Below, one piece after another: positions 1 through 64,000 of a DNA stretch of 64,000 bases. The position numbers and the translations under genes were made by a program. Every line of letters starts with the position of its first letter. Position 1 is the stretch's first letter. The notes under the pieces are model-generated. The model did not search any database. It saw nothing but the letters and a program-made list of their open reading frames with translations, and was not told the origin of the DNA. The DNA is from an uncultured Aquabacterium sp. Its GTDB lineage: Bacteria > Pseudomonadota > Gammaproteobacteria > Burkholderiales > Burkholderiaceae_C. The stretch spans positions 186,001 to 250,000 of the forward strand of contig NZ_CAJYGK010000115.1 of the NCBI RefSeq assembly GCF_913773725.1, given 5' to 3'.

Positions 1-1148
1 GCGCCGATGGCGTAGGCGCTCAGGCCCACCCAGTTGAAACGGGGCAGCCGGGTGCCTTCGAGCTGCGGGTAACGTCCGCTGCGCCCGTAGAAGTAGTCGG
101 CCATGATCACGCCGCCGATCGGCGGGATGATGGAGCCCAAGAGGATCAGGAAGGGGATCAGCATGTCCGACATGCCGCCGATGGCCAGCACCGTGCCGAT
201 GCCCGCGCCGACCAGGGTGATCAGGCCGCGCCGGTCTTGACGGACCAGGTTGCAGCCCGCCGCAGCAAAGTTGTAGATCGTGTTGTCCTGGGTCGTCCAG
301 ATGTTGAGGAACAGCATCACGGTGGCCGCGACAGACAGCCCCTGCAGCACCATGACCTCCACCACATCGGGTTGCTGGTAGACCATGGCTCCGTACGCGC
401 CGACGACGATCATCAGGCCGTTGCCGATGAAAAAGCCGATCAGGCTCGACCACACGGCGGTCTTGCTGTCTCGGGCGAAGCGCGTCCAGTTGGTGGCCTG
501 CGTGGCGCCGCTGACAAAGGTGCCGAAGACCAGGGTCAGGGCCATGTGCCAGCTCATGCTGTCCTTGGGCTGGATGGCCAGCAGGCCCGTCAGGCCACCG
601 GCATCGCGCGTGGCGATCGTGAGGGACCACAGCAGCAGGACCAGCATCGCCGGCACGGCGATCCGCGACAACAGGTCGAGGCCCTTGTAGCCTACAAAGG
701 CCGTGAGGCTGAAACCGAAGCCGAACACGACCATCAAGGGCGTGGTCCATGCGGGCGACAGGCCCAGCATGCGCACCAGCACGATCGCGATGGTGGCTGT
801 GCCCCAGGCATACCAGCCGACCTGCGTGAAGCCCAGCAGGAAGTCCGACAGCTTGCTGCCGGTTTCCCCGAAACAGAATCGCCCCATCAGCACCGAGTTC
901 AGACCGCTGCGACAGGCGATGTAGCCCAGCACGGCGGCGTAGAGCCCCAGCAGGAGGTTGCCTGCCACGGCGGCCAGGATCATGGTCTTGAAGTCGAAGG
1001 CCAGGCCGATCTTGCCGCCGGCAAACATCGTGGCGGTGAAGAAGGTGAAGCCGAACAGCACGATGGAGGTCGACACGATGCCCTTGCGCTGGCCGGGCGG
1101 CACTTCGCTGAGGGGGTAATCCTGATCAAGCTCTGAGGTCTGGGACAT
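1..1148 (-). CDS. codB: Cytosine/nucleobase permease CodB (NCS1 family), 3' end cut by window edge
   Basis: Inner-membrane NCS1 transporter, probably importing cytosine or a related nucleobase with a cation. The minus strand reads from an ATG at 1148 (GGAG about 6 nt upstream) without interruption to the window edge, giving about 382 residues. CodB family proteins have about 400-420, so only the C-terminus is missing. The hydrophilic N-terminus is followed by a glycine-rich first helix region (GFTFFTATMFAGGKIG) and repeated hydrophobic segments. The order of motifs, including GLYAAVLGYIACRSGL and FTQVGWYAWG, fits CodB rather than PucI or FurE. It is transcribed away from the Spy-like gene across a 286-bp divergent gap. 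Whether codA follows cannot be seen. Family assignment is firm; the exact substrate is inferred. Confidence 0.85.
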   Translation of the reverse strand, partial: MSQTSELDQDYPLSEVPPGQRKGIVSTSIVLFGFTFFTATMFAGGKIGLAFDFKTMILAAVAGNLLLGLYAAVLGYIACRSGLNSVLMGRFCFGETGSKLSDFLLGFTQVGWYAWGTATIAIVLVRMLGLSPAWTTPLMVVFGFGFSLTAFVGYKGLDLLSRIAVPAMLVLLLWSLTIATRDAGGLTGLLAIQPKDSMSWHMALTLVFGTFVSGATQATNWTRFARDSKTAVWSSLIGFFIGNGLMIVVGAYGAMVYQQPDVVEVMVLQGLSVAATVMLFLNIWTTQDNTIYNFAAAGCNLVRQDRRGLITLVGAGIGTVLAIGGMSDMLIPFLILLGSIIPPIGGVIMADYFYGRSGRYPQLEGTRLPRFNWVGLSAYAIG

Positions 1149-1323
1149 GGGTTGCTCCGTTGGGGTGACCCGGGTGCTTCCGCAAGGCCTGTGCCGCCCG
1201 ATCGGTGTGCCAGGGGGCGTGGTCTTCGTCTGTTGATGACAACCCGCATTGGGCGGCATGCACAAGACGGTCGTGCATGGCGGTGCGCCCGCACCCCGAC
1301 AGTGCACGACCGTTTCACAGATC

Positions 1324-1352
1324 TTTACCGCCAGGCCACAGCCGCTTTACCG
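1324..1352. promoter_or_regulatory. Direct repeat TTTACCG x2, candidate response-regulator operator
   Basis: TTTACCG occurs at 1324-1330 and again at 1346-1352, a 22-bp period or about two helical turns. Each copy is preceded by CACAG (1316-1320 and 1337-1341). OmpR-type regulators such as CpxR bind tandem GTAAA-type half-sites, and this repeat read on the other strand gives CGGTAAA twice. The repeat lies 80-110 bp upstream of the Spy-like gene and in front of the adjacent regulator operon, so autoregulation is plausible but inferred. Confidence 0.4.
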
Positions 1353-1434
1353 GGCGGGCGCAGCATGAGTGCATCGATCGAAGCCCGCTTTCTTCCTCGA
1401 GGCTCACGGTCCTTTTTCAATCAGGAGAACGCTC

Positions 1435-2103
1435 ATGTCGAACGCTGCATTCATCTCTGCATCCCGACCGGTGGCCCGACGCACCTGGGCGCTGGGCATG
1501 CTGTTGGCCGGGGCGACGGCGGTCACGGTCTGGACCGCCAATGCCTGGGCCGCTGGCCAGCCGGCCGTCGCGCCGTCGTCCCCGGCTGCCACGGCCCCCG
1601 CAGAGGGCGCGGGGCACCCGATGATGATGGGGCGCATGGGACCGGGTGGACCGATGCACGGTGCGATGGGCTGGCCCCTGAGCGGACGCGGCCTTGACCG
1701 CATGCTCGACACCGTGAAGGCCAGCGACGCACAGCGCACGCAGATCCGCGAGATCGCAGACAAAGCCCGCGCCGACCTGCAGGCCCTGCACCAGCAGATG
1801 CCCAAGGGGGCCGACGGTCAGGTGCAGCATCCCTACCGCGCCATGATGGCCCTGCTGTCCCAGCCCCAGGTGGACGCCGTGGGTGCGGAGCGCCTGCGCC
1901 AGCAGCTGCACGCCCACCACGACGCCGTCGGCAAGCGCATGCTGCAGGCCGCTGTCGATGTCGCCAAGGTTCTGACCCCCGAGCAGCGCGCCACGCTCGC
2001 CAAGGAGATGCAAAGCCGCATGGAGCGACGTGAGGGCGAGCGCGCCTCGCGCCACCCGCATCACCATGGTCGCGACGGCATGGGTCGCCCCGAAGCCCGA
2101 TGA
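1435..2103 (+). CDS. Spy/CpxP-family periplasmic protein, Met/His-rich
   Basis: A 222-residue secreted protein. The start at 1435 is chosen because AGGAGA lies 7-8 nt upstream and it gives a clean Sec signal peptide (RR, hydrophobic core, AWA cleavage near residue 39); an upstream in-frame start at 1369 would bury that signal. The mature part carries Met/Gly/His-rich stretches (HPMMMGRMGPGGPMHG near 60-75; HPHHHGRDGMG at the end) and two LTxxQ-like helices (SDAQRTQIREI and LTPEQRATLAKEM), as in Spy/CpxP/CnrX-type proteins. It overlaps or abuts the response regulator gene, so it probably shares an operon with the two-component system as its target or modulator. Chaperone versus metal-buffering role cannot be told apart from sequence. 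Confidence 0.8.
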   Translation: MSNAAFISASRPVARRTWALGMLLAGATAVTVWTANAWAAGQPAVAPSSPAATAPAEGAGHPMMMGRMGPGGPMHGAMGWPLSGRGLDRMLDTVKASDAQRTQIREIADKARADLQALHQQMPKGADGQVQHPYRAMMALLSQPQVDAVGAERLRQQLHAHHDAVGKRMLQAAVDVAKVLTPEQRATLAKEMQSRMERREGERASRHPHHHGRDGMGRPEAR

Positions 2104-2120
2104 CCCTGGAGCGCGCGACA

Positions 2121-2846
2121 ATGGCGGACATGAGTGAGCACATCCTCCTGATCGACGATGACCTGCGCCTGAGTGCCATGGTCGGGGACTATTTGCGCGC
2201 CCATGGCTACCAGGTGTCGTGCGCCCCGAGTCTGGCCGCTGGCCGTGAACTGCTGGGACGGCAGGCCTTCGACGCCCTGGTTCTCGACCTGATGCTGCCG
2301 GATGGCGATGGCCTCGACCTTTGCCGCGAGTTGCGCGCCTCACCGCGCACCCGCAGCCTGCCCTTGCTCATGCTCAGCGCGCGGGGCGAGCCCACCGACC
2401 GCATCGTGGGTCTCGAGATCGGGGCCGATGACTACCTGCCCAAGCCGTTCGAGCCGCGTGAGCTGCTGGCCCGCATCCGCGCCCTGCTGCGCCGGACCGG
2501 CCCGGCCAGCGATGACAGCGACGTGTGGCGCTTCGGTCGCCTCGAGGTCGACACCGGCCTGCGTCAGGTGCGTCTCGATGGCAAGCCCTGCGATCTCACG
2601 TCCTACCAGTTCGACCTGCTGTCCGTGCTGGCCCAGCACCCCGGCCGGGTCCTGAGCCGGGATCAGATCATGGACGCCCTCAAAGGGCATCCGCTGGAGG
2701 CGTTCGATCGGTCGATCGACGTGCACATCTCCCGGATCCGTGCGGCCATCGAAGATGAGCCCAAGGAGCCCCGGCGGATCCTCACCGTGCGTGGGGTGGG
2801 ATACGTCTTCGCGAAGAAGCAGGACGTCGACGTCGACGCCCGATGA
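2121..2846 (+). CDS. OmpR/PhoB-family response regulator
   Basis: A 241-residue DNA-binding response regulator. The receiver domain (about 8-120) has the acidic cluster IDDD (11-14), phospho-acceptor Asp56 (LVLDLMLPDGDG), Ser86 and Lys108 (YLPKPF). The C-terminal winged helix ends in the typical RGVGYVF motif. Start 2121 is preferred because GGAG sits 9 nt upstream; ATG 2100 overlaps the preceding stop, and ATG 2130 is also possible. The stop overlaps the kinase start by 4 nt, so the two are co-translated. Together with the Spy-like gene this resembles Cpx/Bae envelope-stress or metal-sensing systems. Confidence 0.92.
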   Translation: MADMSEHILLIDDDLRLSAMVGDYLRAHGYQVSCAPSLAAGRELLGRQAFDALVLDLMLPDGDGLDLCRELRASPRTRSLPLLMLSARGEPTDRIVGLEIGADDYLPKPFEPRELLARIRALLRRTGPASDDSDVWRFGRLEVDTGLRQVRLDGKPCDLTSYQFDLLSVLAQHPGRVLSRDQIMDALKGHPLEAFDRSIDVHISRIRAAIEDEPKEPRRILTVRGVGYVFAKKQDVDVDAR

Positions 2847-4288
2847 AGACCCTGGCGCTGCGCATCTACCTGGCCGTCGTGGCGGTCCTGCTGATCTTCG
2901 CCCTCGTGTCGGGCTGGTTGGCGCAGCGCAACCTCGAGCAACAGCGGCAGCAGCTGCAGACCCGAGCTTTTCATTCCGAGCGTGCCGCCGCCTGGGCCGA
3001 GCTGATCGAGAACAGCCTGCCGCCATCGACCGCACCGGCCGCCGAGCAAGCGCGCGCGCTGCTTGACTGGTCCGAGCGCCTGCGTATGCCCATGGCGCTC
3101 GACGACGCCCAGGGCCAGCGCATGGCAACCTCGCCCTTGATGGGCGACTTGCTTCAGCGCGCCCCCGATCTCCGCAATCGGCTCCAGCAGTCTCGCCTGT
3201 CCGACGGACGGGTGCTGTGGATGCTGCGACCGGGCGCCTTCCGACTGCGTGCCCTGCCGGGTGGCATGGGGCCGCCTCCGCCACCCGGGTTGGGCTTCGG
3301 GGGGCCGGATGGCCCGCCGCCGGACCGCGGTGGGCGCCCCGGGGCCGACCTTCAGGGTGGGGCTCATCACGGATGGTGGGCGGACGCGCCCGCGGCCTTC
3401 CTGCCGATCTGGCTGCTGGAAGGGGTTCCGGCGCTGATCACCTCGCTGGTGCTGCTGTTCATCGCGGTGGCCATCGGTGCCTGGCCCGTGGCCAACCGGC
3501 TGACCCGGCGGCTGAAGGCCTTGCGCGACGGCGTGGAAACATTCGGCACGGGGCAGCTTCAGCACCGCGTGGCGGTGGAAGGCCGGGACGAGGTGGCGGC
3601 GCTGGCGGCCAGCTTCAACCAGACGGCGCAGCGCATCGAGGACCTGGTGACGGCCAACCGCAGCCTGCTGGCCAATGCCAGCCATGAGTTGCGCTCGCCC
3701 CTGGCGCGGCTGAAGATGGCCGTTTCCATCATGGCGGACATGCCACCCCAGCGCGCCGCCGAACTGAAGGACGAGATCCATCAGGACATCCGTGAGCTTG
3801 ATGCCCTGGTCGAAGAGGTGCTGCTGGCCAGCCGGCTGGATGCCCGTGCAGACATCGAGCGGCAGCCGGTGGACCTGCTGGGTCTGGCCATGGAGGAGGC
3901 CTTGCGCGTCAAGGCCGAGGTGGTGCCCCAGGGTGTGCCGGCCGCCCCGTACGCCGGAGACGAGCGCCTGCTGCGCCGAGCCGTCCGAAATCTGCTTGAA
4001 AACGCGCGCCGCTACGGCGGACCGGACATCGAGCTGGAGCTGGACGCCCAACCCGGCTTCATCGAGATCCGCGTGTGCGACCGGGGGCCCGGCGTGCCGC
4101 CAGAACAGTGCGAGCGCATCTTCGAGCCGTTCTACCGACTGCCCGGCCATGCGGAGCACGCGGGCGGCGTCGGGCTGGGCCTGAGCCTGGTGCGTCAGAT
4201 TGCACAGCGGCATGGCGGCCAGGTCCGGTGCGAGGCCCGTCCCGGAGGCGGGAGCCGCTTCATCATCCGCCTGCCTGTGACGGCGTGA
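2843..4288 (+). CDS. Membrane sensor histidine kinase (CpxA/BaeS-like)
   Basis: A 481-residue inner-membrane kinase that should phosphorylate the regulator encoded just upstream. It has TM1 at about 7-27, a periplasmic sensor to about 187, TM2 at about 192-214, HAMP, then an H-box with His281 (LLANASHELRSPLARLKM), N-box with Asn387 (NLLENARRYGG), G1 (CDRGPGVPP) and G2 (GVGLGLSLV). All catalytic boxes are intact. Unusual is a Pro/Gly-rich periplasmic linker at about 140-172 with a His pair and Trp pair just after it, echoing the Met/Gly/His-rich partner protein. The ligand is unknown; metal or envelope stress is an inference from the partner. Confidence 0.92.
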   Translation: MKTLALRIYLAVVAVLLIFALVSGWLAQRNLEQQRQQLQTRAFHSERAAAWAELIENSLPPSTAPAAEQARALLDWSERLRMPMALDDAQGQRMATSPLMGDLLQRAPDLRNRLQQSRLSDGRVLWMLRPGAFRLRALPGGMGPPPPPGLGFGGPDGPPPDRGGRPGADLQGGAHHGWWADAPAAFLPIWLLEGVPALITSLVLLFIAVAIGAWPVANRLTRRLKALRDGVETFGTGQLQHRVAVEGRDEVAALAASFNQTAQRIEDLVTANRSLLANASHELRSPLARLKMAVSIMADMPPQRAAELKDEIHQDIRELDALVEEVLLASRLDARADIERQPVDLLGLAMEEALRVKAEVVPQGVPAAPYAGDERLLRRAVRNLLENARRYGGPDIELELDAQPGFIEIRVCDRGPGVPPEQCERIFEPFYRLPGHAEHAGGVGLGLSLVRQIAQRHGGQVRCEARPGGGSRFIIRLPVTA

Positions 4289-4477
4289 TGTCCCGTTGTC
4301 GGTACGTGTAAGTTCCGCAACCTTGCTGTCGCAAACGGGTGCAAAGAGGCGCCCGCATGGGGGGCACGACACCATCCCGGTGCGGATTCGGACCATACTG
4401 CCGGAAGTTGCGCATGGCGCCGGCCGCTGAAGCCGGGTCATGTGGTCTGCAACCCGCATCTTCGAGCAGAAAAACCA
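4289..4477. other. Intergenic region before the sugar nucleotidylyltransferase
   Basis: These 189 bp separate the two-component operon from the polysaccharide region. I see no convincing open frame, no strong terminator hairpin and no unambiguous promoter. A promoter for the downstream gene is expected here because the upstream gene belongs to a different function. Confidence 0.4.
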
Positions 4478-5581
4478 ATGACGAAAGCCATGATCCTGGC
4501 GGCCGGGCAAGGGACCCGGATCCGTCCCCTGACCAAGGGCATGCCCAAACCGATGATTCCCATCCTGGGCAAGCCGGTGCTCGAGTACATCATCGAGCAC
4601 CTGGCGCGCCACGGTGTGCGCGAGATCATGATCAACGTGGCCTATCACCACTGGAAGATCGAGAACTACTTCGGTGACGGTCACCGCTGGGGTGTGGAGA
4701 TCGGGTACTCGTACGAGGGCGTGCGCGAGCATGGCGAGATCGTCCCGCGCCCGAAGGGTTCAGCCGGCGGGATGCGCCACATTCAGGATTTCTCGGGCTT
4801 CTTCGACGACACCACGCTGGTGCTGTGCGGCGACGCCATCATCGACCTGGACATCACGGCCGCCCTGGCCGAGCACCATGCCAAGAAGGCCATGGCCACC
4901 GTGGTGACGCTGCCCGTCTCGCGCGAAGAAGTCAAGAACTACGGCATCGTCGTGGCCGGTGAAGACGGCCGCGTGCAGTCGTTCCAGGAAAAGCCCAAGC
5001 CCGACGAGGCACTGTCCAACCTGGCGAGCACCGGTATCTACATCTTCGAGCCGGCGGCGCTGGAGCTCGTGCCGGCCGGCGTCGAGTTCGACATCGGCAG
5101 CCAGCTCTTCCCGCTTCTGGTCAAGCAAGGGCTGCCGTTCTACGCTCAGAGCCACCCGTTCCACTGGATCGACATCGGTCGCGTGACCGACTACTGGACC
5201 GTGCTCCAACGCGTGCTCAAGGGCGAGATCGCCGACATGCGCATGCCGGGCAAGGAGGTCCGCCCGGGTGTGTGGGTTGGGCTGAACACCCGCGTGAACT
5301 GGGACAAGGTCCGGATTTCCGGGCCGGTTTACATCGGGTCCGGCAGCGAGATCGAGGACGGCGTGACCATCGAGGGGCCGGCCTGGCTGGGTAACGGGTG
5401 TCAGCTGCGCGCGGGAAGCCAGCTGGTCCGTAGCGTGCTGTTCGATTACACCCGCCTGAACGCCGGCGCCAGTTTCACGGACGTCATCGCGTCGCCTCAG
5501 TACGTGGTCGACCGCAACGGCTACACCACCTACCAGGGCGAGGAAGGCACCGCCCTGCGTTGGGGCGACGCCCGCGCCTGA
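4478..5581 (+). CDS. Sugar-1-phosphate nucleotidylyltransferase (GMPPB-like), copy 1
   Basis: A 367-residue cytoplasmic enzyme expected to make an NDP-sugar, most likely GDP-mannose. The Rossmann-like N-terminal domain opens with the signature AGQGTRIRPLTKGMPKPM, followed by GSAGGMRHIQDFSGFF and the metal-binding LVLCGDAIIDLD. The C-terminal part (from about 250) is a left-handed beta-helix-like tail (GLNTRVNWDKVRISGPVY). Start 4478 matches its paralogue at 32466 exactly in length; the upstream in-frame start at 4442 has no support. Gmd and Fcl elsewhere in the window would consume GDP-mannose, which fits. UTP-type specificity cannot be excluded. The gene is isolated on the plus strand and converges on the dprE2-like gene. 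Confidence 0.85.
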   Translation: MTKAMILAAGQGTRIRPLTKGMPKPMIPILGKPVLEYIIEHLARHGVREIMINVAYHHWKIENYFGDGHRWGVEIGYSYEGVREHGEIVPRPKGSAGGMRHIQDFSGFFDDTTLVLCGDAIIDLDITAALAEHHAKKAMATVVTLPVSREEVKNYGIVVAGEDGRVQSFQEKPKPDEALSNLASTGIYIFEPAALELVPAGVEFDIGSQLFPLLVKQGLPFYAQSHPFHWIDIGRVTDYWTVLQRVLKGEIADMRMPGKEVRPGVWVGLNTRVNWDKVRISGPVYIGSGSEIEDGVTIEGPAWLGNGCQLRAGSQLVRSVLFDYTRLNAGASFTDVIASPQYVVDRNGYTTYQGEEGTALRWGDARA

Positions 5582-5592
5582 TCGTGCACAAG

Positions 5593-5629
5593 GGGTTGAA
5601 GGCGGGGCGGGTGGGCCCGCTTTCAACCC
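5593..5629. terminator. Hairpin between convergent genes
   Basis: GGGTTGAAGGCGGG (5593-5606) pairs with CCCGCTTTCAACCC (5616-5629), a 14-bp stem with one G-T wobble and a 9-nt loop. It lies between two converging genes and could stop transcription from both sides. There is no clear U-tract, so efficiency is uncertain. Confidence 0.6.
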
Positions 5630-5641
5630 GGGCTCACCGGT

Positions 5642-6379
5642 TCACAGTGCGAGCTTCACGAAGACGAACTCCGGGATGTGCTTGATGATCAGCATGATCA
5701 GCGCCCAAAAGCCCGGGGTGTAGACCACGGCCTTGCCCTTGTCCACGCCGGCCACGATGTCGCGTGCGACCTTGTCGGGCTTGGCCCACAGCGCCCCTTT
5801 CTTGAAGGCCGCCGTCATCGGTGTGTCCACAAAGCCGGGCTTGATCGTCACGACATGCACGCCTTTCTTGCTCAGGCGCTGCCGCAGCCCCGAGGCGAAC
5901 GCGCTGACCAGCGCCTTGGCGCTGCCATACACGTAGTTACTCTGCCGGCCACGGTCGCCCGCCACCGATGAGATCACCGCGATGGCACCATGGCCCTGGC
6001 GTTCAAAGCGCTCGCCTGCCAAGCCCATGAGGTTCACCACGGACACCCCGTTGGTGTGGATCTCGCCCAGGGCATAGCCCGCATCCGACTGTGCACGGGC
6101 CTGATCCGACAGCGTGCCGTGCGCGATCAGGATGGTGTCCAGCCCGCCCATGGCCTCGCTGGCTGCCTGCAGCAAGCTCGCATGCTGATCCAGTGCGTTG
6201 GCGTCGAACACCTGGGTCCCGACAAAGGCAGCGCCTCGGGTAACCAGGTCGCTGGCCACCGACTGCAGTGCGTCGGCACGGCGGGCCGCCAGAAACAGCT
6301 TGTCGCCGCGTTGGGCCCAGACGCGGGCCGTGGCTTCGGCGATGGCCGACGTGGCCCCGACGATCAGGATCTTTCTCAT
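5642..6379 (-). CDS. dprE2: DprE2-like short-chain dehydrogenase
   Basis: A 245-residue NAD(P)H-dependent SDR. It has the cofactor loop GATSAIAEATARVW near the N-terminus, a Ser in VISSVAG, the catalytic Tyr-x-x-x-Lys (YGSAK), and PGFVDTPM after it. In mycobacteria DprE2 reduces polyprenyl-phosphoryl-2-keto-ribose to the arabinose form. Assignment as DprE2 rests mainly on the immediate overlap (ATGA) with a DprE1-like gene and the HAD-UbiA gene one step upstream; on sequence alone it would only be called an SDR. The hydrophobic C-terminal stretch (FWALIMLIIKHIPEFVFVKLAL) resembles the membrane-tethering tail of DprE2 proteins. It is the last gene of a long minus-strand run. Confidence 0.8.
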   Translation of the reverse strand: MRKILIVGATSAIAEATARVWAQRGDKLFLAARRADALQSVASDLVTRGAAFVGTQVFDANALDQHASLLQAASEAMGGLDTILIAHGTLSDQARAQSDAGYALGEIHTNGVSVVNLMGLAGERFERQGHGAIAVISSVAGDRGRQSNYVYGSAKALVSAFASGLRQRLSKKGVHVVTIKPGFVDTPMTAAFKKGALWAKPDKVARDIVAGVDKGKAVVYTPGFWALIMLIIKHIPEFVFVKLAL

Positions 6380-7722
6380 GCTTGCTCCATGACCCTGCGC
6401 CAGAAGCCGGAGCTGAAGCGCGGGTCGACATACGAGGTGAATTCACGCCAGCGGGGGTAGCCCGCCTTGAACACGGCGGCGTCCATGCGGCCGTCCTTGG
6501 CCGGGTAAAGGCGGCCGCCAGCCTCCAGCACGATGCGGTCCAGCGCAGCGAACAGGCGATGCAGCCGCGGCCCCTGGTTGGGAAAGTCGAGTGCCAGCGT
6601 GGTGCCGGGCATGGGGAAGGACAGCAGGCCTTTCGAGGCCGGTTCACCGAACTGCTTGAGCACCGCCAGAAAGGAGCCCATGCCACTCGCCGAGATCGCC
6701 TCGAGCAGCGCCCGCGTGGCCTTCAGCGCCCGCTCGGGCGGGATCGCGCACTGGTACTGGTAAAAGCCCCGCGGGCCGTAGATGCGGTTCCATTCCAGCA
6801 GCGCGTCCAGCGGGTAGAAGAAGGGGCGGTAGTGCTGCAGCCCCTGCACCACGTCGTGCCGTTGCTTGTGAAAGTACAGCGTGTTGAACGACTTGAGCGA
6901 CAGGCTGTTGACGAGCGACAGCGGCGGCGTGATGGGCACGGTGCGGGCATGCTCGACCACCCCGGTGGGCAGCGAGCGGGGCAGCACGGACGTGTCCATC
7001 GTGGCGGGCGCGTGGTTGCCGCGGTTGAACAGCCCGCGGCCCAGGCGTCGGCCACCGAAGGCACAGTCGATCCACGAGACGGTGTACTCGTGGTCGGTTT
7101 CCGACGCCGTGCTGAGTTCGAAGAACTCTTCCAGGCTGCGAAAGCGGATGGACTCGGTCACCATGAAGGGGTTGTGCACCCGCCGCAGTTGCAGCTCGGC
7201 CCACGTGATCAGCCCGGTCAGGCCCAGGCCCCCCACCGTGGCGCCGAACCAGTCGGCATGCGACGTCGGGCTGCAGAGCCGCCGGCTGCCGTCCGAGCGC
7301 AGCAGCTCGAACTGCGTCACGTGGTTGCCGAAGGAGCCCGCCACGTGGTGATTCTTGCCATGCACGTCGTTGGCAATGGCCCCGCCCACGGTCACGAACT
7401 GCGTGCCGGGCGTGACAGGCAGGAACCAGCCTTGCGGCACGACCAGGCGCAGGATCTCGGAGAGCAGCACGCCGGCTTCGCAGCGCAGCACGCCGCTGGC
7501 TGGATCGAAGGCGATGAAGCGGTCGAGCTGGCGCCCCGGCAGCAGGGCTCCGCCCGGGTTCAGGTTGCTGTCGCCATAGCTGCGTCCGTTGCCGTAGGGC
7601 AGCATGTGGGCACAGCTGCCAGGCAGCGCCGGCAGGGGAGCGTGGCGCGAAGCCAGCGGCAGCAGTTCATGATCGGGGCGCAGCACCCGGCCCCACGAGG
7701 TGTACGACGAAGTCAACGCCAT
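6376..7722 (-). CDS. dprE1: DprE1-like FAD-dependent oxidoreductase
   Basis: A 448-residue oxidase expected to turn polyprenyl-phosphoryl-ribose into its 2-keto form. The FAD-binding domain shows YGNGRSYGDSNLNPGG (43-58) and PGTQFVTVGGAIANDVHGKN, both close to mycobacterial DprE1. The C-terminal region keeps LVVPQGWFLPV upstream and GGRLYPAKDGRMD late, with the lysine that contacts flavin/substrate in DprE1. The motif that carries the benzothiazinone-targeted Cys in M. tuberculosis reads TTLALDFP here, so Ala occupies that position by my alignment from memory. The gene overlaps dprE2 by 4 nt and lies 6 nt after the HAD-UbiA gene, so the three are one translational unit. Confidence 0.88.
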   Translation of the reverse strand: MALTSSYTSWGRVLRPDHELLPLASRHAPLPALPGSCAHMLPYGNGRSYGDSNLNPGGALLPGRQLDRFIAFDPASGVLRCEAGVLLSEILRLVVPQGWFLPVTPGTQFVTVGGAIANDVHGKNHHVAGSFGNHVTQFELLRSDGSRRLCSPTSHADWFGATVGGLGLTGLITWAELQLRRVHNPFMVTESIRFRSLEEFFELSTASETDHEYTVSWIDCAFGGRRLGRGLFNRGNHAPATMDTSVLPRSLPTGVVEHARTVPITPPLSLVNSLSLKSFNTLYFHKQRHDVVQGLQHYRPFFYPLDALLEWNRIYGPRGFYQYQCAIPPERALKATRALLEAISASGMGSFLAVLKQFGEPASKGLLSFPMPGTTLALDFPNQGPRLHRLFAALDRIVLEAGGRLYPAKDGRMDAAVFKAGYPRWREFTSYVDPRFSSGFWRRVMEQA

Positions 7723-7728
7723 ACGGGG

Positions 7729-9153
7729 TCAGGTGGCCGCCCACAGCACGACAGCGGCCGCCACGCCGGTGGCCAGGCTGGTGCGGTCCTTCAACGCGTA
7801 CACCAGCGGGTCGTCGTCCATGCGACCGCGGTAGGTTTCCATCCAGATGCGGCTGATCCAGTACAGCATCACGGGCACCAGCAGCCACACCAGCTTGGGC
7901 TGGGTGTAGAGCCGGGCGATGTCCGGCGAGTTCACATACAGGGCGAGCACCAGGATGCTGAGGTAGCCGCTGGCGGTGCCCAGGCTCTGCAGCAGGTGGA
8001 TGTCATCGACCTGATAGCCGCGCCCCGAGGCCTTGTCCTTGCCCTGGACCCGCATGGCATGCAGCTCGGCGTAGCGCTTGACGATGGCCAGGCTCAGGAA
8101 GATGAAGATCGCGAACATCAGCAGCCAGAACGACAAGGGGATGTCGGTGGCGGCGGCGCCGGCCACGATGCGCACGGTGTAGAGCCCGGCCAGCGTCAGC
8201 ACGTCGATCATCACCAGCCGCTTGAGCAGGAAGGAGTAGGCCAGCGTGACCACGTAATAGGCCACCAGCACACCGAGGAACTTGACGGGCAGCAGCAGGG
8301 CCAGGCCGAAGGCCACGAGCAGCAGCAGCGGGGCGGCAATCAGGCCGAAGAGCAGGCTCAGTGTGCCGGCGGCAAACGGGCGCCGGCACTTGCTGTGGTG
8401 TTGGCGGTCCGACTCCAGGTCCAGCATGTCGTTGAGCAGGTAGACCGAGGACGCACACAGGCTGAAGGCCACGAAGGCGATCAGCGCATCCAGCAGGACC
8501 GCGGTGTCGCCCAGCACGTGGGCGGCGGCCACGGGCACGAAGATCAGTGCGTTCTTGGCCCACTGGTGCACGCGCAAGGCCTTGGTGACCACCCTCAGCG
8601 TGGTGGGCTGCGGGGCGAACGTGGCCGCCACCTGGGTCACGGCGCGCGCGCGTGACTCCAGCGCCTTGCCCCCGTGCACCACCACCGCCGCTCGGGCTTG
8701 GGGCCACACCTTCAGGTCCACCGCCTCGTTGCCGCAGTAGTCGAAGCCCTTCTCGCCGAAGCGCTTCACCAGTTCGGCCGCCTTGTTGCGCCCCGACAGG
8801 TTGGTCTGTCCATCGCTGGACAGCACGCCGTCGAACAGGCCCACGTGGTCGGCCACGGCCTGGGCCAGCCGGCTGTCGGAGGCCGTCACCAGCCACAGGG
8901 CCCGGCCGGCCCGCTTCTGAACCCGCAGCCAGTCGAGAAAGGGGGCGGCGTAGGGCAGGGCCGCGCCGTTCAGCGTGACCCGGCTGGCGATCTCGCGCTT
9001 GAGCCGGGCCTTGCCGCCCAGCAGCCACAGCGGGACCAGCAGCAGGTACAGGGGGTTGCGCTTGATGAGCAGGAGAAAGGACTCGAGCAGCAGGTCGCTG
9101 TGGATGAGGGTGCCGTCAAGGTCGACGCAAAGGGGAACGTCTCGCTGGGTCAT
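7729..9153 (-). CDS. HAD phosphatase-UbiA fusion: polyprenyl-phosphate phosphoribosyltransferase (DPPR synthase-like)
   Basis: A 474-residue two-domain membrane enzyme. Residues 1-180 are a HAD phosphatase (nucleophile motif V10-DLDGT-L16 with Asp11/Asp13, then a Thr/Ser motif WLVTASDS near 87-93 and CGNEAVDLKVW). Residues from about 190 form a UbiA prenyltransferase with NDMLDLESDR (241-250) and a second cluster ending in KRYAEL (359-364), both close to mycobacterial Rv3806c. Rv3806c transfers 5-phosphoribose to decaprenyl phosphate; the fused HAD domain may remove the 5-phosphate, a step done by a separate protein in mycobacteria. Start 9153 overlaps the preceding stop (ATGA). Biochemical roles are inferred from family and neighbours. 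Confidence 0.85.
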   Translation of the reverse strand: MTQRDVPLCVDLDGTLIHSDLLLESFLLLIKRNPLYLLLVPLWLLGGKARLKREIASRVTLNGAALPYAAPFLDWLRVQKRAGRALWLVTASDSRLAQAVADHVGLFDGVLSSDGQTNLSGRNKAAELVKRFGEKGFDYCGNEAVDLKVWPQARAAVVVHGGKALESRARAVTQVAATFAPQPTTLRVVTKALRVHQWAKNALIFVPVAAAHVLGDTAVLLDALIAFVAFSLCASSVYLLNDMLDLESDRQHHSKCRRPFAAGTLSLLFGLIAAPLLLLVAFGLALLLPVKFLGVLVAYYVVTLAYSFLLKRLVMIDVLTLAGLYTVRIVAGAAATDIPLSFWLLMFAIFIFLSLAIVKRYAELHAMRVQGKDKASGRGYQVDDIHLLQSLGTASGYLSILVLALYVNSPDIARLYTQPKLVWLLVPVMLYWISRIWMETYRGRMDDDPLVYALKDRTSLATGVAAAVVLWAAT

Positions 9154-10127
9154 GTTGTCTTGGTATGGCGCAGCACCCAGACGCAATACCAGCCGATCAC
9201 AACGGCCAGCCACAGCGTCAGCAGGCGACACACCAGGGTCAGGAGGATGGCTTGGGGCATGGTGAAGCCGTGCGCGTACAGCAGACCGGCCATGACGAAT
9301 TCGGTGCTGCCCAGTCCACCGGGCAGGAAGGACAGCGCGCCCACGATGATGGCCACGGCATAGATGCCCATGGCGGAGGGCACGCCCAGCAGGTCGGGGG
9401 AGAGCACGTCGGCCACCACCTTGAGCCCGATGGCCTCCAGGCCCCATGCCACCAGGCCCAGGGCCATGCCGCCCAGCAGGATGCCGGGGGACAGCAGGGC
9501 GCGGGCGCGCACCAGGGTGTGGGCCATGCCTTGGGCGGGACGCAGCAGCCGGTGGGTCGAGACCCGGGCATCGAGGTGAGCGGCCACGCGAGCCCAGGGC
9601 AGCAGCATCAGCACGGCCAGCAGCCCGCCCACCAGGCCGAGCGCCACCCAGAGGAAGCGGGCGTAGGCGTGGAGCTCGGTCAGGGCGGCAGCCGTGAGCA
9701 GCACCATGGCGAGCAGGTCCAGCAGCCGCTCGACGAAGAAAGCCGCGCCCGACACCGGCAGCCCGATGCCATGGGGCTGGTAGTACCGCGCCCGCACCAT
9801 CTCGCCGATCTTGCCGGGCGACAGCGTGAAGGCAAAGCCGGACATGTAGGTGAGCGACACGAAGCGCCAGGGCAGCACATGCCCGAGCCGGGTCATGTAC
9901 AGCCGCCAGCGCCAGATCCTCAGGCCATAGTTCACCAGCGAGAGCGCGCCGGCCAGCAGCACGGCACCCCATCCGGCCTGCAGCGGGTGCAGGTCGATCT
10001 GGGCGATGTCTTTGCGGAAGGCCGTGACGCACCACACCGCAAACACCGCGAACAGCCCATAGACGACGAGCTTGCGTAGCAAGGAATGGCTGGCGGCGAC
10101 AGCTGGCGGGGCCGTGTTCGAGTTCAT
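9150..10127 (-). CDS. Flippase-like integral membrane protein (LPG synthase TM/AglD family)
   Basis: A 325-residue polytopic inner-membrane protein with about seven to eight hydrophobic segments. Family motifs include SGFAFTLSPGKIGEMVRARY, FFVERLLDLL and SFLPGGLGSTEF, typical of the lysylphosphatidylglycerol-synthase transmembrane region family (UPF0104). Members often sit beside lipid-linked sugar genes and some are suspected lipid transporters, though this is not settled. Its overlap with the HAD-UbiA gene suggests it acts on, or regulates, polyprenyl-phosphoryl-pentose at the membrane. No strong Shine-Dalgarno precedes the ATG at 10127. It is preceded by a 71-bp gap containing hairpins. 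Confidence 0.75.
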   Translation of the reverse strand: MNSNTAPPAVAASHSLLRKLVVYGLFAVFAVWCVTAFRKDIAQIDLHPLQAGWGAVLLAGALSLVNYGLRIWRWRLYMTRLGHVLPWRFVSLTYMSGFAFTLSPGKIGEMVRARYYQPHGIGLPVSGAAFFVERLLDLLAMVLLTAAALTELHAYARFLWVALGLVGGLLAVLMLLPWARVAAHLDARVSTHRLLRPAQGMAHTLVRARALLSPGILLGGMALGLVAWGLEAIGLKVVADVLSPDLLGVPSAMGIYAVAIIVGALSFLPGGLGSTEFVMAGLLYAHGFTMPQAILLTLVCRLLTLWLAVVIGWYCVWVLRHTKTT

Positions 10128-10140
10128 TCAGGGATTATGC

Positions 10141-10192
10141 GGGGGTGGGTGTGACGCTTGTGTCACCGTCCCCACGGCTCGGGGGCCCCGAG
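10141..10192 (-). terminator. Tandem hairpins between rfbC and the flippase-like gene
   Basis: Two inverted repeats fill the 71-bp gap: CTCGGG/CCCGAG (10178-10192, 3-nt loop) and GTGAC/GTCAC (10151-10166) extended outward by GGGG/CCCC. Neither is followed by a U-tract on the minus strand. They could attenuate rather than fully stop read-through from the rhamnose genes. A CATAAT element just before the flippase-like gene could be a -10 box. Confidence 0.4.
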
Positions 10193-10198
10193 GGCGTA

Positions 10199-10762
10199 TC
10201 AGAAGGTGTCGGCGTGTTGGAGTACCGGCGCCTCTGCATCCTTTTGTGTCAGCAACGGCGTCATGCCGTTCAACGGCCAATCGATGCCGATGTCGGCGTC
10301 GTCCCAGCGGATGCTGCGCTCGTGTTCCTTCGAATAGGTGTCGGTGGTCTTGTAGAGGAAGTGCGTGTCGTCTTCCAGCGCGACGAAGCCGTGCGCAAAA
10401 CCTTCCGGGATCCACAACTGGCGGCGGTTGTCGGCATTGAGCTCCACCCCCACCCACTGCCCGAAGGTGGGCGAGCCCTTGCGGATGTCCACGGCCACAT
10501 CGAAGGCCGCCCCCTGGACGACGCGCACCAGTTTGCCTTGCGCGCGCGGGGCCAGCTGGTAATGCAGGCCACGCAGCACGCCCTTGCGGCTGCACGAGTG
10601 GTTGTCCTGCACGAACGGGCGTGGGACGGGGCGCCCCAATCGGGTGAGCTCGGCCTCGAAGCGGGCCTGGTTGAAGCTCTCCATGAACCAGCCCCGGTCG
10701 TCGCCGAACACGGCAGGCTCGATGATCAGCACGTCGTGCAGCGCAGTCTCGATCAGTTTCAT
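10199..10762 (-). CDS. rfbC: dTDP-4-dehydrorhamnose 3,5-epimerase
   Basis: A 187-residue cupin enzyme, third step of dTDP-L-rhamnose synthesis. The family signatures are present: FGDDRGWFMESFN, then FVQDNHSCSRKGVLRGLHYQ with the catalytic His, and WIPEGFAHGFVALED. Length matches the family. Start 10762 (MKLIETAL) gives the usual N-terminus; an upstream extension into the rfbA region is a frame artefact. It follows rfbA by 8 nt in a co-directional block in the order rfbB-rfbD-rfbA-rfbC. Confidence 0.97.
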   Translation of the reverse strand: MKLIETALHDVLIIEPAVFGDDRGWFMESFNQARFEAELTRLGRPVPRPFVQDNHSCSRKGVLRGLHYQLAPRAQGKLVRVVQGAAFDVAVDIRKGSPTFGQWVGVELNADNRRQLWIPEGFAHGFVALEDDTHFLYKTTDTYSKEHERSIRWDDADIGIDWPLNGMTPLLTQKDAEAPVLQHADTF

Positions 10763-10770
10763 GGGGCAGC

Positions 10771-11664
10771 TCAGTAGATTGTTTCGTTGAGCACCTTCAT
10801 CAGGTACTGGCCATAGCCGTTCTTCAGCATGGGGGCGGCGAGCTTTTCCAGCCGGGCAGCGTCGATCCAGCCCGAGCGGTAGGCGATTTCTTCGGGACAG
10901 GCGACCTTCAGGCCCTGGCGCTTTTCCAGTGTCGCGATGAACTGGCCGGCTTCCATCAGGCTGTCGTGCGTACCGGTGTCCAGCCAGGCATAGCCGCGGC
11001 CCATGATCTCGACACTCAGCTGGCCCTGCGCCAGGTAGCGCGCGTTGACGTCGGTGATCTCCAGCTCGCCGCGCGGGCTGGGCTGGATGCTGGCGGCGAT
11101 GTCGCACACCTGCTCGTCATAGAAGTACAGGCCGGTGACGGCGTAGTTGCTCTTGGGGGCCTTGGGCTTTTCTTCGATGCTGAGCGCCCGGCGTTGCGCA
11201 TCGAACTCGACCACGCCATAGCGCTCCGGATCGTGCACGTGGTAGGCGAACACGCTGGCGCCCGCGGTGCGCGCATTGGCGCTTTGCAGCTGGCGCTGCA
11301 GGTCGTGGCCGTAGTAGATGTTGTCGCCCAGCACCAGGGCGCTGGGGTGGCCACCCACGAAGTCACGCCCCAGGATGAAGGCTTGTGCCAGGCCGTCCGG
11401 GCTGGGCTGCACCGTGTACTGCAGGTTCAGGCCCCACTGGCTGCCGTCGCCCAGCAGCGCCTCGAAGCGGGGCGTGTCCTGCGGGGTGCTGATCAGCAGG
11501 ATGTCGCGGATGCCGGCCAGCATCAGCGTGCTCAGCGGGTAGTACACCATGGGCTTGTCGTACACCGGCAGCAGCTGCTTGCTGATGGCCAGGGTGGCCG
11601 GGTGCAGCCGTGTGCCGGAGCCGCCGGCCAGGATGATGCCCTTGCGGGTCTTGTCCATGTTCAT
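10771..11664 (-). CDS. rfbA: Glucose-1-phosphate thymidylyltransferase
   Basis: A 297-residue cytoplasmic enzyme that makes dTDP-glucose, the first step of rhamnose precursor synthesis. It opens with the nucleotide-binding loop [15 protein letters not shown] and has [31 protein letters not shown] and [18 protein letters not shown], all diagnostic of RmlA. Length is normal. The start overlaps the rfbD stop (ATGA, 11661-11664), indicating translational coupling; a second in-frame ATG lies two codons inside. Confidence 0.97.
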
Positions 11665-12581
11665 TCCCTCCCGAGGATTTCAGTGAGCATGCGCTCGACG
11701 CCGTGCTGCCACGGCGGCAGCGTCAGGCCGAAGCCCTCGCGCAGCTTGCGGGTGTCCAGCCGCGAGTTCAGCGGGCGCTGCGCGGGCGTCGGGTAGCCGC
11801 TGGTGGGCAGCGCCTCGATGGCCTCAGGCGCCACCCGGATGGGCTGGCCGCGTTCGCGCGCCCATTCGATGACGAAACGGGCGTAGTCGAACCAGCTGGT
11901 CTCGCCGCCGGCCACCAGGTGGTACAGGCCGAGCAGGTCGTGGCGGCCGCCCGCCACGGTGCGGATGGCGTGGGCGGTGACGTCGGCCAGCAAGTCAGCC
12001 CCGGTGGGCGCGCCGATCTGGTCGTTGATCACCTTGAGCTGGTCGCGCTCGGCGGCCAGGCGCAGCATGGTCTTTGCGAAGTTGCCGCCCCGTGCGGCGT
12101 ACACCCAGCTGGTGCGCAAGATCAGGTGGCGGCAGCCGCTGGCCTGGATCGCCTGTTCGCCCTCGAGCTTGGTGCGGCCGTACACGCTCAGCGGGCCGGT
12201 GGCCGCGGTCTCGTCGCGCGGGGCCGTGCCGCTGCCATCGAACACGTAGTCGGTGCTGTAGTGCACGAGCAGCGCACCGAGTTCGGCTGCCACCTGGGCG
12301 ATGAGGCCCGGTGTGGTGGCGTTCAGCGCCCGCGCCAGGTCCGGTTCGCTCTCGGCCTTGTCCACTGCAGTGTGGGCCGCGGCGTTGACGATGACGTCCG
12401 GCCGGATCGCGCGCACCAGCGCGGCCACCTGCTCGGGCTGGCTGAAGTCGGCGCGCAGCTCGGGGGCCTCGGCAGGGCCGGGGCTTTTGCGGTCCAGTGC
12501 GGTGACGCGGCCCAGCGGCGCCAGTGCCCGCTGCAGTTCCCAGCCAACCTGGCCGCCCTTGCCCAGCAGAAGAATGTGCAT
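11661..12581 (-). CDS. rfbD: dTDP-4-dehydrorhamnose reductase
   Basis: A 306-residue NAD(P)H-dependent reductase for the last step of dTDP-L-rhamnose synthesis. It shows the N-terminal Rossmann loop [13 protein letters not shown], the sequence [26 protein letters not shown], and the catalytic YGRTKLEGE. Start 12581 ([10 protein letters not shown]) matches the normal N-terminus of the family; the open frame continues upstream into rfbB without functional meaning. An 11-nt gap separates it from rfbB. Confidence 0.97.
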
Positions 12582-12592
12582 GGCGACCCCGC

Positions 12593-13678
12593 TCAGCCCT
12601 GGCGGCCGCTGTAGTTCTTCGCGATCCACTCGCGGTAGGCGCCCGAGCGCACGGTGTCGATCCACTCGGTGTTCTCGAGGTACCAGCGCACGGTCTTGTC
12701 GATGCCGGACTCGAAGGTCTCGGCCGGCTGCCAGCCGATCTCGCGCTGGATCTTGGTGGGGTCGATCGCGTAGCGGCGGTCGTGGCCGGGTCGGTCGGCC
12801 ACGTAGGTGATCAGGCTCTCGTACTTCGTGCCATCGGCGCGCGGGCGCAGGGCGTCCAGCTTGCGGCAGATGGTGGTCACCACATCGATGTTCTTGATCT
12901 CGTTGATGCCGCCGACGTTGTAGGTTTCGCCGCAGCGGCCCTTGTCCAGCACCTGGCAGATGGCCTCGCAGTGGTCACGCACGAACAGCCAGTCGCGGAT
13001 GTTCAGGCCGTCGCCATAGACGGGCAAGGGCTTGCCATCCAGCGCGTTCAGGATCATCAGCGGGATGAGCTTTTCGGGGAAGTGGTACGGCCCGTAGTTG
13101 TTGCTGCAGTTGGTCGTCAGCGTCGGGAAGCCGTAGGTGTGGTGGTAGGCGCGCACCAGGTGGTCGCTGCCAGCCTTGCTCGCCGAGTAAGGGCTGTTGG
13201 GGGCGTACGGCGTGGTCTCGCTGAAGGCCGGGTCGGTGTCCGCCAGCGAGCCATAGACCTCGTCGGTGCTGACGTGCAGGAAGCGGAAGGCAGCCTTGGC
13301 GTCCCCCTCCAGGGCGCCCCAGTACGCGCGGGCCTCTTCCAGCAGGCTGAAGGTGCCCACCATGTTGGTGTGGATGAACTCGCCCGGGCCGTGGATGGAG
13401 CGGTCAACGTGGCTTTCTGCCGCGAAGTGCACGATCAGGCGGGGGAGGTGGGTGGCCAGCGCGGTGCGCACGGCCTCGCGGTCGGCGATGTCGGCCTGCA
13501 CCAGCGTGGCCTGCCCGGACTGCAGGTAGCGGGCGATGGTGGCCGGATTGCCCGCGTAGGTCAGCTTGTCGAACACCACCACGGGTTCGGCCTGCAGCCC
13601 ATTGGCCGCAGCCCGCTCGAACCAGTGGTGCACGAAATTACCGCCGATGAAGCCGGCGCCGCCAGTGATCAGGATCAT
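12593..13678 (-). CDS. rfbB: dTDP-glucose 4,6-dehydratase
   Basis: A 361-residue NAD+-dependent SDR, second step of the rhamnose route. Signatures are [14 protein letters not shown] at the N-terminus, [19 protein letters not shown], the active-site Thr-Asp-Glu in STDEVYGSL, and [18 protein letters not shown] 13678 (MILITGG) is preferred over a TTG three codons upstream. No clear ribosome site is visible, and only 31 bp separate it from the GT2 gene upstream, so it is probably transcribed from the exosortase side. Confidence 0.97.
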
Positions 13679-13709
13679 GGCGGGCAAGTATGCCAGCCCA
13701 CAACGACGG

Positions 13710-14756
13710 TCAGGACCGGGATGCCATGTTCAGCCCGACCCCTCGGCTGGATGGGTTACAGACGTAGCGTGCCAGGGGCAGCCCCAGCCGGCGGGGCAGC
13801 AGCCAGATACCGAGGGCCCATCCTGCGAGGGCCAGCTTCACGGGCCAGCGGCAGTCCCGGATGCGAATGGATTGCCAGAGTGCCGGCCATTCCTGCCAGC
13901 CGGCCCGCAAGCCCGTGAGGTAGGACGGCGTCGTGTAGATCGCGCTGGCAAATGCCTGCTTCTGCAGCGAAAAGTCGGCTGCCACATCCGGCGCCAGCCG
14001 CTCGCCGGGAAGCGCCACGGCCAGCCAGGCACGCAGGCGCCGGTAGCGGTTGGCCTGGAGGGCCACGCGTGTGGTGCCCAGGGCGTTGCCAAAGCACAGG
14101 CTGGCCTGGTCCTGGTCCTTGTGTACGCGGTATTCCGCCAGGGCGTCGGGCAGAGCGCGGACGCGGCCGAGCAGCGCCGTGCCATAGCCGGCAAAGAAGT
14201 CGGCCCCATGCCGGTCCTGCCGGTGGGCCGGAATGGGCATGAGCCGTCTGAGGGCCGACACCCGATAGGCATTGCCACTGCCAGGCGCCGCGAAGAAGAG
14301 GCGACCCGCGCGGACCGTGTCGGCGAGATCGCCCTCGGCCATGCGTGTCGGGATCACCGACCCCTTGGCGGTGCCGTCCGGGCCGATGAGTGCCAGCCGG
14401 AAGTGCACCCGCGCCACCGCTTCGTCCACCATGGCGCGAGCCACTGCGCCCACGGCGTCCGGACGCAACCTGTCGTCCGAGTCGAGGAAGATCACGACAT
14501 CGCCCGACACGGTCCCCAGGCCGGTGTTGTAAGCCGCCACCTGTCCGCCGTTGGCCTGTGCGACCAGCGTAATCTGATTGCCGAAGCGCCGGGCGATCGC
14601 CAGCGAATCGTCGGTCGAGCCATCGTCGACGACGATCACCTCGTGCACAGGGTGCCGCTGGGTCAGGGCCGACGAGATCGCATCGCTCAGGAAGCGGTCG
14701 TAGTTGTGGTTGCAGATGACGATGGAAACGCGTGGCAGGCTCATGACGGGGCTCAT
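13710..14756 (-). CDS. GT2-family glycosyltransferase
   Basis: A 348-residue GT-A enzyme that would add one sugar to a lipid-linked repeat unit on the cytoplasmic face. The donor-binding region reads [14 protein letters not shown], then [10 protein letters not shown], and the DxD motif lies in [11 protein letters not shown] hydrophobic patch near the C-terminus ([20 protein letters not shown]) could tether it to the membrane. The start overlaps the EpsI stop by 4 nt, tying it to the exosortase genes. Donor and acceptor are unknown; the rhamnose genes directly downstream make dTDP-rhamnose a candidate donor. Confidence 0.88.
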
Positions 14757-15442
14757 CGGACGAGGTAGCTGCGGGTTTGCGGCGGAACGGCGGCCACGAG
14801 TTCACGGGCGAAGGATTCGACCAGCGCGTGGTGCGGGGCAGCGTCTTCGCCAGGGCGCACACGTTGAGAAACGCGAACCAGCATCCCGTCGGTCGTGCGG
14901 CCCTGAAGGCCTTCCTTCATGATCTGCCATCGGACTTGCCAGGGGCTGCTGCTGTAGGTGTCGCCGATGCGGATCCAGTAGCTGACCACTTCCATGCTGT
15001 TGCGCGCCTGGACGACCATGCGCTGCCCTGTGACGTTCTTGCCGGTCTGGGTGTCAGTAATACCGGTAAAAGTGACCGGTCGCAGCGAATTGACCTTGTA
15101 GCCTTGAGCCGGGTAGCAGAGCTCGGGCCTGTGGATCTTGACCTCCTGCCGCTGGTTCTTGCCGTACGCGAGGGCCAACATGACGGCGTCGCCGCGGTCG
15201 TTGATGTAGGTGCGAGAGACGACCTCGTCATACGGTTGATCGGTGGATGTGACCCCTTTGGTCGCCACCGAGACCTGTTGCAGAGGACTGGGCAGCAGCC
15301 GCCAGGTGCCGAAGGCCGCCGGCATGTGGGCCTCCAGGTCAGGGTCGGGAACGGCTGCGTTCAGCGACGGGCGCAGTACGACGGCCACGGCTGCGAACAG
15401 CAGCAGCATGCCTGCGACGGATGAGGCTCTGGCCCAGCTCAT
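14753..15442 (-). CDS. epsI: Exosortase-associated protein EpsI, copy 1
   Basis: A 229-residue protein of the EpsI family, always found with exosortases and required for methanolan production in Methylobacillus; its biochemical role is not known. An N-terminal hydrophobic segment (about 8-25) should anchor it in the inner membrane with the rest in the periplasm. The family core VKIHRPELCYPAQGYKV with its conserved Cys is present, as is SYWIRIGD. The start overlaps the exosortase stop by 4 nt and the stop overlaps the GT2 start by 4 nt. The second copy at 38168 is clearly divergent. Confidence 0.92.
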   Translation of the reverse strand: MSWARASSVAGMLLLFAAVAVVLRPSLNAAVPDPDLEAHMPAAFGTWRLLPSPLQQVSVATKGVTSTDQPYDEVVSRTYINDRGDAVMLALAYGKNQRQEVKIHRPELCYPAQGYKVNSLRPVTFTGITDTQTGKNVTGQRMVVQARNSMEVVSYWIRIGDTYSSSPWQVRWQIMKEGLQGRTTDGMLVRVSQRVRPGEDAAPHHALVESFARELVAAVPPQTRSYLVR

Positions 15443-16335
15443 GCGGTGCGCTCCTTCCGAGGACGTTGACGATCGAAGAACAGGCCCAGCAGCGAGTCGG
15501 CACCCACCGTCAGTGCCGTGGCCACCAGGAACAGCAGGATGCCGGCGAAGTCATGCACGAAGCCCTGGCCCACCTCGTCACCGAAGTAATAGGTGATGAG
15601 CACAAGGGCAATCACACGCAGCACATTCGAGGTAAACGAGATCGGGATGATGAGCGTGGCCAGCAGGATGTTGCGCGCACGGCTGGCGTGCTGGACTACG
15701 CTCATGTAGAACACGCCGATCGCCTCCAGCGCGAAGATGGAGTTGAGCCCTGCGCAGGCATCGGCCACCAGCAACTGGTAGGGGCCGATGTGCAGGGTCA
15801 CACCCATGCGGGCGATGGGATACCCGATGGCGTAGAGGATGTGCTCAGCGACATACGACACCCCCATCTTCAGCGGTGCTGTGACCACATCGACGATCGA
15901 GCCTGGCACCGGCACGAGGAAGATCAGGAAGAAGATCGGGAACCACATGGTCTTGAGACCCTGCCAGCCCCACAGCAGCAGCAGCACGCCCATGACCACG
16001 GGAATCTGCGAGACGGCATCCAGGAAGAGCACGTCCTGTGAGCGGCCCACCACATACATCAGACCGCCGGTGATCAGGATCAGCAGACCGGGCACCGTGG
16101 CCGGGCGGGCCCGAAGGGCCGTGAGTTGCGGATAGCGCTGCCAGGCCAGCCACAGCGCAAGGGCCAGCATCACCGGCCCATGCCCCTGCCCGACCACGCC
16201 CCAGATGAACTCGTCGAGGGCCCGATAGGTCGGGAAGTACATGATCAGCAAGGCCAGTCCGGCCAGCGCGGGAGCCCATCTGTGCAACTGGGCCGCGGCA
16301 TGCCAGGGCGTATGAGGAAGGGTGGGTGCAGTCAT
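15439..16335 (-). CDS. xrtB: Exosortase (XrtB type), copy 1
   Basis: A 298-residue, eight-helix membrane protease/transpeptidase of the EpsH family that is expected to cleave PEP-CTERM-type sorting tails. The catalytic triad residues are intact: Cys194 (ADACAGLNS), Arg240 (TSNVLRVIAL) and His261 (GQGFVHDFAG). The GHGP motif near 51-54 and KTMWFPIFFLIFLVPVPG are also typical. ATG 16335 is chosen; a TTG 12 codons upstream is possible. It heads a minus-strand unit running through epsI, GT2, rfbBDAC and probably on to dprE2. No substrate gene is visible nearby. Subtype B is judged by its pairing with EpsI and EpsF/G homologues. Confidence 0.92.
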   Translation of the reverse strand: MTAPTLPHTPWHAAAQLHRWAPALAGLALLIMYFPTYRALDEFIWGVVGQGHGPVMLALALWLAWQRYPQLTALRARPATVPGLLILITGGLMYVVGRSQDVLFLDAVSQIPVVMGVLLLLWGWQGLKTMWFPIFFLIFLVPVPGSIVDVVTAPLKMGVSYVAEHILYAIGYPIARMGVTLHIGPYQLLVADACAGLNSIFALEAIGVFYMSVVQHASRARNILLATLIIPISFTSNVLRVIALVLITYYFGDEVGQGFVHDFAGILLFLVATALTVGADSLLGLFFDRQRPRKERTA

Positions 16336-16540
16336 GAGGTGCCAGAAATGGAAGCCGTGAGCCGGGAGCAACCGGCGGGCCTTGCAAGCCCGTCATCCTC
16401 GGTTTTTCCCCGAAAAAAGGGGGGTCCTGAAAACACTGTTACGTCTGCGACGCACGCTCACCTCGGCATACAGCCTCCTCACATCTGACCCCTGTTGACG
16501 GGGGATGACGAGGAAGGATGCGTCGATAGACTGGGGCGTC
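16336..16540. other. Divergent promoter region, exosortase 1 / glycosyltransferase
   Basis: About 205 bp between divergently transcribed genes. It contains a run TTTTTCCCC-GAAAAAAGGGG around 16400-16425, locally A/T-rich for this DNA, and CCCCTGTTGACGGGGG at about 16491-16506, a short hairpin. Promoters for both directions are expected here, but I could not fix convincing -35/-10 pairs. Confidence 0.4.
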
Positions 16541-17569
16541 ATGAAAAAGGCCTACGTGTCGCCCTTCGTCAACCACACGAACGAGTACATCAACCGCGTG
16601 AAGGCCATCGTGGCGGCGTGCGGGTATGACGTGCAGCCGCTGTCCTTTCGCACACTGCTGTCCCGGCGCGTGACGGGTCTCTTCGACCCGGGCAACGTCG
16701 TGCTGGTCCACTGGCTCGAAGCGCGAGCCTTTTCCGAAGGGCATCGCGGCGCCGGGCTCCGGCTGGCCGGGCTGGCCCAGTTCATGGTGTATGCCGTCGT
16801 TCTGCTCATCATGCGGGCCAGGCTGGTCTATTTCGTGCACGACCACGCCGTACATGACCTCACGGGTTGGCGCCGCACGTTCTCCGTGTGGCTCATTCGC
16901 CTGCTGTCCCGGCTGGCCGATGTCCGGGTCGTGCATGACCCGAGCCATGCCGGCCGCTACCGGGCGGCCTATCTCCCGCATCCGCTCTACCGCGATCAGC
17001 TGCCTTCCGAGTTGGGGTCTGCGCGCACGCCTGGCACGGCGCCCTTGCGGGCCGGCATCCTCGGCGCTGTGCGTCCGTACAAACAGATCGAGCACATCAT
17101 CGACTTGTGGCCCGCTGGACCTTCGTTGCGGATTCGAGGCCGCGCCGACCCGGCCTACGAGCAGGTGCTGCGAAGCCATTTGGCTCGCCGGGGTCCCGAT
17201 GTGCCCATCGAACTGGTGACCGGGTTCATGACCCGGGATGACTTCGCCCATGAGATGGAGCAACTCGATGCCCTGATCCTGCCGCATGCCGACGACTCGG
17301 CCCTGGTCAGCGGGGCCTTCTTCGAGGCGATCGGCGCGGTCCCGATCGTGATCGCGCGCAGCAGCCCGTTCATCCAATGGGTGCAAGGGCAATTCGAGGG
17401 CGTGCTGTCATTCGATTCCGACGAGGAGTTCGTGGCTGCCGTGCACCAGGCTCAGGCGATGCAGACACGCATGGCGGAACGGTTGCCTCAGAGCGCCCGT
17501 CGCGCCCAGGAGCTGTTCGGAATCGGCGCTTGCGTGGCCCGCTACGGCCAGGCCATCGGACGGGGTTGA
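16541..17569 (+). CDS. Glycosyltransferase-like protein (GT-B type)
   Basis: A 342-residue protein with the layout of a GT-B glycosyltransferase. The C-terminal half has ILGAVRPYKQIEHIIDLW (donor-domain entry), VTGFMTRDDFAHEMEQLDALILPH and SGAFFEAIGAVPIV, close to GT4-type donor domains. The N-terminal half contains a hydrophobic helix (LAQFMVYAVVLLIM) and VYFVHDHAVHDL, seen in membrane-associated polysaccharide glycosyltransferases. Start 16541 (MKKAYVSPF) is preferred; ATG 16505 lacks support. It is followed after 9 nt by the polytopic protein gene, probably one operon. Substrate unknown. Confidence 0.75.
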   Translation: MKKAYVSPFVNHTNEYINRVKAIVAACGYDVQPLSFRTLLSRRVTGLFDPGNVVLVHWLEARAFSEGHRGAGLRLAGLAQFMVYAVVLLIMRARLVYFVHDHAVHDLTGWRRTFSVWLIRLLSRLADVRVVHDPSHAGRYRAAYLPHPLYRDQLPSELGSARTPGTAPLRAGILGAVRPYKQIEHIIDLWPAGPSLRIRGRADPAYEQVLRSHLARRGPDVPIELVTGFMTRDDFAHEMEQLDALILPHADDSALVSGAFFEAIGAVPIVIARSSPFIQWVQGQFEGVLSFDSDEEFVAAVHQAQAMQTRMAERLPQSARRAQELFGIGACVARYGQAIGRG

Positions 17570-17578
17570 TCGGCCATC

Positions 17579-18967
17579 ATGCAGGCACACAGCACCTCTG
17601 CCGTTCCTCTCTTCGGATGGCGCCATGTCCATGTCCCGGCCCTGATCGCTTACGGGGCGCTGCTCCTTCTCGTGATCTGGCAATTCCGCTATCTGCCCTT
17701 TGCCGATTTCAACGAATGGACGTATCAGGCCTTCATCACCCGCACACTGCTGGACGGGACGGGCAGCGCGGTGTTCTACCTGCGCGAATATCCGGTTCCT
17801 TATGTCACGTCCCAGGCGGTGATGACGGCCTTGAACTTCCTGACCGACCCGGTTACGGCGGGGCGCTGGACGGTCACGTTGTACCTGGCGGCAGCGGCTG
17901 TCGTGGCCCGTCGCTTCGTTGTGGCGAACCGGCTTCGCCCCGAGTTGGCGTATCCGGCCTTGCTCGTCGGCATCGTGTGCAACTCGAGCTTCTGGAGCGG
18001 CTACCTGAACTACCAGTGCGGGCTGCTGGTGCTGATGGCCTATCTCTCGATTCCGTCAGCGCAGCGGCGGCAGCCCTGGGTGGTCTGTCTGGTGTCGTTG
18101 GCCGCGTTTGCCTGTCATGGATTCTGCCTGCTGGCGTTTGGCGTGATGGCGGGCATGCAAGCACTGATTGGATCATGGCGTGAGCGTCTCGCCTTTGCTG
18201 CGGCCATGCTGCCTGCCGCGGCCCTGACGCTGTGGTACCTGCTGGCGAAGTCCAACGACGCCATGCCGGCATTGCATGCCCCCGTCAGCCACGGAGACCT
18301 TCGCTTTCTGGCGTACAAGTTCTACACGCTGAGCAAGGCCGGGCCGTATCAGAACTTCATGATCGGGGATAGGACGGATCTGAATCGCTGGCCTGTGCTG
18401 TTCTGGCTCGGCTGTCTTGCCAATCTGGTCATCTCGGTGCTGCTGCTGGTGTGGCAGTACCGCGCGCTGCGGCGACCGGCCGCCGAGGCCGATGACCTGC
18501 AGGCCCTTCGGTGGGCGGCCATCTCGCTGGGGCTGGCCTGCCTGGTCGCGCCCGCCACGGCAATGCAGATCGTCAACCCCGGCGAGCGCCTGTTGTATCC
18601 GCAGCTTCTGTTGGTCTTCGTGTTGTGCCTCCGCCAGACCGGATCACCGTCCGAGGCGGGGGGGCGCAGCCTGCCCGGACTGGGCGCGGTGGCCGTGCTG
18701 ATGGTGTCGCTGGCCAGCCTCGTCAGCCTGGTTGTCGCGACAGAGAGGGAAGGCTACCAAGCCGTTCGGCCGGATGTGTTCGGTCAGGCCCAGCAAGGCT
18801 ATACGGAGCGCTTCTACTGGCACCGCCCCTATCAGTTTCTGGCCATGCAGGACCACATGATGGCTCGGTATGCGGGCCACCAGCGGCCCGACATGCCGAT
18901 CACCTTCACGACCAGCCTGATCGGCATGATGCCGACCGATCCTCCGATCACACGCCCCACGCCTTGA
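17579..18967 (+). CDS. Polytopic membrane protein, possible GT-C glycosyltransferase
   Basis: A 462-residue inner-membrane protein with about ten hydrophobic segments and a soluble C-terminal part (from about 395). I do not recognise a named family. The first extracytoplasmic loop contains FADFNEWTYQAFITRTLLDG, where acidic residues follow TM1, as in GT-C enzymes that take sugars from polyprenyl phosphates. A second such loop holds YREYPVPY-like aromatic residues. The cluster makes a probable polyprenyl-phosphoryl pentose donor, for which a GT-C acceptor enzyme would be needed, so this is a candidate. O-antigen polymerase-like function is the alternative. Its last 20 bp overlap the convergent pyruvyltransferase gene. 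Confidence 0.6.
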   Translation: MQAHSTSAVPLFGWRHVHVPALIAYGALLLLVIWQFRYLPFADFNEWTYQAFITRTLLDGTGSAVFYLREYPVPYVTSQAVMTALNFLTDPVTAGRWTVTLYLAAAAVVARRFVVANRLRPELAYPALLVGIVCNSSFWSGYLNYQCGLLVLMAYLSIPSAQRRQPWVVCLVSLAAFACHGFCLLAFGVMAGMQALIGSWRERLAFAAAMLPAAALTLWYLLAKSNDAMPALHAPVSHGDLRFLAYKFYTLSKAGPYQNFMIGDRTDLNRWPVLFWLGCLANLVISVLLLVWQYRALRRPAAEADDLQALRWAAISLGLACLVAPATAMQIVNPGERLLYPQLLLVFVLCLRQTGSPSEAGGRSLPGLGAVAVLMVSLASLVSLVVATEREGYQAVRPDVFGQAQQGYTERFYWHRPYQFLAMQDHMMARYAGHQRPDMPITFTTSLIGMMPTDPPITRPTP

Positions 18968-19949
18968 ATGCGACCAGCGCCTCCTCGACCGAGCCGACAG
19001 GGCGGGCTGTCGGGGCGTCTCGTGTCCAGGCAGCCATGTAGCCGTGGATCTTGCCGTAGTTGTTGTCGAGGACCAGATGAGGCTTGCCCAGCAGAACCGA
19101 CAGGATGTGGGCGTGCAGCCGGTCTGTCAGCACATGATGGCCTTGCTCCAGCAGACGCAGGCCGCGGTTCACCCGCGTTTCGGCCAGCCGCTGGTACTTG
19201 GCCAGCCGCACGCGTTGAGCTCCCTGGCGCCCGGCCGCAACCGATCTCAGCGCCGATCCTACCTTGACGAAGCGCAGGTAGGTGGCTGGTTCTTCGAGCC
19301 AGTCGGCCGCCATCACGCCGGGGCGGTTGAGCACCGGTGAAAAGTCGAACCCCGACTGCTCGACGTCCTGCCGGATGAGGCAGAACACCGGAGCACGTGG
19401 AGGGGTGTGGGCTTGGATCGGACCGATCCCGAATGCCGAATCCGGGCTCATGCCGCACTGCTTGCCCAGCTCGGCCGCTGCCTGTTCGAAGCTGCGTCGG
19501 TCTCGGGCCAGCACGTGCACATCGCCGTGCTGCCGCGCCAGAGCCCAGAACTGCCGAGCGCGCTCGCTGCTCTTGAAGTGGATGGACTGCGGCATCTGGA
19601 TGATGCGCCGATCCGGAAAGTCGCGGATCAGGCGTTCGCGCAGGTTCTGGTGGCGTAGCCACAGGTCGCCCAGGTTGCCGCCGCCATGGATGAGGATGGG
19701 ACCGTCCGGATGCGCCCGTCGCAAGGCGTCCGGGTCGTACTGGCCGCAGTCGCAGACATAGCGTGGCACTTTGCCCTGCGTGGCTTGCAGCACCTCGATT
19801 TCACCCAGCCAGATGGCGCTGTCGCCCACGTTGCCATGGTCGGGGAAGTCGATGAGCGCGTACTCCTCGCCCGGCGCCAGCAGGGTGAGCATGGTCTGCT
19901 TCAGCAGGGCAATCTGGGACTGGATGAAAGCGGCATTCTCATTGGTCAT
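18948..19949 (-). CDS. Polysaccharide pyruvyltransferase family protein
   Basis: A 333-residue cytoplasmic enzyme predicted to add a pyruvate ketal from phosphoenolpyruvate to a sugar of the repeat unit. Family motifs are FPDHGNVGDSAIWLGE near 34-49, LIHGGGNLGDLWLRHQ, IIQMPQSIHF and, late, HVLTDRLHAHILSVLLGKPH with the conserved Asp-Arg-His-His. Length is normal for ExoV/EpsO-like proteins. The start overlaps the Wzx stop by 11 nt, so it belongs to the minus-strand unit GT31-Wzx-pyruvyltransferase. Pyruvylation would add negative charge to the polymer. Confidence 0.9.
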   Translation of the reverse strand: MTNENAAFIQSQIALLKQTMLTLLAPGEEYALIDFPDHGNVGDSAIWLGEIEVLQATQGKVPRYVCDCGQYDPDALRRAHPDGPILIHGGGNLGDLWLRHQNLRERLIRDFPDRRIIQMPQSIHFKSSERARQFWALARQHGDVHVLARDRRSFEQAAAELGKQCGMSPDSAFGIGPIQAHTPPRAPVFCLIRQDVEQSGFDFSPVLNRPGVMAADWLEEPATYLRFVKVGSALRSVAAGRQGAQRVRLAKYQRLAETRVNRGLRLLEQGHHVLTDRLHAHILSVLLGKPHLVLDNNYGKIHGYMAAWTRDAPTARPVGSVEEALVAFKAWGV

Positions 19950-21435
19950 GGGGACTCACCTGATGGGGAATGAACTTGTGGCGGAGCTTGCCGAGCAGAG
20001 CCAGCAAGTCGGTTTCGGGCCCGTCCGGGCGGGATGACAGCATCCAGAAGGCGAGGTGGGCCGCGAGGTAGGCGAGGCCGCCCAGAAGGCTGACGGCCGC
20101 AAACTCGCCGGCAAGCCACCACCAGCCGGCGTCCGGGCTTGGCAGCACACGGGCCTGCCAGACCACCGCCCCCGCCACGGCAGCGCTCAGCAGCGAGCGT
20201 TCGGTGGACCGCAATTGCGTCGTCATGGACAGCCCGGAGAGTCGTCGCACCACCGTCATGTTGAGCACGATGGTGGCCAGTCCCGTGACGGCGCGTGCCT
20301 GTAACACCATGACGAGACCGCCGAACCACGCGGCGGCCGCGATCACCGGCACCCGCACGGCGAACATGGCGAGATCGCGCATGAACAGCAGGCGTGTGGC
20401 TCCCAGGGCCATGGCCAGCGGCCGGACGGGTGAGGCCAGCGTCTGCAAGGCAAACACGGCCGCCAGCATCTGGATGATGATGACGGCGTCGAGCCATTTC
20501 TCGCCCAGCACCAGTCGCACGATCACCTCGGCCTGCAGAGCGAACAGCATGCCGACCGGCATCGCGGCGGCCACGATGATTGCCTGGGCCCTGAGGTAGC
20601 CGCGCTGGAGCCGGGGCGGGTCGTCCACCACCGCCCTCAATCCGGGGAACAGCGCCTGCTCGATGGGGCCGATGGTCTCGCGTGTGGGCAGTGCAGCCAG
20701 CTTGTCCCCCACGGTGTACAGCCCCAGCGCGCGGGCGCCCATGCTGGCGCCGATGAACAAGTGGTCCAGCCGCCAGTTCAGCGTGTTGACGATCTGGCCG
20801 AGAGACAGCCACACCGAGAACGACAGCAGGTCGCGCATGTGGCCCAGCGAGAAGCGGGGGCGGTAGGGTACGACGATGTAGGACGTGGCCACACCGGCGA
20901 CCTGCGTACACAGCAGGCCGACGACCAGCGCCCAGTGGCTTCGGAACACATAGGCGACGGCAATGCTGGCCACGACGCCGGCCATCTTCTGGGCCACCAG
21001 CACGGCAAACTCCTGCCAGAAGACGAGCTGACGGGTCAGTACCACGACGCGCGGATTGGCTGCCCCGTTGATGAACACCGACAGGCCCATCCAGCACATC
21101 ACCGGCACCAGGCGCTCATCGTGGTACAGCTCGGCCACCCAAGGCGAGGCCGCTGCGAACCCCGCGCCGATGAGCCCCCCCCGGATGAGGTTCATGGTCC
21201 AGGCGGTATGGAAGTGCTCCTCGGTCGGCTTGGCATGGTGGACCAGCGAGGATGCCAGCGACAGCTCCGTGACCGCAGCCAGCACCTCCAGCATCGTGAG
21301 TGCCAGTGCGACCAGACCGAAGTCCTCCGGTGTCAGGAGTCGGGCGAGGATGAAGGTGCTGCACAGAGCAAGCACGGTGACGACCGCCTTCGCGGCCGAC
21401 AGCCACAGCACACCTTTTGCCAGTTGGGCTTTCAT
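19939..21435 (-). CDS. Wzx-type polysaccharide flippase (MOP superfamily), copy 1
   Basis: A 498-residue integral membrane protein of the WzxC/MOP exporter type, expected to flip polyprenyl-diphosphate-linked repeat units to the periplasm. It begins MKAQLAKGVLWLSAAKAVV and shows LLTPEDFGLVALA in the first loop, typical of WzxC-like proteins, with about 12 to 14 hydrophobic segments. Start 21435 is set by alignment to the family and by the GT31-like gene ending 14 nt upstream; a longer open frame to 21699 runs inside that gene. The second flippase of the window, at 40024, is only distantly similar. Confidence 0.9.
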   Translation of the reverse strand: MKAQLAKGVLWLSAAKAVVTVLALCSTFILARLLTPEDFGLVALALTMLEVLAAVTELSLASSLVHHAKPTEEHFHTAWTMNLIRGGLIGAGFAAASPWVAELYHDERLVPVMCWMGLSVFINGAANPRVVVLTRQLVFWQEFAVLVAQKMAGVVASIAVAYVFRSHWALVVGLLCTQVAGVATSYIVVPYRPRFSLGHMRDLLSFSVWLSLGQIVNTLNWRLDHLFIGASMGARALGLYTVGDKLAALPTRETIGPIEQALFPGLRAVVDDPPRLQRGYLRAQAIIVAAAMPVGMLFALQAEVIVRLVLGEKWLDAVIIIQMLAAVFALQTLASPVRPLAMALGATRLLFMRDLAMFAVRVPVIAAAAWFGGLVMVLQARAVTGLATIVLNMTVVRRLSGLSMTTQLRSTERSLLSAAVAGAVVWQARVLPSPDAGWWWLAGEFAAVSLLGGLAYLAAHLAFWMLSSRPDGPETDLLALLGKLRHKFIPHQVSPHDQ

Positions 21436-21448
21436 GGGGTCGTCCGGG

Positions 21449-22522
21449 TCAGTAGGCGTCCACCGCCTTGAGCAGGCTGCGCATGGGGGCAGGGCGCGTT
21501 CGCCCACCCAGCCGGAGCAGGGTGTCGGACACGAAGGCGTCTTCGTACAGCGCTGTGCGAACCAGGCCATCGAAGTAGACATGGGCCCACACAAAGCGCT
21601 GCAGTGCGGCGCGGTTGAGCACATAGCCGTGCTCGCCCGTGCACCAGGAGAGTGCGCCCATGTAGGTGTAGGGCGTGTCGTTGATGGCAGTGTCGCCACA
21701 CTTCCCGAGGTGCCAGATCCGGTTGTGTCCAGCCGGATAAGGGCTGTGGTAGTGGTGCCCCCACTGAGTGGGGGCCCGGCATCGCGTGGCCTGGCTCATT
21801 AGACGAGCCAGTGAATGGGTGTCACCCGCGCGATGGTCATCGTCCACCTTCAGCACGGCCTTCACCTCGGGGACCATCGCCAGCACGAAGTAGGCGGCCG
21901 CGACCTTGCCCGCCAAGTGATCGTAGCTGTCGGCCACGGGTACGCAGAGCGCATCCAGGGAGGCGTCCCAGCGGAACAGGGACGAGGTGGGGTCCCCGCC
22001 CACCACGTTGAGCTGGCTGATGCCACGCGTCTCGAGCGACGCGAAGCTGACCGATGACTGCACGGCCCGACCGATCCGGGGGCGGCAGGTCATGTGCATC
22101 ACCACGTGGGGTGTCAGTCGGCCTCGCAGGTCATCCAGCAGCTGCTGATGAACCAGACAGAACGCAAGTCCGTAGGCGTGAAAGGTCTCGGCGTCCCGGG
22201 CATCGGTCGACGCCATCCAGCGTGTGACCGATAACAGGGCTGCATCTCGGGTCTCGGTCTGCGGACTGTCCATCAGCGCCAGCGCCTCGCGGGCCTTGGA
22301 CTTGAGCACCGCCACGGCGTCGGGCGCACCCTTGCGGCGTGACGCCATCGGTGGGCGTTCCAGCAACGCATTCAGAACCTGCCGAAGCGCCGTGTCAGCA
22401 TGATGACGGTCTTGGTCGATACGGCTCAGGCGATGAGCCAACTCCCGGTGGAACCGGTGACGCCGGCGCAGGTCGCGCAGCCATTGAACGAGGACATCGG
22501 GGAGAGAGGTCATTGCCAGCAT
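21449..22522 (-). CDS. GT31-like glycosyltransferase
   Basis: A 357-residue protein with features of beta-1,3-glycosyltransferases (GT31, better known from eukaryotes). These are a metal-binding acidic motif VLKVDDDHRAG (224-233), an aromatic GALSWCTGEHGYVLNR strand before it reaches the catalytic region, and a late YEDAFVSDTLLRLGG matching the conserved E-D-V motif of GT31. The N-terminal 100 residues are charged and helical and do not match anything I know. Two ATGs (22522 and 22513) are possible starts. It leads the unit with Wzx and pyruvyltransferase. Acceptor and donor are unknown. Confidence 0.7.
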   Translation of the reverse strand: MLAMTSLPDVLVQWLRDLRRRHRFHRELAHRLSRIDQDRHHADTALRQVLNALLERPPMASRRKGAPDAVAVLKSKAREALALMDSPQTETRDAALLSVTRWMASTDARDAETFHAYGLAFCLVHQQLLDDLRGRLTPHVVMHMTCRPRIGRAVQSSVSFASLETRGISQLNVVGGDPTSSLFRWDASLDALCVPVADSYDHLAGKVAAAYFVLAMVPEVKAVLKVDDDHRAGDTHSLARLMSQATRCRAPTQWGHHYHSPYPAGHNRIWHLGKCGDTAINDTPYTYMGALSWCTGEHGYVLNRAALQRFVWAHVYFDGLVRTALYEDAFVSDTLLRLGGRTRPAPMRSLLKAVDAY

Positions 22523-22547
22523 GACGTTTTACCGTGCAATAGTGCCG

Positions 22548-22586
22548 CCCCCGCAACGGGAGGTAACAGCCTCCGTTATGTGGGGG
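22548..22586. repeat. Dyad in the divergent region before the GT31-like gene
   Basis: AACGGGAGG (22555-22563) mirrors CCTCCGTT (22570-22577), flanked by CCCCC (22548-22552) and GGGGG (22582-22586). It lies in the presumed leader or promoter of the GT31-like gene and about 230 bp upstream of the glycosidase gene. It could be an operator or a leader hairpin; nothing in the sequence decides between them. Confidence 0.35.
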
Positions 22587-22814
22587 TGAAAAGGGCCGTG
22601 CACTAGTTCGCATGCCGCATCGGCATCGGCCAAAAGCAGGGGGTCCTTCGTGATCTTGTGCACGGTTGCGAAGCGCACTGGCTGAGCGAGTGGGCTTGCA
22701 AGGCGATACATGCTCGTGCGCGCAGAGGGGGTGGCGTCACTAGCATTCGCTTCGCCTTCTCGACTTTGTTTTGCCATGTCTTTCTCTTCGCTCCATGATC
22801 GTTCGCCGGTCAGC

Positions 22815-24818
22815 ATGAAACTGCTGGTGATCAGCGCCCTTGTCTGTGCAGCCCTGACCGCCTGTGGTGGTGGCGGCGGTGGTAGTTCAAGCTCTCTCAC
22901 ATCTGCTCCTCAGGCCGCTGGTGCCGAATCCGACGACCAGCACGAATCGGCGCAAGGCATGCTGGTCGCTTCGAGCACCAGCACGCTGGCCGCGACGACG
23001 AGCTACCTTGCAGACCTCAATGCCGCGGCCTGGGCTGCAGCGGAGTCGGTCGAAGACTTCAACAGCTACAGTGCGCTCGACGGCGCATTGGTTCCGCGGT
23101 GGTTGTTCACCAACGGACCCGAGTTCGCGGGTGCTGCGGGCACCATGGCAATGGCCAGCTCGCAAAGTGATCGCCACGCTGATCTGGTCGCCGATCTGGG
23201 TTGTGGCACCACCGACGTCATTCCCGCACCGAAGTCCGGCTGTGGCCGCTATGTCTCGGGCACCCGCAACTTCAGCGCGCCGTTCACGGTCTCCGATCCT
23301 TCCACCGCCCGCATGCTGATGCGCGTCCGTCGCACCCAGCCACTGCTGGCCACAGGCATGCGTGTGCGTGACATGTCGGGTCAGATGCTGCAGTTCAACC
23401 TGCCTGGTCAGACCATCGAAGGCGTGCTGGGCGATGGCTGGACGCACGTCTCCGTACCGCTGCGTGCCCCGGCGAGCTACTGGGGTGGCATGAACAACGG
23501 CGTGCTGCAGGGTGGGGTCACTGGCGTGTCGCTGACGGTGGGACAGCAGTCGCTCGTGGGGCCCCGCGGCACCGTGCAGTTCGACGACATCCGCGTCGTG
23601 CGGAGCAATGCCGTCGAGGTCGGTCTCACGGGCCAGGAGCCCGTGCTGTCCAACGGCGTCATCGCGAAGACCACCGACCGCATGGCCACCGGCGCCTCGT
23701 TCTATCGCATCTCGGACGCCAGCATGAAGCTGGCCTCCGAAGCGGGCTTCAATGTCATCCGCCTGGATCTGTTCTGGGAGCAGGTGCAGCGCAATGGCCG
23801 CTTCGACTTCTCGATCTACGAGACGGTGCTGACCCGATTGGCCAAGTACGGCATGAAGGCCTTGTTCATTCTGGACTACGGCCATCCCGACTTCGGGGGC
23901 GGTTCGCCGCAGACCGAAGCCAGCCGTGCGGCTTACGTGGAGTTTGCCCGTCAGGCCGCGCGCTTTGCGATGGGCCGCAACGTGGTGGCCTTCGAGGTCT
24001 GGAACGAGCCCGACAACACGACCTTCTGGCGTGACGGTGATCCCCGCACCTACGCTGCCCTGCTGGGTCCCACCGTGGCGGCCATCAAGTCGATCGACCC
24101 GAACCGCAAGGTGCTCAACGGCGGGCCGTCGTGGGTCAACCTGCCCTACGTGCTGGATCTGGCGCGAACCGGGCAACTGGCAGGCATCGACGGCTTTGCC
24201 ATCCACCCCTATCGCAAGGGCGCACCCGAGACCTTCGCCGGCGACCTCGCCTCGCTTCGGTATGTCCTGAAGTCGCAAGGCGTCACGGCCCCCGTGTGGA
24301 GCACCGAATGGGGCTATACCTCGGGTGGGCTGAACACCTCGACCTTCGGCGACGGACACGACACACGGGCTCGTACCTGGCAGGCCAAGATGGTTCTGAG
24401 GACCATGCTGACCCAGATGTCGATGAACCTGCCGATGATGATGACCTTCGAACTGCTGGACCGCGGAAGCGACCCGGCCAACCCGGAGTACAACTACGGC
24501 ATGCTGACGTCGACCCTGGCTCCCAAGCCGGCCTATGTTGCGGCAAAGCAGCTTTTTACCCTGACTGGAAGTAAGAATTACAAGGGGGTTGTGACGGGTT
24601 TGCCGGCCAACGTGCATGCCATGAAGTGGGATGGCGATGGCAAGGTCACCTACGCTGTCTGGATGGACTCGTCGCAGTCGACGACCCGGTTGTCGATCCC
24701 GTCGGGCGCTCAGGTTCAGGCCTGGGATGGCTCGATCCCTGAGACGGTGATCGGTGCTTCGAATACGCGTCAACTCAACCTCACGATGGACTCGGGTCCC
24801 ATCTACGTGACGTTCTGA
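22815..24818 (+). CDS. Lipoprotein glycoside hydrolase, PslG/GH39-like
   Basis: A 667-residue predicted lipoprotein. The start at 22815 gives a short signal with lipobox LTAC (Cys17) followed by a poly-Gly/Ser linker. A region of about 100-290 looks like a carbohydrate-binding beta-sandwich. The (beta/alpha)8 clan-A domain follows with acid/base Glu398 (FEVWNEPDN) and probable nucleophile Glu498 (STEWGY), and a small C-terminal beta domain. PslG of Pseudomonas, with this fold, cuts its own exopolysaccharide Psl in the periplasm. By analogy this enzyme likely edits or clears the polymer made here. It is a lone plus-strand gene between two minus-strand operons, converging on the Wzy-like gene 4 bp away. 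Confidence 0.82.
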   Translation: MKLLVISALVCAALTACGGGGGGSSSSLTSAPQAAGAESDDQHESAQGMLVASSTSTLAATTSYLADLNAAAWAAAESVEDFNSYSALDGALVPRWLFTNGPEFAGAAGTMAMASSQSDRHADLVADLGCGTTDVIPAPKSGCGRYVSGTRNFSAPFTVSDPSTARMLMRVRRTQPLLATGMRVRDMSGQMLQFNLPGQTIEGVLGDGWTHVSVPLRAPASYWGGMNNGVLQGGVTGVSLTVGQQSLVGPRGTVQFDDIRVVRSNAVEVGLTGQEPVLSNGVIAKTTDRMATGASFYRISDASMKLASEAGFNVIRLDLFWEQVQRNGRFDFSIYETVLTRLAKYGMKALFILDYGHPDFGGGSPQTEASRAAYVEFARQAARFAMGRNVVAFEVWNEPDNTTFWRDGDPRTYAALLGPTVAAIKSIDPNRKVLNGGPSWVNLPYVLDLARTGQLAGIDGFAIHPYRKGAPETFAGDLASLRYVLKSQGVTAPVWSTEWGYTSGGLNTSTFGDGHDTRARTWQAKMVLRTMLTQMSMNLPMMMTFELLDRGSDPANPEYNYGMLTSTLAPKPAYVAAKQLFTLTGSKNYKGVVTGLPANVHAMKWDGDGKVTYAVWMDSSQSTTRLSIPSGAQVQAWDGSIPETVIGASNTRQLNLTMDSGPIYVTF

Positions 24819-24822
24819 CCGG

Positions 24823-26178
24823 TCATGGCCGCCGTCCCGCGACGTACGCGATGGCGGCCATGATGTAGAACAGAAAGCCCAGGTCGTAGACCAGCGCGAT
24901 CAGCGAGGCGGAAACCAGCGTGGCAAACACGGCCCGTCGGGCGCCGATCGCGATGACCCGTTCTTCAAGGGGCAGGTCGGCCGGCATCTTGGCGAACAGG
25001 ATCGGCGTCACGAAGAAGAGGAAGAGCAGGGCGCCGACCCATCCGAGGTTCGACAGCACCACCAGCGGGAAGCTGGAGGCCCGGCAGCAACCCAGCCCGG
25101 CGCCCAGCCCGAAGGATTCGAGAAAGGTCTGGAAGGCCTGCGCATTGAGGGCTCGGCGGATGGAGCCGGAGTCCGAAGTCCACTTCTGGCCGATGACCAC
25201 GCTGAAGAATTCGACGACCGCATCCAGTGCGGGCGGGACGAACAGCAGCACCCCGATGCCCAGCACCAGACCGCCCGCGGCCAGCTTGAGGTAGAGGCTG
25301 TAGGGTCCGATCGCGCCAACGCGCATCTGGCGCCACAGGGTATAGAGCAGCGCGACGGTCATGCAGATCACGAGGCTGACATAGGCTGTGCCCGAGGTCG
25401 ACATCAGCAGCAGCAGCAGGTTCGCGATCGTCAGGGCACGGGCCCATCCTCGCAACACGCCGTGCATCCACAGCGTGTGCGTGAAGGCCACGAGACCCAG
25501 CGTGTACTGCGAGAACATCGAGGTCTCGGGGAAGGTGCCCGTGATGCGCATGAGACCGGCCACCTCGCCGCCCATCATCGCGTAGTTGGCGTTCTTCAGA
25601 TAGGCCAGCACGGGGACAAGGCCGAGATGGTGCTGGGCCAGTTCCACCACCGCGGCCGCGACGTTCAGTCCGGCGACCCAGAGCACGGCCCGGGCCGCCA
25701 CCATGTAGCCGCCTGCGCGGCTCAGCAGGGTGCGCATCATGATGAAGGTCATGAAGGCCAGGAAGGCGTACATCGCCTGCGTGATGTTCATGGAAACCGG
25801 GCCGAGCGGGCCCAGCAGATAGGCCCCCGCGCCATCGCTGCGATCGAAGCCCGCCACCATCAACTGGCCTTGCAGCAACCGTGGCATGACGAAGGCCGTC
25901 GCCATGGCCCAGATCGTGAGCACCAGCAGCCAGAATGTCGGCGTTGCGAATTCGATGGGACGCAGAAAGCCTTTGAGCCCTTCACGCCGGAGCAGACTCA
26001 AGCCGGTGAAGCCTTGGGCCAGCATGGCCGGCGTGACATTGGCGCCCCCCAGCGCCGTGGCATAGGCCACTGCCGTGCCACCGAACAAGGTGGCGATCAC
26101 CGCCATGTAGAGGATGCCCTGGCCGCTCACGAACAGTCCGATCAGGAACATCAGCAGACCGTATAGGGTCGGAACCAT
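24823..26178 (-). CDS. Wzy-like O-antigen/exopolysaccharide polymerase, copy 1
   Basis: A 451-residue polytopic membrane protein with about eleven hydrophobic segments and a large periplasmic loop near 75-120 and again near 190-230. The loop sequence GLMRITGTFPETSMFSQY, in particular RITGTFPETS, is the usual signature of Wzy-like polymerases of exosortase-linked clusters. It would join repeat units on the periplasmic side under control of EpsF. It follows the glycosidase gene by 3 nt and is the last gene of the unit that starts at 32211. Confidence 0.8.
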   Translation of the reverse strand: MVPTLYGLLMFLIGLFVSGQGILYMAVIATLFGGTAVAYATALGGANVTPAMLAQGFTGLSLLRREGLKGFLRPIEFATPTFWLLVLTIWAMATAFVMPRLLQGQLMVAGFDRSDGAGAYLLGPLGPVSMNITQAMYAFLAFMTFIMMRTLLSRAGGYMVAARAVLWVAGLNVAAAVVELAQHHLGLVPVLAYLKNANYAMMGGEVAGLMRITGTFPETSMFSQYTLGLVAFTHTLWMHGVLRGWARALTIANLLLLLMSTSGTAYVSLVICMTVALLYTLWRQMRVGAIGPYSLYLKLAAGGLVLGIGVLLFVPPALDAVVEFFSVVIGQKWTSDSGSIRRALNAQAFQTFLESFGLGAGLGCCRASSFPLVVLSNLGWVGALLFLFFVTPILFAKMPADLPLEERVIAIGARRAVFATLVSASLIALVYDLGFLFYIMAAIAYVAGRRP

Positions 26179-26181
26179 GCG

Positions 26182-27624
26182 TCACTCTCCCGTGCGCGGG
26201 GGCCAGGTCGGCTGTCCGCCTTCCCCCAGTTCGATGTAAAGGGGGGCGGCACCCACCGTCACCTGCCGGCGCTTGCCGCTGCTGGCCGGTTCGACCGGCT
26301 CTCCATCCACGCCAAACACACCGGACACGGCCCAGTCGTCGTCCAACGTCAGGCTCTGAGCGCGGTTGTCGGCTTGCCAGGCCATGATGAGCTTGCGCGG
26401 CCCCTGTGTGAGCAGGTAGGCCTGCAGGCCCCGCGTGCGATGGCCTTCCTCGCTCAGACGGCGGCTCAAGGTGTGTCCGCCAATCAGTCGGTTCATCGCG
26501 GCATAGGCCTTGAACGCCGGGCGCTTGCGGCCGGTTCGGTCGATGAGGCCATACGGCCCGTCGACAGCGTCATGCATGCTGAACCAGCACAGTGCCTGGA
26601 CACCGGCAGCCTCGGCCAGCACGTAGGCCCTCGGCAGAAAGGCCGCCACCCGGTCTTCCGTCACTTCCTCGCCGGCATGACGCGATCCGAGCTTGAAGCC
26701 CCACTCTGTGATCCACACCTCAGGCTCGATGCCCGTGTAGCGGCGCGTGTGGCGCTTGAGTCGGCCGATGGCCGCCTCGAAGGCACGGTCCTTGTCGACC
26801 AGCTGGAATGGGCGGGCCCAGTCGCTGTCTGCGTAAGGGGCCGCCACCTCCGGCCCGGGAGAGCTGTCGTTGGTGTAGGCGTGCAGGCCAATGCCCTTGA
26901 ACCCTTTCGGCAGGCGAGGGTGCTGCGCAAACCAGTAATGGTTCACCAGCACGTCTTCGCTGGTGATCACCGTGGTGCTCGGCGACACCGCGTGGACCTC
27001 GGTGCTGACAGCGCGCACCATCTCGATGTAGTGATCCACCCAAGGCGATGGCGGCTTGCCGTTCCACACTCCGCCCACCATCTTCAGGATCTGATAGTTG
27101 TGAGGCTCGTTCCAGACCTGGATGACGAATGGCACCCCGGCCCGCTGCAGCAGGCGCGTCACGTGCGCGCCATAGCGACCCAGTGCATCGGGTGCAATCG
27201 GGGCGCGGGGCGAGGTTGGTGTGGCAGGGTAGGCCTTTGCATTGGCATAGCCCAGCATGAAGATCACGCCGATGCCGAATTCCCGATAGCGCTTCAGTCG
27301 CGCCTGAAAGGTGGGTGGAAAGGGCTGATAGTCGCCAGCCCGCGGCTCCATCTCGGACCAGTTCACGGCGTCACGCACCCAGCTCACCCCGAGTTGCGGC
27401 AGCAGGTCGATCTGCGAGGCCGGTTGCCCTTGCCCGAACTTCACCACCAGCCCGAAGCCCGCCCGCATGGGCCGGCTCGAGGGCGAGGACTGCCCCCAGG
27501 CGTGGCCGCCAGCCAGCCAACCGGATGCCAGCGCCAGGGTCAGCGCGCGACGCGTGACAGACGCAGGAGAGTCCGTTTCAGCGGTGACGGTGGTCGTTGA
27601 ACAGCACGCCACTGAACACCTCAC
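26182..27624 (-). CDS. Secreted clan-A glycoside hydrolase (GH39/GH5-like)
   Basis: A 480-residue predicted hydrolase. Counting from the GTG at 27624, catalytic residues are Glu173 (IQVWNEPHN) and Glu307 (VWITEWGF), with WVRDAVNWSEMEPRAG and IGVIFMLGYANAK marking the first barrel strands. A twin-Arg-like sequence SVTRRALTLALASGWLAGG near 22-40 suggests export, possibly by Tat, although the motif is imperfect. The start is uncertain: GTG 27624 overlaps the EpsG gene by 47 nt and GTG 27612 is an alternative. Lying between EpsG and Wzy in one operon, it probably acts on the nascent polymer in the periplasm. Confidence 0.78.
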   Translation of the reverse strand: MRCSVACCSTTTVTAETDSPASVTRRALTLALASGWLAGGHAWGQSSPSSRPMRAGFGLVVKFGQGQPASQIDLLPQLGVSWVRDAVNWSEMEPRAGDYQPFPPTFQARLKRYREFGIGVIFMLGYANAKAYPATPTSPRAPIAPDALGRYGAHVTRLLQRAGVPFVIQVWNEPHNYQILKMVGGVWNGKPPSPWVDHYIEMVRAVSTEVHAVSPSTTVITSEDVLVNHYWFAQHPRLPKGFKGIGLHAYTNDSSPGPEVAAPYADSDWARPFQLVDKDRAFEAAIGRLKRHTRRYTGIEPEVWITEWGFKLGSRHAGEEVTEDRVAAFLPRAYVLAEAAGVQALCWFSMHDAVDGPYGLIDRTGRKRPAFKAYAAMNRLIGGHTLSRRLSEEGHRTRGLQAYLLTQGPRKLIMAWQADNRAQSLTLDDDWAVSGVFGVDGEPVEPASSGKRRQVTVGAAPLYIELGEGGQPTWPPRTGE

Positions 27625-28444
27625 ACGATTTCTGCAGGTTGTCGACCAGGGTCTTCAGGGGTGTGACGGCACTCACTCCGCGCCGTGCGATCGTCAGGGC
27701 GCCGCCGCACTTCTCCGCGATCACGCGGGCATCCGCACCTTGCGAGGCCGCTGGCGTGTCGACGATCACGTGATCGAACTGGCTCAGCAGGCGCTGCATC
27801 AGGAGGTCGAACGGCTGCCCCTGTACCAGTTCCAGCGGGTTGGGTGGCGTGACGCCCACGGGCAGCATGTACAGATTGGGCAGGGCCCCCACCGGTCGCA
27901 GCACGTCCACCTCTGCGCGCCCGGCCAGGGTCGAGCTCAGTCCGAACGGCGCGCTGGTGCCGAAGATGGCCTGCATCCTGCTGGTTCGCATGTCGGCATC
28001 GATCAGCAGCGTCCGTCCTGGCAACTGGCTGAAGGCCGCGGCAAGGTTGATCGCGAAGAAGGTCTTGCCATCCCCGGGGTCGACGCTGCAGACCGCCAGG
28101 GCGAGCCGCCGCGGCTGGCGTGGTGAAAACACCGTGGCGAGCATGCGCGACCGGATGTCCCGGAAGAACTCGGCCGCAGGTTCGAAGGGGCGGGTGGCCA
28201 CCACCAGTTCGGGCGAGACGGTTTGCGGATCGCGGCCTTCGTAGGGGTAGTTGAACTGGACCGACAAGGCCCAGGCCACGTCTTCGGGGCGTGCCAGCCG
28301 CAAGGCCACTGCGGCCTCGCCGAACTTGACGCCGTGCTTTCTCTGGTAGTCGACGATGGTGTCGATCTGGCCTGCATCCAGGCTGTTGATCCGACCGATG
28401 ATGTCGCCGATCGTCTGCGTCGGCATGTCCGCGAGATTGGTCAT
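27578..28444 (-). CDS. epsG: EpsG-type BY-kinase (chain-length tyrosine kinase), copy 1
   Basis: A 288-residue cytoplasmic P-loop ATPase of the CpsD/EpsG type, partner of EpsF. It has an N-terminal small domain like the MshEN/GspE-N fold (IGDIIGRINSLDAGQIDTI to about 65), Walker A PGDGKT (123-128), Walker A' LLIDADMR (146-153) and Walker B VIVDTP (226-231). The C-terminus ends FNDHRHR with no tyrosine at all, so the Tyr cluster that BY-kinases autophosphorylate is missing; it may act as a switch ATPase only. It sits 14 nt after EpsF. A paralogue lies at 48929. Confidence 0.9.
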   Translation of the reverse strand: MTNLADMPTQTIGDIIGRINSLDAGQIDTIVDYQRKHGVKFGEAAVALRLARPEDVAWALSVQFNYPYEGRDPQTVSPELVVATRPFEPAAEFFRDIRSRMLATVFSPRQPRRLALAVCSVDPGDGKTFFAINLAAAFSQLPGRTLLIDADMRTSRMQAIFGTSAPFGLSSTLAGRAEVDVLRPVGALPNLYMLPVGVTPPNPLELVQGQPFDLLMQRLLSQFDHVIVDTPAASQGADARVIAEKCGGALTIARRGVSAVTPLKTLVDNLQKSCEVFSGVLFNDHRHR

Positions 28445-28458
28445 GGTGATGCGCGTCC

Positions 28459-29874
28459 TTACACGGAGGGGCTGGGCAGGCGCAGGTCGGCCTTGCCACC
28501 GGACAGGGGGAAGAGCCTCAGCGGGCGCTTTTTGGCCGAGCCTGGCAGGGCTTCAGGCATGCTGCCCAGGTTGGGCGCACCGATCAGCTCGCTCAGATCC
28601 TGATCCAGGCGGACACGGCGGTCGCGCAGTTCGCGCACCACAGCCAGGCCGATGCCAAGGAACAGACCCACGAAGATGGCCTGCAGGACGTACAGCAACT
28701 TGCGGGGGGACGAGTGCCGGTAGGGGGGTGTCGCATAGCGCAGCACGGCCACGTTGGTCTGATCCAGTCGGCTCTCCAGTGTGGTCTGCTGAACGCGGGC
28801 CTGGATGCCATCGAAGGCGCGTTGGGCACTGGCCACGTCGGTGGCCAGCAGCATGGCTTCGTCGCGCATGGCCTTGAGCTTGAGCACCTTGTCGCGCTGC
28901 GCTTCCAGCAGCGAGCGCGTCTGCGCCTCGCGCTGCATCGCGATCTGGGCAGACACACCGGTCGTGCGGCCCACGGCCACCGACTCTGCCTGGATGCGCG
29001 CCTTCAGCTCTTCGATCCCGGCCTTGAGCCGGCCGATCACGGGGTGGCTGTCTGCATACCGATCGCCTTCTTCCTTGAGACGGGCTTCCTGGCGTGCCAG
29101 GTCCGCTTTCAGCCCCATGATCACGGCGCTGTTCATGGCGTCCGGGCTGCTCAGGCCGGTCTGGGCGCGACGGCTGATGGCATCGGCCGTGACAGCCTGC
29201 AGCGACACCAGCTGCGCGGAGAGCTCGTTGAGGCGGGCGGTCTCGACGTCGATGCGCTCGTCGGTGGCGATGATGCCCTTCTCTTGCTGGAAGGCAGAGA
29301 GCTTGCGCTGCGCGGCCTCGAGATTCTCGCGTGCCTGCGCCAGTTCACCTGCGAACATCGACGAGAACTGTTTCGCGGGCGAGACCCGCAACTCGAGGTT
29401 CACGTCTACATAGGCCTTGATGAACTCGTTGACCAGCGCTGATGCGAAGTTGGGATCGGCGGCCACATAGCTGATGCCGATCACGTTGGCATTGCGCTCG
29501 GGCTTGACCTCCAGCGAATTCAGCAGGCTCTCCGAGATCCAGGTTTCGAAGTCTCCCTGTCCTTCGGTCGCTTCCTGCCAGCGTTCGCGCAGCACCGGGC
29601 TGTCCGTGAGGCGGAGGTTGCGTATGACTCGCTTGGCCACCCGCTCACTCTGGATGATGCCCACCTGGGTGGCCAGATACTGGCTGGTCTGGGGCAGCAG
29701 CGTGCCGTTGATGGGATCGGGTGATCGGTTCTCCACCACCACACTGCCTTCCGCGGTGTACTTCTTGGGCAGCAGGAAGGCCAGCAGCAAGGCCACGGTG
29801 ACCAGGATCAGCAGGGTGAACGTCGGCGCTTTCCAGCGTGCACGCAGGATGGCCAGAAACTGGGCAAAACTCAT
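28459..29874 (-). CDS. epsF: EpsF-type polysaccharide co-polymerase (Wzz family), copy 1
   Basis: A 471-residue inner-membrane chain-length determinant. TM1 lies at about 17-36 and TM2 at about 388-410, with a long alpha-helical periplasmic domain rich in coiled-coil heptads (around 170-350). The Wzz signature after TM1 (LLPKKYTAEGSVVVENRSPD) and the Pro-rich motif before TM2 (YATPPYRHSSPRKLLY) are present. The cytoplasmic tail carries RDRRVRLDQDLSELIGAPNLG, as in EpsF proteins that bind a BY-kinase. It is followed by EpsG. Copy 2 at 49853 has the same plan and length. Confidence 0.93.
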   Translation of the reverse strand: MSFAQFLAILRARWKAPTFTLLILVTVALLLAFLLPKKYTAEGSVVVENRSPDPINGTLLPQTSQYLATQVGIIQSERVAKRVIRNLRLTDSPVLRERWQEATEGQGDFETWISESLLNSLEVKPERNANVIGISYVAADPNFASALVNEFIKAYVDVNLELRVSPAKQFSSMFAGELAQARENLEAAQRKLSAFQQEKGIIATDERIDVETARLNELSAQLVSLQAVTADAISRRAQTGLSSPDAMNSAVIMGLKADLARQEARLKEEGDRYADSHPVIGRLKAGIEELKARIQAESVAVGRTTGVSAQIAMQREAQTRSLLEAQRDKVLKLKAMRDEAMLLATDVASAQRAFDGIQARVQQTTLESRLDQTNVAVLRYATPPYRHSSPRKLLYVLQAIFVGLFLGIGLAVVRELRDRRVRLDQDLSELIGAPNLGSMPEALPGSAKKRPLRLFPLSGGKADLRLPSPSV

Positions 29875-29905
29875 TGCTCACCTTTAATGGTTCAGGGTCG
29901 AGGGG

Positions 29906-31108
29906 TCAGTAGCCAAACTCTCTGATCGCGCCATGGACGGCCTGCGACATCGACTGCCGGAAAGCCTCTGTCGAAAAGCGCAGCGCGTTATCGCGACAGT
30001 CGATCGGTCGGATCTCGTCGGACACCGATTCGAACCGGCGCACGGCGGCGGCGATGCTCTCCGGTGTCTGTTCATGGAAGAACACGCCTGTGGGATGCGG
30101 ACACTCGCCCACGGCCATCACGGTCTCCAGCGAGCCACCGCGGCCGTATGCGATTACCGGCGTGCCGCAGGCCTGCGCCTCCACCGGGGTGATGCCGAAG
30201 TCCTCTTCGGCCGCAAAGATGAAGGCCCGTGCGTTCTGCATGTGGTCGCGCAGAACGTCGCCCGGCTGGTGACCCAGCACGTGCACATTGGGGCCCGCCA
30301 GCTCGCGCACCCGGCTGATGTCCGGACCATCGCCGATGATCACCAGCTTGCGATCGGGCAGCATCCGGAAGGCCTCGGCGATCGTCGGGATCATCTTGTA
30401 GGGCACCAGCCGCGAAGCCGTGAGATAGAAGTCCTGCTTGCGCGTCTCCAGCGAAAAGGCCGATGTGTCGACGGGGGGGTAGATCACCTCGGCTTCGCGG
30501 CCATAGCACTTCTCGATGCGCCGGGCGATGTAGCGTGAGTTGGCCAGCATCACGTCGACGTTCGGGGCCGTGCGGACGTCCCACAGGCGGACGTAGTGCA
30601 GGATGGCGCGCACCAGCATCGACTTGAAGCCTTGATCCAGATGGCTCTCGCGCAGGTACTGGTGCTGCAGGTCCCACGCATACCGGATCGGCGAGTGAAC
30701 ATAGCTCACGTGCAACTGGTTGCCCGACGTGATCACGCCCTTGGCCACTGCGTAACTCGACGACACCACGATGTCGTACGACGACAGGTCGAACTGCTCG
30801 ATCGCCATCGGCATCAGGGGCAGGTAATGGCGGAAGCGCTTGCGCGAGCCAGGCAGGCGCTGGATGAACGAGGTGTGGACGGTGCTGTCGCCGAGGAATG
30901 CGCGCTGCTGCTCGGGCAGGAAGTCGACCAGCGTGAACACATCGGCGCCGGGCCACAACTGCAGCATCTGCTCGAGCACGCGCTCGGCACCGGCATACAC
31001 CTCGAGCCAGTCGTGAACGATGGCCACGCGGGGCGACTTGCCCGCCAGGGGGCGGACACGGGGTAACGGTCTGTCAACCGGCCTCAGCTGCCGGGTCTGC
31101 GCTGTCAT
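29906..31108 (-). CDS. GT4 glycosyltransferase (mannosyltransferase-like)
   Basis: A 400-residue GT-B enzyme. N-terminal VAIVHDWLEVYAGAERVLEQ and HSPIRYAWDLQHQYL are typical of WbaZ/WcaI-like mannosyl- or rhamnosyltransferases. The donor domain shows TASRLVPYKMIPTIAEAF, IIGDGPDISRVREL and the nucleotide-binding EEDFGITPVEAQACGTPVI with the two glutamates of GT4. Start 31108 overlaps the preceding stop (ATGA). GDP-mannose from the nucleotidylyltransferases of this region is a plausible donor, but this is not shown. Confidence 0.9.
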   Translation of the reverse strand: MTAQTRQLRPVDRPLPRVRPLAGKSPRVAIVHDWLEVYAGAERVLEQMLQLWPGADVFTLVDFLPEQQRAFLGDSTVHTSFIQRLPGSRKRFRHYLPLMPMAIEQFDLSSYDIVVSSSYAVAKGVITSGNQLHVSYVHSPIRYAWDLQHQYLRESHLDQGFKSMLVRAILHYVRLWDVRTAPNVDVMLANSRYIARRIEKCYGREAEVIYPPVDTSAFSLETRKQDFYLTASRLVPYKMIPTIAEAFRMLPDRKLVIIGDGPDISRVRELAGPNVHVLGHQPGDVLRDHMQNARAFIFAAEEDFGITPVEAQACGTPVIAYGRGGSLETVMAVGECPHPTGVFFHEQTPESIAAAVRRFESVSDEIRPIDCRDNALRFSTEAFRQSMSQAVHGAIREFGY

Positions 31109-32211
31109 GCCATCTCCTTGAGGTGGTGGGCAAGTGCTTCTGCAGCGCCTTGCCAGCTCCATTGCCTGCTGCGCGCCAGGCTGCGTGCACGCAGGTCTTC
31201 GCGGTCATGCCGCTCCAGCCTCATCACCTGATCCAGTGCCTGTACAAAGGAATCGGCATCGCGTGGGTCGAAGTAGATGGCCGCGTCGCCGCACACCTCC
31301 GGCATCGAGGCCGCGCGCGAGGACACCACCGGGCATCCGAGCGTCATGGCCTCCAGAGGCGGGAGGCCGAACCCTTCGTAGACTGACGGAAAGACAAACG
31401 CAGCAGCATGGCGGTACAGGCTGCTGAGCTCTTCATCAGACACATATCCCACCCGTTTGATGAATGGCGGCCAGGTTTCTTCGGAGTTGGAAAACACGTT
31501 GTTGTTCAGGCCGCCGGCGATGACCACGTCGAAGCCGGGCTGTTTCAGTTTCAGCATGGCCCGCGCCACAAGAGCAAAGTTCTTGCCCAGGTGGTTGCTG
31601 CTGACGGCCAGCAGATAAGGGCGTCCTCGCAGGCCGTGGCGATCCAGAATCGTGTCGTCCGGTTCCAGCCTCAGCATGTGGTCGCCGCCTGCGCCGACCA
31701 CGGCGATCCGCTCGGGCGGCACGCTGAGGTGTCGGGCCAGTTCGCGTCGCGAGAAGTCGGACACCGTCACGATCCGGGCAGTGGAAAATGCCAGTAAACG
31801 GTGCAGGACCCGGTAAGCCAGACGGAAACGCCAGTGATATGCCTGGGGCAGCGAGAACACCGCGGCGTCGTGGATTACCACCATCTGGCCCGGCCGTCGA
31901 ACCGGTGCGGTGTTGCACAGGTTGAGCAACGGCAAGTCGGGGCGGAAGCGCGCCAGTTCCATCTGCTCCCAGGCGTGTCCCTGCCGTCGTCCGATCTGGA
32001 CCATGCGACCATGTTGAAGCCGCAGCGGCGCGACCTCGCCGGGTGGCACAGCGACCAGCAATTCAGCGCGGGGCAGCAGATGCGGGATGGCCTGATCGAG
32101 CGCGCGCAGGGTTTCACGGGCGAACCGTTCGACCCCGGTCACGGGGCGTCCCAGGAATCGCCCGTTGACCAGGTAGGTCTGACGTGATGTGGAGGCACTC
32201 ATGCGATTCAT
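31105..32211 (-). CDS. GT4 glycosyltransferase
   Basis: A 368-residue GT-B enzyme at the head of the cluster A assembly operon. It has LVNGRFLGRPVTGVERFARE at the N-terminus (seen in WbdB/mannosyltransferase-like enzymes), VVIHDAAVFSLPQAY, LLAVSSNHLGKNFALVARA and SVYEGFGLPPLEAMTLGCPV with the E-x7-E donor motif. ATG 32211 is chosen, but GTG 32214 and ATG 32202 are close alternatives; GGAGGGG lies 11 nt before 32211. The gene overlaps the next GT4 gene by 4 nt. Acceptor unknown. Confidence 0.9.
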   Translation of the reverse strand: MNRMSASTSRQTYLVNGRFLGRPVTGVERFARETLRALDQAIPHLLPRAELLVAVPPGEVAPLRLQHGRMVQIGRRQGHAWEQMELARFRPDLPLLNLCNTAPVRRPGQMVVIHDAAVFSLPQAYHWRFRLAYRVLHRLLAFSTARIVTVSDFSRRELARHLSVPPERIAVVGAGGDHMLRLEPDDTILDRHGLRGRPYLLAVSSNHLGKNFALVARAMLKLKQPGFDVVIAGGLNNNVFSNSEETWPPFIKRVGYVSDEELSSLYRHAAAFVFPSVYEGFGLPPLEAMTLGCPVVSSRAASMPEVCGDAAIYFDPRDADSFVQALDQVMRLERHDREDLRARSLARSRQWSWQGAAEALAHHLKEMA

Positions 32212-32283
32212 CACATCACACGCCCCTCCGGCACAGACCCCCTCACGTCGGGGCTCGAAGGGGCTTCATTAGCTTGCGCTCAC

Positions 32284-32323
32284 AATTGCTACGTCATGTA
32301 CACCTGACTCGACGAATTGCTAC
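32284..32323. promoter_or_regulatory. Direct repeats AATTGCTAC, candidate operator
   Basis: AATTGCTAC appears at 32284-32292 and 32315-32323, 31 bp apart (about three turns), enclosing a TGTACA palindrome. It lies between the start of the cluster A operon (32211, minus) and the cluster B nucleotidylyltransferase (32466, plus), where a regulator binding both sides would be expected. Confidence 0.45.
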
Positions 32324-32388
32324 CTGCAAAAATCGCATGTTGAGGGGCGCAGCCCACACCAACCGGGTGCCTTTTTTGTTGCCGTCGG

Positions 32389-32404
32389 TGGCATGATGTG
32401 TGCA
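32389..32404 (+). promoter_or_regulatory. Candidate sigma-54 promoter
   Basis: TGGCATGATGTGTGCA matches the -24/-12 pattern TGGCAC-N5-TTGC with GG and GC separated by exactly 10 nt, 62 bp before the ATG at 32466. One mismatch lies in each half. Exosortase clusters of betaproteobacteria are often RpoN-dependent through PrsK/PrsR, which supports the call; those regulators are not in the window. Confidence 0.45.
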
Positions 32405-32465
32405 TGTTGGAGCGTCAGGCCCAACCGGATGGCGGGGCTGATCAGACAAGACCGAAAGCAGCGCA

Positions 32466-33569
32466 ATGGCCAAAGCAATGATTCTTGCAGCGGGACAGGG
32501 AACCCGCGTTCGCCCTCTGACCAAGCAGACACCCAAACCCATGGTGCCCATCCTGGGCAAGCCGGTGATGGAATACATCATCGAGCACCTGGCGCGCTAC
32601 GGCGTCAAGGACATCATGGTCAACGTGGCGTTCAACCACTGGAAGATCGAGAACTACTTCGGTGACGGCCACCGCTGGGGTGTGAACATCGGTTACGCGT
32701 ACGAAGGCGCCCGCGAGCACGGCGAGATCGTGCCCAAGCCGCTGGGTTCGGCCGGGGGCATGCGGCGCATCCAGGACTTCTCCGGCTTCTTCGACGAAAC
32801 CACCATCGTCCTGTGTGGCGACGCCATCATCGACCTCGACATCAAGGCGGCGCTGTTCGAGCACAAGGCCAAGCAGGCGCTGGCCAGCGTGGTCACGCTC
32901 GAGGTGCCCCGCGACCAGGTCAAGAACTACGGCATCGTCGTGGCGGACAAGGAAGGGCGCGTGCAGTCCTTCCAGGAAAAGCCCTCGCCGGAAGAGGCCC
33001 GCTCGACGCTGGCCAGCACCGGCATCTACATCTTCGAGCCCCAGGTGGTCGACCTGATCCCGCCCGGCCAGGAATTCGACATCGGCAGCGAGCTGTTCCC
33101 GATGCTGGTCGACAAGGGCCTGCCGTTCTACGCGCAGAGCCGCTTCTTCAACTGGATCGACATCGGTCGCGTGGCCGACTACTGGGCCGTCTGTCAGCGC
33201 GTGCTGCGCGGTGAAATTGCGCAGATGGACATGCCCGGCAAGGAAGTCCGGCCCGGCGTGTGGGTGGGCCTGAACACCCGTGTCGACTGGGACTCCGTGA
33301 AAATCACCGGTCCGGTCTACATCGGCTCGGGTTCGTGCATCGAGAAGGGCGTCACCATCGAGGGGCCGGCCTGGATCGGGCACGGCTGCCGCCTGCGCGA
33401 AGGCAGCAAGGTGGTGCGCAGTGTGCTGTTCGAATACACCCGCCTGAGCGAAGGCGCGGTGTTCGACGAGGTGGTTGCCTCACCGGTGTACTGCGTGGAC
33501 CGCCAGGGCCGCACGACCTACCAGGGCGACGAGACCACCGGCTTGCGCTGGGGCGACGCCCGCGCCTGA
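32466..33569 (+). CDS. Sugar-1-phosphate nucleotidylyltransferase (GMPPB-like), copy 2
   Basis: A 367-residue enzyme, same length and co-linear with the protein at 4478. Large blocks are identical (for example IENYFGDGHRWGV and LCGDAIIDLDI), with differences scattered through the C-terminal tail (NWDKVRISG versus DWDSVKITG). The active-site signature AGQGTRVRPLTKQTPKP and the LbH-like tail are intact, so both copies look functional. The likely product is GDP-mannose or a close NDP-sugar. It precedes the uronate epimerase gene by 30 nt and is probably co-transcribed with it. Confidence 0.87.
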   Translation: MAKAMILAAGQGTRVRPLTKQTPKPMVPILGKPVMEYIIEHLARYGVKDIMVNVAFNHWKIENYFGDGHRWGVNIGYAYEGAREHGEIVPKPLGSAGGMRRIQDFSGFFDETTIVLCGDAIIDLDIKAALFEHKAKQALASVVTLEVPRDQVKNYGIVVADKEGRVQSFQEKPSPEEARSTLASTGIYIFEPQVVDLIPPGQEFDIGSELFPMLVDKGLPFYAQSRFFNWIDIGRVADYWAVCQRVLRGEIAQMDMPGKEVRPGVWVGLNTRVDWDSVKITGPVYIGSGSCIEKGVTIEGPAWIGHGCRLREGSKVVRSVLFEYTRLSEGAVFDEVVASPVYCVDRQGRTTYQGDETTGLRWGDARA

Positions 33570-33599
33570 ACCGCGCCCGAAGTGCCCGACAATCCGGGC

Positions 33600-34613
33600 A
33601 TGAGCAAGATTCTGGTCACCGGCGCGGCCGGCTTCATCGGCATGCACGTCTCGCTCGCCCTGCTTGCGCGGGGCGACGAGGTCGTGGGCATAGACAACCT
33701 TAACGACTACTACGATCCGGCGCTCAAGCAGGCGCGTCTGGCCGAGCTGCATGCAGCCGGCGGGGCCTTCCGCTTCGTGCAGATGGACGTGGCCGACTTC
33801 GCCCCCCTGGCTGCGCTGGCCGAGGCTGAGGGGTTCGACACCGTCATTCACCTGGCGGCGCAGGCCGGCGTGCGTTACTCGATCACCAACCCGCACGCTT
33901 ACGCGCAGGCCAATCTGGTCGGCTTTGTCAACATCCTCGAGGCCTGCCGCCATCATGGCGTGAAGCACCTGGTGTACGCCAGCAGCTCCAGTGTCTACGG
34001 TGGCAACGCCCGCATGCCGTTCGCGGAAACCGATGCGGTCGACCACCCTGTCAGCCTGTACGCGGCCACCAAGAAGGCCAACGAGCTGATGGCCCACACC
34101 TACAGCCACCTGTACGGCCTGCCCACCACGGGCCTGCGCTTCTTCACGGTGTATGGCCCGTGGGGGCGGCCGGACATGGCCCCCTTCCTGTTTGCCCGCG
34201 CCATCCTGGCCGGCGAGCCGATCAAGGTGTTCAATCACGGCAACATGAAGCGTGATTTCACCTTCATCGACGACATCGTCGCGGGTGTCGTGGCCACGGC
34301 CGATCGCCTGCCGCAGCCCGACCCGGCCTTCGACCGCATGAACCCCTCGGCGGCCGCCTCCTGGGCGCCGTACCGGGTGTTCAACATCGGCCACAGCCAG
34401 CCGGTGGCGCTGATGGACTTCATCGGCAGCCTCGAAGAGGCCCTGGGTGTCAAGGCACAGCTGGACCTGCAGCCCATGGCCCCGGGCGATGTGGCCGCCA
34501 CCTATGCGGATGTGCAGGCGCTGGAAGCCTGGACCGGGGTCCATCCCGCTGTGGGCCTGACCGAAGGCGTCGGCCGCTTCGTGCGCTGGTACCGCGGCTT
34601 CTACCGCGTTTGA
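33600..34613 (+). CDS. UDP-glucuronate 4-epimerase-like SDR
   Basis: A 337-residue NAD-dependent extended SDR. It has TGAAGFIGMHVSLALLARGD and GIDNLNDYYDPALKQARL, the latter characteristic of UDP-glucuronate 4-epimerases rather than GalE. The catalytic set is SSSVYGG and YAATKKANE, then VYGPWGRPDMAPFLFARAI. The product would be UDP-galacturonate. Start 33600 is preferred; GTG 33582 is in frame but unlikely. It converges on fcl with a hairpin between them. A UDP-glucose dehydrogenase to make the substrate is not in the window. Confidence 0.88.
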   Translation: MSKILVTGAAGFIGMHVSLALLARGDEVVGIDNLNDYYDPALKQARLAELHAAGGAFRFVQMDVADFAPLAALAEAEGFDTVIHLAAQAGVRYSITNPHAYAQANLVGFVNILEACRHHGVKHLVYASSSSVYGGNARMPFAETDAVDHPVSLYAATKKANELMAHTYSHLYGLPTTGLRFFTVYGPWGRPDMAPFLFARAILAGEPIKVFNHGNMKRDFTFIDDIVAGVVATADRLPQPDPAFDRMNPSAAASWAPYRVFNIGHSQPVALMDFIGSLEEALGVKAQLDLQPMAPGDVAATYADVQALEAWTGVHPAVGLTEGVGRFVRWYRGFYRV

Positions 34614-34637
34614 GAGGGCTGCGACCGGCGCGTGTCC

Positions 34638-34663
34638 GGTGGGCGCCCCGAGCGGGGCCCACC
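34638..34663. terminator. GC-rich hairpin between convergent epimerase and fcl genes
   Basis: GGTGGG-cg-CCCC (34638-34649) pairs with GGGG-CCCACC (34654-34663) with a small bulge and 4-nt loop, in the 58-bp gap between two stops. No U-tract follows in either direction, so it is a candidate bidirectional terminator only. Confidence 0.5.
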
Positions 34664-34671
34664 TGGCGGCG

Positions 34672-35601
34672 TCAGCCTTGGCGCCGCAGGAAGTCCTGAT
34701 ACGCCAGGGCGATGCCTTCTTCCAGTCCGGTCCGAGCCTGCCAGCCCAGCCCCGTCAGGCGTGACACGTCCATGAGCTTGCGCGGCGTGCCATCCGGCTT
34801 GCTGCTGTCGAAGCTCAGGTCGCCTTCGAAACCCACCACCTTTACCACCGTCTCGGCCAGCTCGCGGATGGTCACGTCCGTGCCCGTGCCAACGTTGACC
34901 AGCGGGCCGTCATAGCCTTGCTCCATCAGGTAGACACAGGCGTCGGCGAGGTCGTCCGCGTACAGGAACTCGCGCATGGGCGTGCCGGTGCCCCACACCA
35001 CCAGGCTCTGGTCGCCTCGCAGCTTCGCTTCGTGCGCCTTGCGGATCAGGGCGGGCAGCACGTGGCTGTTGTTCAGGTCGTAGTTGTCGTTCGGGCCGTA
35101 CAGGTTGGTCGGCATCACGCTGATGTATTGCCGGCCGTACTGGTGGTTGTAGGCTTCGCACAGCTTGATGCCGGCGATCTTGGCGATGGCGTAGGGCTCG
35201 TTCGTCGGCTCGAGCGGGCCGGTGAGCAGGCAGTCTTCCTTCAGCGGCTGCGGCGCCAGCTTCGGATAGATGCAGCTCGAGCCCAGAAACATCAGGCGCT
35301 GTACGCCGGCCGTGTGGGCCGCGTGGATCAGGTTGGCCTCGATGACGAGGTTCTGATAGAGAAAGTCGGCGCGGTAGACGTTGTTGGCCTGGATGCCGCC
35401 CACCTTGGCGGCCGCGATGAAGAGGTAGTTGGGCTTCTCGGCGTGCATGAAATCGTGCACCGCCTGCTGGTTGAGCAGGTCGAGTTCCTGACGGCTGCGC
35501 GTCAGCACCTGCGTGTAGCCGGCCTGTTCCAGTCGGCGCACGATGGCCGAACCCACCATGCCGCGGTGGCCGGCCACGAAGATCTTTGCTTGCTTGTCCA
35601 T
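34672..35601 (-). CDS. fcl: GDP-L-fucose synthase
   Basis: A 309-residue NADPH-dependent epimerase/reductase that converts the Gmd product to GDP-L-fucose. Signatures are [43 protein letters not shown] with its catalytic Ser and Cys, and [12 protein letters not shown] with Tyr/Lys. Length matches Fcl/WcaG. Start 35601 ([11 protein letters not shown]) is well supported. Its partner Gmd lies 3.3 kb away on the opposite strand beyond the exosortase 2 genes, an unusual split since the two are normally adjacent. Confidence 0.96.
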
Positions 35602-35692
35602 GAGGTGTCGGTGTGAGCAGGAAGAAGGTGTCGGTGTGCGAGAGGCAGTGTAGCGACTGCATCGGGCGGTGCCGGTGCCGCTCTGAAAGCGA

Positions 35693-35716
35693 GAACGCCG
35701 CGACAAGGCGGCGTTC
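35693..35716 (-). terminator. Hairpin downstream of the WecG/TagA gene
   Basis: GAACGCCGC (35693-35701) and GCGGCGTTC (35708-35716) form a perfect 9-bp stem with a 6-nt loop in the 157-bp gap between the WecG gene and fcl. On the minus strand it is followed by TCGCTTTC, a weak U-rich tail. It would separate wecG from fcl transcription. Confidence 0.6.
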
Positions 35717-35758
35717 AGGCTGGCGTGAGGGGCGTAGAAGGACAAAGGACCCGAATCG

Positions 35759-36649
35759 TCAGACTTCCTGTCCTTTGCCAGGGCGACGACCCAGCAGAAC
35801 CGACTTCAGCATGCGCAGGACAAACACCGAATTGGTGTGGACATACCGGCCCGCCAAGCGGCGAGGCTCGCTGCCCAGCCGATGCAGCCATTCCAGCCCC
35901 ATCTTCTGCATCCAGCCTGGCGCCCGCTTCAGTGTGCCCGCGTGGTAGTCGAAGGCCGCGCCCACCCCCAGCATGACGGCATGGACCCGCCCACGGTGCG
36001 CGGCCATCCAGCTTTCCTGCTTGGGGCAGCCCAGCCCGACGAACACCACGTGTGCCCCCGATCGGTTGATCTGGTCCACGTAGGCCTGGTCTTCCCTGTC
36101 AGACAGCGCACGGTACGGCGGCGACGCCATGCCCACGATCTGGAGATGCGGGAAGCTCGACACGATCCGGGCACGCAGCTGATCGAGTGTCTCGTCGGTG
36201 CTGCCATAGAAGAAGACCTTCTGCCGCAGGCGCTCGGCTTCGGCCAGGTAGCGCCACATCAGGTCCGGTCCGCTGATGCGGGTCTGCTCGGTGTGGCCTT
36301 CGCGGCGCAGGGCCCAGGCGATGGGAGCGCCGTCGGGCAGGGCGAGGTCGGCCTGGCCGATCACGCGACGGAAGTCAGCGTCTTCGCTGGCGGTCACCAC
36401 CGAGTGCACGTTGCACAGCGTGACATAGCGCGATTGGCGCAGGGCCGCCCACGACGACACACGGGCGATGCATTCGTCCCAGGTGACGGCGTCGATGTGG
36501 CTGTCGAGCACGAAAGCGCCTTGTCTCATGAAGTGATTGACGGGGGCGGTCTTGTTCAACGGCGACTCGCTGGCTCGGGACGGCGCACGCCAGCGCTTGT
36601 CCGGGATGGTCAGCGAGGGATAGCCGAAATTGGGATCAGGATGTCGCAT
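35759..36649 (-). CDS. WecG/TagA/CpsF-family glycosyltransferase (GT26)
   Basis: A 296-residue enzyme of the WecG/TagA family, which adds an amino sugar or hexose to a polyprenyl-diphosphate-linked sugar as an early step of repeat-unit assembly. Motifs are [33 protein letters not shown] with the catalytic Asp, [13 protein letters not shown], and [15 protein letters not shown]. Start 36649 has a GGGG ribosome-site-like element 7 nt upstream and leaves a 40-residue N-terminal extension; ATG 36529 would give the core length without a ribosome site. It is the best candidate here for the second sugar transfer. Confidence 0.88.
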
Positions 36650-36844
36650 GGGTACCCCGCGGGGCAGTTGAAAGTGCCCGTTGAACGGGCTGCGAACTGA
36701 TTCTAGGAGTCGGGTGGTACGCGAAAGTTCAGGGTAACTGCTCGGTCTTTGCGGGCGAATCGGGCAAGGTGTCACGTCTCTTGCAAGTCCAGGGGTTTTT
36801 GCGCGCCGCCCGCCTCGCGCCGACTGGCTGGCCCATGTCGATCA

Positions 36845-36872
36845 TCTATACATAAGTGAAACATAGAAACAA
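36845..36872 (-). promoter_or_regulatory. Sigma-70-like promoter towards wecG
   Basis: On the minus strand TTGTTT (36872-36867), a 16-bp spacer and TATAGA (36850-36845) form a plausible -35/-10 pair in a locally AT-rich island (36840-36873) within very GC-rich DNA. The implied leader to the ATG at 36649 is nearly 200 nt. Confidence 0.45.
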
Positions 36873-36880
36873 TCGGTACG

Positions 36881-36903
36881 GTTTGCGGCCAGCCAGCGCA
36901 AAC
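36881..36903. repeat. Inverted repeat GTTTGCG-N9-CGCAAAC
   Basis: Perfect 7-bp arms at 36881-36887 and 36897-36903, immediately beside the AT-rich promoter-like island. Its symmetry and position fit an operator for a dimeric regulator. Confidence 0.35.
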
Positions 36904-37278
36904 AGGGGGTTTCAGTTCAAGAGTACTGCGTCGGAGCGCGACCGGGGCAGGCGATGCTGTGACTTACTGCCAGTGTGACCGCGTCGCGAGGCGGTGCGCC
37001 TTTTGTTCCTTTGTGGATCGGTGATTGTTCGGCCCTTACTTGGGGGTGTTATGCCGCCTCGGCCTGCCTGCCCGGCGAAGTGGCGGCTTGCCGGAGCAGG
37101 GGCGGTCCTCGCATCGCCTTGCGGCAGTTGCCCTGGGACTTGTGGTCAGGGTGCCCACCTGATCATGGGGGGCGCAATGGCCAAAGGGGTGGCGTCGCCG
37201 TGGGAGAGCGGGTCAGGGCAGGGTAGTCACGTAGCGCCGGCTTGGGGAACTTATGTGCTGAGCGGGTAACAATTCGCC

Positions 37279-38196
37279 ATGTCTGTTGAAGTCACGCCAT
37301 CACCGGGTGCGTCCGCCATGCCGCCAGCGCCCCCTCTCGCCACGCCCGGGCTGGCCTGGGGCGTGGTGCTCCTGCTTGTCGGCTTTGCCTGCATGTACGG
37401 GCCCACGTACGCGCAACTCGCCCATTCCACCTGGGCGACGGACGAGCAGGGCCACGGGCCTCTGATCGTGGCCGCCAGCGCCTGGTTGCTTTGGACGGGG
37501 CGCTCGGAGATCTTTGCGGGGCCGTCCCGGCCGGCGCTGGCGTCGGGGTTCGGCGTGCTGGCTCTGGGGCTGCTTTGCTTCGTGGTGGGGCGTTCCCAGT
37601 CGGTCATCGAGCTGGAAGCCGGCTCCCAGATCCTTGTGCTGGCGGCAGGCCTGCTCGTGCTGCACGGCTGGTCGGCGCTGAAGCGGGCCTGGTTCCCGAT
37701 CCTCTTCCTCGTGTTCTCGGTGCCGCTGCCCGGTGCTTTCGTGCAGGCGATCACCATGCCGCTGAAACACGCGGTGTCGGTGGTGGCCGAGAAGATCCTG
37801 TATCTGGCGGGCTACCCGATCGGGCGCTCGGGCGTGGTGCTGGTGATCGGGCCCTACCAGTTGCTGGTGGCCGATGCCTGTTCGGGGCTGAACTCGCTGT
37901 TCACACTCGAGGCCCTCGGCTTGCTCTACATGAAGATCATGCGCTACCAGTCCAAGGTGCGCAATGTGCTGCTGGCCTTGATGATCGTCCCGATTTCGTT
38001 TGTTTCCAACGTGTCCCGCGTGCTGGTGCTGGTGCTGATCACCTACCATCTCGGGGACGAGGCGGGCCAGGGGTTTGCGCATGGTTTCGCCGGGATGGTG
38101 CTGTTTGCGATCGCGCTGGTGCTGACCTTCCTGTTCGACCGCCTGCTGGCGGCACGTTTTGACCGTGATGGAGGCGCCCGTGTGGAAGTTCGATGA
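37279..38196 (+). CDS. xrtB: Exosortase (XrtB type), copy 2
   Basis: A 305-residue eight-helix membrane protein of the EpsH/exosortase family. The active-site residues are Cys201 (ADACSGLNS), Arg247 (VSNVSRVLVL) and His268 (GQGFAHGFAG), with EQGHGP in the first loop and KRAWFPILFLVFSVPLPG. It shares architecture with the copy at 15439 but differs in many positions and has a longer Pro-rich N-terminus. It begins a nine-gene plus-strand unit (exosortase, epsI, gmd, wzx, GT2, GT4, wzy, GT4, wzz). No clear ribosome site precedes the ATG, so an internal start at codon 14 is possible. Confidence 0.92.
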   Translation: MSVEVTPSPGASAMPPAPPLATPGLAWGVVLLLVGFACMYGPTYAQLAHSTWATDEQGHGPLIVAASAWLLWTGRSEIFAGPSRPALASGFGVLALGLLCFVVGRSQSVIELEAGSQILVLAAGLLVLHGWSALKRAWFPILFLVFSVPLPGAFVQAITMPLKHAVSVVAEKILYLAGYPIGRSGVVLVIGPYQLLVADACSGLNSLFTLEALGLLYMKIMRYQSKVRNVLLALMIVPISFVSNVSRVLVLVLITYHLGDEAGQGFAHGFAGMVLFAIALVLTFLFDRLLAARFDRDGGARVEVR

Positions 38197-38878
38197 CCTG
38201 CGCCGCGTGGGCGTGGCCACCGTCGTGGCGCTGGTGGCCATGCTGGCGGCCGTGGGCGGCGCCGAAGCGCTCAGACCCCACCGGGTGATGGCCGACGAGC
38301 TGCCTGCGCTGAACCTGCAGGAGGTGGTCCCGCGGCAGTTCGGCGACTGGGTGGAGGCGGTGGATGCCGCGCCGGTGGTGTCGGATCCCACACTGGACGC
38401 GACGCTGGCTCAGTTCTATTCGCAGACGCTGTCGCGGACCTACGTCAACAGCAAGGGGCAGCGGGTGATGTTGTCGCTGGCATACGGGCGGAACCAGAAC
38501 TCGTGGAACTCGGCCGCCCACCGGCCCGAGTTCTGCTATGACGCACAGGGCTTCTCCGTGTCGGCGCGGGGGGTGACGGCGCTGCCGCTGTCCGGCCACA
38601 GCATTCCCGCCATGCGCATGGTGGGCATCAAGCAGCAGCGGCAGGAGCCGGTCACCTACTGGGTCACGCTGTCCGACTCGGTGGCTGTGCCCGGCCTGAG
38701 CCGCAAGCTGCAGCAGCTGCGCTACGGCATGCAAGGCATGATCGTGGACGGCATGCTCGTTCGCATGTCGTCTCTCGGTGCAGACGAGGCGGCCGAATTC
38801 GCGCTGCAGGACGCGTTCGCGCGTGATCTGGAGCGGGCGATGTCTCCGGACATGCGCTCACGTTTTTTTGGACATTGA
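38168..38878 (+). CDS. epsI: Exosortase-associated protein EpsI, copy 2
   Basis: A 236-residue EpsI-family protein with an N-terminal membrane anchor (about 17-32) and a periplasmic domain. The family core reads NSAAHRPEFCYDAQGFSV with the conserved Cys, followed by YWVTLSDS. ATG 38168 is chosen over a TTG three codons earlier; either way it overlaps the exosortase gene by about 30 nt, a tight pair. It differs substantially from copy 1, more than a recent duplication would. Confidence 0.9.
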   Translation: MEAPVWKFDDLRRVGVATVVALVAMLAAVGGAEALRPHRVMADELPALNLQEVVPRQFGDWVEAVDAAPVVSDPTLDATLAQFYSQTLSRTYVNSKGQRVMLSLAYGRNQNSWNSAAHRPEFCYDAQGFSVSARGVTALPLSGHSIPAMRMVGIKQQRQEPVTYWVTLSDSVAVPGLSRKLQQLRYGMQGMIVDGMLVRMSSLGADEAAEFALQDAFARDLERAMSPDMRSRFFGH

Positions 38879-38896
38879 ACACAGAAAGTTTCGGAC

Positions 38897-40027
38897 ATGA
38901 GCAAGAAAGTCGCCCTGATCACAGGCGTCACCGGCCAGGACGGCTCCTACCTGGCGGAGTTCCTGCTGAACAAGGGCTACGAGGTGCACGGCATCAAGCG
39001 CCGCTCTTCGCTGTTCAACACGGACCGCATCGACCACCTGTACCAGGATCCGCACGTCAACAACCGCAATTTCGTGCTGCACTATGGCGACCTGACGGAC
39101 TCGACCTCGCTGGTGCGCATCGTGCAGAAGGTGCAGCCTGACGAGATCTACAACCTGGCGGCGCAAAGCCACGTGGCGGTCTCGTTCGAGGAGCCGGAGT
39201 ACACGGCCAACGCCGATGGCATCGGCGCCCTGCGCCTGCTGGAAGCCATCCGCATCCTGGGGTTGGAAAAGAAGACGCGCTTCTACCAGGCCTCGACCTC
39301 CGAGCTGTACGGCCTGGTGCAGGAAATCCCGCAGAAGGAGACCACGCCCTTCTACCCGCGCAGCCCTTACGCGGTGGCCAAGTTGTACGCCTACTGGATC
39401 ACGGTGAACTACCGCGAGGCCTATGGCATGTACGCCTGCAACGGCGTGCTGTTCAACCACGAAAGCCCCGTGCGCGGTGAGACCTTCGTGACGCGCAAGA
39501 TCACGCGGGCCATCAGCCGCATCGCGCTGGGCCTGCAGGACTGTCTGTACCTGGGCAACATGAGCGCGCTGCGCGACTGGGGCCACGCCAAGGACTACGT
39601 CGAGATGCAGTGGCTGATGCTGCAGCAGGAACAGGCCGAAGACTTCGTGATCGCCACGGGCGTGCAGTACAGCGTGCGGCAGTTCGTGGAGTTTGCTGCC
39701 AAGGAGCTGGGTATCACGCTGGCCTTCGAAGGCGAGGCGGAGGCCGAGGTGGGGCGTGTGGTCAAGGTCGAGCCGGTGAATGGCGAGATGCTGGCCAAGT
39801 GCAAGCCGGGCGATGTGATCGTGCGCGTGGACCCGCGCTACTACCGGCCCACCGAGGTCGAAACCCTGCTGGGTGATCCGTCCAAGGCCAAGGCCAAGCT
39901 GGGTTGGGAGCCGAAGATCACGCTGCAGGAGCTGGTCAGCGAGATGGTGCAGAGCGACTACACCAGCGCCAAGCGTGACAACCTGGTGAAGCTGGCTGGC
40001 TTCCAGGCTTACGACTACCACGAGTGA
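38897..40027 (+). CDS. gmd: GDP-mannose 4,6-dehydratase
   Basis: A 376-residue NADP-dependent SDR that converts GDP-mannose to GDP-4-keto-6-deoxymannose. It has [63 protein letters not shown] and [10 protein letters not shown], then [18 protein letters not shown]. These identify Gmd securely, and the length is standard. Its product feeds Fcl at 34672 to yield GDP-L-fucose, or a rhamnose-type reductase if present elsewhere. The stop overlaps the flippase GTG start. Confidence 0.97.
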
Positions 40028-41274
40028 TCTGGGCTCGGCTGTCCCGGTCGCCGGTTGTCTGGGCACTGGGCGATCAGGTCCTGGTGTCAGCCTGCAACTT
40101 CGCCTTGACGCTGGTGGTGGCCCGGCTGGTGTCGCTGGCCGACTTTTCGGCCTACGGCCTGGCGGTGACGCTGGTGTGGTTCGTGAGCGCGCTGCACCGG
40201 GCCTACCTGACTCAGCCCATGGCCATCGATGCCGTGGGTGACGATGCAGCCCGTGTCGGCGCCCGGCTGAAGGCCGTGCTGATGCTGCAGGTGCTGGGCT
40301 GGCCGCTGATCGGAGTGCTGTTTGCGCTGGTGGCGGTGCGCTACCTGCCTTCGCAGGCGATGGCGCTTGCTGCCACCGTGTTCGCAGCGTCCTTTCTGCT
40401 GCAGGAGACCTTGCGGCGCCTGTTGTTCGCCCAGCGTCGGATGCGCCTGATCAGCGGGCTGGACGGCCTGGCTTATGGTGGGCAGTTGCTGATCATCGCG
40501 GGAGCGGGGCTCATGCACGGGGGAACCTTGCCCGTGGCCTGGGTGATGTGGCTGGCCGCGCTGCCCTTTCTGCTGTCGGCGGCACTGGCGTACCGAAGCC
40601 TGCCGCTCGCGATGCGGGAGACGGTCTGGCCGGCCCGTGCGGCGCTGCGCGAAACGGCCCGTGAGCACTGGGCGGAGTCGCGCTGGGTGTGCTTCAGTCA
40701 GGTCTTCATGTTCGGGTCCTTCATGCTGGTGCCGTTCCAGATTGCCGAGTGGGGCAAGCCACTGTGGGTGGCGCAGTACAACGCGGCGGGTTCCATCCTC
40801 AACGGGCTGAACATCGTCCGGCAGGCGCTCGGCAATCACCTCCCGATCGAGACCGCGCGGCGGTTCAAGGACGGGGGGGCCGTGGCCATGCGAGCCTACC
40901 TGGGGCGGTCGGCCTGGACCATCCTGGGGCTGGCCGCGCTCATCGTGGGCGTGCTGGTGGGTCTGGGCGAGTGGCTGGTGATGGTGCTGTTCGGGGCGCG
41001 TTTTCAGGAGGCCGCAGCGGTCCTGCCGCATGCGGCTGTCGGGCCCCTGATCGGCATGTTGTCGCTGGTGTCTCAGTCGGGCGGTCTGGTGATCCGTCAG
41101 ACGGAGCACATTTTCTGGTCCTACGTGGCCGGCACGATCGTGTCGTTTGCGCTGGCACCCTGGTGGATTCCGGCCTTTGGTCTGCTGGGCGCGGTGTGGG
41201 TGTCGAACATGGGCGTGATCGTGCCCACGGTGTGGCATCTGCTGGTGTTCCGCCGTCAGGTCCGCGCCCTGTGA
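40024..41274 (+). CDS. Wzx-type polysaccharide flippase, copy 2
   Basis: A 416-residue integral membrane protein with about twelve hydrophobic segments, beginning with a GTG that overlaps the gmd stop. The N-terminal region ([23 protein letters not shown], split by polar turns) and the Gly/Pro-rich C-terminal helices fit the MOP/oligosaccharide flippase superfamily. It is shorter than copy 1 and belongs to a different branch. It should flip the cluster B repeat unit. Confidence 0.82.
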
Positions 41275-41302
41275 GTGCGATGTGAGACTTGCGAGAGGGA
41301 GA

Positions 41303-42115
41303 ATGAAGATATCTTTGGTGACCTGCTCGTATCAGCAGGGGAAGTTTCTGGATGCGACGATGCGCTCGGTGCTCGACCAGCGTTATCGCGATCTGGAGTA
41401 CATCGTGATCGATGGCGGCTCGCGCGACGAGTCGGTCGAGGTCATTCGCCGGCACGAGGCGCACCTCGCCTACTGGGTTTCCGAGAAGGACCGGGGGCAG
41501 ACGCACGCCTTGCGCAAGGGCTTCGACAGGGCGACCGGCGACATCCTCGGCTGGCTGTGCTCGGACGACCTGCTGTTGCCCGACGCGCTGAACCGCGTGG
41601 CCGCCTACTTCGAGGCCCACCCTGAGGTCGACATGATTTATGGCAACGCGCTGTGGATCGATGCAGCCGGTCAGTACATCCGGCCGAAGAAGGAGATGCC
41701 CTGGAGCAAGTTCGTCTTCCTGTACGACCACAACTACCTGGCGCAGCCGGCGACGTTCTGGCGGCGCTCGCTGTACGAGAAGGTGGGCGGGCTGGACGAG
41801 TCGTGGAACCTGGGCATGGATTCGGACCTGTGGCTGCGCTTCGCTCAGCACACCCGGCCTCGCTATGTGGACATGTACCTGGCCTGCATGCGCGACTACC
41901 CGGAGCAGAAGACCCGTGCGCTGAAGCCTGCGGGGCGCGTCGAGGACACGCGGTTGCGTGTGCGAGAACTGCCTCAGCTGGCCGGGCTGCCGCAGAAGCC
42001 GCTGTCATGGCTGGGTCGTGCGGGACGCATCGGCGTCAAGTTGCTGCATGGTGGCTACCAGGCGCGGCCGCCGGCCGAGTACATTGCGGCGCTGGATCGC
42101 TATCGGATCGCGTGA
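41303..42115 (+). CDS. GT2-family glycosyltransferase
   Basis: A 270-residue GT-A enzyme. The core is ISLVTCSYQQGKFLDATMRS, IVIDGGSRDESVEVIRRH, then GWLCSDDLLLPDALNRV with the DxD-like SDD and LGMDSDLWLRFAQ in the acceptor part. ATG 41303 is chosen with a GAGAGGGAGA ribosome site directly upstream; an ATG-less extension to 41282 has no support. No membrane helix is evident. It precedes a GT4 gene in the cluster B operon. Confidence 0.92.
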   Translation: MKISLVTCSYQQGKFLDATMRSVLDQRYRDLEYIVIDGGSRDESVEVIRRHEAHLAYWVSEKDRGQTHALRKGFDRATGDILGWLCSDDLLLPDALNRVAAYFEAHPEVDMIYGNALWIDAAGQYIRPKKEMPWSKFVFLYDHNYLAQPATFWRRSLYEKVGGLDESWNLGMDSDLWLRFAQHTRPRYVDMYLACMRDYPEQKTRALKPAGRVEDTRLRVRELPQLAGLPQKPLSWLGRAGRIGVKLLHGGYQARPPAEYIAALDRYRIA

Positions 42116-42143
42116 TGTCCACGTGCGGTGAGAAGGGGCGCCC

Positions 42144-43397
42144 ATGAAGATTCTGCTGTCGGCCTTTGCGTTCTCCCCCCTGCTCGGGTCCGAGTGTGGC
42201 GTGGGGTGGCATTGGGCTGTGGCGATGGCGCGCTCGCACGATGTCACCGTGCTGACGCACCCCGCTTTCCGAGCCCATGTCGACGATGAACTGGCGCGGC
42301 GACCCGTGCCCGGGCTGTCGGTGGTTTACGTGGACCTGGCACCCCGATCGGGGCCGTTTCACGAGCAGATGATGAATTCGCAGCTTTACTACCTGCGCTG
42401 GCAGTGGCACGTCCGCCCCGTGGTGAAGCAGATGCTGAGCACACAGGCCTTCGATGTGGTTCACCACCTGACATGGGGCTCGCTGCGCTACCCGTCCTGG
42501 CTGGGTGGCCTGGGCGTGCCGTTCATTGTCGGACCGCTGGGTGGGGCCGAAACCGCGCCGGCACACCTCTTCGCTGGCCTGCCGTGGAAGGCGAGGCTGA
42601 AGGAGGCGCTGCGCACCCTTGTGCTCTGGAGCTTCTGGCTCGATGCGCCGACCCGGCTCGCCTGGTCTCGCGCCGACCGGCTCTACTGCCGCACGCGTGA
42701 CACGCTGGCCTTCCTGCCCGCCAGCCTGCGGGCGAAGGCTGTGGTGGCGCACGAAGTGGGCGTGATGGACGTGGTGCCCCGATCGCAGCCGGTTCAACGG
42801 CAGGCGCGCACGCGTCTGCTGTTTGCCGGCCGGCTGATCCCGTTCAAGGGTTTGCACCTCGCGCTGCCGGCCCTCCGCTCGGCCCTGGACCAGGGCGTCG
42901 ACGTGGACCTGACCATCGTGGGCGAGGGCGAACTGGATGGCTTTCTGCGTGCCCGGGCGGCAGCGCTGGGGCTGCACGACCGGGTGCATTTCATCCCCAA
43001 GTTGCCCCAGGCCGAACTGATGACGCTGTACCACCAGGCCGACGCGTTCTTCTTCCCGAGCCTGCACGATTCGGGCGGGACGGTGGTGATGGAATCGCTG
43101 TCCCGCGGATTGCCCGTGATCTGCCTGGACCTGGGGGGGCCCGCCCACTTCGTCACACCGGGCTCCGGCATGGTCGTGTCGACGCAGCAGCGCAGCCAGG
43201 CTGCCGTGGTGGCGGGTCTGGCGCAGGCCATCGCGGCGTTTCACAGCCTGTCGACACCGGCCCGCCAGGCCATGCATGACGAGGCTGTGTCGCGCGCCCG
43301 ACGCATGGGGTGGGCAGACCGCGCCGCGGCGGTGTACGAGGACGCGTGTGCGCACCTGCCTGCACTGGTGGGCCAACCCGCAGAGGCAAAGACATGA
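42144..43397 (+). CDS. GT4 glycosyltransferase
   Basis: A 417-residue GT-B enzyme. It starts MKILLSAFAFSPLLGSECGV, a motif common in colanic acid-like (WcaC/PelF-related) GT4 enzymes, and has HHLTWGSLRYPSWLGGLGVP, LLFAGRLIPFKGLHLALPAL, IVGEGELDGFLRARAA and FPSLHDSGGTVVMESLSRG with the donor-site Glu. The stop overlaps the polymerase start by 4 nt. Confidence 0.92.
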   Translation: MKILLSAFAFSPLLGSECGVGWHWAVAMARSHDVTVLTHPAFRAHVDDELARRPVPGLSVVYVDLAPRSGPFHEQMMNSQLYYLRWQWHVRPVVKQMLSTQAFDVVHHLTWGSLRYPSWLGGLGVPFIVGPLGGAETAPAHLFAGLPWKARLKEALRTLVLWSFWLDAPTRLAWSRADRLYCRTRDTLAFLPASLRAKAVVAHEVGVMDVVPRSQPVQRQARTRLLFAGRLIPFKGLHLALPALRSALDQGVDVDLTIVGEGELDGFLRARAAALGLHDRVHFIPKLPQAELMTLYHQADAFFFPSLHDSGGTVVMESLSRGLPVICLDLGGPAHFVTPGSGMVVSTQQRSQAAVVAGLAQAIAAFHSLSTPARQAMHDEAVSRARRMGWADRAAAVYEDACAHLPALVGQPAEAKT

Positions 43398-44959
43398 ACA
43401 CCATGACGATGTGGCGCAGCCGGGTGGCGGCGCTGACCTGGCCTTCCTGGTCGGACGTGGGCTTGTTCGCCCTGTTCGGCCTGGTTCTGCCGGCCCTGTG
43501 CTTTTACTTCCTGGTCGGCAGCCCGTTTGTCGGGCTGGTGGTCTTGCGTTACGCGCTGCTGGTCCTGGTGCTGCTGGCCGGCTTCAGTTTCGCCGCCCCC
43601 GACGCACCGTGGTACGTGCGGATGGTGCTATCGGTGACGCTGGGGCAGCTGGTGCTGAACTACGGCTTCACCAACATCGTGGTGGGTGCTGGCGCGGCCA
43701 AGATCACGCTGGCCGAAGGTGCCTGCCTGTTGGCGCTGGTGATTTTGCTGCCCATGACCTACCGCTGGCTGTCGAAGACGCCAGCGTTCTGGCTTGCGAT
43801 GGCGGCCCTGATCCTGCCGCCGGCCTATCACCTGTATCGCGACTTCTTCGAGTACAGGATGGCGGCCCTGCGCGACGTGCTGACCGTTGTGGACATCGTC
43901 TTTTTCGTGGCGGGCATGGCCGTCGTCGCCCTGGGGGTGCACCGGGGTGTCTGGCTGGCATGGCGCGACCGGTTCTTGCGCATCTGGTTCGTCGCAGGCG
44001 GGCTGTACTGCCTGACCTGGCCGATCTCGCCGTGGATCAAGGCCATCTCGCCTTCGTTCAGCAGTTATCAGCAGGCCGTGCCGGTGCTCGGCGCACATGT
44101 GACGTCGCCCTACACGGCCATTGCGGTGCTGGTGGCGTGGTTTGCCATCCCGCATGTGTTTCCGCGGCGCACCTGGGTGCGCACGCTGTGGATCGCGCTG
44201 GTGCTGGTCGAGACCATCCTGGTCGTCGTGATGGCCCAGTCGCGCAACCTCTATCTGATCATCCTGTGTCTGCCGGTGGTGCTGGGTTTCTTCGGCTACA
44301 AGCGCGCCTTCTCGGCGGTGGCGGCCGGCATGGTGGCCCTGGTGATGGTGTTGGCCCTGGTCGAGACGTTGAACATCAAGATCCCGGGGCGCATCTCGGA
44401 CGTGACGCTGTCTGCCGTGGTGGACCGGTTTCTGTCGATCTCCGGCAAGCACGGTGATGAGTACGGGGCAACCGGCGTGCAGCAACGCATGGTGTGGTGG
44501 GCTTCTTCGCTCGACATGTGGCGTGCCAGCCCGGACCGCATGGTGTTCGGAGTGGGCTATGGCCCCGCGCTGACGAACTTCATGTCGCCGGGCGAGAACG
44601 GCGAAGGTGTGGTGGTGCGGGAGCCGCACAACAGCTTCATCTCCAGCCTGGTGCGTGGGGGCATCGTCTATTTCGGTCTGTGGGGGGCCGTGGTGCTCGG
44701 GTCGATGCGGCGAGCCTGGCTGGGGGCCCGCTTGCCCGGCCTGGGTGAGGACGACGCAGGACACTTCAAGGGCTTTGCTGCGTGGGGCTTCATCCTGATG
44801 GGCATGCTGTTGCTGACCAGCCTGTCCGAGCCCAACTTCGAGTCCCCCTCGATCGCCGCGATGTTCTACATCGTGGCAGGCATGGTGAGCATGGAGTACT
44901 ACATCGTGACGCGCCGGGTGGAGATCCGGCCGGGAGCAGGCCGTGCGACTGGTGTTTGA
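43394..44959 (+). CDS. Wzy-like/O-antigen ligase-family polymerase, copy 2
   Basis: A 521-residue polytopic protein with about twelve hydrophobic segments and a large periplasmic loop (about 350-430). The loop carries VVREPHNSFISSLVRGGI, the His-centred motif of the O-antigen ligase/Wzy family, and QSRNLYLIILCLPVVLG precedes it. ATG 43394 overlaps the GT4 stop; an upstream open frame to 43310 lies inside that gene. It is unlike the copy at 24823, consistent with polymerases that act on different repeat units. Confidence 0.85.
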   Translation: MNTMTMWRSRVAALTWPSWSDVGLFALFGLVLPALCFYFLVGSPFVGLVVLRYALLVLVLLAGFSFAAPDAPWYVRMVLSVTLGQLVLNYGFTNIVVGAGAAKITLAEGACLLALVILLPMTYRWLSKTPAFWLAMAALILPPAYHLYRDFFEYRMAALRDVLTVVDIVFFVAGMAVVALGVHRGVWLAWRDRFLRIWFVAGGLYCLTWPISPWIKAISPSFSSYQQAVPVLGAHVTSPYTAIAVLVAWFAIPHVFPRRTWVRTLWIALVLVETILVVVMAQSRNLYLIILCLPVVLGFFGYKRAFSAVAAGMVALVMVLALVETLNIKIPGRISDVTLSAVVDRFLSISGKHGDEYGATGVQQRMVWWASSLDMWRASPDRMVFGVGYGPALTNFMSPGENGEGVVVREPHNSFISSLVRGGIVYFGLWGAVVLGSMRRAWLGARLPGLGEDDAGHFKGFAAWGFILMGMLLLTSLSEPNFESPSIAAMFYIVAGMVSMEYYIVTRRVEIRPGAGRATGV

Positions 44960-46085
44960 TGCCTTTGAGCTGACCCCTCACTCTGCAAAGAGCAAAGGGA
45001 TCTACAGCTACGCGCTGCAGCTGTGCGGGGCGATGGCGGCTCAGCTCCGGCCCGGTGAAACGATGGACGTGGTCTGCCATGGCGAGAACGTCGCGGACTT
45101 CCGCGCCCTCGGTCTGCCGTCCACGGTGCACTTGCATGAGAACGCGTCCCGCATGCCGGGGCGCGTGAGGCGGCTCTGGTGGTCTCAGTTCGGTGCGGCG
45201 CTGTGGGCGCGCGGTCGCGGTGCGGATGCGGTCTACCTGTCCCCCAAGGGTTTCACACCGGGGTTGGGCCGTCGGCTCACCGGGCTGCGCACGGTGTGCG
45301 TGATCCACGACCTGATCCCGCTTTGGTACCTGCGGCATCACCCGAGCCACTTCGGGCGCCTCGAAGGATGGCTGGTGAAAGCCGGGCTCATGCACTCGGT
45401 GCAGGCGGCCGATGCCATCATCGCGATCTCCGGGGCCACGGCTGCGGCGTTGCGTGAGGCAGGTGCCCCGGCTCAGCGGGTGAGCGTGGTCTACAACGGC
45501 GTGCCCCCGCTGCCCGCGCCGGCATCTCAGCACGACGACTACATCATGGCGCTGGCGTCGGGGCTGCCCCACAAGAACCTGTCGGGGGTGCTGCAGGCCT
45601 ATGCAGCCTATCGGCGGCAGTGCGGAGCCGCGGCCCTCCCGCTGAAGCTGGTCGGTGTGAGCGGCGAATTCGATGCCGGTGTGGCCGCGTTGGGTACCGT
45701 GTCGGCCGAGACCCTGTCGGGGCTCTATGCCCATGCGAGGGCCTTTCTGTTTCTGTCCCGCATCGAGGGGTTTGGCTTTCCTCCCCTGGAGGCGCTGCGT
45801 GCGGGGGCACCGGTCGTGTGCTCGGACATCCCTGCACACCGCGAGCTGTGTGCAGGCCTCGCCACCCTGGTGCCGGTGGACGACGCCGCTGCAGCCGCCC
45901 GGGCCCTGTGCGAGATCACGGCGGTGCCCGAGCCAGCCAGCGTACGCGGCGAGCGGGCACGGGCCATGGCCGACCGGGTGGCGCATGATCTGAGCTGGGC
46001 CCGGTGCGCTACGGGGGTTCTGGACGTGGTTCGTCGCGTGGCGCAAAGCGGTGGCCGAGTGGCTGCCCAGGAGTGTGGATCATGA
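44943..46085 (+). CDS. GT4 glycosyltransferase
   Basis: A 380-residue GT-B enzyme starting at a GTG that overlaps the polymerase gene by 17 nt. N-terminal LVFDAFELTPHSAKSKGIYS binds acceptor or membrane; CVIHDLIPLWYLRHHPSHF and DAIIAISGATAAALRE follow. The donor domain shows MALASGLPHKNLSGVLQAY and LSRIEGFGFPPLEALRAGAP with the E-x7-E motif. It resembles mannosyl/fucosyl GT4 enzymes; GDP-fucose made here is a possible donor. The stop overlaps the Wzz start. Confidence 0.9.
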   Translation: MRLVFDAFELTPHSAKSKGIYSYALQLCGAMAAQLRPGETMDVVCHGENVADFRALGLPSTVHLHENASRMPGRVRRLWWSQFGAALWARGRGADAVYLSPKGFTPGLGRRLTGLRTVCVIHDLIPLWYLRHHPSHFGRLEGWLVKAGLMHSVQAADAIIAISGATAAALREAGAPAQRVSVVYNGVPPLPAPASQHDDYIMALASGLPHKNLSGVLQAYAAYRRQCGAAALPLKLVGVSGEFDAGVAALGTVSAETLSGLYAHARAFLFLSRIEGFGFPPLEALRAGAPVVCSDIPAHRELCAGLATLVPVDDAAAAARALCEITAVPEPASVRGERARAMADRVAHDLSWARCATGVLDVVRRVAQSGGRVAAQECGS

Positions 46086-47533
46086 GGACGGGCTTGTCGC
46101 GTGCACTGACGCAGCACCGCAAGCTGGCCTTGGCCGTGTTTGCGGCCAGCCAGCTGGTGGCCCTGGGTTACTGGGTGACCTTGCCCAGCTATCACCTGGC
46201 GACCGCACTGGTGCTGACGGACACCCAGCCTTCGCCGGTGCGAGCGGTGCAGGCAGAGGGGGCGGGCATGGTCATTGGAGCGCGTGCCGCCTTGCTGATG
46301 AGCGACCTGGTCGCCGAGCGTGTGGTGCGGCGCCTGCAGCTGGAAGAGGTCGACATCCTGCGCCAGGCGTGGGTCCGTCAGGGGCCTTCTGCGGGCTCCT
46401 TTCAGCAGTGGCTGATCCGGCTTGCTCAGGGCGGGCTGGTGCCCAGCGCCGGCCGTGGGGGCTACCTGCTGCAGGTGGGGTATGCCGCGCCGGACGCCGG
46501 CTTTGCCCGGACCATGGCCAATGCGTACGCAGAAGAGCTGGTGGCTGCGGTGGACCGCCTCAACAAGCTGGACGACCAAGCGCTGGAATCGCCCGTGGCG
46601 CAAAGCCTGGAGGCCAGCCTGGCGCGCATGCGGGCCGCGCACGACGAGCTGACCGCAGTGGCGACACGCTCGGGCGTGCTGCTGGAGGGGCTGACCGATC
46701 CCGGCTTTGTGGCGGACAGCGCCTTGCAGCGGCAGACTGTGGAAGGGTTGGTGGCCGCTCGGCAGGCCTTGGCGACCGCGCAAGTGCTACAGGCGGAGCC
46801 GGGTTCTCGGGCTGCACTGGACGACCCGGTCCTGCAGTCCTTGCGGGTGCGCCTGGCCGACTTGAGCGGCCGCCGTGACGCCACGATGACCCAGCAGGGC
46901 GTGAACCACCCCGCGGTGGCCTCGCTGGAGGCCGCCATCCAGCGCACACAGCAGGACATCCAGGCCCACCTGGCGCAACTGAGCCGCTCGATGGGGGCGA
47001 TGGCGGACATCCAGCAGGGTGCGCGGCTGCAACGTGACCAGGTTGGCGTGGCCGCCCGGGACCGGCTGCTGGGCTCGCTGGACGATCGGGCCGCTTTCAA
47101 GCAGGCGCAGTCCCGCTTTGACGCGGCGGCCGAGGACTACATCGTGATGGCGACCAACATGGCGACGCTGGCCTACAACCGTGACGCGAGCAAGTCGGAC
47201 ATGGTGCTGGTGGAGGCGGCCCCGCTGCCCCACGAGCCCTGGTTTCCGCGGGCCGAGGTGGTTTGGCCGACGGCGCTGGGCGCGGGTGGGCTGTTTGCCG
47301 TCCTGGCCGCCTTGATGGCCAACCGGTTCGGGCGCCGAGTGGCGTCCGCCGATGACCTGAGGGGGCTGGTCGGAGCCGACCTGGTGGCGGTGCTGCCTGC
47401 CGACCGCGGGGCTCAGCGTTCCAGGCCTGCCGGATCGGCCGCAACACGTTCGAGCTGGTTGCGCTCTGCCATCAAGCCACTGCTGTCGCCGCTGATGCCC
47501 TGGCGCAGATCCCGCAGCGTGTTGCGCAAGTAG
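46082..47533 (+). CDS. Divergent Wzz/GumC-type chain-length protein
   Basis: A 483-residue protein with a short N-terminal cytoplasmic part, TM1 at about 17-33 and TM2 at about 398-420. Between them lies a long helical, coiled-coil-rich periplasmic domain (about 150-360; RTQQDIQAHLAQLSRSMGA is typical). The Wzz/GumC plan is clear, including HEPWFPRAEVVWPTALGAG before TM2, but similarity to the two EpsF proteins is low. The start overlaps the GT4 stop (ATGA). The last 121 bp overlap the beta-helix gene on the other strand; the tail (RSRPAGSAATRSSWLRSAIK) looks unconstrained. It has no own kinase next to it. Confidence 0.82.
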   Translation: MRTGLSRALTQHRKLALAVFAASQLVALGYWVTLPSYHLATALVLTDTQPSPVRAVQAEGAGMVIGARAALLMSDLVAERVVRRLQLEEVDILRQAWVRQGPSAGSFQQWLIRLAQGGLVPSAGRGGYLLQVGYAAPDAGFARTMANAYAEELVAAVDRLNKLDDQALESPVAQSLEASLARMRAAHDELTAVATRSGVLLEGLTDPGFVADSALQRQTVEGLVAARQALATAQVLQAEPGSRAALDDPVLQSLRVRLADLSGRRDATMTQQGVNHPAVASLEAAIQRTQQDIQAHLAQLSRSMGAMADIQQGARLQRDQVGVAARDRLLGSLDDRAAFKQAQSRFDAAAEDYIVMATNMATLAYNRDASKSDMVLVEAAPLPHEPWFPRAEVVWPTALGAGGLFAVLAALMANRFGRRVASADDLRGLVGADLVAVLPADRGAQRSRPAGSAATRSSWLRSAIKPLLSPLMPWRRSRSVLRK

Positions 47534-48912
47534 CGCACGCCGCGGTGCCCGCCCTGCGAGTTGGTGCGCACGAAGACACCGTGGCCGCGGCCCTCGCACA
47601 CGTTGTCGGCCACCACCGTGCCCCGCATGTCGCCCTGAAAGCCCGAATTACCCAGGCAGGCCATGGGGGCCGGGTGGGCCTCACCCGGCAACAAGGTGAT
47701 GCGGTTGCCGGTGACTTGCAGCGGGGCCTTGTCGGTGCCTGTCAGCAGGATGCCGATGAAGGGCGGATCGCTGGCCTTCTGCTGCCGGACGATGGTGTTG
47801 CCGCTGATGTCGATGCGGTCGTAACCGCGCCATTGGTCGGTGGTGATCGCGGCCCCCGGGGCCTGTTCGATGCGGTTGCCGCGGATGGCAAGCTGGCCAC
47901 CCCGGACCCGGTTCACGTCCTTGACGATGCCGGCCCCGCGCAGCGTGTTTCCCTGGATGCGGGCGTCGGGAGCGGTGGCGATGACCAGTGGCGCGCCCGA
48001 AAATGTGTTCTGCCTGACTTCGGGGGCGACGCCGCCCACCTCGAGTGTGGCCCCCAGTGTGGGCCTGGCATCCACGACATTGCCCTGAATGACGGCGCCA
48101 ATGCCACTGACAACCGACATCGCGTGGTAGCCCGCATCGTGGTCTGCCCGCCAGTTGCCGAAGCGGTTGTCGCGGATGCGCAGGCCGGGCAGGTCGTCGC
48201 CTTGCACTTCCAGCGCCATGGCGGTGAATCCCTCACCGGTGTTCTCGGCGATGAGGGTGTCGCCGCAGGACCAGAGGTGGATGCCTTCTCGCACGCGCAG
48301 GAAGTGGTTGCCGCTGAGCGTGCTGTCGCGCAGGCCGTAGGCCATGATGCCGGTGTCGACGATGTCCTCGAAGCGGTTGCCGACGACGCGCAGTTGCTCG
48401 GCCCGGTCGACCACGAGCACCCCGTGCCGCTGGTTCCAGGCGGCGTGGCCGTGTTGCTGCCCACCCGTGATGCCCCGCACCCAGTTGTTTTCGACATGGT
48501 GGCCGCGGCCTTTGAGCGCGATGCCGCGCCCTTGCAGGATCAGATTCTGGACGCGGGTGCGGTCGGCCCGGGTGGCGTCGAGCAGCATGCCGGGGCGGGC
48601 TTCGTCTGCCCACTCAAGGGTGGCAGCGGGCTGCGCACACAGCTGGGTGCCGGACTTCAAGCGCAGCGTGCGGTCCACCCGATAGTGGCCGCTCAGCATG
48701 ATCACCTCGCCGGCACCGGCCCGGTCGATCGCGTGCTGGATGGCCCGGCCGTCCGGGGCTGACGGCACGACGCGGGGGCCTTCCGGGCAAGGCGGAGGAG
48801 CGGCGAAGGCAGCTGTGCCTCCTAAGCTGACCAGCCAGACCTGAAGGCCGCAGAATGCGAGAGCCCGTAGCCTGCGTGGCCACGGGGTTCCGGGAGGCGT
48901 GTGCCGGCGCAT
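47413..48912 (-). CDS. Secreted right-handed beta-helix protein (pectate-lyase-like fold)
   Basis: A 499-residue exported protein with signal peptide cleaved near residue 37 (AFA-AP). From about 60 to the end it is made of short N-G-containing repeats such as VVGNRFEDIVDTGIMAYG, IQGNTLRGAG and VVADNVCEGRG that form rungs of a parallel beta-helix. Proteins of this fold are lyases, epimerases or hydrolases of uronic acid polymers or inert binders. With a uronate epimerase in the cluster, a lyase/epimerase role on the polymer is reasonable, but I see no assured catalytic triad. It follows EpsG2 by 16 nt, so it is part of the EpsF2-EpsG2 unit. Confidence 0.78.
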   Translation of the reverse strand: MRRHTPPGTPWPRRLRALAFCGLQVWLVSLGGTAAFAAPPPCPEGPRVVPSAPDGRAIQHAIDRAGAGEVIMLSGHYRVDRTLRLKSGTQLCAQPAATLEWADEARPGMLLDATRADRTRVQNLILQGRGIALKGRGHHVENNWVRGITGGQQHGHAAWNQRHGVLVVDRAEQLRVVGNRFEDIVDTGIMAYGLRDSTLSGNHFLRVREGIHLWSCGDTLIAENTGEGFTAMALEVQGDDLPGLRIRDNRFGNWRADHDAGYHAMSVVSGIGAVIQGNVVDARPTLGATLEVGGVAPEVRQNTFSGAPLVIATAPDARIQGNTLRGAGIVKDVNRVRGGQLAIRGNRIEQAPGAAITTDQWRGYDRIDISGNTIVRQQKASDPPFIGILLTGTDKAPLQVTGNRITLLPGEAHPAPMACLGNSGFQGDMRGTVVADNVCEGRGHGVFVRTNSQGGHRGVRYLRNTLRDLRQGISGDSSGLMAERNQLERVAADPAGLER

Positions 48913-48928
48913 GTGCCGGTGTTCGTCG

Positions 48929-49849
48929 TCAGTAGGCGTTGAGCACGCTGCCGACGATGTCGATGTCGGACATCCGCAGCGTGGAGACCACGGCCTGCAT
49001 GTCGGCCACGTGGGTCACGTTCTGACGCGCCATCACCAGGGCCGCGCCGCACTTGGCCGCGATGACCGCACCGTCCATGCCTTGGGACGCCGCCGGCGTG
49101 TCGACGATGACGCGGTCGAACTTGGTGAGCAGCTCGCGGATCAGCAGGCCGAAGGCCGGGCGTTCGACCAGTTCCAGCGGGTTCGGCGGCACCGTGCCGA
49201 CCGGCAGCACGAACAGGTTGGGCAGGGCCTTGACCGACTGGATGACGTTGGACACCGAGCGACCGGTGAGGATGCTGGACAGACCCGGCGATCCCGGCTT
49301 GAGGTTGAACACCTCGTGCAGCCGCGGGTTGCGCATGTTGGCGTCGATCAGCAGGGTACGGCCGGACAGCTGCGAAAAGGCCACGGCCAGGTTGGCGGCG
49401 AAATAGGTCTTCCCGTCTCCGCCCCGCGGGCTGACCACGGCCAGGGCGTTCCTCGGCCCGACCCCGCTGTACAGCTTCATGATGAGATGGCTGCGGGTGG
49501 TGCGGAAGGACTCCGCCTGGGGCGAGAACGGCTGCTTGGCCACCACCAGTTCTTCGCTGCATGCGTCGTCGTGCTCGCCGCTGTACGGGTAGTGGAACTG
49601 TTGGGCCAGGGCCCACATCACGTCGTCGGTGTTGGCCAGGCCGAGCGCCACCGCGGCCTCCCCGAAGCGAACCCCGTTTTCGCGTTGGTAGGTCAGGATC
49701 TGCTCGATCTGGTCCGGCGACAGGTTGTTGGCCCGGCTGATCAGTTCGCCGATGGTCGGCTCGCCGCCCAGCTGCTGCGTTTCCGGGAAGCGGGAATCGG
49801 GCACGCCCAGGTTGGAGGCAGAGAAGTTCTTGTGATGGGTGTCTTGCAT
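48929..49849 (-). CDS. epsG: EpsG-type BY-kinase, copy 2
   Basis: A 306-residue P-loop ATPase, paralogous to the protein at 27578. It has a longer N-terminus, the small MshEN-like domain (IGELISRANNLSPDQIEQI to about 90), Walker A RGGDGKT (142-148), Walker A' LIDANMR (167-173) and Walker B VIVDTP (247-252). The C-terminus ends SVLNAY, so only one terminal tyrosine replaces the usual cluster. It follows EpsF2 after 3 nt and should control its oligomeric state. Confidence 0.91.
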   Translation of the reverse strand: MQDTHHKNFSASNLGVPDSRFPETQQLGGEPTIGELISRANNLSPDQIEQILTYQRENGVRFGEAAVALGLANTDDVMWALAQQFHYPYSGEHDDACSEELVVAKQPFSPQAESFRTTRSHLIMKLYSGVGPRNALAVVSPRGGDGKTYFAANLAVAFSQLSGRTLLIDANMRNPRLHEVFNLKPGSPGLSSILTGRSVSNVIQSVKALPNLFVLPVGTVPPNPLELVERPAFGLLIRELLTKFDRVIVDTPAASQGMDGAVIAAKCGAALVMARQNVTHVADMQAVVSTLRMSDIDIVGSVLNAY

Positions 49850-49852
49850 GGC

Positions 49853-51304
49853 TTATCCCAGACTACCGAAGCGCTGCGAGGCACCGGACGAGGCGGGTTT
49901 GAGCGCGTTCCCGGGCGGGCGTGCGGAACCATTGAGCCAGGGCAGGCGGCTGGCTCGCGTGCGCGGGCCGGGCAGCGTGCCGATGACAGGCAGTTCCACG
50001 AGGGTGATGATGTCGGTGGCCGAGCGGACTTTGCGGTCCATGAACTCGACCCCCATGGTCAGGCCCAGCGCGATCAGGCCGCCCACGATGGTGGCCAGCA
50101 CCAGGTTGAGGGCCAGGCGCGGCGAGCTGGGCGAGACCGGGGCCGTGGCCTGCCCCAGCACGACGATGTTGGTCTGGCTGTTGCTGCCTTCCAGGCTCAT
50201 CTGGCTCTGGCGGGCCTGGATGGCGTCGAACACCCGCTGGGCTGCATCGACCTCCCGCTCCAGCACGAGCAGGTCGTTGCGATCCTGCTTCATCTTGAGC
50301 ACCTTCTGGCGCTGCTCTTCGTAGGCGGCTTGGATGGCAGCGGCCCGGGACGAGCTGATCTGGCTGGTGGCACTCAGGCTGCTGCTGACGCGGCCTACCT
50401 CAGCACGGATCTTGGCGCGGGTGGAGGCAATCGCGGCGCGCAGCTCGACGATGGTGGGGTGTTGTTCGCCGAAACGTTCCAGAGACTGGTCGAGCAAGGC
50501 CTCCTGCTTGGCCAGGTCGCCTTTGAGGGTGGCGATCACGGCGTTGTTCATGGCCTCCGGTGAAACGTCGGCGTTGGCGGCCGCTTGGCTGCGGCGGCTC
50601 GATGCATCGGCGACGACACCGCGCAGCGAAGTCAGCTGCGCAGAGAGGTCGTTGAGCTTGGTGGTCTCGACGTCCAGGCGCTCGTCGGTGACGACGATGC
50701 CGCGCTCCTGCTGGGCTGCCGACAGCTTGGCCTGGGCAGCCTCCATCTTCTGGCGAGCCAGGCGGGCGCGTTCTTCGAAGAAGTCGGAGTACTGCCGGGC
50801 CGGTGCGGTCTTGAACTGGACGGTCGAGTCGATGTAGGCCCGTGCGTAGGCGTTGGCGAGAGCCGCCGAAAAGTTAGGGTCGGTGGACTCGTATTCGATC
50901 TCGATGACGTTGGACTCTCGTGCGGCTGCCACCTTGAGGTTCTTGCCGACGCGCTCGGCCAGCCAGGCCTCGAAGTCACCTTGCGAGCGGGTCGCACTGG
51001 CCCATTCCTCGCGCATCGCCGCGCTCTGAGCGAGGTTCATCGCCCGGACCACCTTGCGGGCCACATGGCCGCTTTCGATGATGTCGACCTGGGTCGCCAG
51101 GTAGGCGGCCGAGGGCATCACGCCGATGGAGGGGGTGCCCGCGACCGGGTCCACCTTCATGTCGACCATGACCACGGACTTGGCCGTGTACTTCTTGGGC
51201 CACAGCAGGCTGCCCACCAGGGCCAGACCGATGATGGTCAGCAAGGTGGTAAGCGCCAGCACCCACCTGGCGCGCAGGACCCGCAGGAAATCAGCAAAGC
51301 TCAT
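49853..51304 (-). CDS. epsF: EpsF-type polysaccharide co-polymerase, copy 2
   Basis: A 483-residue Wzz-family protein with TM1 at about 17-35 and TM2 at about 405-427. The signature LLWPKKYTAKSVVMVDMKVD follows TM1, a long coiled-coil region spans about 185-365, and ATAPVSPSSPRLALNLV precedes TM2. It parallels the protein at 28459 in every block (SFAxFLxxLRARW start, PPA/TAPARQYS region, IVVTDERLDVET). A hairpin in the 89-bp gap before it may set its level relative to EpsD. Confidence 0.93.
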   Translation of the reverse strand: MSFADFLRVLRARWVLALTTLLTIIGLALVGSLLWPKKYTAKSVVMVDMKVDPVAGTPSIGVMPSAAYLATQVDIIESGHVARKVVRAMNLAQSAAMREEWASATRSQGDFEAWLAERVGKNLKVAAARESNVIEIEYESTDPNFSAALANAYARAYIDSTVQFKTAPARQYSDFFEERARLARQKMEAAQAKLSAAQQERGIVVTDERLDVETTKLNDLSAQLTSLRGVVADASSRRSQAAANADVSPEAMNNAVIATLKGDLAKQEALLDQSLERFGEQHPTIVELRAAIASTRAKIRAEVGRVSSSLSATSQISSSRAAAIQAAYEEQRQKVLKMKQDRNDLLVLEREVDAAQRVFDAIQARQSQMSLEGSNSQTNIVVLGQATAPVSPSSPRLALNLVLATIVGGLIALGLTMGVEFMDRKVRSATDIITLVELPVIGTLPGPRTRASRLPWLNGSARPPGNALKPASSGASQRFGSLG

Positions 51305-51330
51305 GGTCAGGTAATGCAGTGAAGAACAAT

Positions 51331-51363
51331 GCCCGCCTGCACCCTGGGGGGCACAGTGCGGGC
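51331..51363 (-). terminator. Hairpin between epsD and epsF copy 2
   Basis: GCCCGC (51331-51336) pairs with GCGGGC (51358-51363), with further partial pairing inside. On the minus strand it is followed by ATTGTTCTTC, a U-rich tail. This fits a partial intrinsic terminator or attenuator that would lower expression of the chain-length genes relative to epsD. Confidence 0.55.
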
Positions 51364-51393
51364 GGTCAGCGGGTGTTCAACCACGCCGGAACA

Positions 51394-52401
51394 TCATTTC
51401 AGGCCGGACAGACCCTTGTTCAGGGCGTTGGCATCCAGACCACCCGGCGCTGCGGAGGCGGCTGTGTCGGCGACGGGCGGTGCCACTTCGGCCGAGGCCG
51501 GCGCAGCCGCTGCGGCGCCGCTGGCCGGCTTCTCGGCAAACTTGCCGATGTACTCGACCTTGGCGGCGGCGCGCAGGTTCTTGACCTCGTTCTTGACGAA
51601 TTCGCGGCGACGCTCGGCCGTCAGGAACTGCTCGATGGCCGGCTTGGCCTGTTCGAAGGTGACCGGCTGCAGCTTGCTGGCGACCACGAGCATGGCCTTG
51701 AAGCCGTCCGGGGCGGTCACATACAGGGCTTCGCCGTCGTTGACCTGGGCCAGCTTGTCGACGATGGCCAGCGGCAGGCCTTCAGCCGCCTGGGTGACCT
51801 GGTTCGCGGTGAACTTCACGCCACTGTTCTTCAGGACATCGACGAAAGCCTGCTGGCCCTTGGTTTCCTTGAGCTTGTCCATCAGCGGCTTGGCCACGTC
51901 CGGTGTGACCGGCACCGTGAACTCCTGGATGGCGTAGACCTTGCGCTGCGAGAACAGCGCCGGCTTCTCATCGAAGTACTTGCGGACGTCTTCTGCGGTC
52001 GGGGCTCCCACAGCGGCCGCGGCGGCCTTTTCCAGGTAGGTGCGGGCCAGCACGTTGCGGCGCATGGCGTCCAGCATCTGCACGACCTGCGGATCGCGGT
52101 CGAGCTTCTGCTCTTCCGCCTTGGCCACGGCAAGCTGCTGGTCGATCAGGCCTTCGAGAACCTGACGGCTGGCGGCCTCGGCCTGCTCGGGCTTGAGGCC
52201 CTGCTGGCGCTCAAGCACCTGGTTGATCTGATGGACGGTGATCTCGGTGTTGTCGACCCGTGCGGCGGCCTGGCTGGCCTTGCCTTCCGGCTTGCTCTTG
52301 TCGCCGCAGCCGGCGGCGAGGGATGCCGCCACGACGACAGGCAACAGGGCCATCAGGCGCATCGAGCGGGAACGGGCAAAGGCGGACAGACGGGTTTGCA
52401 T
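51394..52401 (-). CDS. epsD: EpsD-family peptidyl-prolyl isomerase lipoprotein
   Basis: A 335-residue predicted periplasmic lipoprotein (lipobox LAAGC, Cys32) of the EpsD cis-trans isomerase family found in exosortase/EPS loci. SurA-like chaperone helices around 50-130 (QVLEGLIDQQLAVAKAEEQ) and 270-300 flank a parvulin-like centre. The C-terminus is Ala/Pro-rich and probably disordered. Start 52401 is set by the signal peptide; the open frame upstream is not coding. It likely helps fold an export component or an exosortase substrate. Confidence 0.9.
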   Translation of the reverse strand: MQTRLSAFARSRSMRLMALLPVVVAASLAAGCGDKSKPEGKASQAAARVDNTEITVHQINQVLERQQGLKPEQAEAASRQVLEGLIDQQLAVAKAEEQKLDRDPQVVQMLDAMRRNVLARTYLEKAAAAAVGAPTAEDVRKYFDEKPALFSQRKVYAIQEFTVPVTPDVAKPLMDKLKETKGQQAFVDVLKNSGVKFTANQVTQAAEGLPLAIVDKLAQVNDGEALYVTAPDGFKAMLVVASKLQPVTFEQAKPAIEQFLTAERRREFVKNEVKNLRAAAKVEYIGKFAEKPASGAAAAAPASAEVAPPVADTAASAAPGGLDANALNKGLSGLK

Positions 52402-52538
52402 GGTCGTTCTGAATGGTATGTCGGTTGGATGGGATGCGGGTGTGGACACCTGCACCCTTGCGCTGATCGGCGGGCCGTGTCGAAGTTCCCCTGACGTCGG
52501 CAGGTGCCCGCTCAAATGAGGGCCCTCAACAGGGACTT
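52402..52538. promoter_or_regulatory. Presumed promoter region of epsD
   Basis: These 137 bp lie between the rhombosortase stop and epsD. They hold a 12-bp perfect palindrome TGAGGGCCCTCA (52517-52528), which could end the rhombosortase transcript or bind a regulator. I found no clear promoter boxes. Confidence 0.35.
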
Positions 52539-53195
52539 TCATGTCGTATTGCTCACGGAAGGTCGCCAGAGGCAGGTGAACAGGGCGCAGAGCAGACCGG
52601 CGACCGTGCCGCTCAGGTGCACCCAGGGGACCACGGTTATATCCGAGCCCGCGGGCTGGACGAGGCGGTGCGCGAAGGGGTTTTCCATGATGAGCTTGGC
52701 CACCACACCCAGCAGCAGCAAGGCGGCCATCCAGCGGGGAAAACGGGGGTGATTGGCTGCCAGGGCGTGCAGGCTGACCACGACCAGCCCCGCGTGAAGC
52801 ACGCCGGACAGGCCGGCGTAGGACGCGATGGGGTCGGGCTGCAGCAGCAGGCCCATTTGCGTCAGCGGCCAGGCCAGGAACCAGGCCAGCGCGGCCCCCC
52901 TGGATAGGGCGGGCAGCCCGCCCATGATGGCAAGCAGCAGCAGGGCGCCGAGGTTGGTTGCACGGTGGGCATCGCTGCCGTGCAACCAGGCCGATGTCCA
53001 CCAACTGTGCAGGGGCTGGGCCCACCCGAGGGCCGGCTGGCAGGCAAGGGCCTGGGCCAGCGGCGGCCATTCGGTCGGTGGCAGTGAGAGGGGAACCGGG
53101 GCCAGCAGCATCGCCGGCACGCCAAGCAGGGCGCACAGGCCGAGCCAGCCGGCCCGGCTGTATGCCGTGGAGGGGGCCGATGTCGGCTCAGACAC
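52539..53195 (-). CDS. rrtA: Rhombosortase-like rhomboid protease
   Basis: A 218-residue, six-helix intramembrane serine protease. The catalytic Ser130 lies in YAGLSGVLHAG and His193 in VPWVHLSGTVAG, with WWTSAWLHGSDAHRATNLGAL in the first loop as in rhombosortases. Rhombosortases process proteins with a GlyGly-CTERM tail. The GTG start overlaps the glnE stop, so it is coupled to glnE. No GlyGly-CTERM protein is in the window. A general rhomboid is the alternative, but the short size and motif spacing favour rhombosortase. Confidence 0.8.
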   Translation of the reverse strand: MSEPTSAPSTAYSRAGWLGLCALLGVPAMLLAPVPLSLPPTEWPPLAQALACQPALGWAQPLHSWWTSAWLHGSDAHRATNLGALLLLAIMGGLPALSRGAALAWFLAWPLTQMGLLLQPDPIASYAGLSGVLHAGLVVVSLHALAANHPRFPRWMAALLLLGVVAKLIMENPFAHRLVQPAGSDITVVPWVHLSGTVAGLLCALFTCLWRPSVSNTT

Positions 53196-56121
53196 CCGCG
53201 GCGGACGCTTGATCGGCCGGGAAAGCGCTCTTCCACAGGGCCAGCACGGCCTGCCGGTGGGGCTCGATGGCCGTCAGGGCCTCGCCCGACAGCCGGGTCG
53301 GCGCCTCGTCCAGGCGGGCGCGGTGCTGCAGTCGGCGCAGCTCGCGGTAGGCCTGGCCGGCGGCCTCGCCCTGGCCAGCGGGCAGCAGGCCGACTGCCTC
53401 GGCGCGTTGCAGCAGGGCGATGTTGCCGACGTTGTCCAGCAGCGCGGCATGGCGGTGGCTGTGCGCCAGGATCAGGTACTGCACGGCGAACTCCACGTCG
53501 ATCATGCCGCCGGGGCTGTGTTTGATGTCGAACTGGTCGGGCGGACAGGCGTGGGCGCTGCGCAGCCGTTCGCGCATGGCCTGGACCTCGTCGCGCAGGG
53601 CGAGCGGATTGCGCTCGGTGGCCAGCACGCCGCGCCGGGTGGCCTCGAACCGCTCGGCCAGGGCGGGCTCACCCGCGCACCAGCGCGCCCGCGTCAGGGC
53701 CTGGTGTTCCCAGGTCCAGGCGGTGTTGCTGCCGCGCTGGCGCTGGTAATCGTCGTACGAATGGAAGGACGTCACCAGCAGGCCCGAATTGCCGTTGGGG
53801 CGCAGCGCGGTGTCGATGTCGAACAACTCGCCGGCCGCGGTGCGCAGCGTCAGCCAGGTGATGAGCTTGCGCGCGAACAGCAGGTAGGCGTCGATCGCGC
53901 TGGGTGTGTCGGGTCCGGCGTTCGCATCGGCGTCGTCCAGGCTGTCGTCGTACAGGAAGACGACGTCGAGGTCGGAGCCATAGCCCAGCTCCTTGCCGCC
54001 CAGCTTGCCGTAGGCGATGACGGCGAAATGCGGTTCGTGGTTGACGGCCCACGCGCCCTGTTTGCCGGGGCGCTGTTGCAGGTGGCCCCACGCCCACTGG
54101 ATGGCGGTGGACACGGTGGCATCGGCCAGGGCCGACAGATCGTCGGCGACCTGTTCCACGGTGATGAGGCCTTCGACGTCGCGCACCAGGGTGCGGAAGA
54201 CTTCGGCATGGTGCGCACGGCGCAGGGTGTCGAGCAGGGCTTCCTCGTCGGCCTGGCCGGCACGTGCCCAGGCGCGGTGGCGCTCGGCCAGCTCCTGCTG
54301 ATAGGCCGCGGCGTCGAAGCGACCGTCCATCAGGCGCGGGTCGGCCAGCTCGTCGATCACGCCCGGGTGGCGCAGCAGGTAGCGCATCGGCCATTTGGCC
54401 AGGCCCAGCAGGCGCAGCAGGCGGTTCTGCACGTCCGGGCGCTCTGCCAGCAGCGAGAGGTAGCTGTCGCGGCGCAGCAGGGGGTTGAGCCAGTCGATGA
54501 AATGCAGCACCGCATCGGCACCCAGGGGGGCGCGCCCGTCGGGGCCTTCATCCAGCGCGGTGCGGGTGGCCCGGCCGATCAGCTTGGCCAGCCGCAGCTT
54601 GCCGGCATCGGGCAGCATCGCCACCTTGGCTTGCTGGCCGAAGGACCGCACGCGTTCGGCGATCGGCTCGGGCAGTTTGGCAATGAAGTCGTCGCTGTCC
54701 ACCGGCAGGGGCGGGCCGCCACAGGACTTGCAGCCTTCGGTCGGGGCCGGGCTGCGGCCATCGTGCAGCAAGGCATCGAACTCGGTGGCCACGAACTCGC
54801 GCACGCTGCACAGGGCTTCGAGCAGCTGGCAGGTCGCGCCCTGGCAGTCGGCGTCGTCGGCCGGCTTGCAGGGGGCGTCGGTCGGCGGCGCCGGGGTGAG
54901 GATCTTGCGGCCGGGCAGCCCCAGGCTGGTGGCGATCCAGGCGAGGTCGGCGTCCTGCGTGGGCAGCAGGTGGGTCTGCTGGTCGTCCAGGTACTGGATG
55001 CGGTGCTCGACGCGGCGCAGGAACACGTAGGCCTGGGCCAGCCAGTTGGCCGTGGCACGCGGGATGAGGCCGCGCGCGCTGAGCCGTTGCAGCGCCCTGA
55101 GCGTGCTGCGGGTGCGGATCTCGGGGAACTGGCCGCCGCGCACGACCTGCAGCAGCTGCACGGTGAACTCGATCTCGCGGATGCCGCCGCGCGAGAGCTT
55201 GACGTCGTTGGCGCGCTCCGGGCGGCCGGCCGCGCGGCGGTTGGCTTCGTCGCGGATCTTGCGGTGGAGCTGGCGCAGGCCCTCGAAGACGCCGTAGTCG
55301 AGGTAGCGGCGGAAGACGAAGGGAATGGTGATGTCCCGCAGGGCCAGGGCGCGGTCATGGCGCTCGCCGCCCGGCATGGCGGCGCGGGGCGCCACGATGC
55401 GGCTCTTGAGCCAGGCAAAGCGCTCCCATTCACGGCCCTGCACCAGAAAGTACTCTTCCAGCATGGCCAGGCTGACGACCGGCGGGCCGGAGTTGCCGTT
55501 GGGGCGCAAGGCGAGGTCCACACGGAACACGAAGCCGTCTTCGGTGGTGTCGCCGATCAGCGTGGACAGGCGGCGCGCCACCTGCGCGAAATACTCGTGC
55601 ACGCTGATGCGGGCCGTGCCATCGGGGGCGCCGGCGGTCTGGCCGTCTTCCTCGTACACGTAGATGAGGTCGATGTCGGACGAGACGTTCAGCTCGCGGC
55701 CGCCCAGCTTGCCCATGCCGACCACCCACATGTCGACGCGGCGCCCCTGCGGATCGAGCGGCGCGCCGTGGCGCTGATCGAGCTCGTCCTGCGCGGCCTG
55801 CAGCGCGATGTCGAGGGTGACCTCGGCCAGTTCGGTCATGGCCGCGGTGATGTCCGCCATGGCAGCGCCCTGCTCGACGTCCAGCGTCGCCAGCCGCTCC
55901 AGCACCAGTTGCCGTGCCACGCGCAGCGCCGAGCCCAGTTCCCGTCCGCCAGCACGCAAGACGTCGATGAGGGTGCGGATGTCGGCCGAACGCGGCAGCC
56001 CCGGATGCGCCGAGGCGAAGTCGCGGACTTCAGCCTCGTAGCGGCGACGAATGCGTTGAACGTAACGGCTGTGGGCCGCGGGGGCCGCCGTCGTGACTGC
56101 GTCAAAGGGGAATTCGAACAT
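53188..56121 (-). CDS. glnE: Bifunctional glutamine synthetase adenylyltransferase/adenylyl-removing enzyme
   Basis: A 977-residue cytoplasmic regulator that adenylylates and deadenylylates GlnA under PII control. Two nucleotidyltransferase domains are present: VVGMGKLGGRELNVSSDIDL (about 132-152) and VIAYGKLGGKELGYGSDLDV (about 700-716), each with the acidic metal-binding pair. The start at 56121 (MFEFPFD) is preferred over an in-frame extension of 27 residues. Between the domains, at about 417-472, is an insertion with six cysteines including a CKSC pair, which I do not know from enterobacterial GlnE. Divergent from the YhdP gene. Confidence 0.95.
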   Translation of the reverse strand: MFEFPFDAVTTAAPAAHSRYVQRIRRRYEAEVRDFASAHPGLPRSADIRTLIDVLRAGGRELGSALRVARQLVLERLATLDVEQGAAMADITAAMTELAEVTLDIALQAAQDELDQRHGAPLDPQGRRVDMWVVGMGKLGGRELNVSSDIDLIYVYEEDGQTAGAPDGTARISVHEYFAQVARRLSTLIGDTTEDGFVFRVDLALRPNGNSGPPVVSLAMLEEYFLVQGREWERFAWLKSRIVAPRAAMPGGERHDRALALRDITIPFVFRRYLDYGVFEGLRQLHRKIRDEANRRAAGRPERANDVKLSRGGIREIEFTVQLLQVVRGGQFPEIRTRSTLRALQRLSARGLIPRATANWLAQAYVFLRRVEHRIQYLDDQQTHLLPTQDADLAWIATSLGLPGRKILTPAPPTDAPCKPADDADCQGATCQLLEALCSVREFVATEFDALLHDGRSPAPTEGCKSCGGPPLPVDSDDFIAKLPEPIAERVRSFGQQAKVAMLPDAGKLRLAKLIGRATRTALDEGPDGRAPLGADAVLHFIDWLNPLLRRDSYLSLLAERPDVQNRLLRLLGLAKWPMRYLLRHPGVIDELADPRLMDGRFDAAAYQQELAERHRAWARAGQADEEALLDTLRRAHHAEVFRTLVRDVEGLITVEQVADDLSALADATVSTAIQWAWGHLQQRPGKQGAWAVNHEPHFAVIAYGKLGGKELGYGSDLDVVFLYDDSLDDADANAGPDTPSAIDAYLLFARKLITWLTLRTAAGELFDIDTALRPNGNSGLLVTSFHSYDDYQRQRGSNTAWTWEHQALTRARWCAGEPALAERFEATRRGVLATERNPLALRDEVQAMRERLRSAHACPPDQFDIKHSPGGMIDVEFAVQYLILAHSHRHAALLDNVGNIALLQRAEAVGLLPAGQGEAAGQAYRELRRLQHRARLDEAPTRLSGEALTAIEPHRQAVLALWKSAFPADQASAAGV

Positions 56122-56247
56122 GGAACCAGGGGCGCCGCGGGTGGTCTGTGCTAGGGTATTCGGTTGTCGATCCCGGGTGCTTGAGTTGCCATGGTAGGCC
56201 AAGCCTGACGCTCTGGCTGTAGGGGGATCGACTGAGATCGTTCGCCC
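56122..56247. other. Divergent region glnE / YhdP
   Basis: 126 bp with promoters expected for both directions. No convincing -35/-10 pair, repeat or RNA was seen. Confidence 0.4.
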
Positions 56248-59200
56248 ATGTCCATGTCTGTTCCCGAGCGCGGTGCCGAAGCTGATGCACCCGTGCCGTC
56301 GTCGTTGTTTCCCCGGGCGGTTCCGTCATCGGGACTGGTCCGCCGGGCGGCCCGTCTGGGCCTGGGCGGCATGCGCTGGCTGGCCTGGGTGGTGCTGGGG
56401 GCATGTGCGGTCTTCGTGTTGGCCTGGGCGGCCACCCTGTGGTTGATTCTGCCCCGTGCAGACGAGTGGCGCGCGCCGCTGGCCGAACAAGCCACACGGG
56501 CGCTGGGGATGCCGGTTCAGATTGGCCGGGTGTCGGGGCACGCACAAGGTGTGTGGCCCGTGCTGTCGCTGAGCGACGTGCGGCTGCTGGACGCACAGGG
56601 CCGCGTCGGGCTGCGTCTGGCAGAGGTCACGGCCCGCGTGTCGCCCCTGACCCTGTCGCCTTTGTCTTTGTGGCAGCGCCAGCTGGTGCTGGGGCGCCTG
56701 ATCCTGGAGGCGCCTGAACTGGTCGTGCGGCGGGACCTGCAGGGGCACTGGACCGTGGCCGGCCTGCCGCTGGACCAGACGCCATCGACTGCGGGAGACG
56801 GCGCGATGCTGGACTGGGTGATGAGCCAGTCCCGCATCGAAATCCGACGCGGAACGGTGTCCTGGCAGGACGAGCAGCAGGGGGGTGCTCCGCTGGCGCT
56901 GCGCGATGTGGATCTGCGTCTAAGCAACCGTCTGGGTGTCGGGCGCCGCGTGCACGACTGGCGGCTGCAGGCGACGCCGCCGGCGTCGTTCGGGGAGCGC
57001 CTGGAGTTGCGTGGGCGTTTTCAGCAGCCGCTTTGGATGGGGGGCGGTCGCCAGGGGCCTTCGCACGCCGGGGGCTGGGTGCCTGCGGCCCTGCAGACCA
57101 CCCGCCCCGGCGACGTGCTCAGCTGGAGCGGCGAACTCGCCATCACGCTGCCCCGTGTCGATGTGCAGGCGCTGAGGCAGCACGTGCGCCTGCCGTTGAC
57201 CGTTCACGGGGGGCGCGGGCGGGTGAAGGCCACCTTGGACGTCGTGCGCGGGCAATGGGAGGGCGGTTCCCTGGATGCGGACCTGGCTTCGGTGAGCGTG
57301 CAACTGGCCCCGGATCTCCAACCCCTGTCTTTCCGGCGGTGGCAGGGTCGACTGGCGATGTCCCGCACGACACAGGAAACCCGGCTCGCCTGGAGTGACC
57401 TGGCCTTCGAGCTGGACGACGGCCTGGACTGGCCCCGCAGCCAGGCCTCCCTGGTATGGCGGCATGCGCCCTGGCCTGCCGCCGCAGCCTCGACACCGGT
57501 CCCGCTTGCCGACCAGATGTGGGCCCTGACCCGAGGCGGGGATGCGCGGGCGGACCGTCTGGATCTGGCGCTGCTGGCCCGCCTGGCGGACCGCCTGCCG
57601 TTGTCTGCCGGTTTGCGCCAGACCCTGGCGGCCTTGTCGCCCCAGGGCGTGGTGACGAACGCGCGCTGGCAGTGGGATGGCGTGCCCGATGCGCCACAAC
57701 GCTACGCCGTGGCGGGCCAGGTTCAAGGGCTGGGCTGGCAGGCCGATGACGCTGCCGGGCTACCGGGTCTGGCCGGGGCCGATGTCACCGTGTCCGCCAC
57801 GGAACAGGGAGGCCAGGCCGATCTTCGCCTTCGGGACGGGTGGGTGGCCTTCCCGGGCGTGTTCCAGGAGCCTCGTGTCCCGCTGGACAAGCTGCAGACG
57901 CGGGTGACGTGGCAGCACCAGCCAGATTCGGGCGAGCGCCCGGGCACGATGTCGGTGGTGGTGAAGGACGCGGAGTTCGCCAACCCCGATGCGCGCGGGC
58001 GGCTCCAGGGCCGATGGCAGACAGGGGAGGGCTCGGCACGCTTTCCGGGGCGCCTGCAGCTGAGCGGGGAGCTGCAGCAGGCGCGCGCGGACCGCGTGTG
58101 GCGCTACCTGCCCCTGGAGATCCCGCAGGACGCGCGCGATTACGTCCAGCACGCCCTGCGGCAGGGGTTGGGCGAAAAGGTGACCTTCGATGTTCGCGGT
58201 GACCTCCGGAGCTTTCCCTTCAAGGATGACCAGGGCGGGCGGTTTCGGGTGACGGTGCCCGTGCGGCAGCTGCACCTCGACTACGTGCCTGCTTACCTCG
58301 ATGCCGGAGCCTGGCCGGCCTTCACTGCGCTGGATGGCGAGCTGCGGTTCGAAGGACAACGTCTGCTCATCCGGGGCGCGCGGGGGCGCCTCGGGGGGCT
58401 GGGCACCGGAGGCTTCAGGCTGCACGAGGTCCAGGGGCGCATCGATGACCTCGGAGCCCACGATCCTCATCTGGTCATCGAGGGCCGTGGAGACGGCCCG
58501 CTGGACGACATGCTGCGCTTCCTCTCAGCATCGCCCGTCGGCGCCTGGACCGGCGACGTGATGGCGCGGTCCGAGGCCGCAGGGCGGGGGGCGATGCGGC
58601 TGTCGCTCGACATCCCGCTGAACCGTACGGCGGACACCCGCGTCCAGGGACAGGTGCAGCTCACCGAGCGGGATGCTGCCAGTCTGCGACTCATGCCCGG
58701 CGTGCCGACCTTCCACGCACTGAAGGGCCGGATTGCCTTTACCGAACAGACGCTGCAGATCCAGGCTGAAACCCACCTGTGGGGCCAGCCCTTTGCTGTC
58801 GAAGGAGGCGTCGACGAGGCCGGGCGCACGCGGATCCAGGCACGTGGCCAACTGTCCGGCGAGGCCCTGCAGCAGGCTGTCGAATGGCCCGCGCTGCAAC
58901 GGCTCGGTTTGCGTGCCAGGGGAGAAACTCCCGTGGCTGTAAGCGTCGCGGTGCCGGATGCCGGACCGGGACGTGGGCAGCCCGAAGTGGTCGTGACGTC
59001 GACCCTGCAAGGGCTGGCGATCGACCTGCCGGCGCCGTTGCACAAGCCGGCCGGTGTCAGCTGGCCGCTGCGCGTGGTGCACCGTGCCGATGACCCACAG
59101 GGGCACGCCGATGCCATCTTGGTGGACCTCGGTGGGGCGGCCCCGCTGGCTGGCGGAACGCCCTGGCTCCACGTCGACCTACGCCGGGACGTGAGCGGGC

Positions 59201-60747
59201 CGCGGGCCCTCGTGCGCCGTGGTGTCATGAGCCTGCAGCAACCTGGGGCCGGCCCCATGGCCCAGCCGGTTCTGCCGCTTACCGGGATTGCCGCACAGGC
59301 CCAGTTGTCAACGCTGGACGTTGATGCATGGAAAGCGGTCTGGGATGCCACCGAGCCGGGTCAGCGGGTGTCGACCATCGGCCTGCCCGCGCCGCTCTCT
59401 TCGGTGGCGACGGGGGGCGCCAACCCGGATGTCTCGGCCGACCTGGACGACTACCTGCCGGAGACCCTGACGGTGCGCACCGGGGCCTTCAGTTGGCAGG
59501 GGCGAACCTTGCGCGATCTGCAGGCCACGGTGGCGCATGCCGATCCCGGCGTGTGGCGCGTGCAGCTCACGTCGCGGCAGGCGGCCGGCCAGCTGGAGTG
59601 GTTCGGTGACACGTCTTCGCGCAGCAGTGCCATGCGGGCCGGACGCCTGGTGGCCAGGCTGTCCCGGCTGTCGGTGCCCGAGGCCGAAGCCGAGGTGCTG
59701 ACGGCGCAGGCCAGCGCCAGGCTGTTGCAGCGGACCGAAGCCACCTCCGTACCGGCCCTCGACATCCTGATCGATGACTTCGAGTGGCGCGGGGTGCCCC
59801 TGGGGCGCATCGAGGTGCAGGCCGTCAACCGACCGTCGACCCAGCCCGGGCGGACAGGCTTGCCGGAGTGGCGGCTGGACACCTTCCGGATCAGCAACCC
59901 CGATGCCGAACTGCGGGCCAGCGGGCAGTGGACCGCGACGGCTGGCGATGCCACGCGCCCCCGATCGGCCTTCGATTTCCAGCTGGACTTGCGCAACAGC
60001 GGCGCGCTGCTGGCCCGCCTCGGACAGCCCCAGACCGTGCGTGGCGGGCGGGGCACCCTGAGCGGTCAGGTCAGCTGGGCCGGGTCGCCGCTGGAGCCGG
60101 ATCCCGCCAGCATGAGCGGCGACGTGGCCGTACAGATTGCTGAAGGGCAGTTCCTGAAGGCCGACCCCGGCATGGCCAAGCTTCTGGGCGTGCTGAGCCT
60201 GCAGTCGCTGCCGCGACGCCTGACGCTCGATTTCCGCGACGTTTTCCAGCGCGGCTTTGCATTCGACCGGATCGACGGCCAGGTGGCCATCGACCGAGGT
60301 GTGGCCCGCACGCGTGCGCTGCGCATGCGGGGCGTGCAGGCGCTCGTGCTGATGGAAGGCCAGGCCGACCTGGCGCGGGAGACGCAGGACCTGCATGTCT
60401 ATGTGCTGCCCGATCTCAACGCCGGCGGAGCTTCGCTGGCTTATGCGGCGATCAACCCCGTGGTGGGATTGGGAACGTTCCTGGCTCAGGTGCTGTTGCG
60501 CAAGCAGGTCAGCGATGCCAGCTCGCAGGCGTTCCACGTTACCGGCAGTTGGGCGCAGCCACAGGTGACAAAGGTGCCGTTCCAGGCCGAGGCCGCCGAG
60601 GCTGCGGCAGGATCCGCGACACCCCAGGTGCTGGCCCCCCCGCTCCCGCGGCGTCCAGCGCGGTACCCCGGAAGCCCTCCTGAGGCCGCGGGCACGGGAT
60701 GGCGCCACAATGTCGGTCTGTTTGCCCGGGTGCGCTGCACCCGTTGA
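56248..60747 (+). CDS. yhdP: YhdP-family giant AsmA-like protein
   Basis: A 1499-residue protein, among the largest in the window. One N-terminal TM helix (about 45-68; WVVLGACAVFVLAWAATLWL) anchors it in the inner membrane and the rest, rich in beta strands, reaches into the periplasm. YhdP/TamB/YdbH proteins move phospholipids to the outer membrane. Family landmarks include RADEWRAPLAEQATRALGM near the start and, near the end, FDRIDGQVAIDRGVARTRAL and ASLAYAAINPVVGLGTFLAQ. Length is slightly above E. coli YhdP (1266). The TlpA-like gene begins 13 nt after it. Confidence 0.93.
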   Translation: MSMSVPERGAEADAPVPSSLFPRAVPSSGLVRRAARLGLGGMRWLAWVVLGACAVFVLAWAATLWLILPRADEWRAPLAEQATRALGMPVQIGRVSGHAQGVWPVLSLSDVRLLDAQGRVGLRLAEVTARVSPLTLSPLSLWQRQLVLGRLILEAPELVVRRDLQGHWTVAGLPLDQTPSTAGDGAMLDWVMSQSRIEIRRGTVSWQDEQQGGAPLALRDVDLRLSNRLGVGRRVHDWRLQATPPASFGERLELRGRFQQPLWMGGGRQGPSHAGGWVPAALQTTRPGDVLSWSGELAITLPRVDVQALRQHVRLPLTVHGGRGRVKATLDVVRGQWEGGSLDADLASVSVQLAPDLQPLSFRRWQGRLAMSRTTQETRLAWSDLAFELDDGLDWPRSQASLVWRHAPWPAAAASTPVPLADQMWALTRGGDARADRLDLALLARLADRLPLSAGLRQTLAALSPQGVVTNARWQWDGVPDAPQRYAVAGQVQGLGWQADDAAGLPGLAGADVTVSATEQGGQADLRLRDGWVAFPGVFQEPRVPLDKLQTRVTWQHQPDSGERPGTMSVVVKDAEFANPDARGRLQGRWQTGEGSARFPGRLQLSGELQQARADRVWRYLPLEIPQDARDYVQHALRQGLGEKVTFDVRGDLRSFPFKDDQGGRFRVTVPVRQLHLDYVPAYLDAGAWPAFTALDGELRFEGQRLLIRGARGRLGGLGTGGFRLHEVQGRIDDLGAHDPHLVIEGRGDGPLDDMLRFLSASPVGAWTGDVMARSEAAGRGAMRLSLDIPLNRTADTRVQGQVQLTERDAASLRLMPGVPTFHALKGRIAFTEQTLQIQAETHLWGQPFAVEGGVDEAGRTRIQARGQLSGEALQQAVEWPALQRLGLRARGETPVAVSVAVPDAGPGRGQPEVVVTSTLQGLAIDLPAPLHKPAGVSWPLRVVHRADDPQGHADAILVDLGGAAPLAGGTPWLHVDLRRDVSGPRALVRRGVMSLQQPGAGPMAQPVLPLTGIAAQAQLSTLDVDAWKAVWDATEPGQRVSTIGLPAPLSSVATGGANPDVSADLDDYLPETLTVRTGAFSWQGRTLRDLQATVAHADPGVWRVQLTSRQAAGQLEWFGDTSSRSSAMRAGRLVARLSRLSVPEAEAEVLTAQASARLLQRTEATSVPALDILIDDFEWRGVPLGRIEVQAVNRPSTQPGRTGLPEWRLDTFRISNPDAELRASGQWTATAGDATRPRSAFDFQLDLRNSGALLARLGQPQTVRGGRGTLSGQVSWAGSPLEPDPASMSGDVAVQIAEGQFLKADPGMAKLLGVLSLQSLPRRLTLDFRDVFQRGFAFDRIDGQVAIDRGVARTRALRMRGVQALVLMEGQADLARETQDLHVYVLPDLNAGGASLAYAAINPVVGLGTFLAQVLLRKQVSDASSQAFHVTGSWAQPQVTKVPFQAEAAEAAAGSATPQVLAPPLPRRPARYPGSPPEAAGTGWRHNVGLFARVRCTR

Positions 60748-60760
60748 TGAGGTGTGTCCC

Positions 60761-61282
60761 ATGAAGTCCGAGACGTTCCGCCGTCGCCGCCAACTGCTGG
60801 CGCTTGTTCCCGGTCTGGCGCTGGCGTCCGCCCTGGCGGGGTGCGGTGAAGAAGCGCGCAGCACCCTGCCGGCCTTGCCCTTTACCCAGCTCGATGGCGG
60901 GCGTCACCAGCTTGGCGATCTCAAGGGTCAGGTGATGGTGATCAACTTCTGGGCGACCAGTTGCAGCACCTGTGTGAAAGAGATGCCCGAGCTGGTGGCC
61001 ACGCACGAGCGCTTCAAGGCCCGGGGGCTCGAGACGCTGGCCATCGCCATGGAATACGACCCGCCGGCCTACGTTGCGCAGTTTGCCCAGTCACGGCAGC
61101 TGCCATTCCGCGTGGCCATCGATCACGACGGGCGATTGGCCCAGTCGTTCGGACCGGTGCAGTTCACGCCGACCACCTTTGTCGTCAACCGCCGCGGTGA
61201 GGTGGTCAAACGCTATGTGGGCGAGCCGGACTTCAAGGCTTTGCACCAGTTGCTCGACAAATTGCTGAGCGAGACGGCCTGA
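60761..61282 (+). CDS. TlpA/ResA-like thioredoxin-fold lipoprotein
   Basis: A 173-residue predicted lipoprotein (lipobox LAGC, Cys28) with a thioredoxin fold. The redox motif is Cys68-Ser-Thr-Cys71 in NFWATSCSTCVKEMPEL, and the cis-Pro appears in FTPTTFVVNRRGEVV. TlpA-like proteins reduce periplasmic disulfides, often for cytochrome maturation. Ser-Thr between the cysteines is unusual. ATG 60761 follows a normal ribosome-site region. Its partner oxidoreductase is not in the window. Confidence 0.9.
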   Translation: MKSETFRRRRQLLALVPGLALASALAGCGEEARSTLPALPFTQLDGGRHQLGDLKGQVMVINFWATSCSTCVKEMPELVATHERFKARGLETLAIAMEYDPPAYVAQFAQSRQLPFRVAIDHDGRLAQSFGPVQFTPTTFVVNRRGEVVKRYVGEPDFKALHQLLDKLLSETA

Positions 61283-61295
61283 TCTGCACGATGGC

Positions 61296-62564
61296 TCACA
61301 TGATGCGCGACAGCTCGTAAACCAGCGCCGAAGGCAGGTTGCTGGCGATCGAGTCGGCTCCCAGGCGAGCCATGCCGGTCTCGCTGATGGAGGCCGCTTC
61401 GAAAGTGTCACCGTGCTCGGTCACCTCGATGAACACGAACTCCGGGACCTCGCGGCGGATGCCGTCAGCCAGTTCATCGAAGGCGCGTCCCCGCAACGTC
61501 CCCTCGAAAACGATGGCATGGGGCAGCCCCTCGTCGCAGAAGGCGCGCGCCTCTCGCATCGAGCCCACGAAGTCCATAACGAGACCCATGCTGCGCGTGG
61601 CTTCCCGGATCTGCACCCGAAGGTCACGTCGGCTGGCCACGACCAGCACGTGGCTGCCCGCCAGCGGCTTCGAGTTCACGGAGGAGGAAAAGCCCAGATC
61701 GCGGTCGTCGTCGTCCAGTTGGGGCATGACCGCATTCACCGTGTGCGGAAACTCGAGCGTCATCCGGGCGTGGGTGGCGTCCACCTGGCGCTCCAGCGGC
61801 AGTCCCATGGTGCGGGCCGTCTGGTCCAGCAGGTGCCAGTGCATGGTGTCGAGTCGCTGGGCCACGGCATCCGGGCCAGCGGGCGCGCCCTCGTCCGGCG
61901 AGCGGTGTCGCAGCCGCATTGTCAGCCGGGCATGGGCGGGCCATTCGCGCTGGTCGACACGCAACTCGACGGTGCCCTGCGCCACATCGAGGCACCAGTC
62001 CACGGCGGCGTTCAACAGCGCGAACAGCATCGACGCATCGGCCATCACCTCGAGCGGCAGCAGCGATTGCGACAGCTGCAGGCCCCGGGCGTGGATTTCC
62101 CGGGTTCGGTAGGCCAAGGCGCTTTGCACCGTGTGGGTCAGGTGCACCCGCTCGGCCTGCTGCCGCACCCGACCGGAGGCCAGGCGCGCGATCTGCTGAC
62201 ACCAGATGCCGGCCTGGCGGGCGCGGTCCACCTCGTCACGCAGCGCTCGCAGACCCAGTCGGTCTATCCTGCCCGTGGTGGTGAGGGTGGTGACCCGCTC
62301 CAGTGCGGCCGTGAGGGGTTCGGCCAGTTCCCGGCCCACCTGGGCCACCAATTCGTGCCATCGAGCCTGGTCGTCCGACGGCGGGGCCGGGTCGGGCGGG
62401 GCGCTCCGGGCGGGGTTTTCCGCGCCGCCCCCGCTGCCGACGCCGAGCCCGCGAAGCAGGTCGGACAGCGGCGGGTTGTGGGGGGGCATGGGCATGAAGA
62501 GCGATGGTTGGGGGGCAGGCAGCCAGTGTTCCGGGCGCGAGGGGCGGCTGTCCATCCCACGCAT
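61296..62564 (-). CDS. Degenerate histidine kinase-receiver protein
   Basis: A 422-residue protein with the layout of a hybrid kinase but without its catalytic residues. The dimerisation box reads VGRELAEPLTAALERV, where Arg78 replaces the phospho-accepting His of SHELRTPL. The N-box is LLNAAVDW (Asn185) and no G1 DxGxG is visible. The C-terminal receiver-like domain (about 302-422) reads VVASRRDL instead of the acidic pocket and has Glu354 (AIVFEGTL) where the phospho-Asp would be. It is probably a scaffold or a phosphorylation-independent regulator. ATG 62564 or 62555 may be the start. Convergent with the TlpA-like gene. Confidence 0.6.
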   Translation of the reverse strand: MRGMDSRPSRPEHWLPAPQPSLFMPMPPHNPPLSDLLRGLGVGSGGGAENPARSAPPDPAPPSDDQARWHELVAQVGRELAEPLTAALERVTTLTTTGRIDRLGLRALRDEVDRARQAGIWCQQIARLASGRVRQQAERVHLTHTVQSALAYRTREIHARGLQLSQSLLPLEVMADASMLFALLNAAVDWCLDVAQGTVELRVDQREWPAHARLTMRLRHRSPDEGAPAGPDAVAQRLDTMHWHLLDQTARTMGLPLERQVDATHARMTLEFPHTVNAVMPQLDDDDRDLGFSSSVNSKPLAGSHVLVVASRRDLRVQIREATRSMGLVMDFVGSMREARAFCDEGLPHAIVFEGTLRGRAFDELADGIRREVPEFVFIEVTEHGDTFEAASISETGMARLGADSIASNLPSALVYELSRIM

Positions 62565-62599
62565 GGGTGAAGGTGATGCCCCATCCCGATAATGAAGTC

Positions 62600-63247
62600 A
62601 TGACTGATACCGCGATGCTGCGCCACGTGATGGCGCCTTTCTACCGTGCTGGCAGGCCGGCCGTGTCTCTCGCGGCGGCGCTGGCGCTGATCGCGCTGAC
62701 CGGATGCGGGCGCGGCCCGGACTGGCGCGAGATGAAACCGCCCGACGCCGACGGTCTGCAGGCGCGCTTCCCCTGCAAGCCGGATTCGGCCAGTCGCATG
62801 GTGGCCATTCCCGGGCTGGCGGGGGAGCGGCGCGTGCAGATGCTGGTGTGCCAGCACGAGGGCACCAGCTGGTCGCTGGCCTACACCCGGCTGGGTGACG
62901 TGCGGGAGGTCACCCCGGCGCTGGAGGGGCTGCAACAATCCTTGCGCAGCAACCTGCAGGCCGCGGCGACCCTGGTCGCCCCCGATGTGCGGCCCGCGGA
63001 GTCCCCCCCAGTCGGGGTCGATGTGCCTCGCATGACGCCGCAGCCCGCGGCGCGGGCGCTGGCGTTTCGTACCGAGCGGCCGGACGGCCTGGGGCGCCCG
63101 ATGAAGATGCGGGTGAACGCGTGGCATTTCGCCCACGGCCTGACCGTGTTCCAGGCGGTGGTCTGGCAGCCGGCAGAGCGTCCAGCGCTGGAAAGTGGGG
63201 ACGATGTGGCAGACACCTTCCTGCAAGGCTTTCAATTTCCTGAATGA
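62600..63247 (+). CDS. Hypothetical lipoprotein
   Basis: A 215-residue protein with signal peptide and lipobox LTGC (Cys36). The rest (REMKPPDADGLQARFPCKPD, SWSLAYTRLGDVREVTPALE) suggests a small alpha/beta domain but matches no family I know. It is divergent from the degenerate kinase and 22 nt upstream of the EIIA gene; a link with the PTS is not evident. Confidence 0.7.
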   Translation: MTDTAMLRHVMAPFYRAGRPAVSLAAALALIALTGCGRGPDWREMKPPDADGLQARFPCKPDSASRMVAIPGLAGERRVQMLVCQHEGTSWSLAYTRLGDVREVTPALEGLQQSLRSNLQAAATLVAPDVRPAESPPVGVDVPRMTPQPAARALAFRTERPDGLGRPMKMRVNAWHFAHGLTVFQAVVWQPAERPALESGDDVADTFLQGFQFPE

Positions 63248-63269
63248 GCGCCCGATAATCGCTGCCTGT

Positions 63270-63728
63270 ATGCCCGGCTTGTTCATCATCGCGCACGCGC
63301 CCCTGGCCTCAGCCCTGAAGCTGGCAGCGGCGCACTGCTTCCCGGAAGCGGCCCAGACCCTGCAGGTCCTGGACGTCCAGCCCAACCTGCCGCCCGACGA
63401 GATCGAGGCGCAGGCCCGGCTGCTGCTGGCGCGGGCGATCGAATCCGATGAACGCAGCGAGGCGTTGATCCTCACCGACGTGTTCGGGGCCACGCCCTGC
63501 AACACCGTCCAGCGCCTGGCGGACGGTGTGCGTGTGAAGGTCATCACCGGCGCGAACGTGCCCATGCTGTGGCGCGCCCTGAACTACGCGGCTGAGCCGC
63601 TTGACACCCTGATCACCCGCGCCGTCGCGGGAGGCACGCAGGGGGTCATGCAGATCGCCACCAGCCGCCCGCACAACCAGGTCATCCAGGCCACCCATGA
63701 TCAAGACCACCGTCACCATCAGCAATAA
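63270..63728 (+). CDS. PTS EIIA component, mannose family
   Basis: A 152-residue cytoplasmic EIIA-Man-like protein with phospho-site His9 (LFIIAHAPLA). TDVFGATPCN and ITGANVPMLWRALNY are typical of the family. ATG 63270 is chosen; an upstream extension from 63195 lies in the lipoprotein gene. The C-terminus is a His/Gln-rich tail (DQDHRHHQQ) that exists because the reading frame runs 32 bp into ptsH. With HPr and EI, such proteins in betaproteobacteria regulate carbon storage rather than sugar uptake. Confidence 0.93.
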   Translation: MPGLFIIAHAPLASALKLAAAHCFPEAAQTLQVLDVQPNLPPDEIEAQARLLLARAIESDERSEALILTDVFGATPCNTVQRLADGVRVKVITGANVPMLWRALNYAAEPLDTLITRAVAGGTQGVMQIATSRPHNQVIQATHDQDHRHHQQ

Positions 63729-63966
63729 GCTGGGCCTGCATGCCCGCGCTTCCGCCAAACTCACCAAGCTGGCCAGCAGCTTCCCGTGCCAGGTATTCAT
63801 GAGCCGCAATGACCGGCGCGTGAACGCCAAAAGCATCATGGGCGTGATGATGCTGGCCGCCGGGTTGGGCAGCTCGGTCGAGCTGGAATGTGATGGAGAC
63901 CGGGAAGAGGACGCCATGAAGGCCCTCGTGGCCCTGATCAACGACAAGTTCGGCGAGGGGGAGTGA
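63697..63966 (+). CDS. ptsH: Phosphocarrier protein HPr
   Basis: An 89-residue HPr. The active His15 is in KLGLHARASAK and Ser46 in NAKSIMGVMML, the two phosphorylation sites of HPr, so kinase/phosphorylase control by HprK is possible. The start ATG overlaps the EIIA gene by 32 bp. ptsI would be expected directly after, but only 34 bp remain in the window. Confidence 0.96.
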   Translation: MIKTTVTISNKLGLHARASAKLTKLASSFPCQVFMSRNDRRVNAKSIMGVMMLAAGLGSSVELECDGDREEDAMKALVALINDKFGEGE

Positions 63967-64000
63967 GCTCCCTGGGGTAGTCCCGACCCTCGGATGAGCG

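Follow-up and report, generated by a model that had tools for sequence, protein, structure and literature searches.

The four genes coding for a flippase-like protein, a HAD-UbiA fusion, a DprE1-like and a DprE2-like protein form one tight operon on the minus strand of the window (i.e., the whole stretch of 64,000 nt analysed in this work) and very probably direct the making and the export of polyprenyl-phosphoryl-beta-D-arabinofuranose. This reading is based on the gene order, the family relationships, the conservation of the active sites and the predicted fold of HAD-UbiA, from which we infer all the enzyme activities as well as the role of the flippase. According to the proposed scheme, the UbiA domain would use PRPP to place 5-phosphoribose on a polyprenyl phosphate, probably that of undecaprenol, and the fused HAD domain would remove the 5'-phosphate; DprE1 would then oxidise the 2'-hydroxyl and DprE2 would reduce it with inversion, a C2' epimerisation converting ribose into arabinose. 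The LPG_synthase_TM protein might flip the resulting polyprenyl-phosphoryl-D-arabinofuranose to the periplasm, after which a presumed GT-C enzyme might place D-Araf onto a presumed surface glycan, probably also containing L-rhamnose.

D-arabinose is best known as a sugar of the mycobacterial cell wall. The operon adds a betaproteobacterial genus with the first donor enzyme in 38 of the 42 genomes searched, and it offers a testable candidate for the flipping of pentose-linked polyprenyl phosphates. The first-pass annotation had described the pathway as "complete": a full donor gene set from PRPP is present in this betaproteobacterium, with the UbiA half in the phosphoribosyltransferase subfamily, but the term holds for the donor only and does not extend to its use, because no arabinosyltransferase was identified.

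Organization and Distribution of the Operon

The features of the locus are listed in Table 1. According to the ORF calls, the ATG of HAD-UbiA overlaps the stop of the flippase-like gene by 4 nt, a 6-nt gap separates HAD-UbiA from the DprE1-like gene, and the latter overlaps the DprE2-like gene by 4 nt; upstream of the operon lie rmlC, rmlA, rmlD and rmlB, all scoring above the equivalog cut-offs. The linkage of HAD-UbiA with the two DprE-like genes behind the flippase-like and rhamnose genes, as originally claimed, is thus borne out by the ORF positions and by family matches far beyond chance.

Table 1. Features of the operon and of the adjoining locus (positions of the 64,000-nt window; the four operon ORFs lie within 5642-10127).
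Feature	Position	Strand	Family match
DprE2-like SDR reductase, 245 aa (predicted 2'-keto reductase, giving arabinose)	5642..6379	-	NF005489, 322.5 bits (cut-off 267)
DprE1-like FAD oxidase, 448 aa (predicted polyprenyl-P-ribose 2'-oxidase)	6376..7722	-	NF053785, E 1.8e-114, 383.5 bits
HAD-UbiA fusion, 474 aa (proposed to act as polyprenyl-phosphate 5-phosphoribosyltransferase and to carry its own phosphatase domain)	7729..9153	-	NF006088, 671 bits (cut-off 351)
LPG_synthase_TM (flippase-like) membrane protein, 325 aa	9150..10127	-	PF03706, E 2.3e-37; TIGR00374, 46.9 bits (cut-off 43.2)
rmlC, dTDP-4-dehydrorhamnose 3,5-epimerase	10199..10753	-	TIGR01221, 255 bits, over cut-off
rmlA, glucose-1-phosphate thymidylyltransferase	10771..11664	-	TIGR01207, 523 bits, over cut-off
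rmlD, dTDP-4-dehydrorhamnose reductase (start picked by eye; searched as 11661-12584)	11661..12581	-	NF007440, 437 bits, over cut-off
rmlB, dTDP-glucose 4,6-dehydratase (start picked by eye; searched as 12593-13681)	12593..13678	-	TIGR01181, 474 bits, over cut-off
GT2 glycosyltransferase	13710..14756	-	PF00535, E 4.4e-25
EpsI (14753-15442) and exosortase B (15439-16371)	14753..16371	-	PF11984 and TIGR02914; TIGR03113, 334 bits, over cut-off
P0006, orphan multi-TM protein, 462 aa (weak GT-C candidate)	17579..18967	+	no Pfam or NCBIfam match

HAD-UbiA is near-core in the genus, matching strongly (E 1e-68 or lower) in 38/42 genomes, two of these matches being partial and two about 50% identical; the raw tally is 42/42, since further UbiA genes are picked up at E 0.001. 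Among 14 control genomes, 10 gave matches under the cut-off and none exceeded it. The comparison of gene neighbourhoods was carried out on 81 loci, that is, the best 80 of 216 relatives plus our own, with flanks of differing length; this set leans to close relatives because the best 80 were taken. Twenty-nine loci (L001-L026, L028, L030 and L033) with a HAD-UbiA at least 72% identical are referred to as Aquabacterium-like, some of them being named only as Burkholderiales, Proteobacteria or Leptothrix.

The HAD-UbiA Fusion

In the profile search, the nearest functionally named UbiA family of HAD-UbiA is decaprenyl-phosphate phosphoribosyltransferase (E 9.7e-46, 156 of 207 bits), the haem O (E 9e-7) and 4-hydroxybenzoate (E 3.5e-5) enzymes being far weaker; the fusion does not fall into a different prenyltransferase subfamily, an outcome that the first-pass annotation had named as contrary to its reading. 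The only PDB relatives by sequence are Rv3806c entries (best E 1.1e-31). Ten of the eleven mapped PRPP contacts of Rv3806c, as named in PMC10994848, are identical in HAD-UbiA (R22, K28, Y70, N73, D77, K87, R90, Y138, K143 and Y157; K208 is outside the alignment and hence not among the eleven), and the ribose contact Q135 is replaced by T303, a Thr shared by 81/81 loci (best 80 of 216 relatives plus own). According to that paper, the phosphoribose site is not conserved across other UbiA enzymes, and N73 and D77 are kept in them; this sharing and the Thr in place of Q135 count against the main reading.

The AlphaFold model of HAD-UbiA (pLDDT 92.4) has 8j8j (Rv3806c) as its top Foldseek match (E 3.9e-11, TMt 0.83), with other UbiA structures at TMt 0.64-0.70 among ranks 3-21 of the same list. 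Its HAD half matches phosphoserine phosphatases, and the HAD residues D11, D13, K124 and D146 are present in all 81 loci (best 80 of 216 relatives plus own). Sequence and model together support the placing of the UbiA half within the PRPP-using phosphoribosyltransferase subfamily of Rv3806c, and HAD-UbiA as a whole would correspond to the PPPRS plus PRP/HAD component of the three-component pentofuranose system outlined in PMC11127046. The idea that it is an ordinary prenyltransferase is rejected by the family, residue and fold evidence.

The Flippase Candidate

An LPG_synthase_TM gene lies directly upstream of HAD-UbiA in 28/28 Aquabacterium-like loci with upstream DNA and in 8/48 of the others (best 80 of 216 relatives plus own). 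When the 55 loci of at least 19 kb from this set were compared, GtrA was found in none of the 25 having LPG_synthase_TM in that position vs. 15 of the other 30, the GtrA profile having been built from nine of the loci later counted and one match (L057) being weak. Outside Aquabacterium the figures are 0/6 vs. 15/30 (Fisher p 0.03, a statistic that ignores relatedness). On a tree of 64 of the 81 sequences, three changes of the flippase-arrangement label are needed, which is compatible with one origin. The profile search of our own genome gave no GtrA match. Small membrane ORFs were also surveyed on the same strand near HAD-UbiA in the loci outside the Aquabacterium-like group, 35 of 43 being compared with Pfam.

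On the basis of gene position, we propose that LPG_synthase_TM is the flippase of polyprenyl-phosphoryl-arabinose, even though relatives of this protein sit beside GtrA in five GtrA loci (L037, L038, L040, L064 and L074), which speaks against this role as the best explanation. PMC11127046 describes direct evidence for flippase activity as lacking in the known pentofuranose systems. LPG_synthase_TM as a pentose-lipid flippase was not found among the papers listed in the literature search, by which absence is not proven, and the flippase type is the new angle of this locus.

Possible Acceptors and the Putative Arabinosyltransferase

We give about even chances to a surface structure common to the genus (LPS, pilin or some other glycan of the envelope) as the acceptor of the D-arabinose, the EPS genes being mere neighbours: HAD-UbiA is near-core, rmlC is kept upstream of the flippase in 23 of the 28 Aquabacterium-like loci that extend far enough upstream (best 80 of 216 relatives), and the EPS blocks beside the operon differ between species. 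PMC12369383 and PMC5080398 also provide precedents for Araf on pili and on Nod factors, respectively. What argues against it is that no conserved arabinosyltransferase was found. The four-gene operon contains none, and searching the genome for the PMT_2, GT87 and AftB-type families brought up no convincing candidate: the AftB-type family NF041481 had no match in it, and PMT_2 matched at four places, two of them on contig C135 (one of these belongs to a gene row that also holds an LPG_synthase_TM gene and a GT2). The other GT-C proteins of the genome, P0007 and P0008, have as whole proteins no Pfam match at E 0.001; they match only 14 and 15 of the 42 genus genomes, respectively, and neither tracks HAD-UbiA across the genus. 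Of 38 multi-TM proteins encoded close to the operon in one locus or another, three match PMT_2, one matches GT87 and several others belong to unrelated families. Such a protein adjoins the operon in the relatives L006, L015, L011 and L025; that of L015 weakly matches NF041481 (E 6.3e-4), and neither this protein nor that of L011 had a match in the PDB. The broader proposal that in Aquabacterium an MprF-type LPG_synthase_TM replaces the GtrA or MATE/SMR-like flippase, and that at the same time the operon serves a genus-wide D-arabinose surface glycan via an arabinosyltransferase from a GT-C family not yet described, is tentative, and we hold it at somewhat less than even chances.

It seems rather unlikely that D-arabinose enters the EPS of the adjoining locus (GT2, EpsI, exosortase B, Wzx, Wzy-like and Wzz) with P0006 as the transferase. 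The operon is physically linked to this locus via rmlBDAC, and P0006, the single candidate of the EPS block, 7.5 kb from the operon, has multiple TMs; the first of them is followed by an acidic DxxEW, as is seen in GT-C enzymes, and further on comes an ER..YP, both kept in the three sequences available. However, it is found in 1/150 family genomes (our own), while HAD-UbiA occurs in 38/42 genus genomes; its relatives occur only in the EPS blocks of L003 and L009 among the 80 fetched loci (best 80 of 216), and the EPS neighbours vary. In the class, 2/369 genomes matched, our own and one in which only a short stretch, interrupted by three in-frame stops, was hit (E 3.5e-4); no plasmid match and no relative in viral contigs were found. 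Its model, made from three sequences, is poor (pLDDT 51.7): Foldseek gave no row at E 0.001, the top row (AftD, E 1.3) not being evidence, and the sole match in a profile search of the PDB was unrelated (E 2.3). P0006 was not accepted as the arabinosyltransferase, being rare, without a family match and poorly modelled. Of the original claim of a D-arabinose donor for the EPS polymer, the donor gene set stands, and the tie to the EPS is a weak one, given that nearly the whole genus has HAD-UbiA while the flanking EPS genes vary. D-arabinose in Aquabacterium was not found among the papers listed in the literature search, which does not prove absence.

The DprE1-like and DprE2-like Proteins

The DprE1-like protein matches PDB DprE1 with E 1.9e-79 and is named "-like" because its score lies under the curated NF053785 cut-off (500 bits). 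The DprE2-like one is likewise under the NF053786 cut-off (198.7 vs. 250 bits, E 1.2e-58) and above that of NF005489 (PRK07102). The two scores under the DprE1 and DprE2 cut-offs count against the main reading of the operon. Among the best 80 of 216 relatives plus own, the DprE1-type H121 and K123 are present in 71/71 sequences and K409 in 70/71, Ala occupies in 71/71 the position of the Cys of Mtb DprE1 ICVDF, and the DprE2-type G8, Y151 and K155 are present in 68/68. This active-site conservation suggests that the DprE1-like protein works as DprE1.

DprE1 and DprE2 homology follows HAD-UbiA in 67 of the 73 loci that continue for 2.3 kb or more behind it (best 80 of 216 relatives plus own), i.e., in 26/26 Aquabacterium-like and 41/47 other loci. 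In L024, counted among those with both, the two genes are shortened and fused; in L064, DprE1 is split over two frames. It is very improbable that the product is a different polyprenyl-linked pentofuranose (with the ribose retained, or xylofuranose), the DprE-like pair performing a different redox step: the scores under the curated cut-offs, the six other-taxon loci without an adjoining pair (L032, L035, L059, L069, L075 and L079) and the Citrobacter case, where HAD-UbiA alone gives Ribf and one additional SDR gives Xylf (PMC11127046), would agree with it, but this locus has both the oxidase of DprE1 type and the reductase of DprE2 type, linked and with conserved active sites, and the same source associates the DprE1/E2 pair with Araf glycans.

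Comparison with Known Systems

The chemistry of a polyprenyl-phosphoryl-D-arabinose donor is not new, such pathways being already known in other Gram-negative bacteria according to PMC11127046, PMC12369383 and PMC5080398, and the operon is no surprise for the phylum. A HAD-UbiA of the same layout has been proven in Citrobacter to make polyprenyl-P-Ribf (Kelly 2024, PMC11127046). Compared with the C. youngae O1/O2 system of that paper (ORF15 HAD-UbiA, ORF14 flippase, ORF12 GT136), both loci share the fused HAD phosphatase and UbiA-type PRPP transferase, with the tested Asn/Asp motif kept, and carry genes for a lipid-linked pentofuranose donor beside surface-polysaccharide genes. They differ in the product, which is Ribf or Xylf (SDR ORF13) in C. 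youngae, where Aquabacterium has DprE1/DprE2 homologues instead; in the flippase, a proposed four-TM MATE/SMR-like protein vs. the LPG_synthase_TM candidate; and in the GT-C, linked in C. youngae and absent from the Aquabacterium operon.

Pseudomonas paraeruginosa PSPA7_6245-6251 likewise represents Gram-negative D-arabinofuranose genes with ubiA, the acceptor there being the type IV pilin and the transferase its own TfpW (PMC12369383); the P. aeruginosa UbiA, as described in PMC11127046, is without the fused phosphatase, unlike HAD-UbiA. The rhizobial noeCHOP/noeCNHOP genes also provide a polyprenyl-phosphoryl-arabinose donor in a proteobacterium; they are dedicated to Nod factors, with NoeP as the transferase and noeN proposed as a separate phosphatase gene, and the parts of PMC5080398 and PMC2443382 at hand do not mention a flippase.

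As for the mycobacterial pathway (Rv3806c, Rv3807c, DprE1 and DprE2), the same order of reactions is expected in Aquabacterium, and Rv3806c is the nearest solved structure to HAD-UbiA. The predicted Aquabacterium phosphatase is the fused HAD domain, whereas the mycobacterial one is a separate, unrelated enzyme; moreover, the candidate flippase belongs to another family, and the lipid is likely undecaprenol in Aquabacterium.

The predicted donor operon and its first enzyme

The predicted polyprenyl-phosphoryl-D-arabinose donor pathway proposed in the first-pass annotation is real and well formed, and its four genes are tightly packed (see the table). The operon lies on contig C115 of a 4.5 Mb genome. 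Comparison of HAD-UbiA gives a MAG of Aquabacterium olei as the nearest named relative (99%; among the best 80 of 216 relatives). Upstream and co-directional with it are rmlC, rmlA, rmlD and rmlB, each above an equivalog cut-off, together with genes for a GT2 enzyme, EpsI and exosortase B. The exosortase B and EpsI pair occurs twice in the window (14753-16371 and 37279-38878), each copy adjoining its own polysaccharide-export genes.

Packed genes of the putative arabinose donor operon
Gene	Position in the window	Strand	Arrangement
flippase-like gene	10127-9150	minus	first of four packed genes
HAD-UbiA	9153-7729	minus	4-nt overlap with flippase-like gene
DprE1-like	7722-6376	minus	6-nt gap after HAD-UbiA
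DprE2-like	6379-5642	minus	4-nt overlap with DprE1-like

The match of HAD-UbiA to NF006088 scores 671 bits and spans the whole protein. The closest functionally named UbiA family is decaprenyl-phosphate phosphoribosyltransferase (E 9.7e-46, under that family's cut-off), the haem O (E 9e-7) and 4-hydroxybenzoate (E 3.5e-5) enzyme families being distant, and a PDB sequence search returned two Rv3806c entries as the only relatives. Among the Rv3806c PRPP contacts named in the cryo-EM paper (PMC10994848), 11 could be mapped, K208 falling outside the alignment, and ten are identical in HAD-UbiA. These ten are kept in all 81 loci compared (the best 80 of 216 relatives and our own), except Y325 (80/81), and the Q135 position is Thr in 81/81. 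Since N73 and D77 are described in that paper as common to the wider UbiA family, the other eight contacts represent the discriminating evidence. The AlphaFold model (35 sequences; pLDDT 92.4) has Rv3806c as its best PDB structural match (E 3.9e-11, TM 0.83 by target), followed by other UbiA structures at 0.64-0.70 (among ranks 3-21); its HAD half matches phosphoserine phosphatases, and the Asp pair, Lys and Asp of this domain are conserved in 81/81 loci. According to PMC11127046, a Citrobacter protein with the same HAD and UbiA layout makes farnesyl-P-ribose from PRPP, its HAD domain removing the 5'-phosphate.

The putative epimerase pair and the predicted sugar

The nearest PDB relative of the product following HAD-UbiA is DprE1 (E 1.9e-79). 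This protein (383.5 bits, cut-off 500) and its partner (198.7 bits, cut-off 250, though above that of PRK07102) score below the NCBIfam DprE1 and DprE2 cut-offs, and are therefore called DprE1-like and DprE2-like. In DprE1-type relatives, HGKNHH retains its His and Lys in 71/71 and AKD its Lys in 70/71; among DprE2-type relatives, 68/68 have the SDR Tyr and Lys. Residue 377 of the DprE1-like protein is Ala in 71/71, aligned with the Cys of the mycobacterial ICVDF motif (Cys387), the target of covalent benzothiazinones.

Homology to both proteins adjoins HAD-UbiA in 67 of the 73 loci with room for it (26/26 Aquabacterium-like, 41/47 others). Given this linkage and the association of Araf-containing glycans with DprE1/E2 homologues, as reported in PMC11127046, arabinose, rather than ribose or xylose, is the best prediction. 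Six loci (L032, L035, L059, L069, L075 and L079) carry HAD-UbiA without DprE1/DprE2 in the flanks examined and might be ribose or xylose versions. The two homologies are shortened and fused at L024:11452-13098, and DprE1 is split over two frames at L064:11422-12704, through either decay or assembly error.

Distribution and possible acceptor

HAD-UbiA is strong (E 1e-68 or lower) in all but four of 42 genus genomes, namely G810, G814, G827 and G836, the last only 71% complete. Of 300 genomes sampled from the order, 33, our own counted, exceed the NF006088 cut-off; 0/14 control genomes do so, and 10/14 match below it; HAD-UbiA relatives occur in 100 of 72,556 plasmid records. In a tree of 64 of the 81 sequences, the Nitrospirota rows fall into two parts and L070, whose record bears the name Comamonas sp. 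KCTC 72670, is nested among Myxococcus, making horizontal spread by transfer likely; for L070 itself, either transfer or a mislabelled genome would account for the placement.

The tie of the pathway to the adjoining exopolysaccharide, made in the earlier proposal, is physical and weak: exosortase genes occur in 8/29 Aquabacterium-like loci, within flanks of differing length (one of the loci, L001, is a fragment of the window), and the remaining exopolysaccharide genes vary. Because 23 of the 28 such loci with upstream DNA have rmlC upstream of the flippase-like gene, a glycan bearing both rhamnose and arabinose is plausible.

The four-gene operon contains no arabinosyltransferase, and profile searches of the genome gave zero matches to GT87 and to the AftB-type family. 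PMT_2 matches fall in four places, two on contig C135 and two weak ones, P0007 (28.1 bits) and P0008 (24.4 bits; cut-off 26.1), found in 14/42 and 15/42 genus genomes versus 38/42 for strong HAD-UbiA. P0006, in the exopolysaccharide block, has GT-C-like features, no family match, few relatives and a poor structure model. Elsewhere, a multi-TM protein lies between rmlC and the flippase (L006, L015) or directly after DprE2 (L011, L025), the L015 protein being a weak match (17.9 bits, cut-off 1050; E 6.3e-4) to the terminal beta-(1->2)-arabinofuranosyltransferase family. From these differing candidates we infer that the transferases near the donor operon seem to be swapped from species to species, the operon itself staying constant.

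The candidate flippase and comparison with known systems

The product of the translationally linked flippase-like gene is an LPG_synthase_TM protein and a relative of the MprF membrane domain. Such a gene stands immediately upstream of HAD-UbiA in 28/28 Aquabacterium-like and 8/48 other loci with upstream DNA. Mycobacterial Rv3789 is a GtrA-type SMR-family protein, and a profile search found no GtrA match in our genome. In the 55 loci that reach 19 kb or more, a GtrA gene is found in 0/25 with LPG_synthase_TM directly upstream versus 15/30 without; outside the Aquabacterium-like group the figures are 0/6 versus 15/30 (Fisher p 0.03, relatedness ignored). Fifteen loci with neither arrangement, and five GtrA loci in which an LPG_synthase_TM relative adjoins GtrA, count against a clean swap. 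Epimerase-like, amine-oxidase-like (both Pfam-checked in L031 only) and GtrA genes recur beside the arabinose genes in L031, L037, L038, L040, L064 and L074, five of which also carry an LPG_synthase_TM gene.

A second lipid-sugar set of the same genome, on contig C135 (L090:5185-9805), has LPG_synthase_TM, GT2, PMT_2 (weakly like 4-amino-4-deoxy-L-arabinose transferase) and PAP2 phosphatase genes in a row; this is a hexose-type layout, again placing the LPG_synthase_TM family next to lipid-sugar transfer. The operon belongs to an already published kind of system, of which it is probably a flippase variant: the published systems, as described in PMC11127046, use SMR-family or MATE/SMR-like flippases, whereas the Aquabacterium operon carries an LPG_synthase_TM protein instead.
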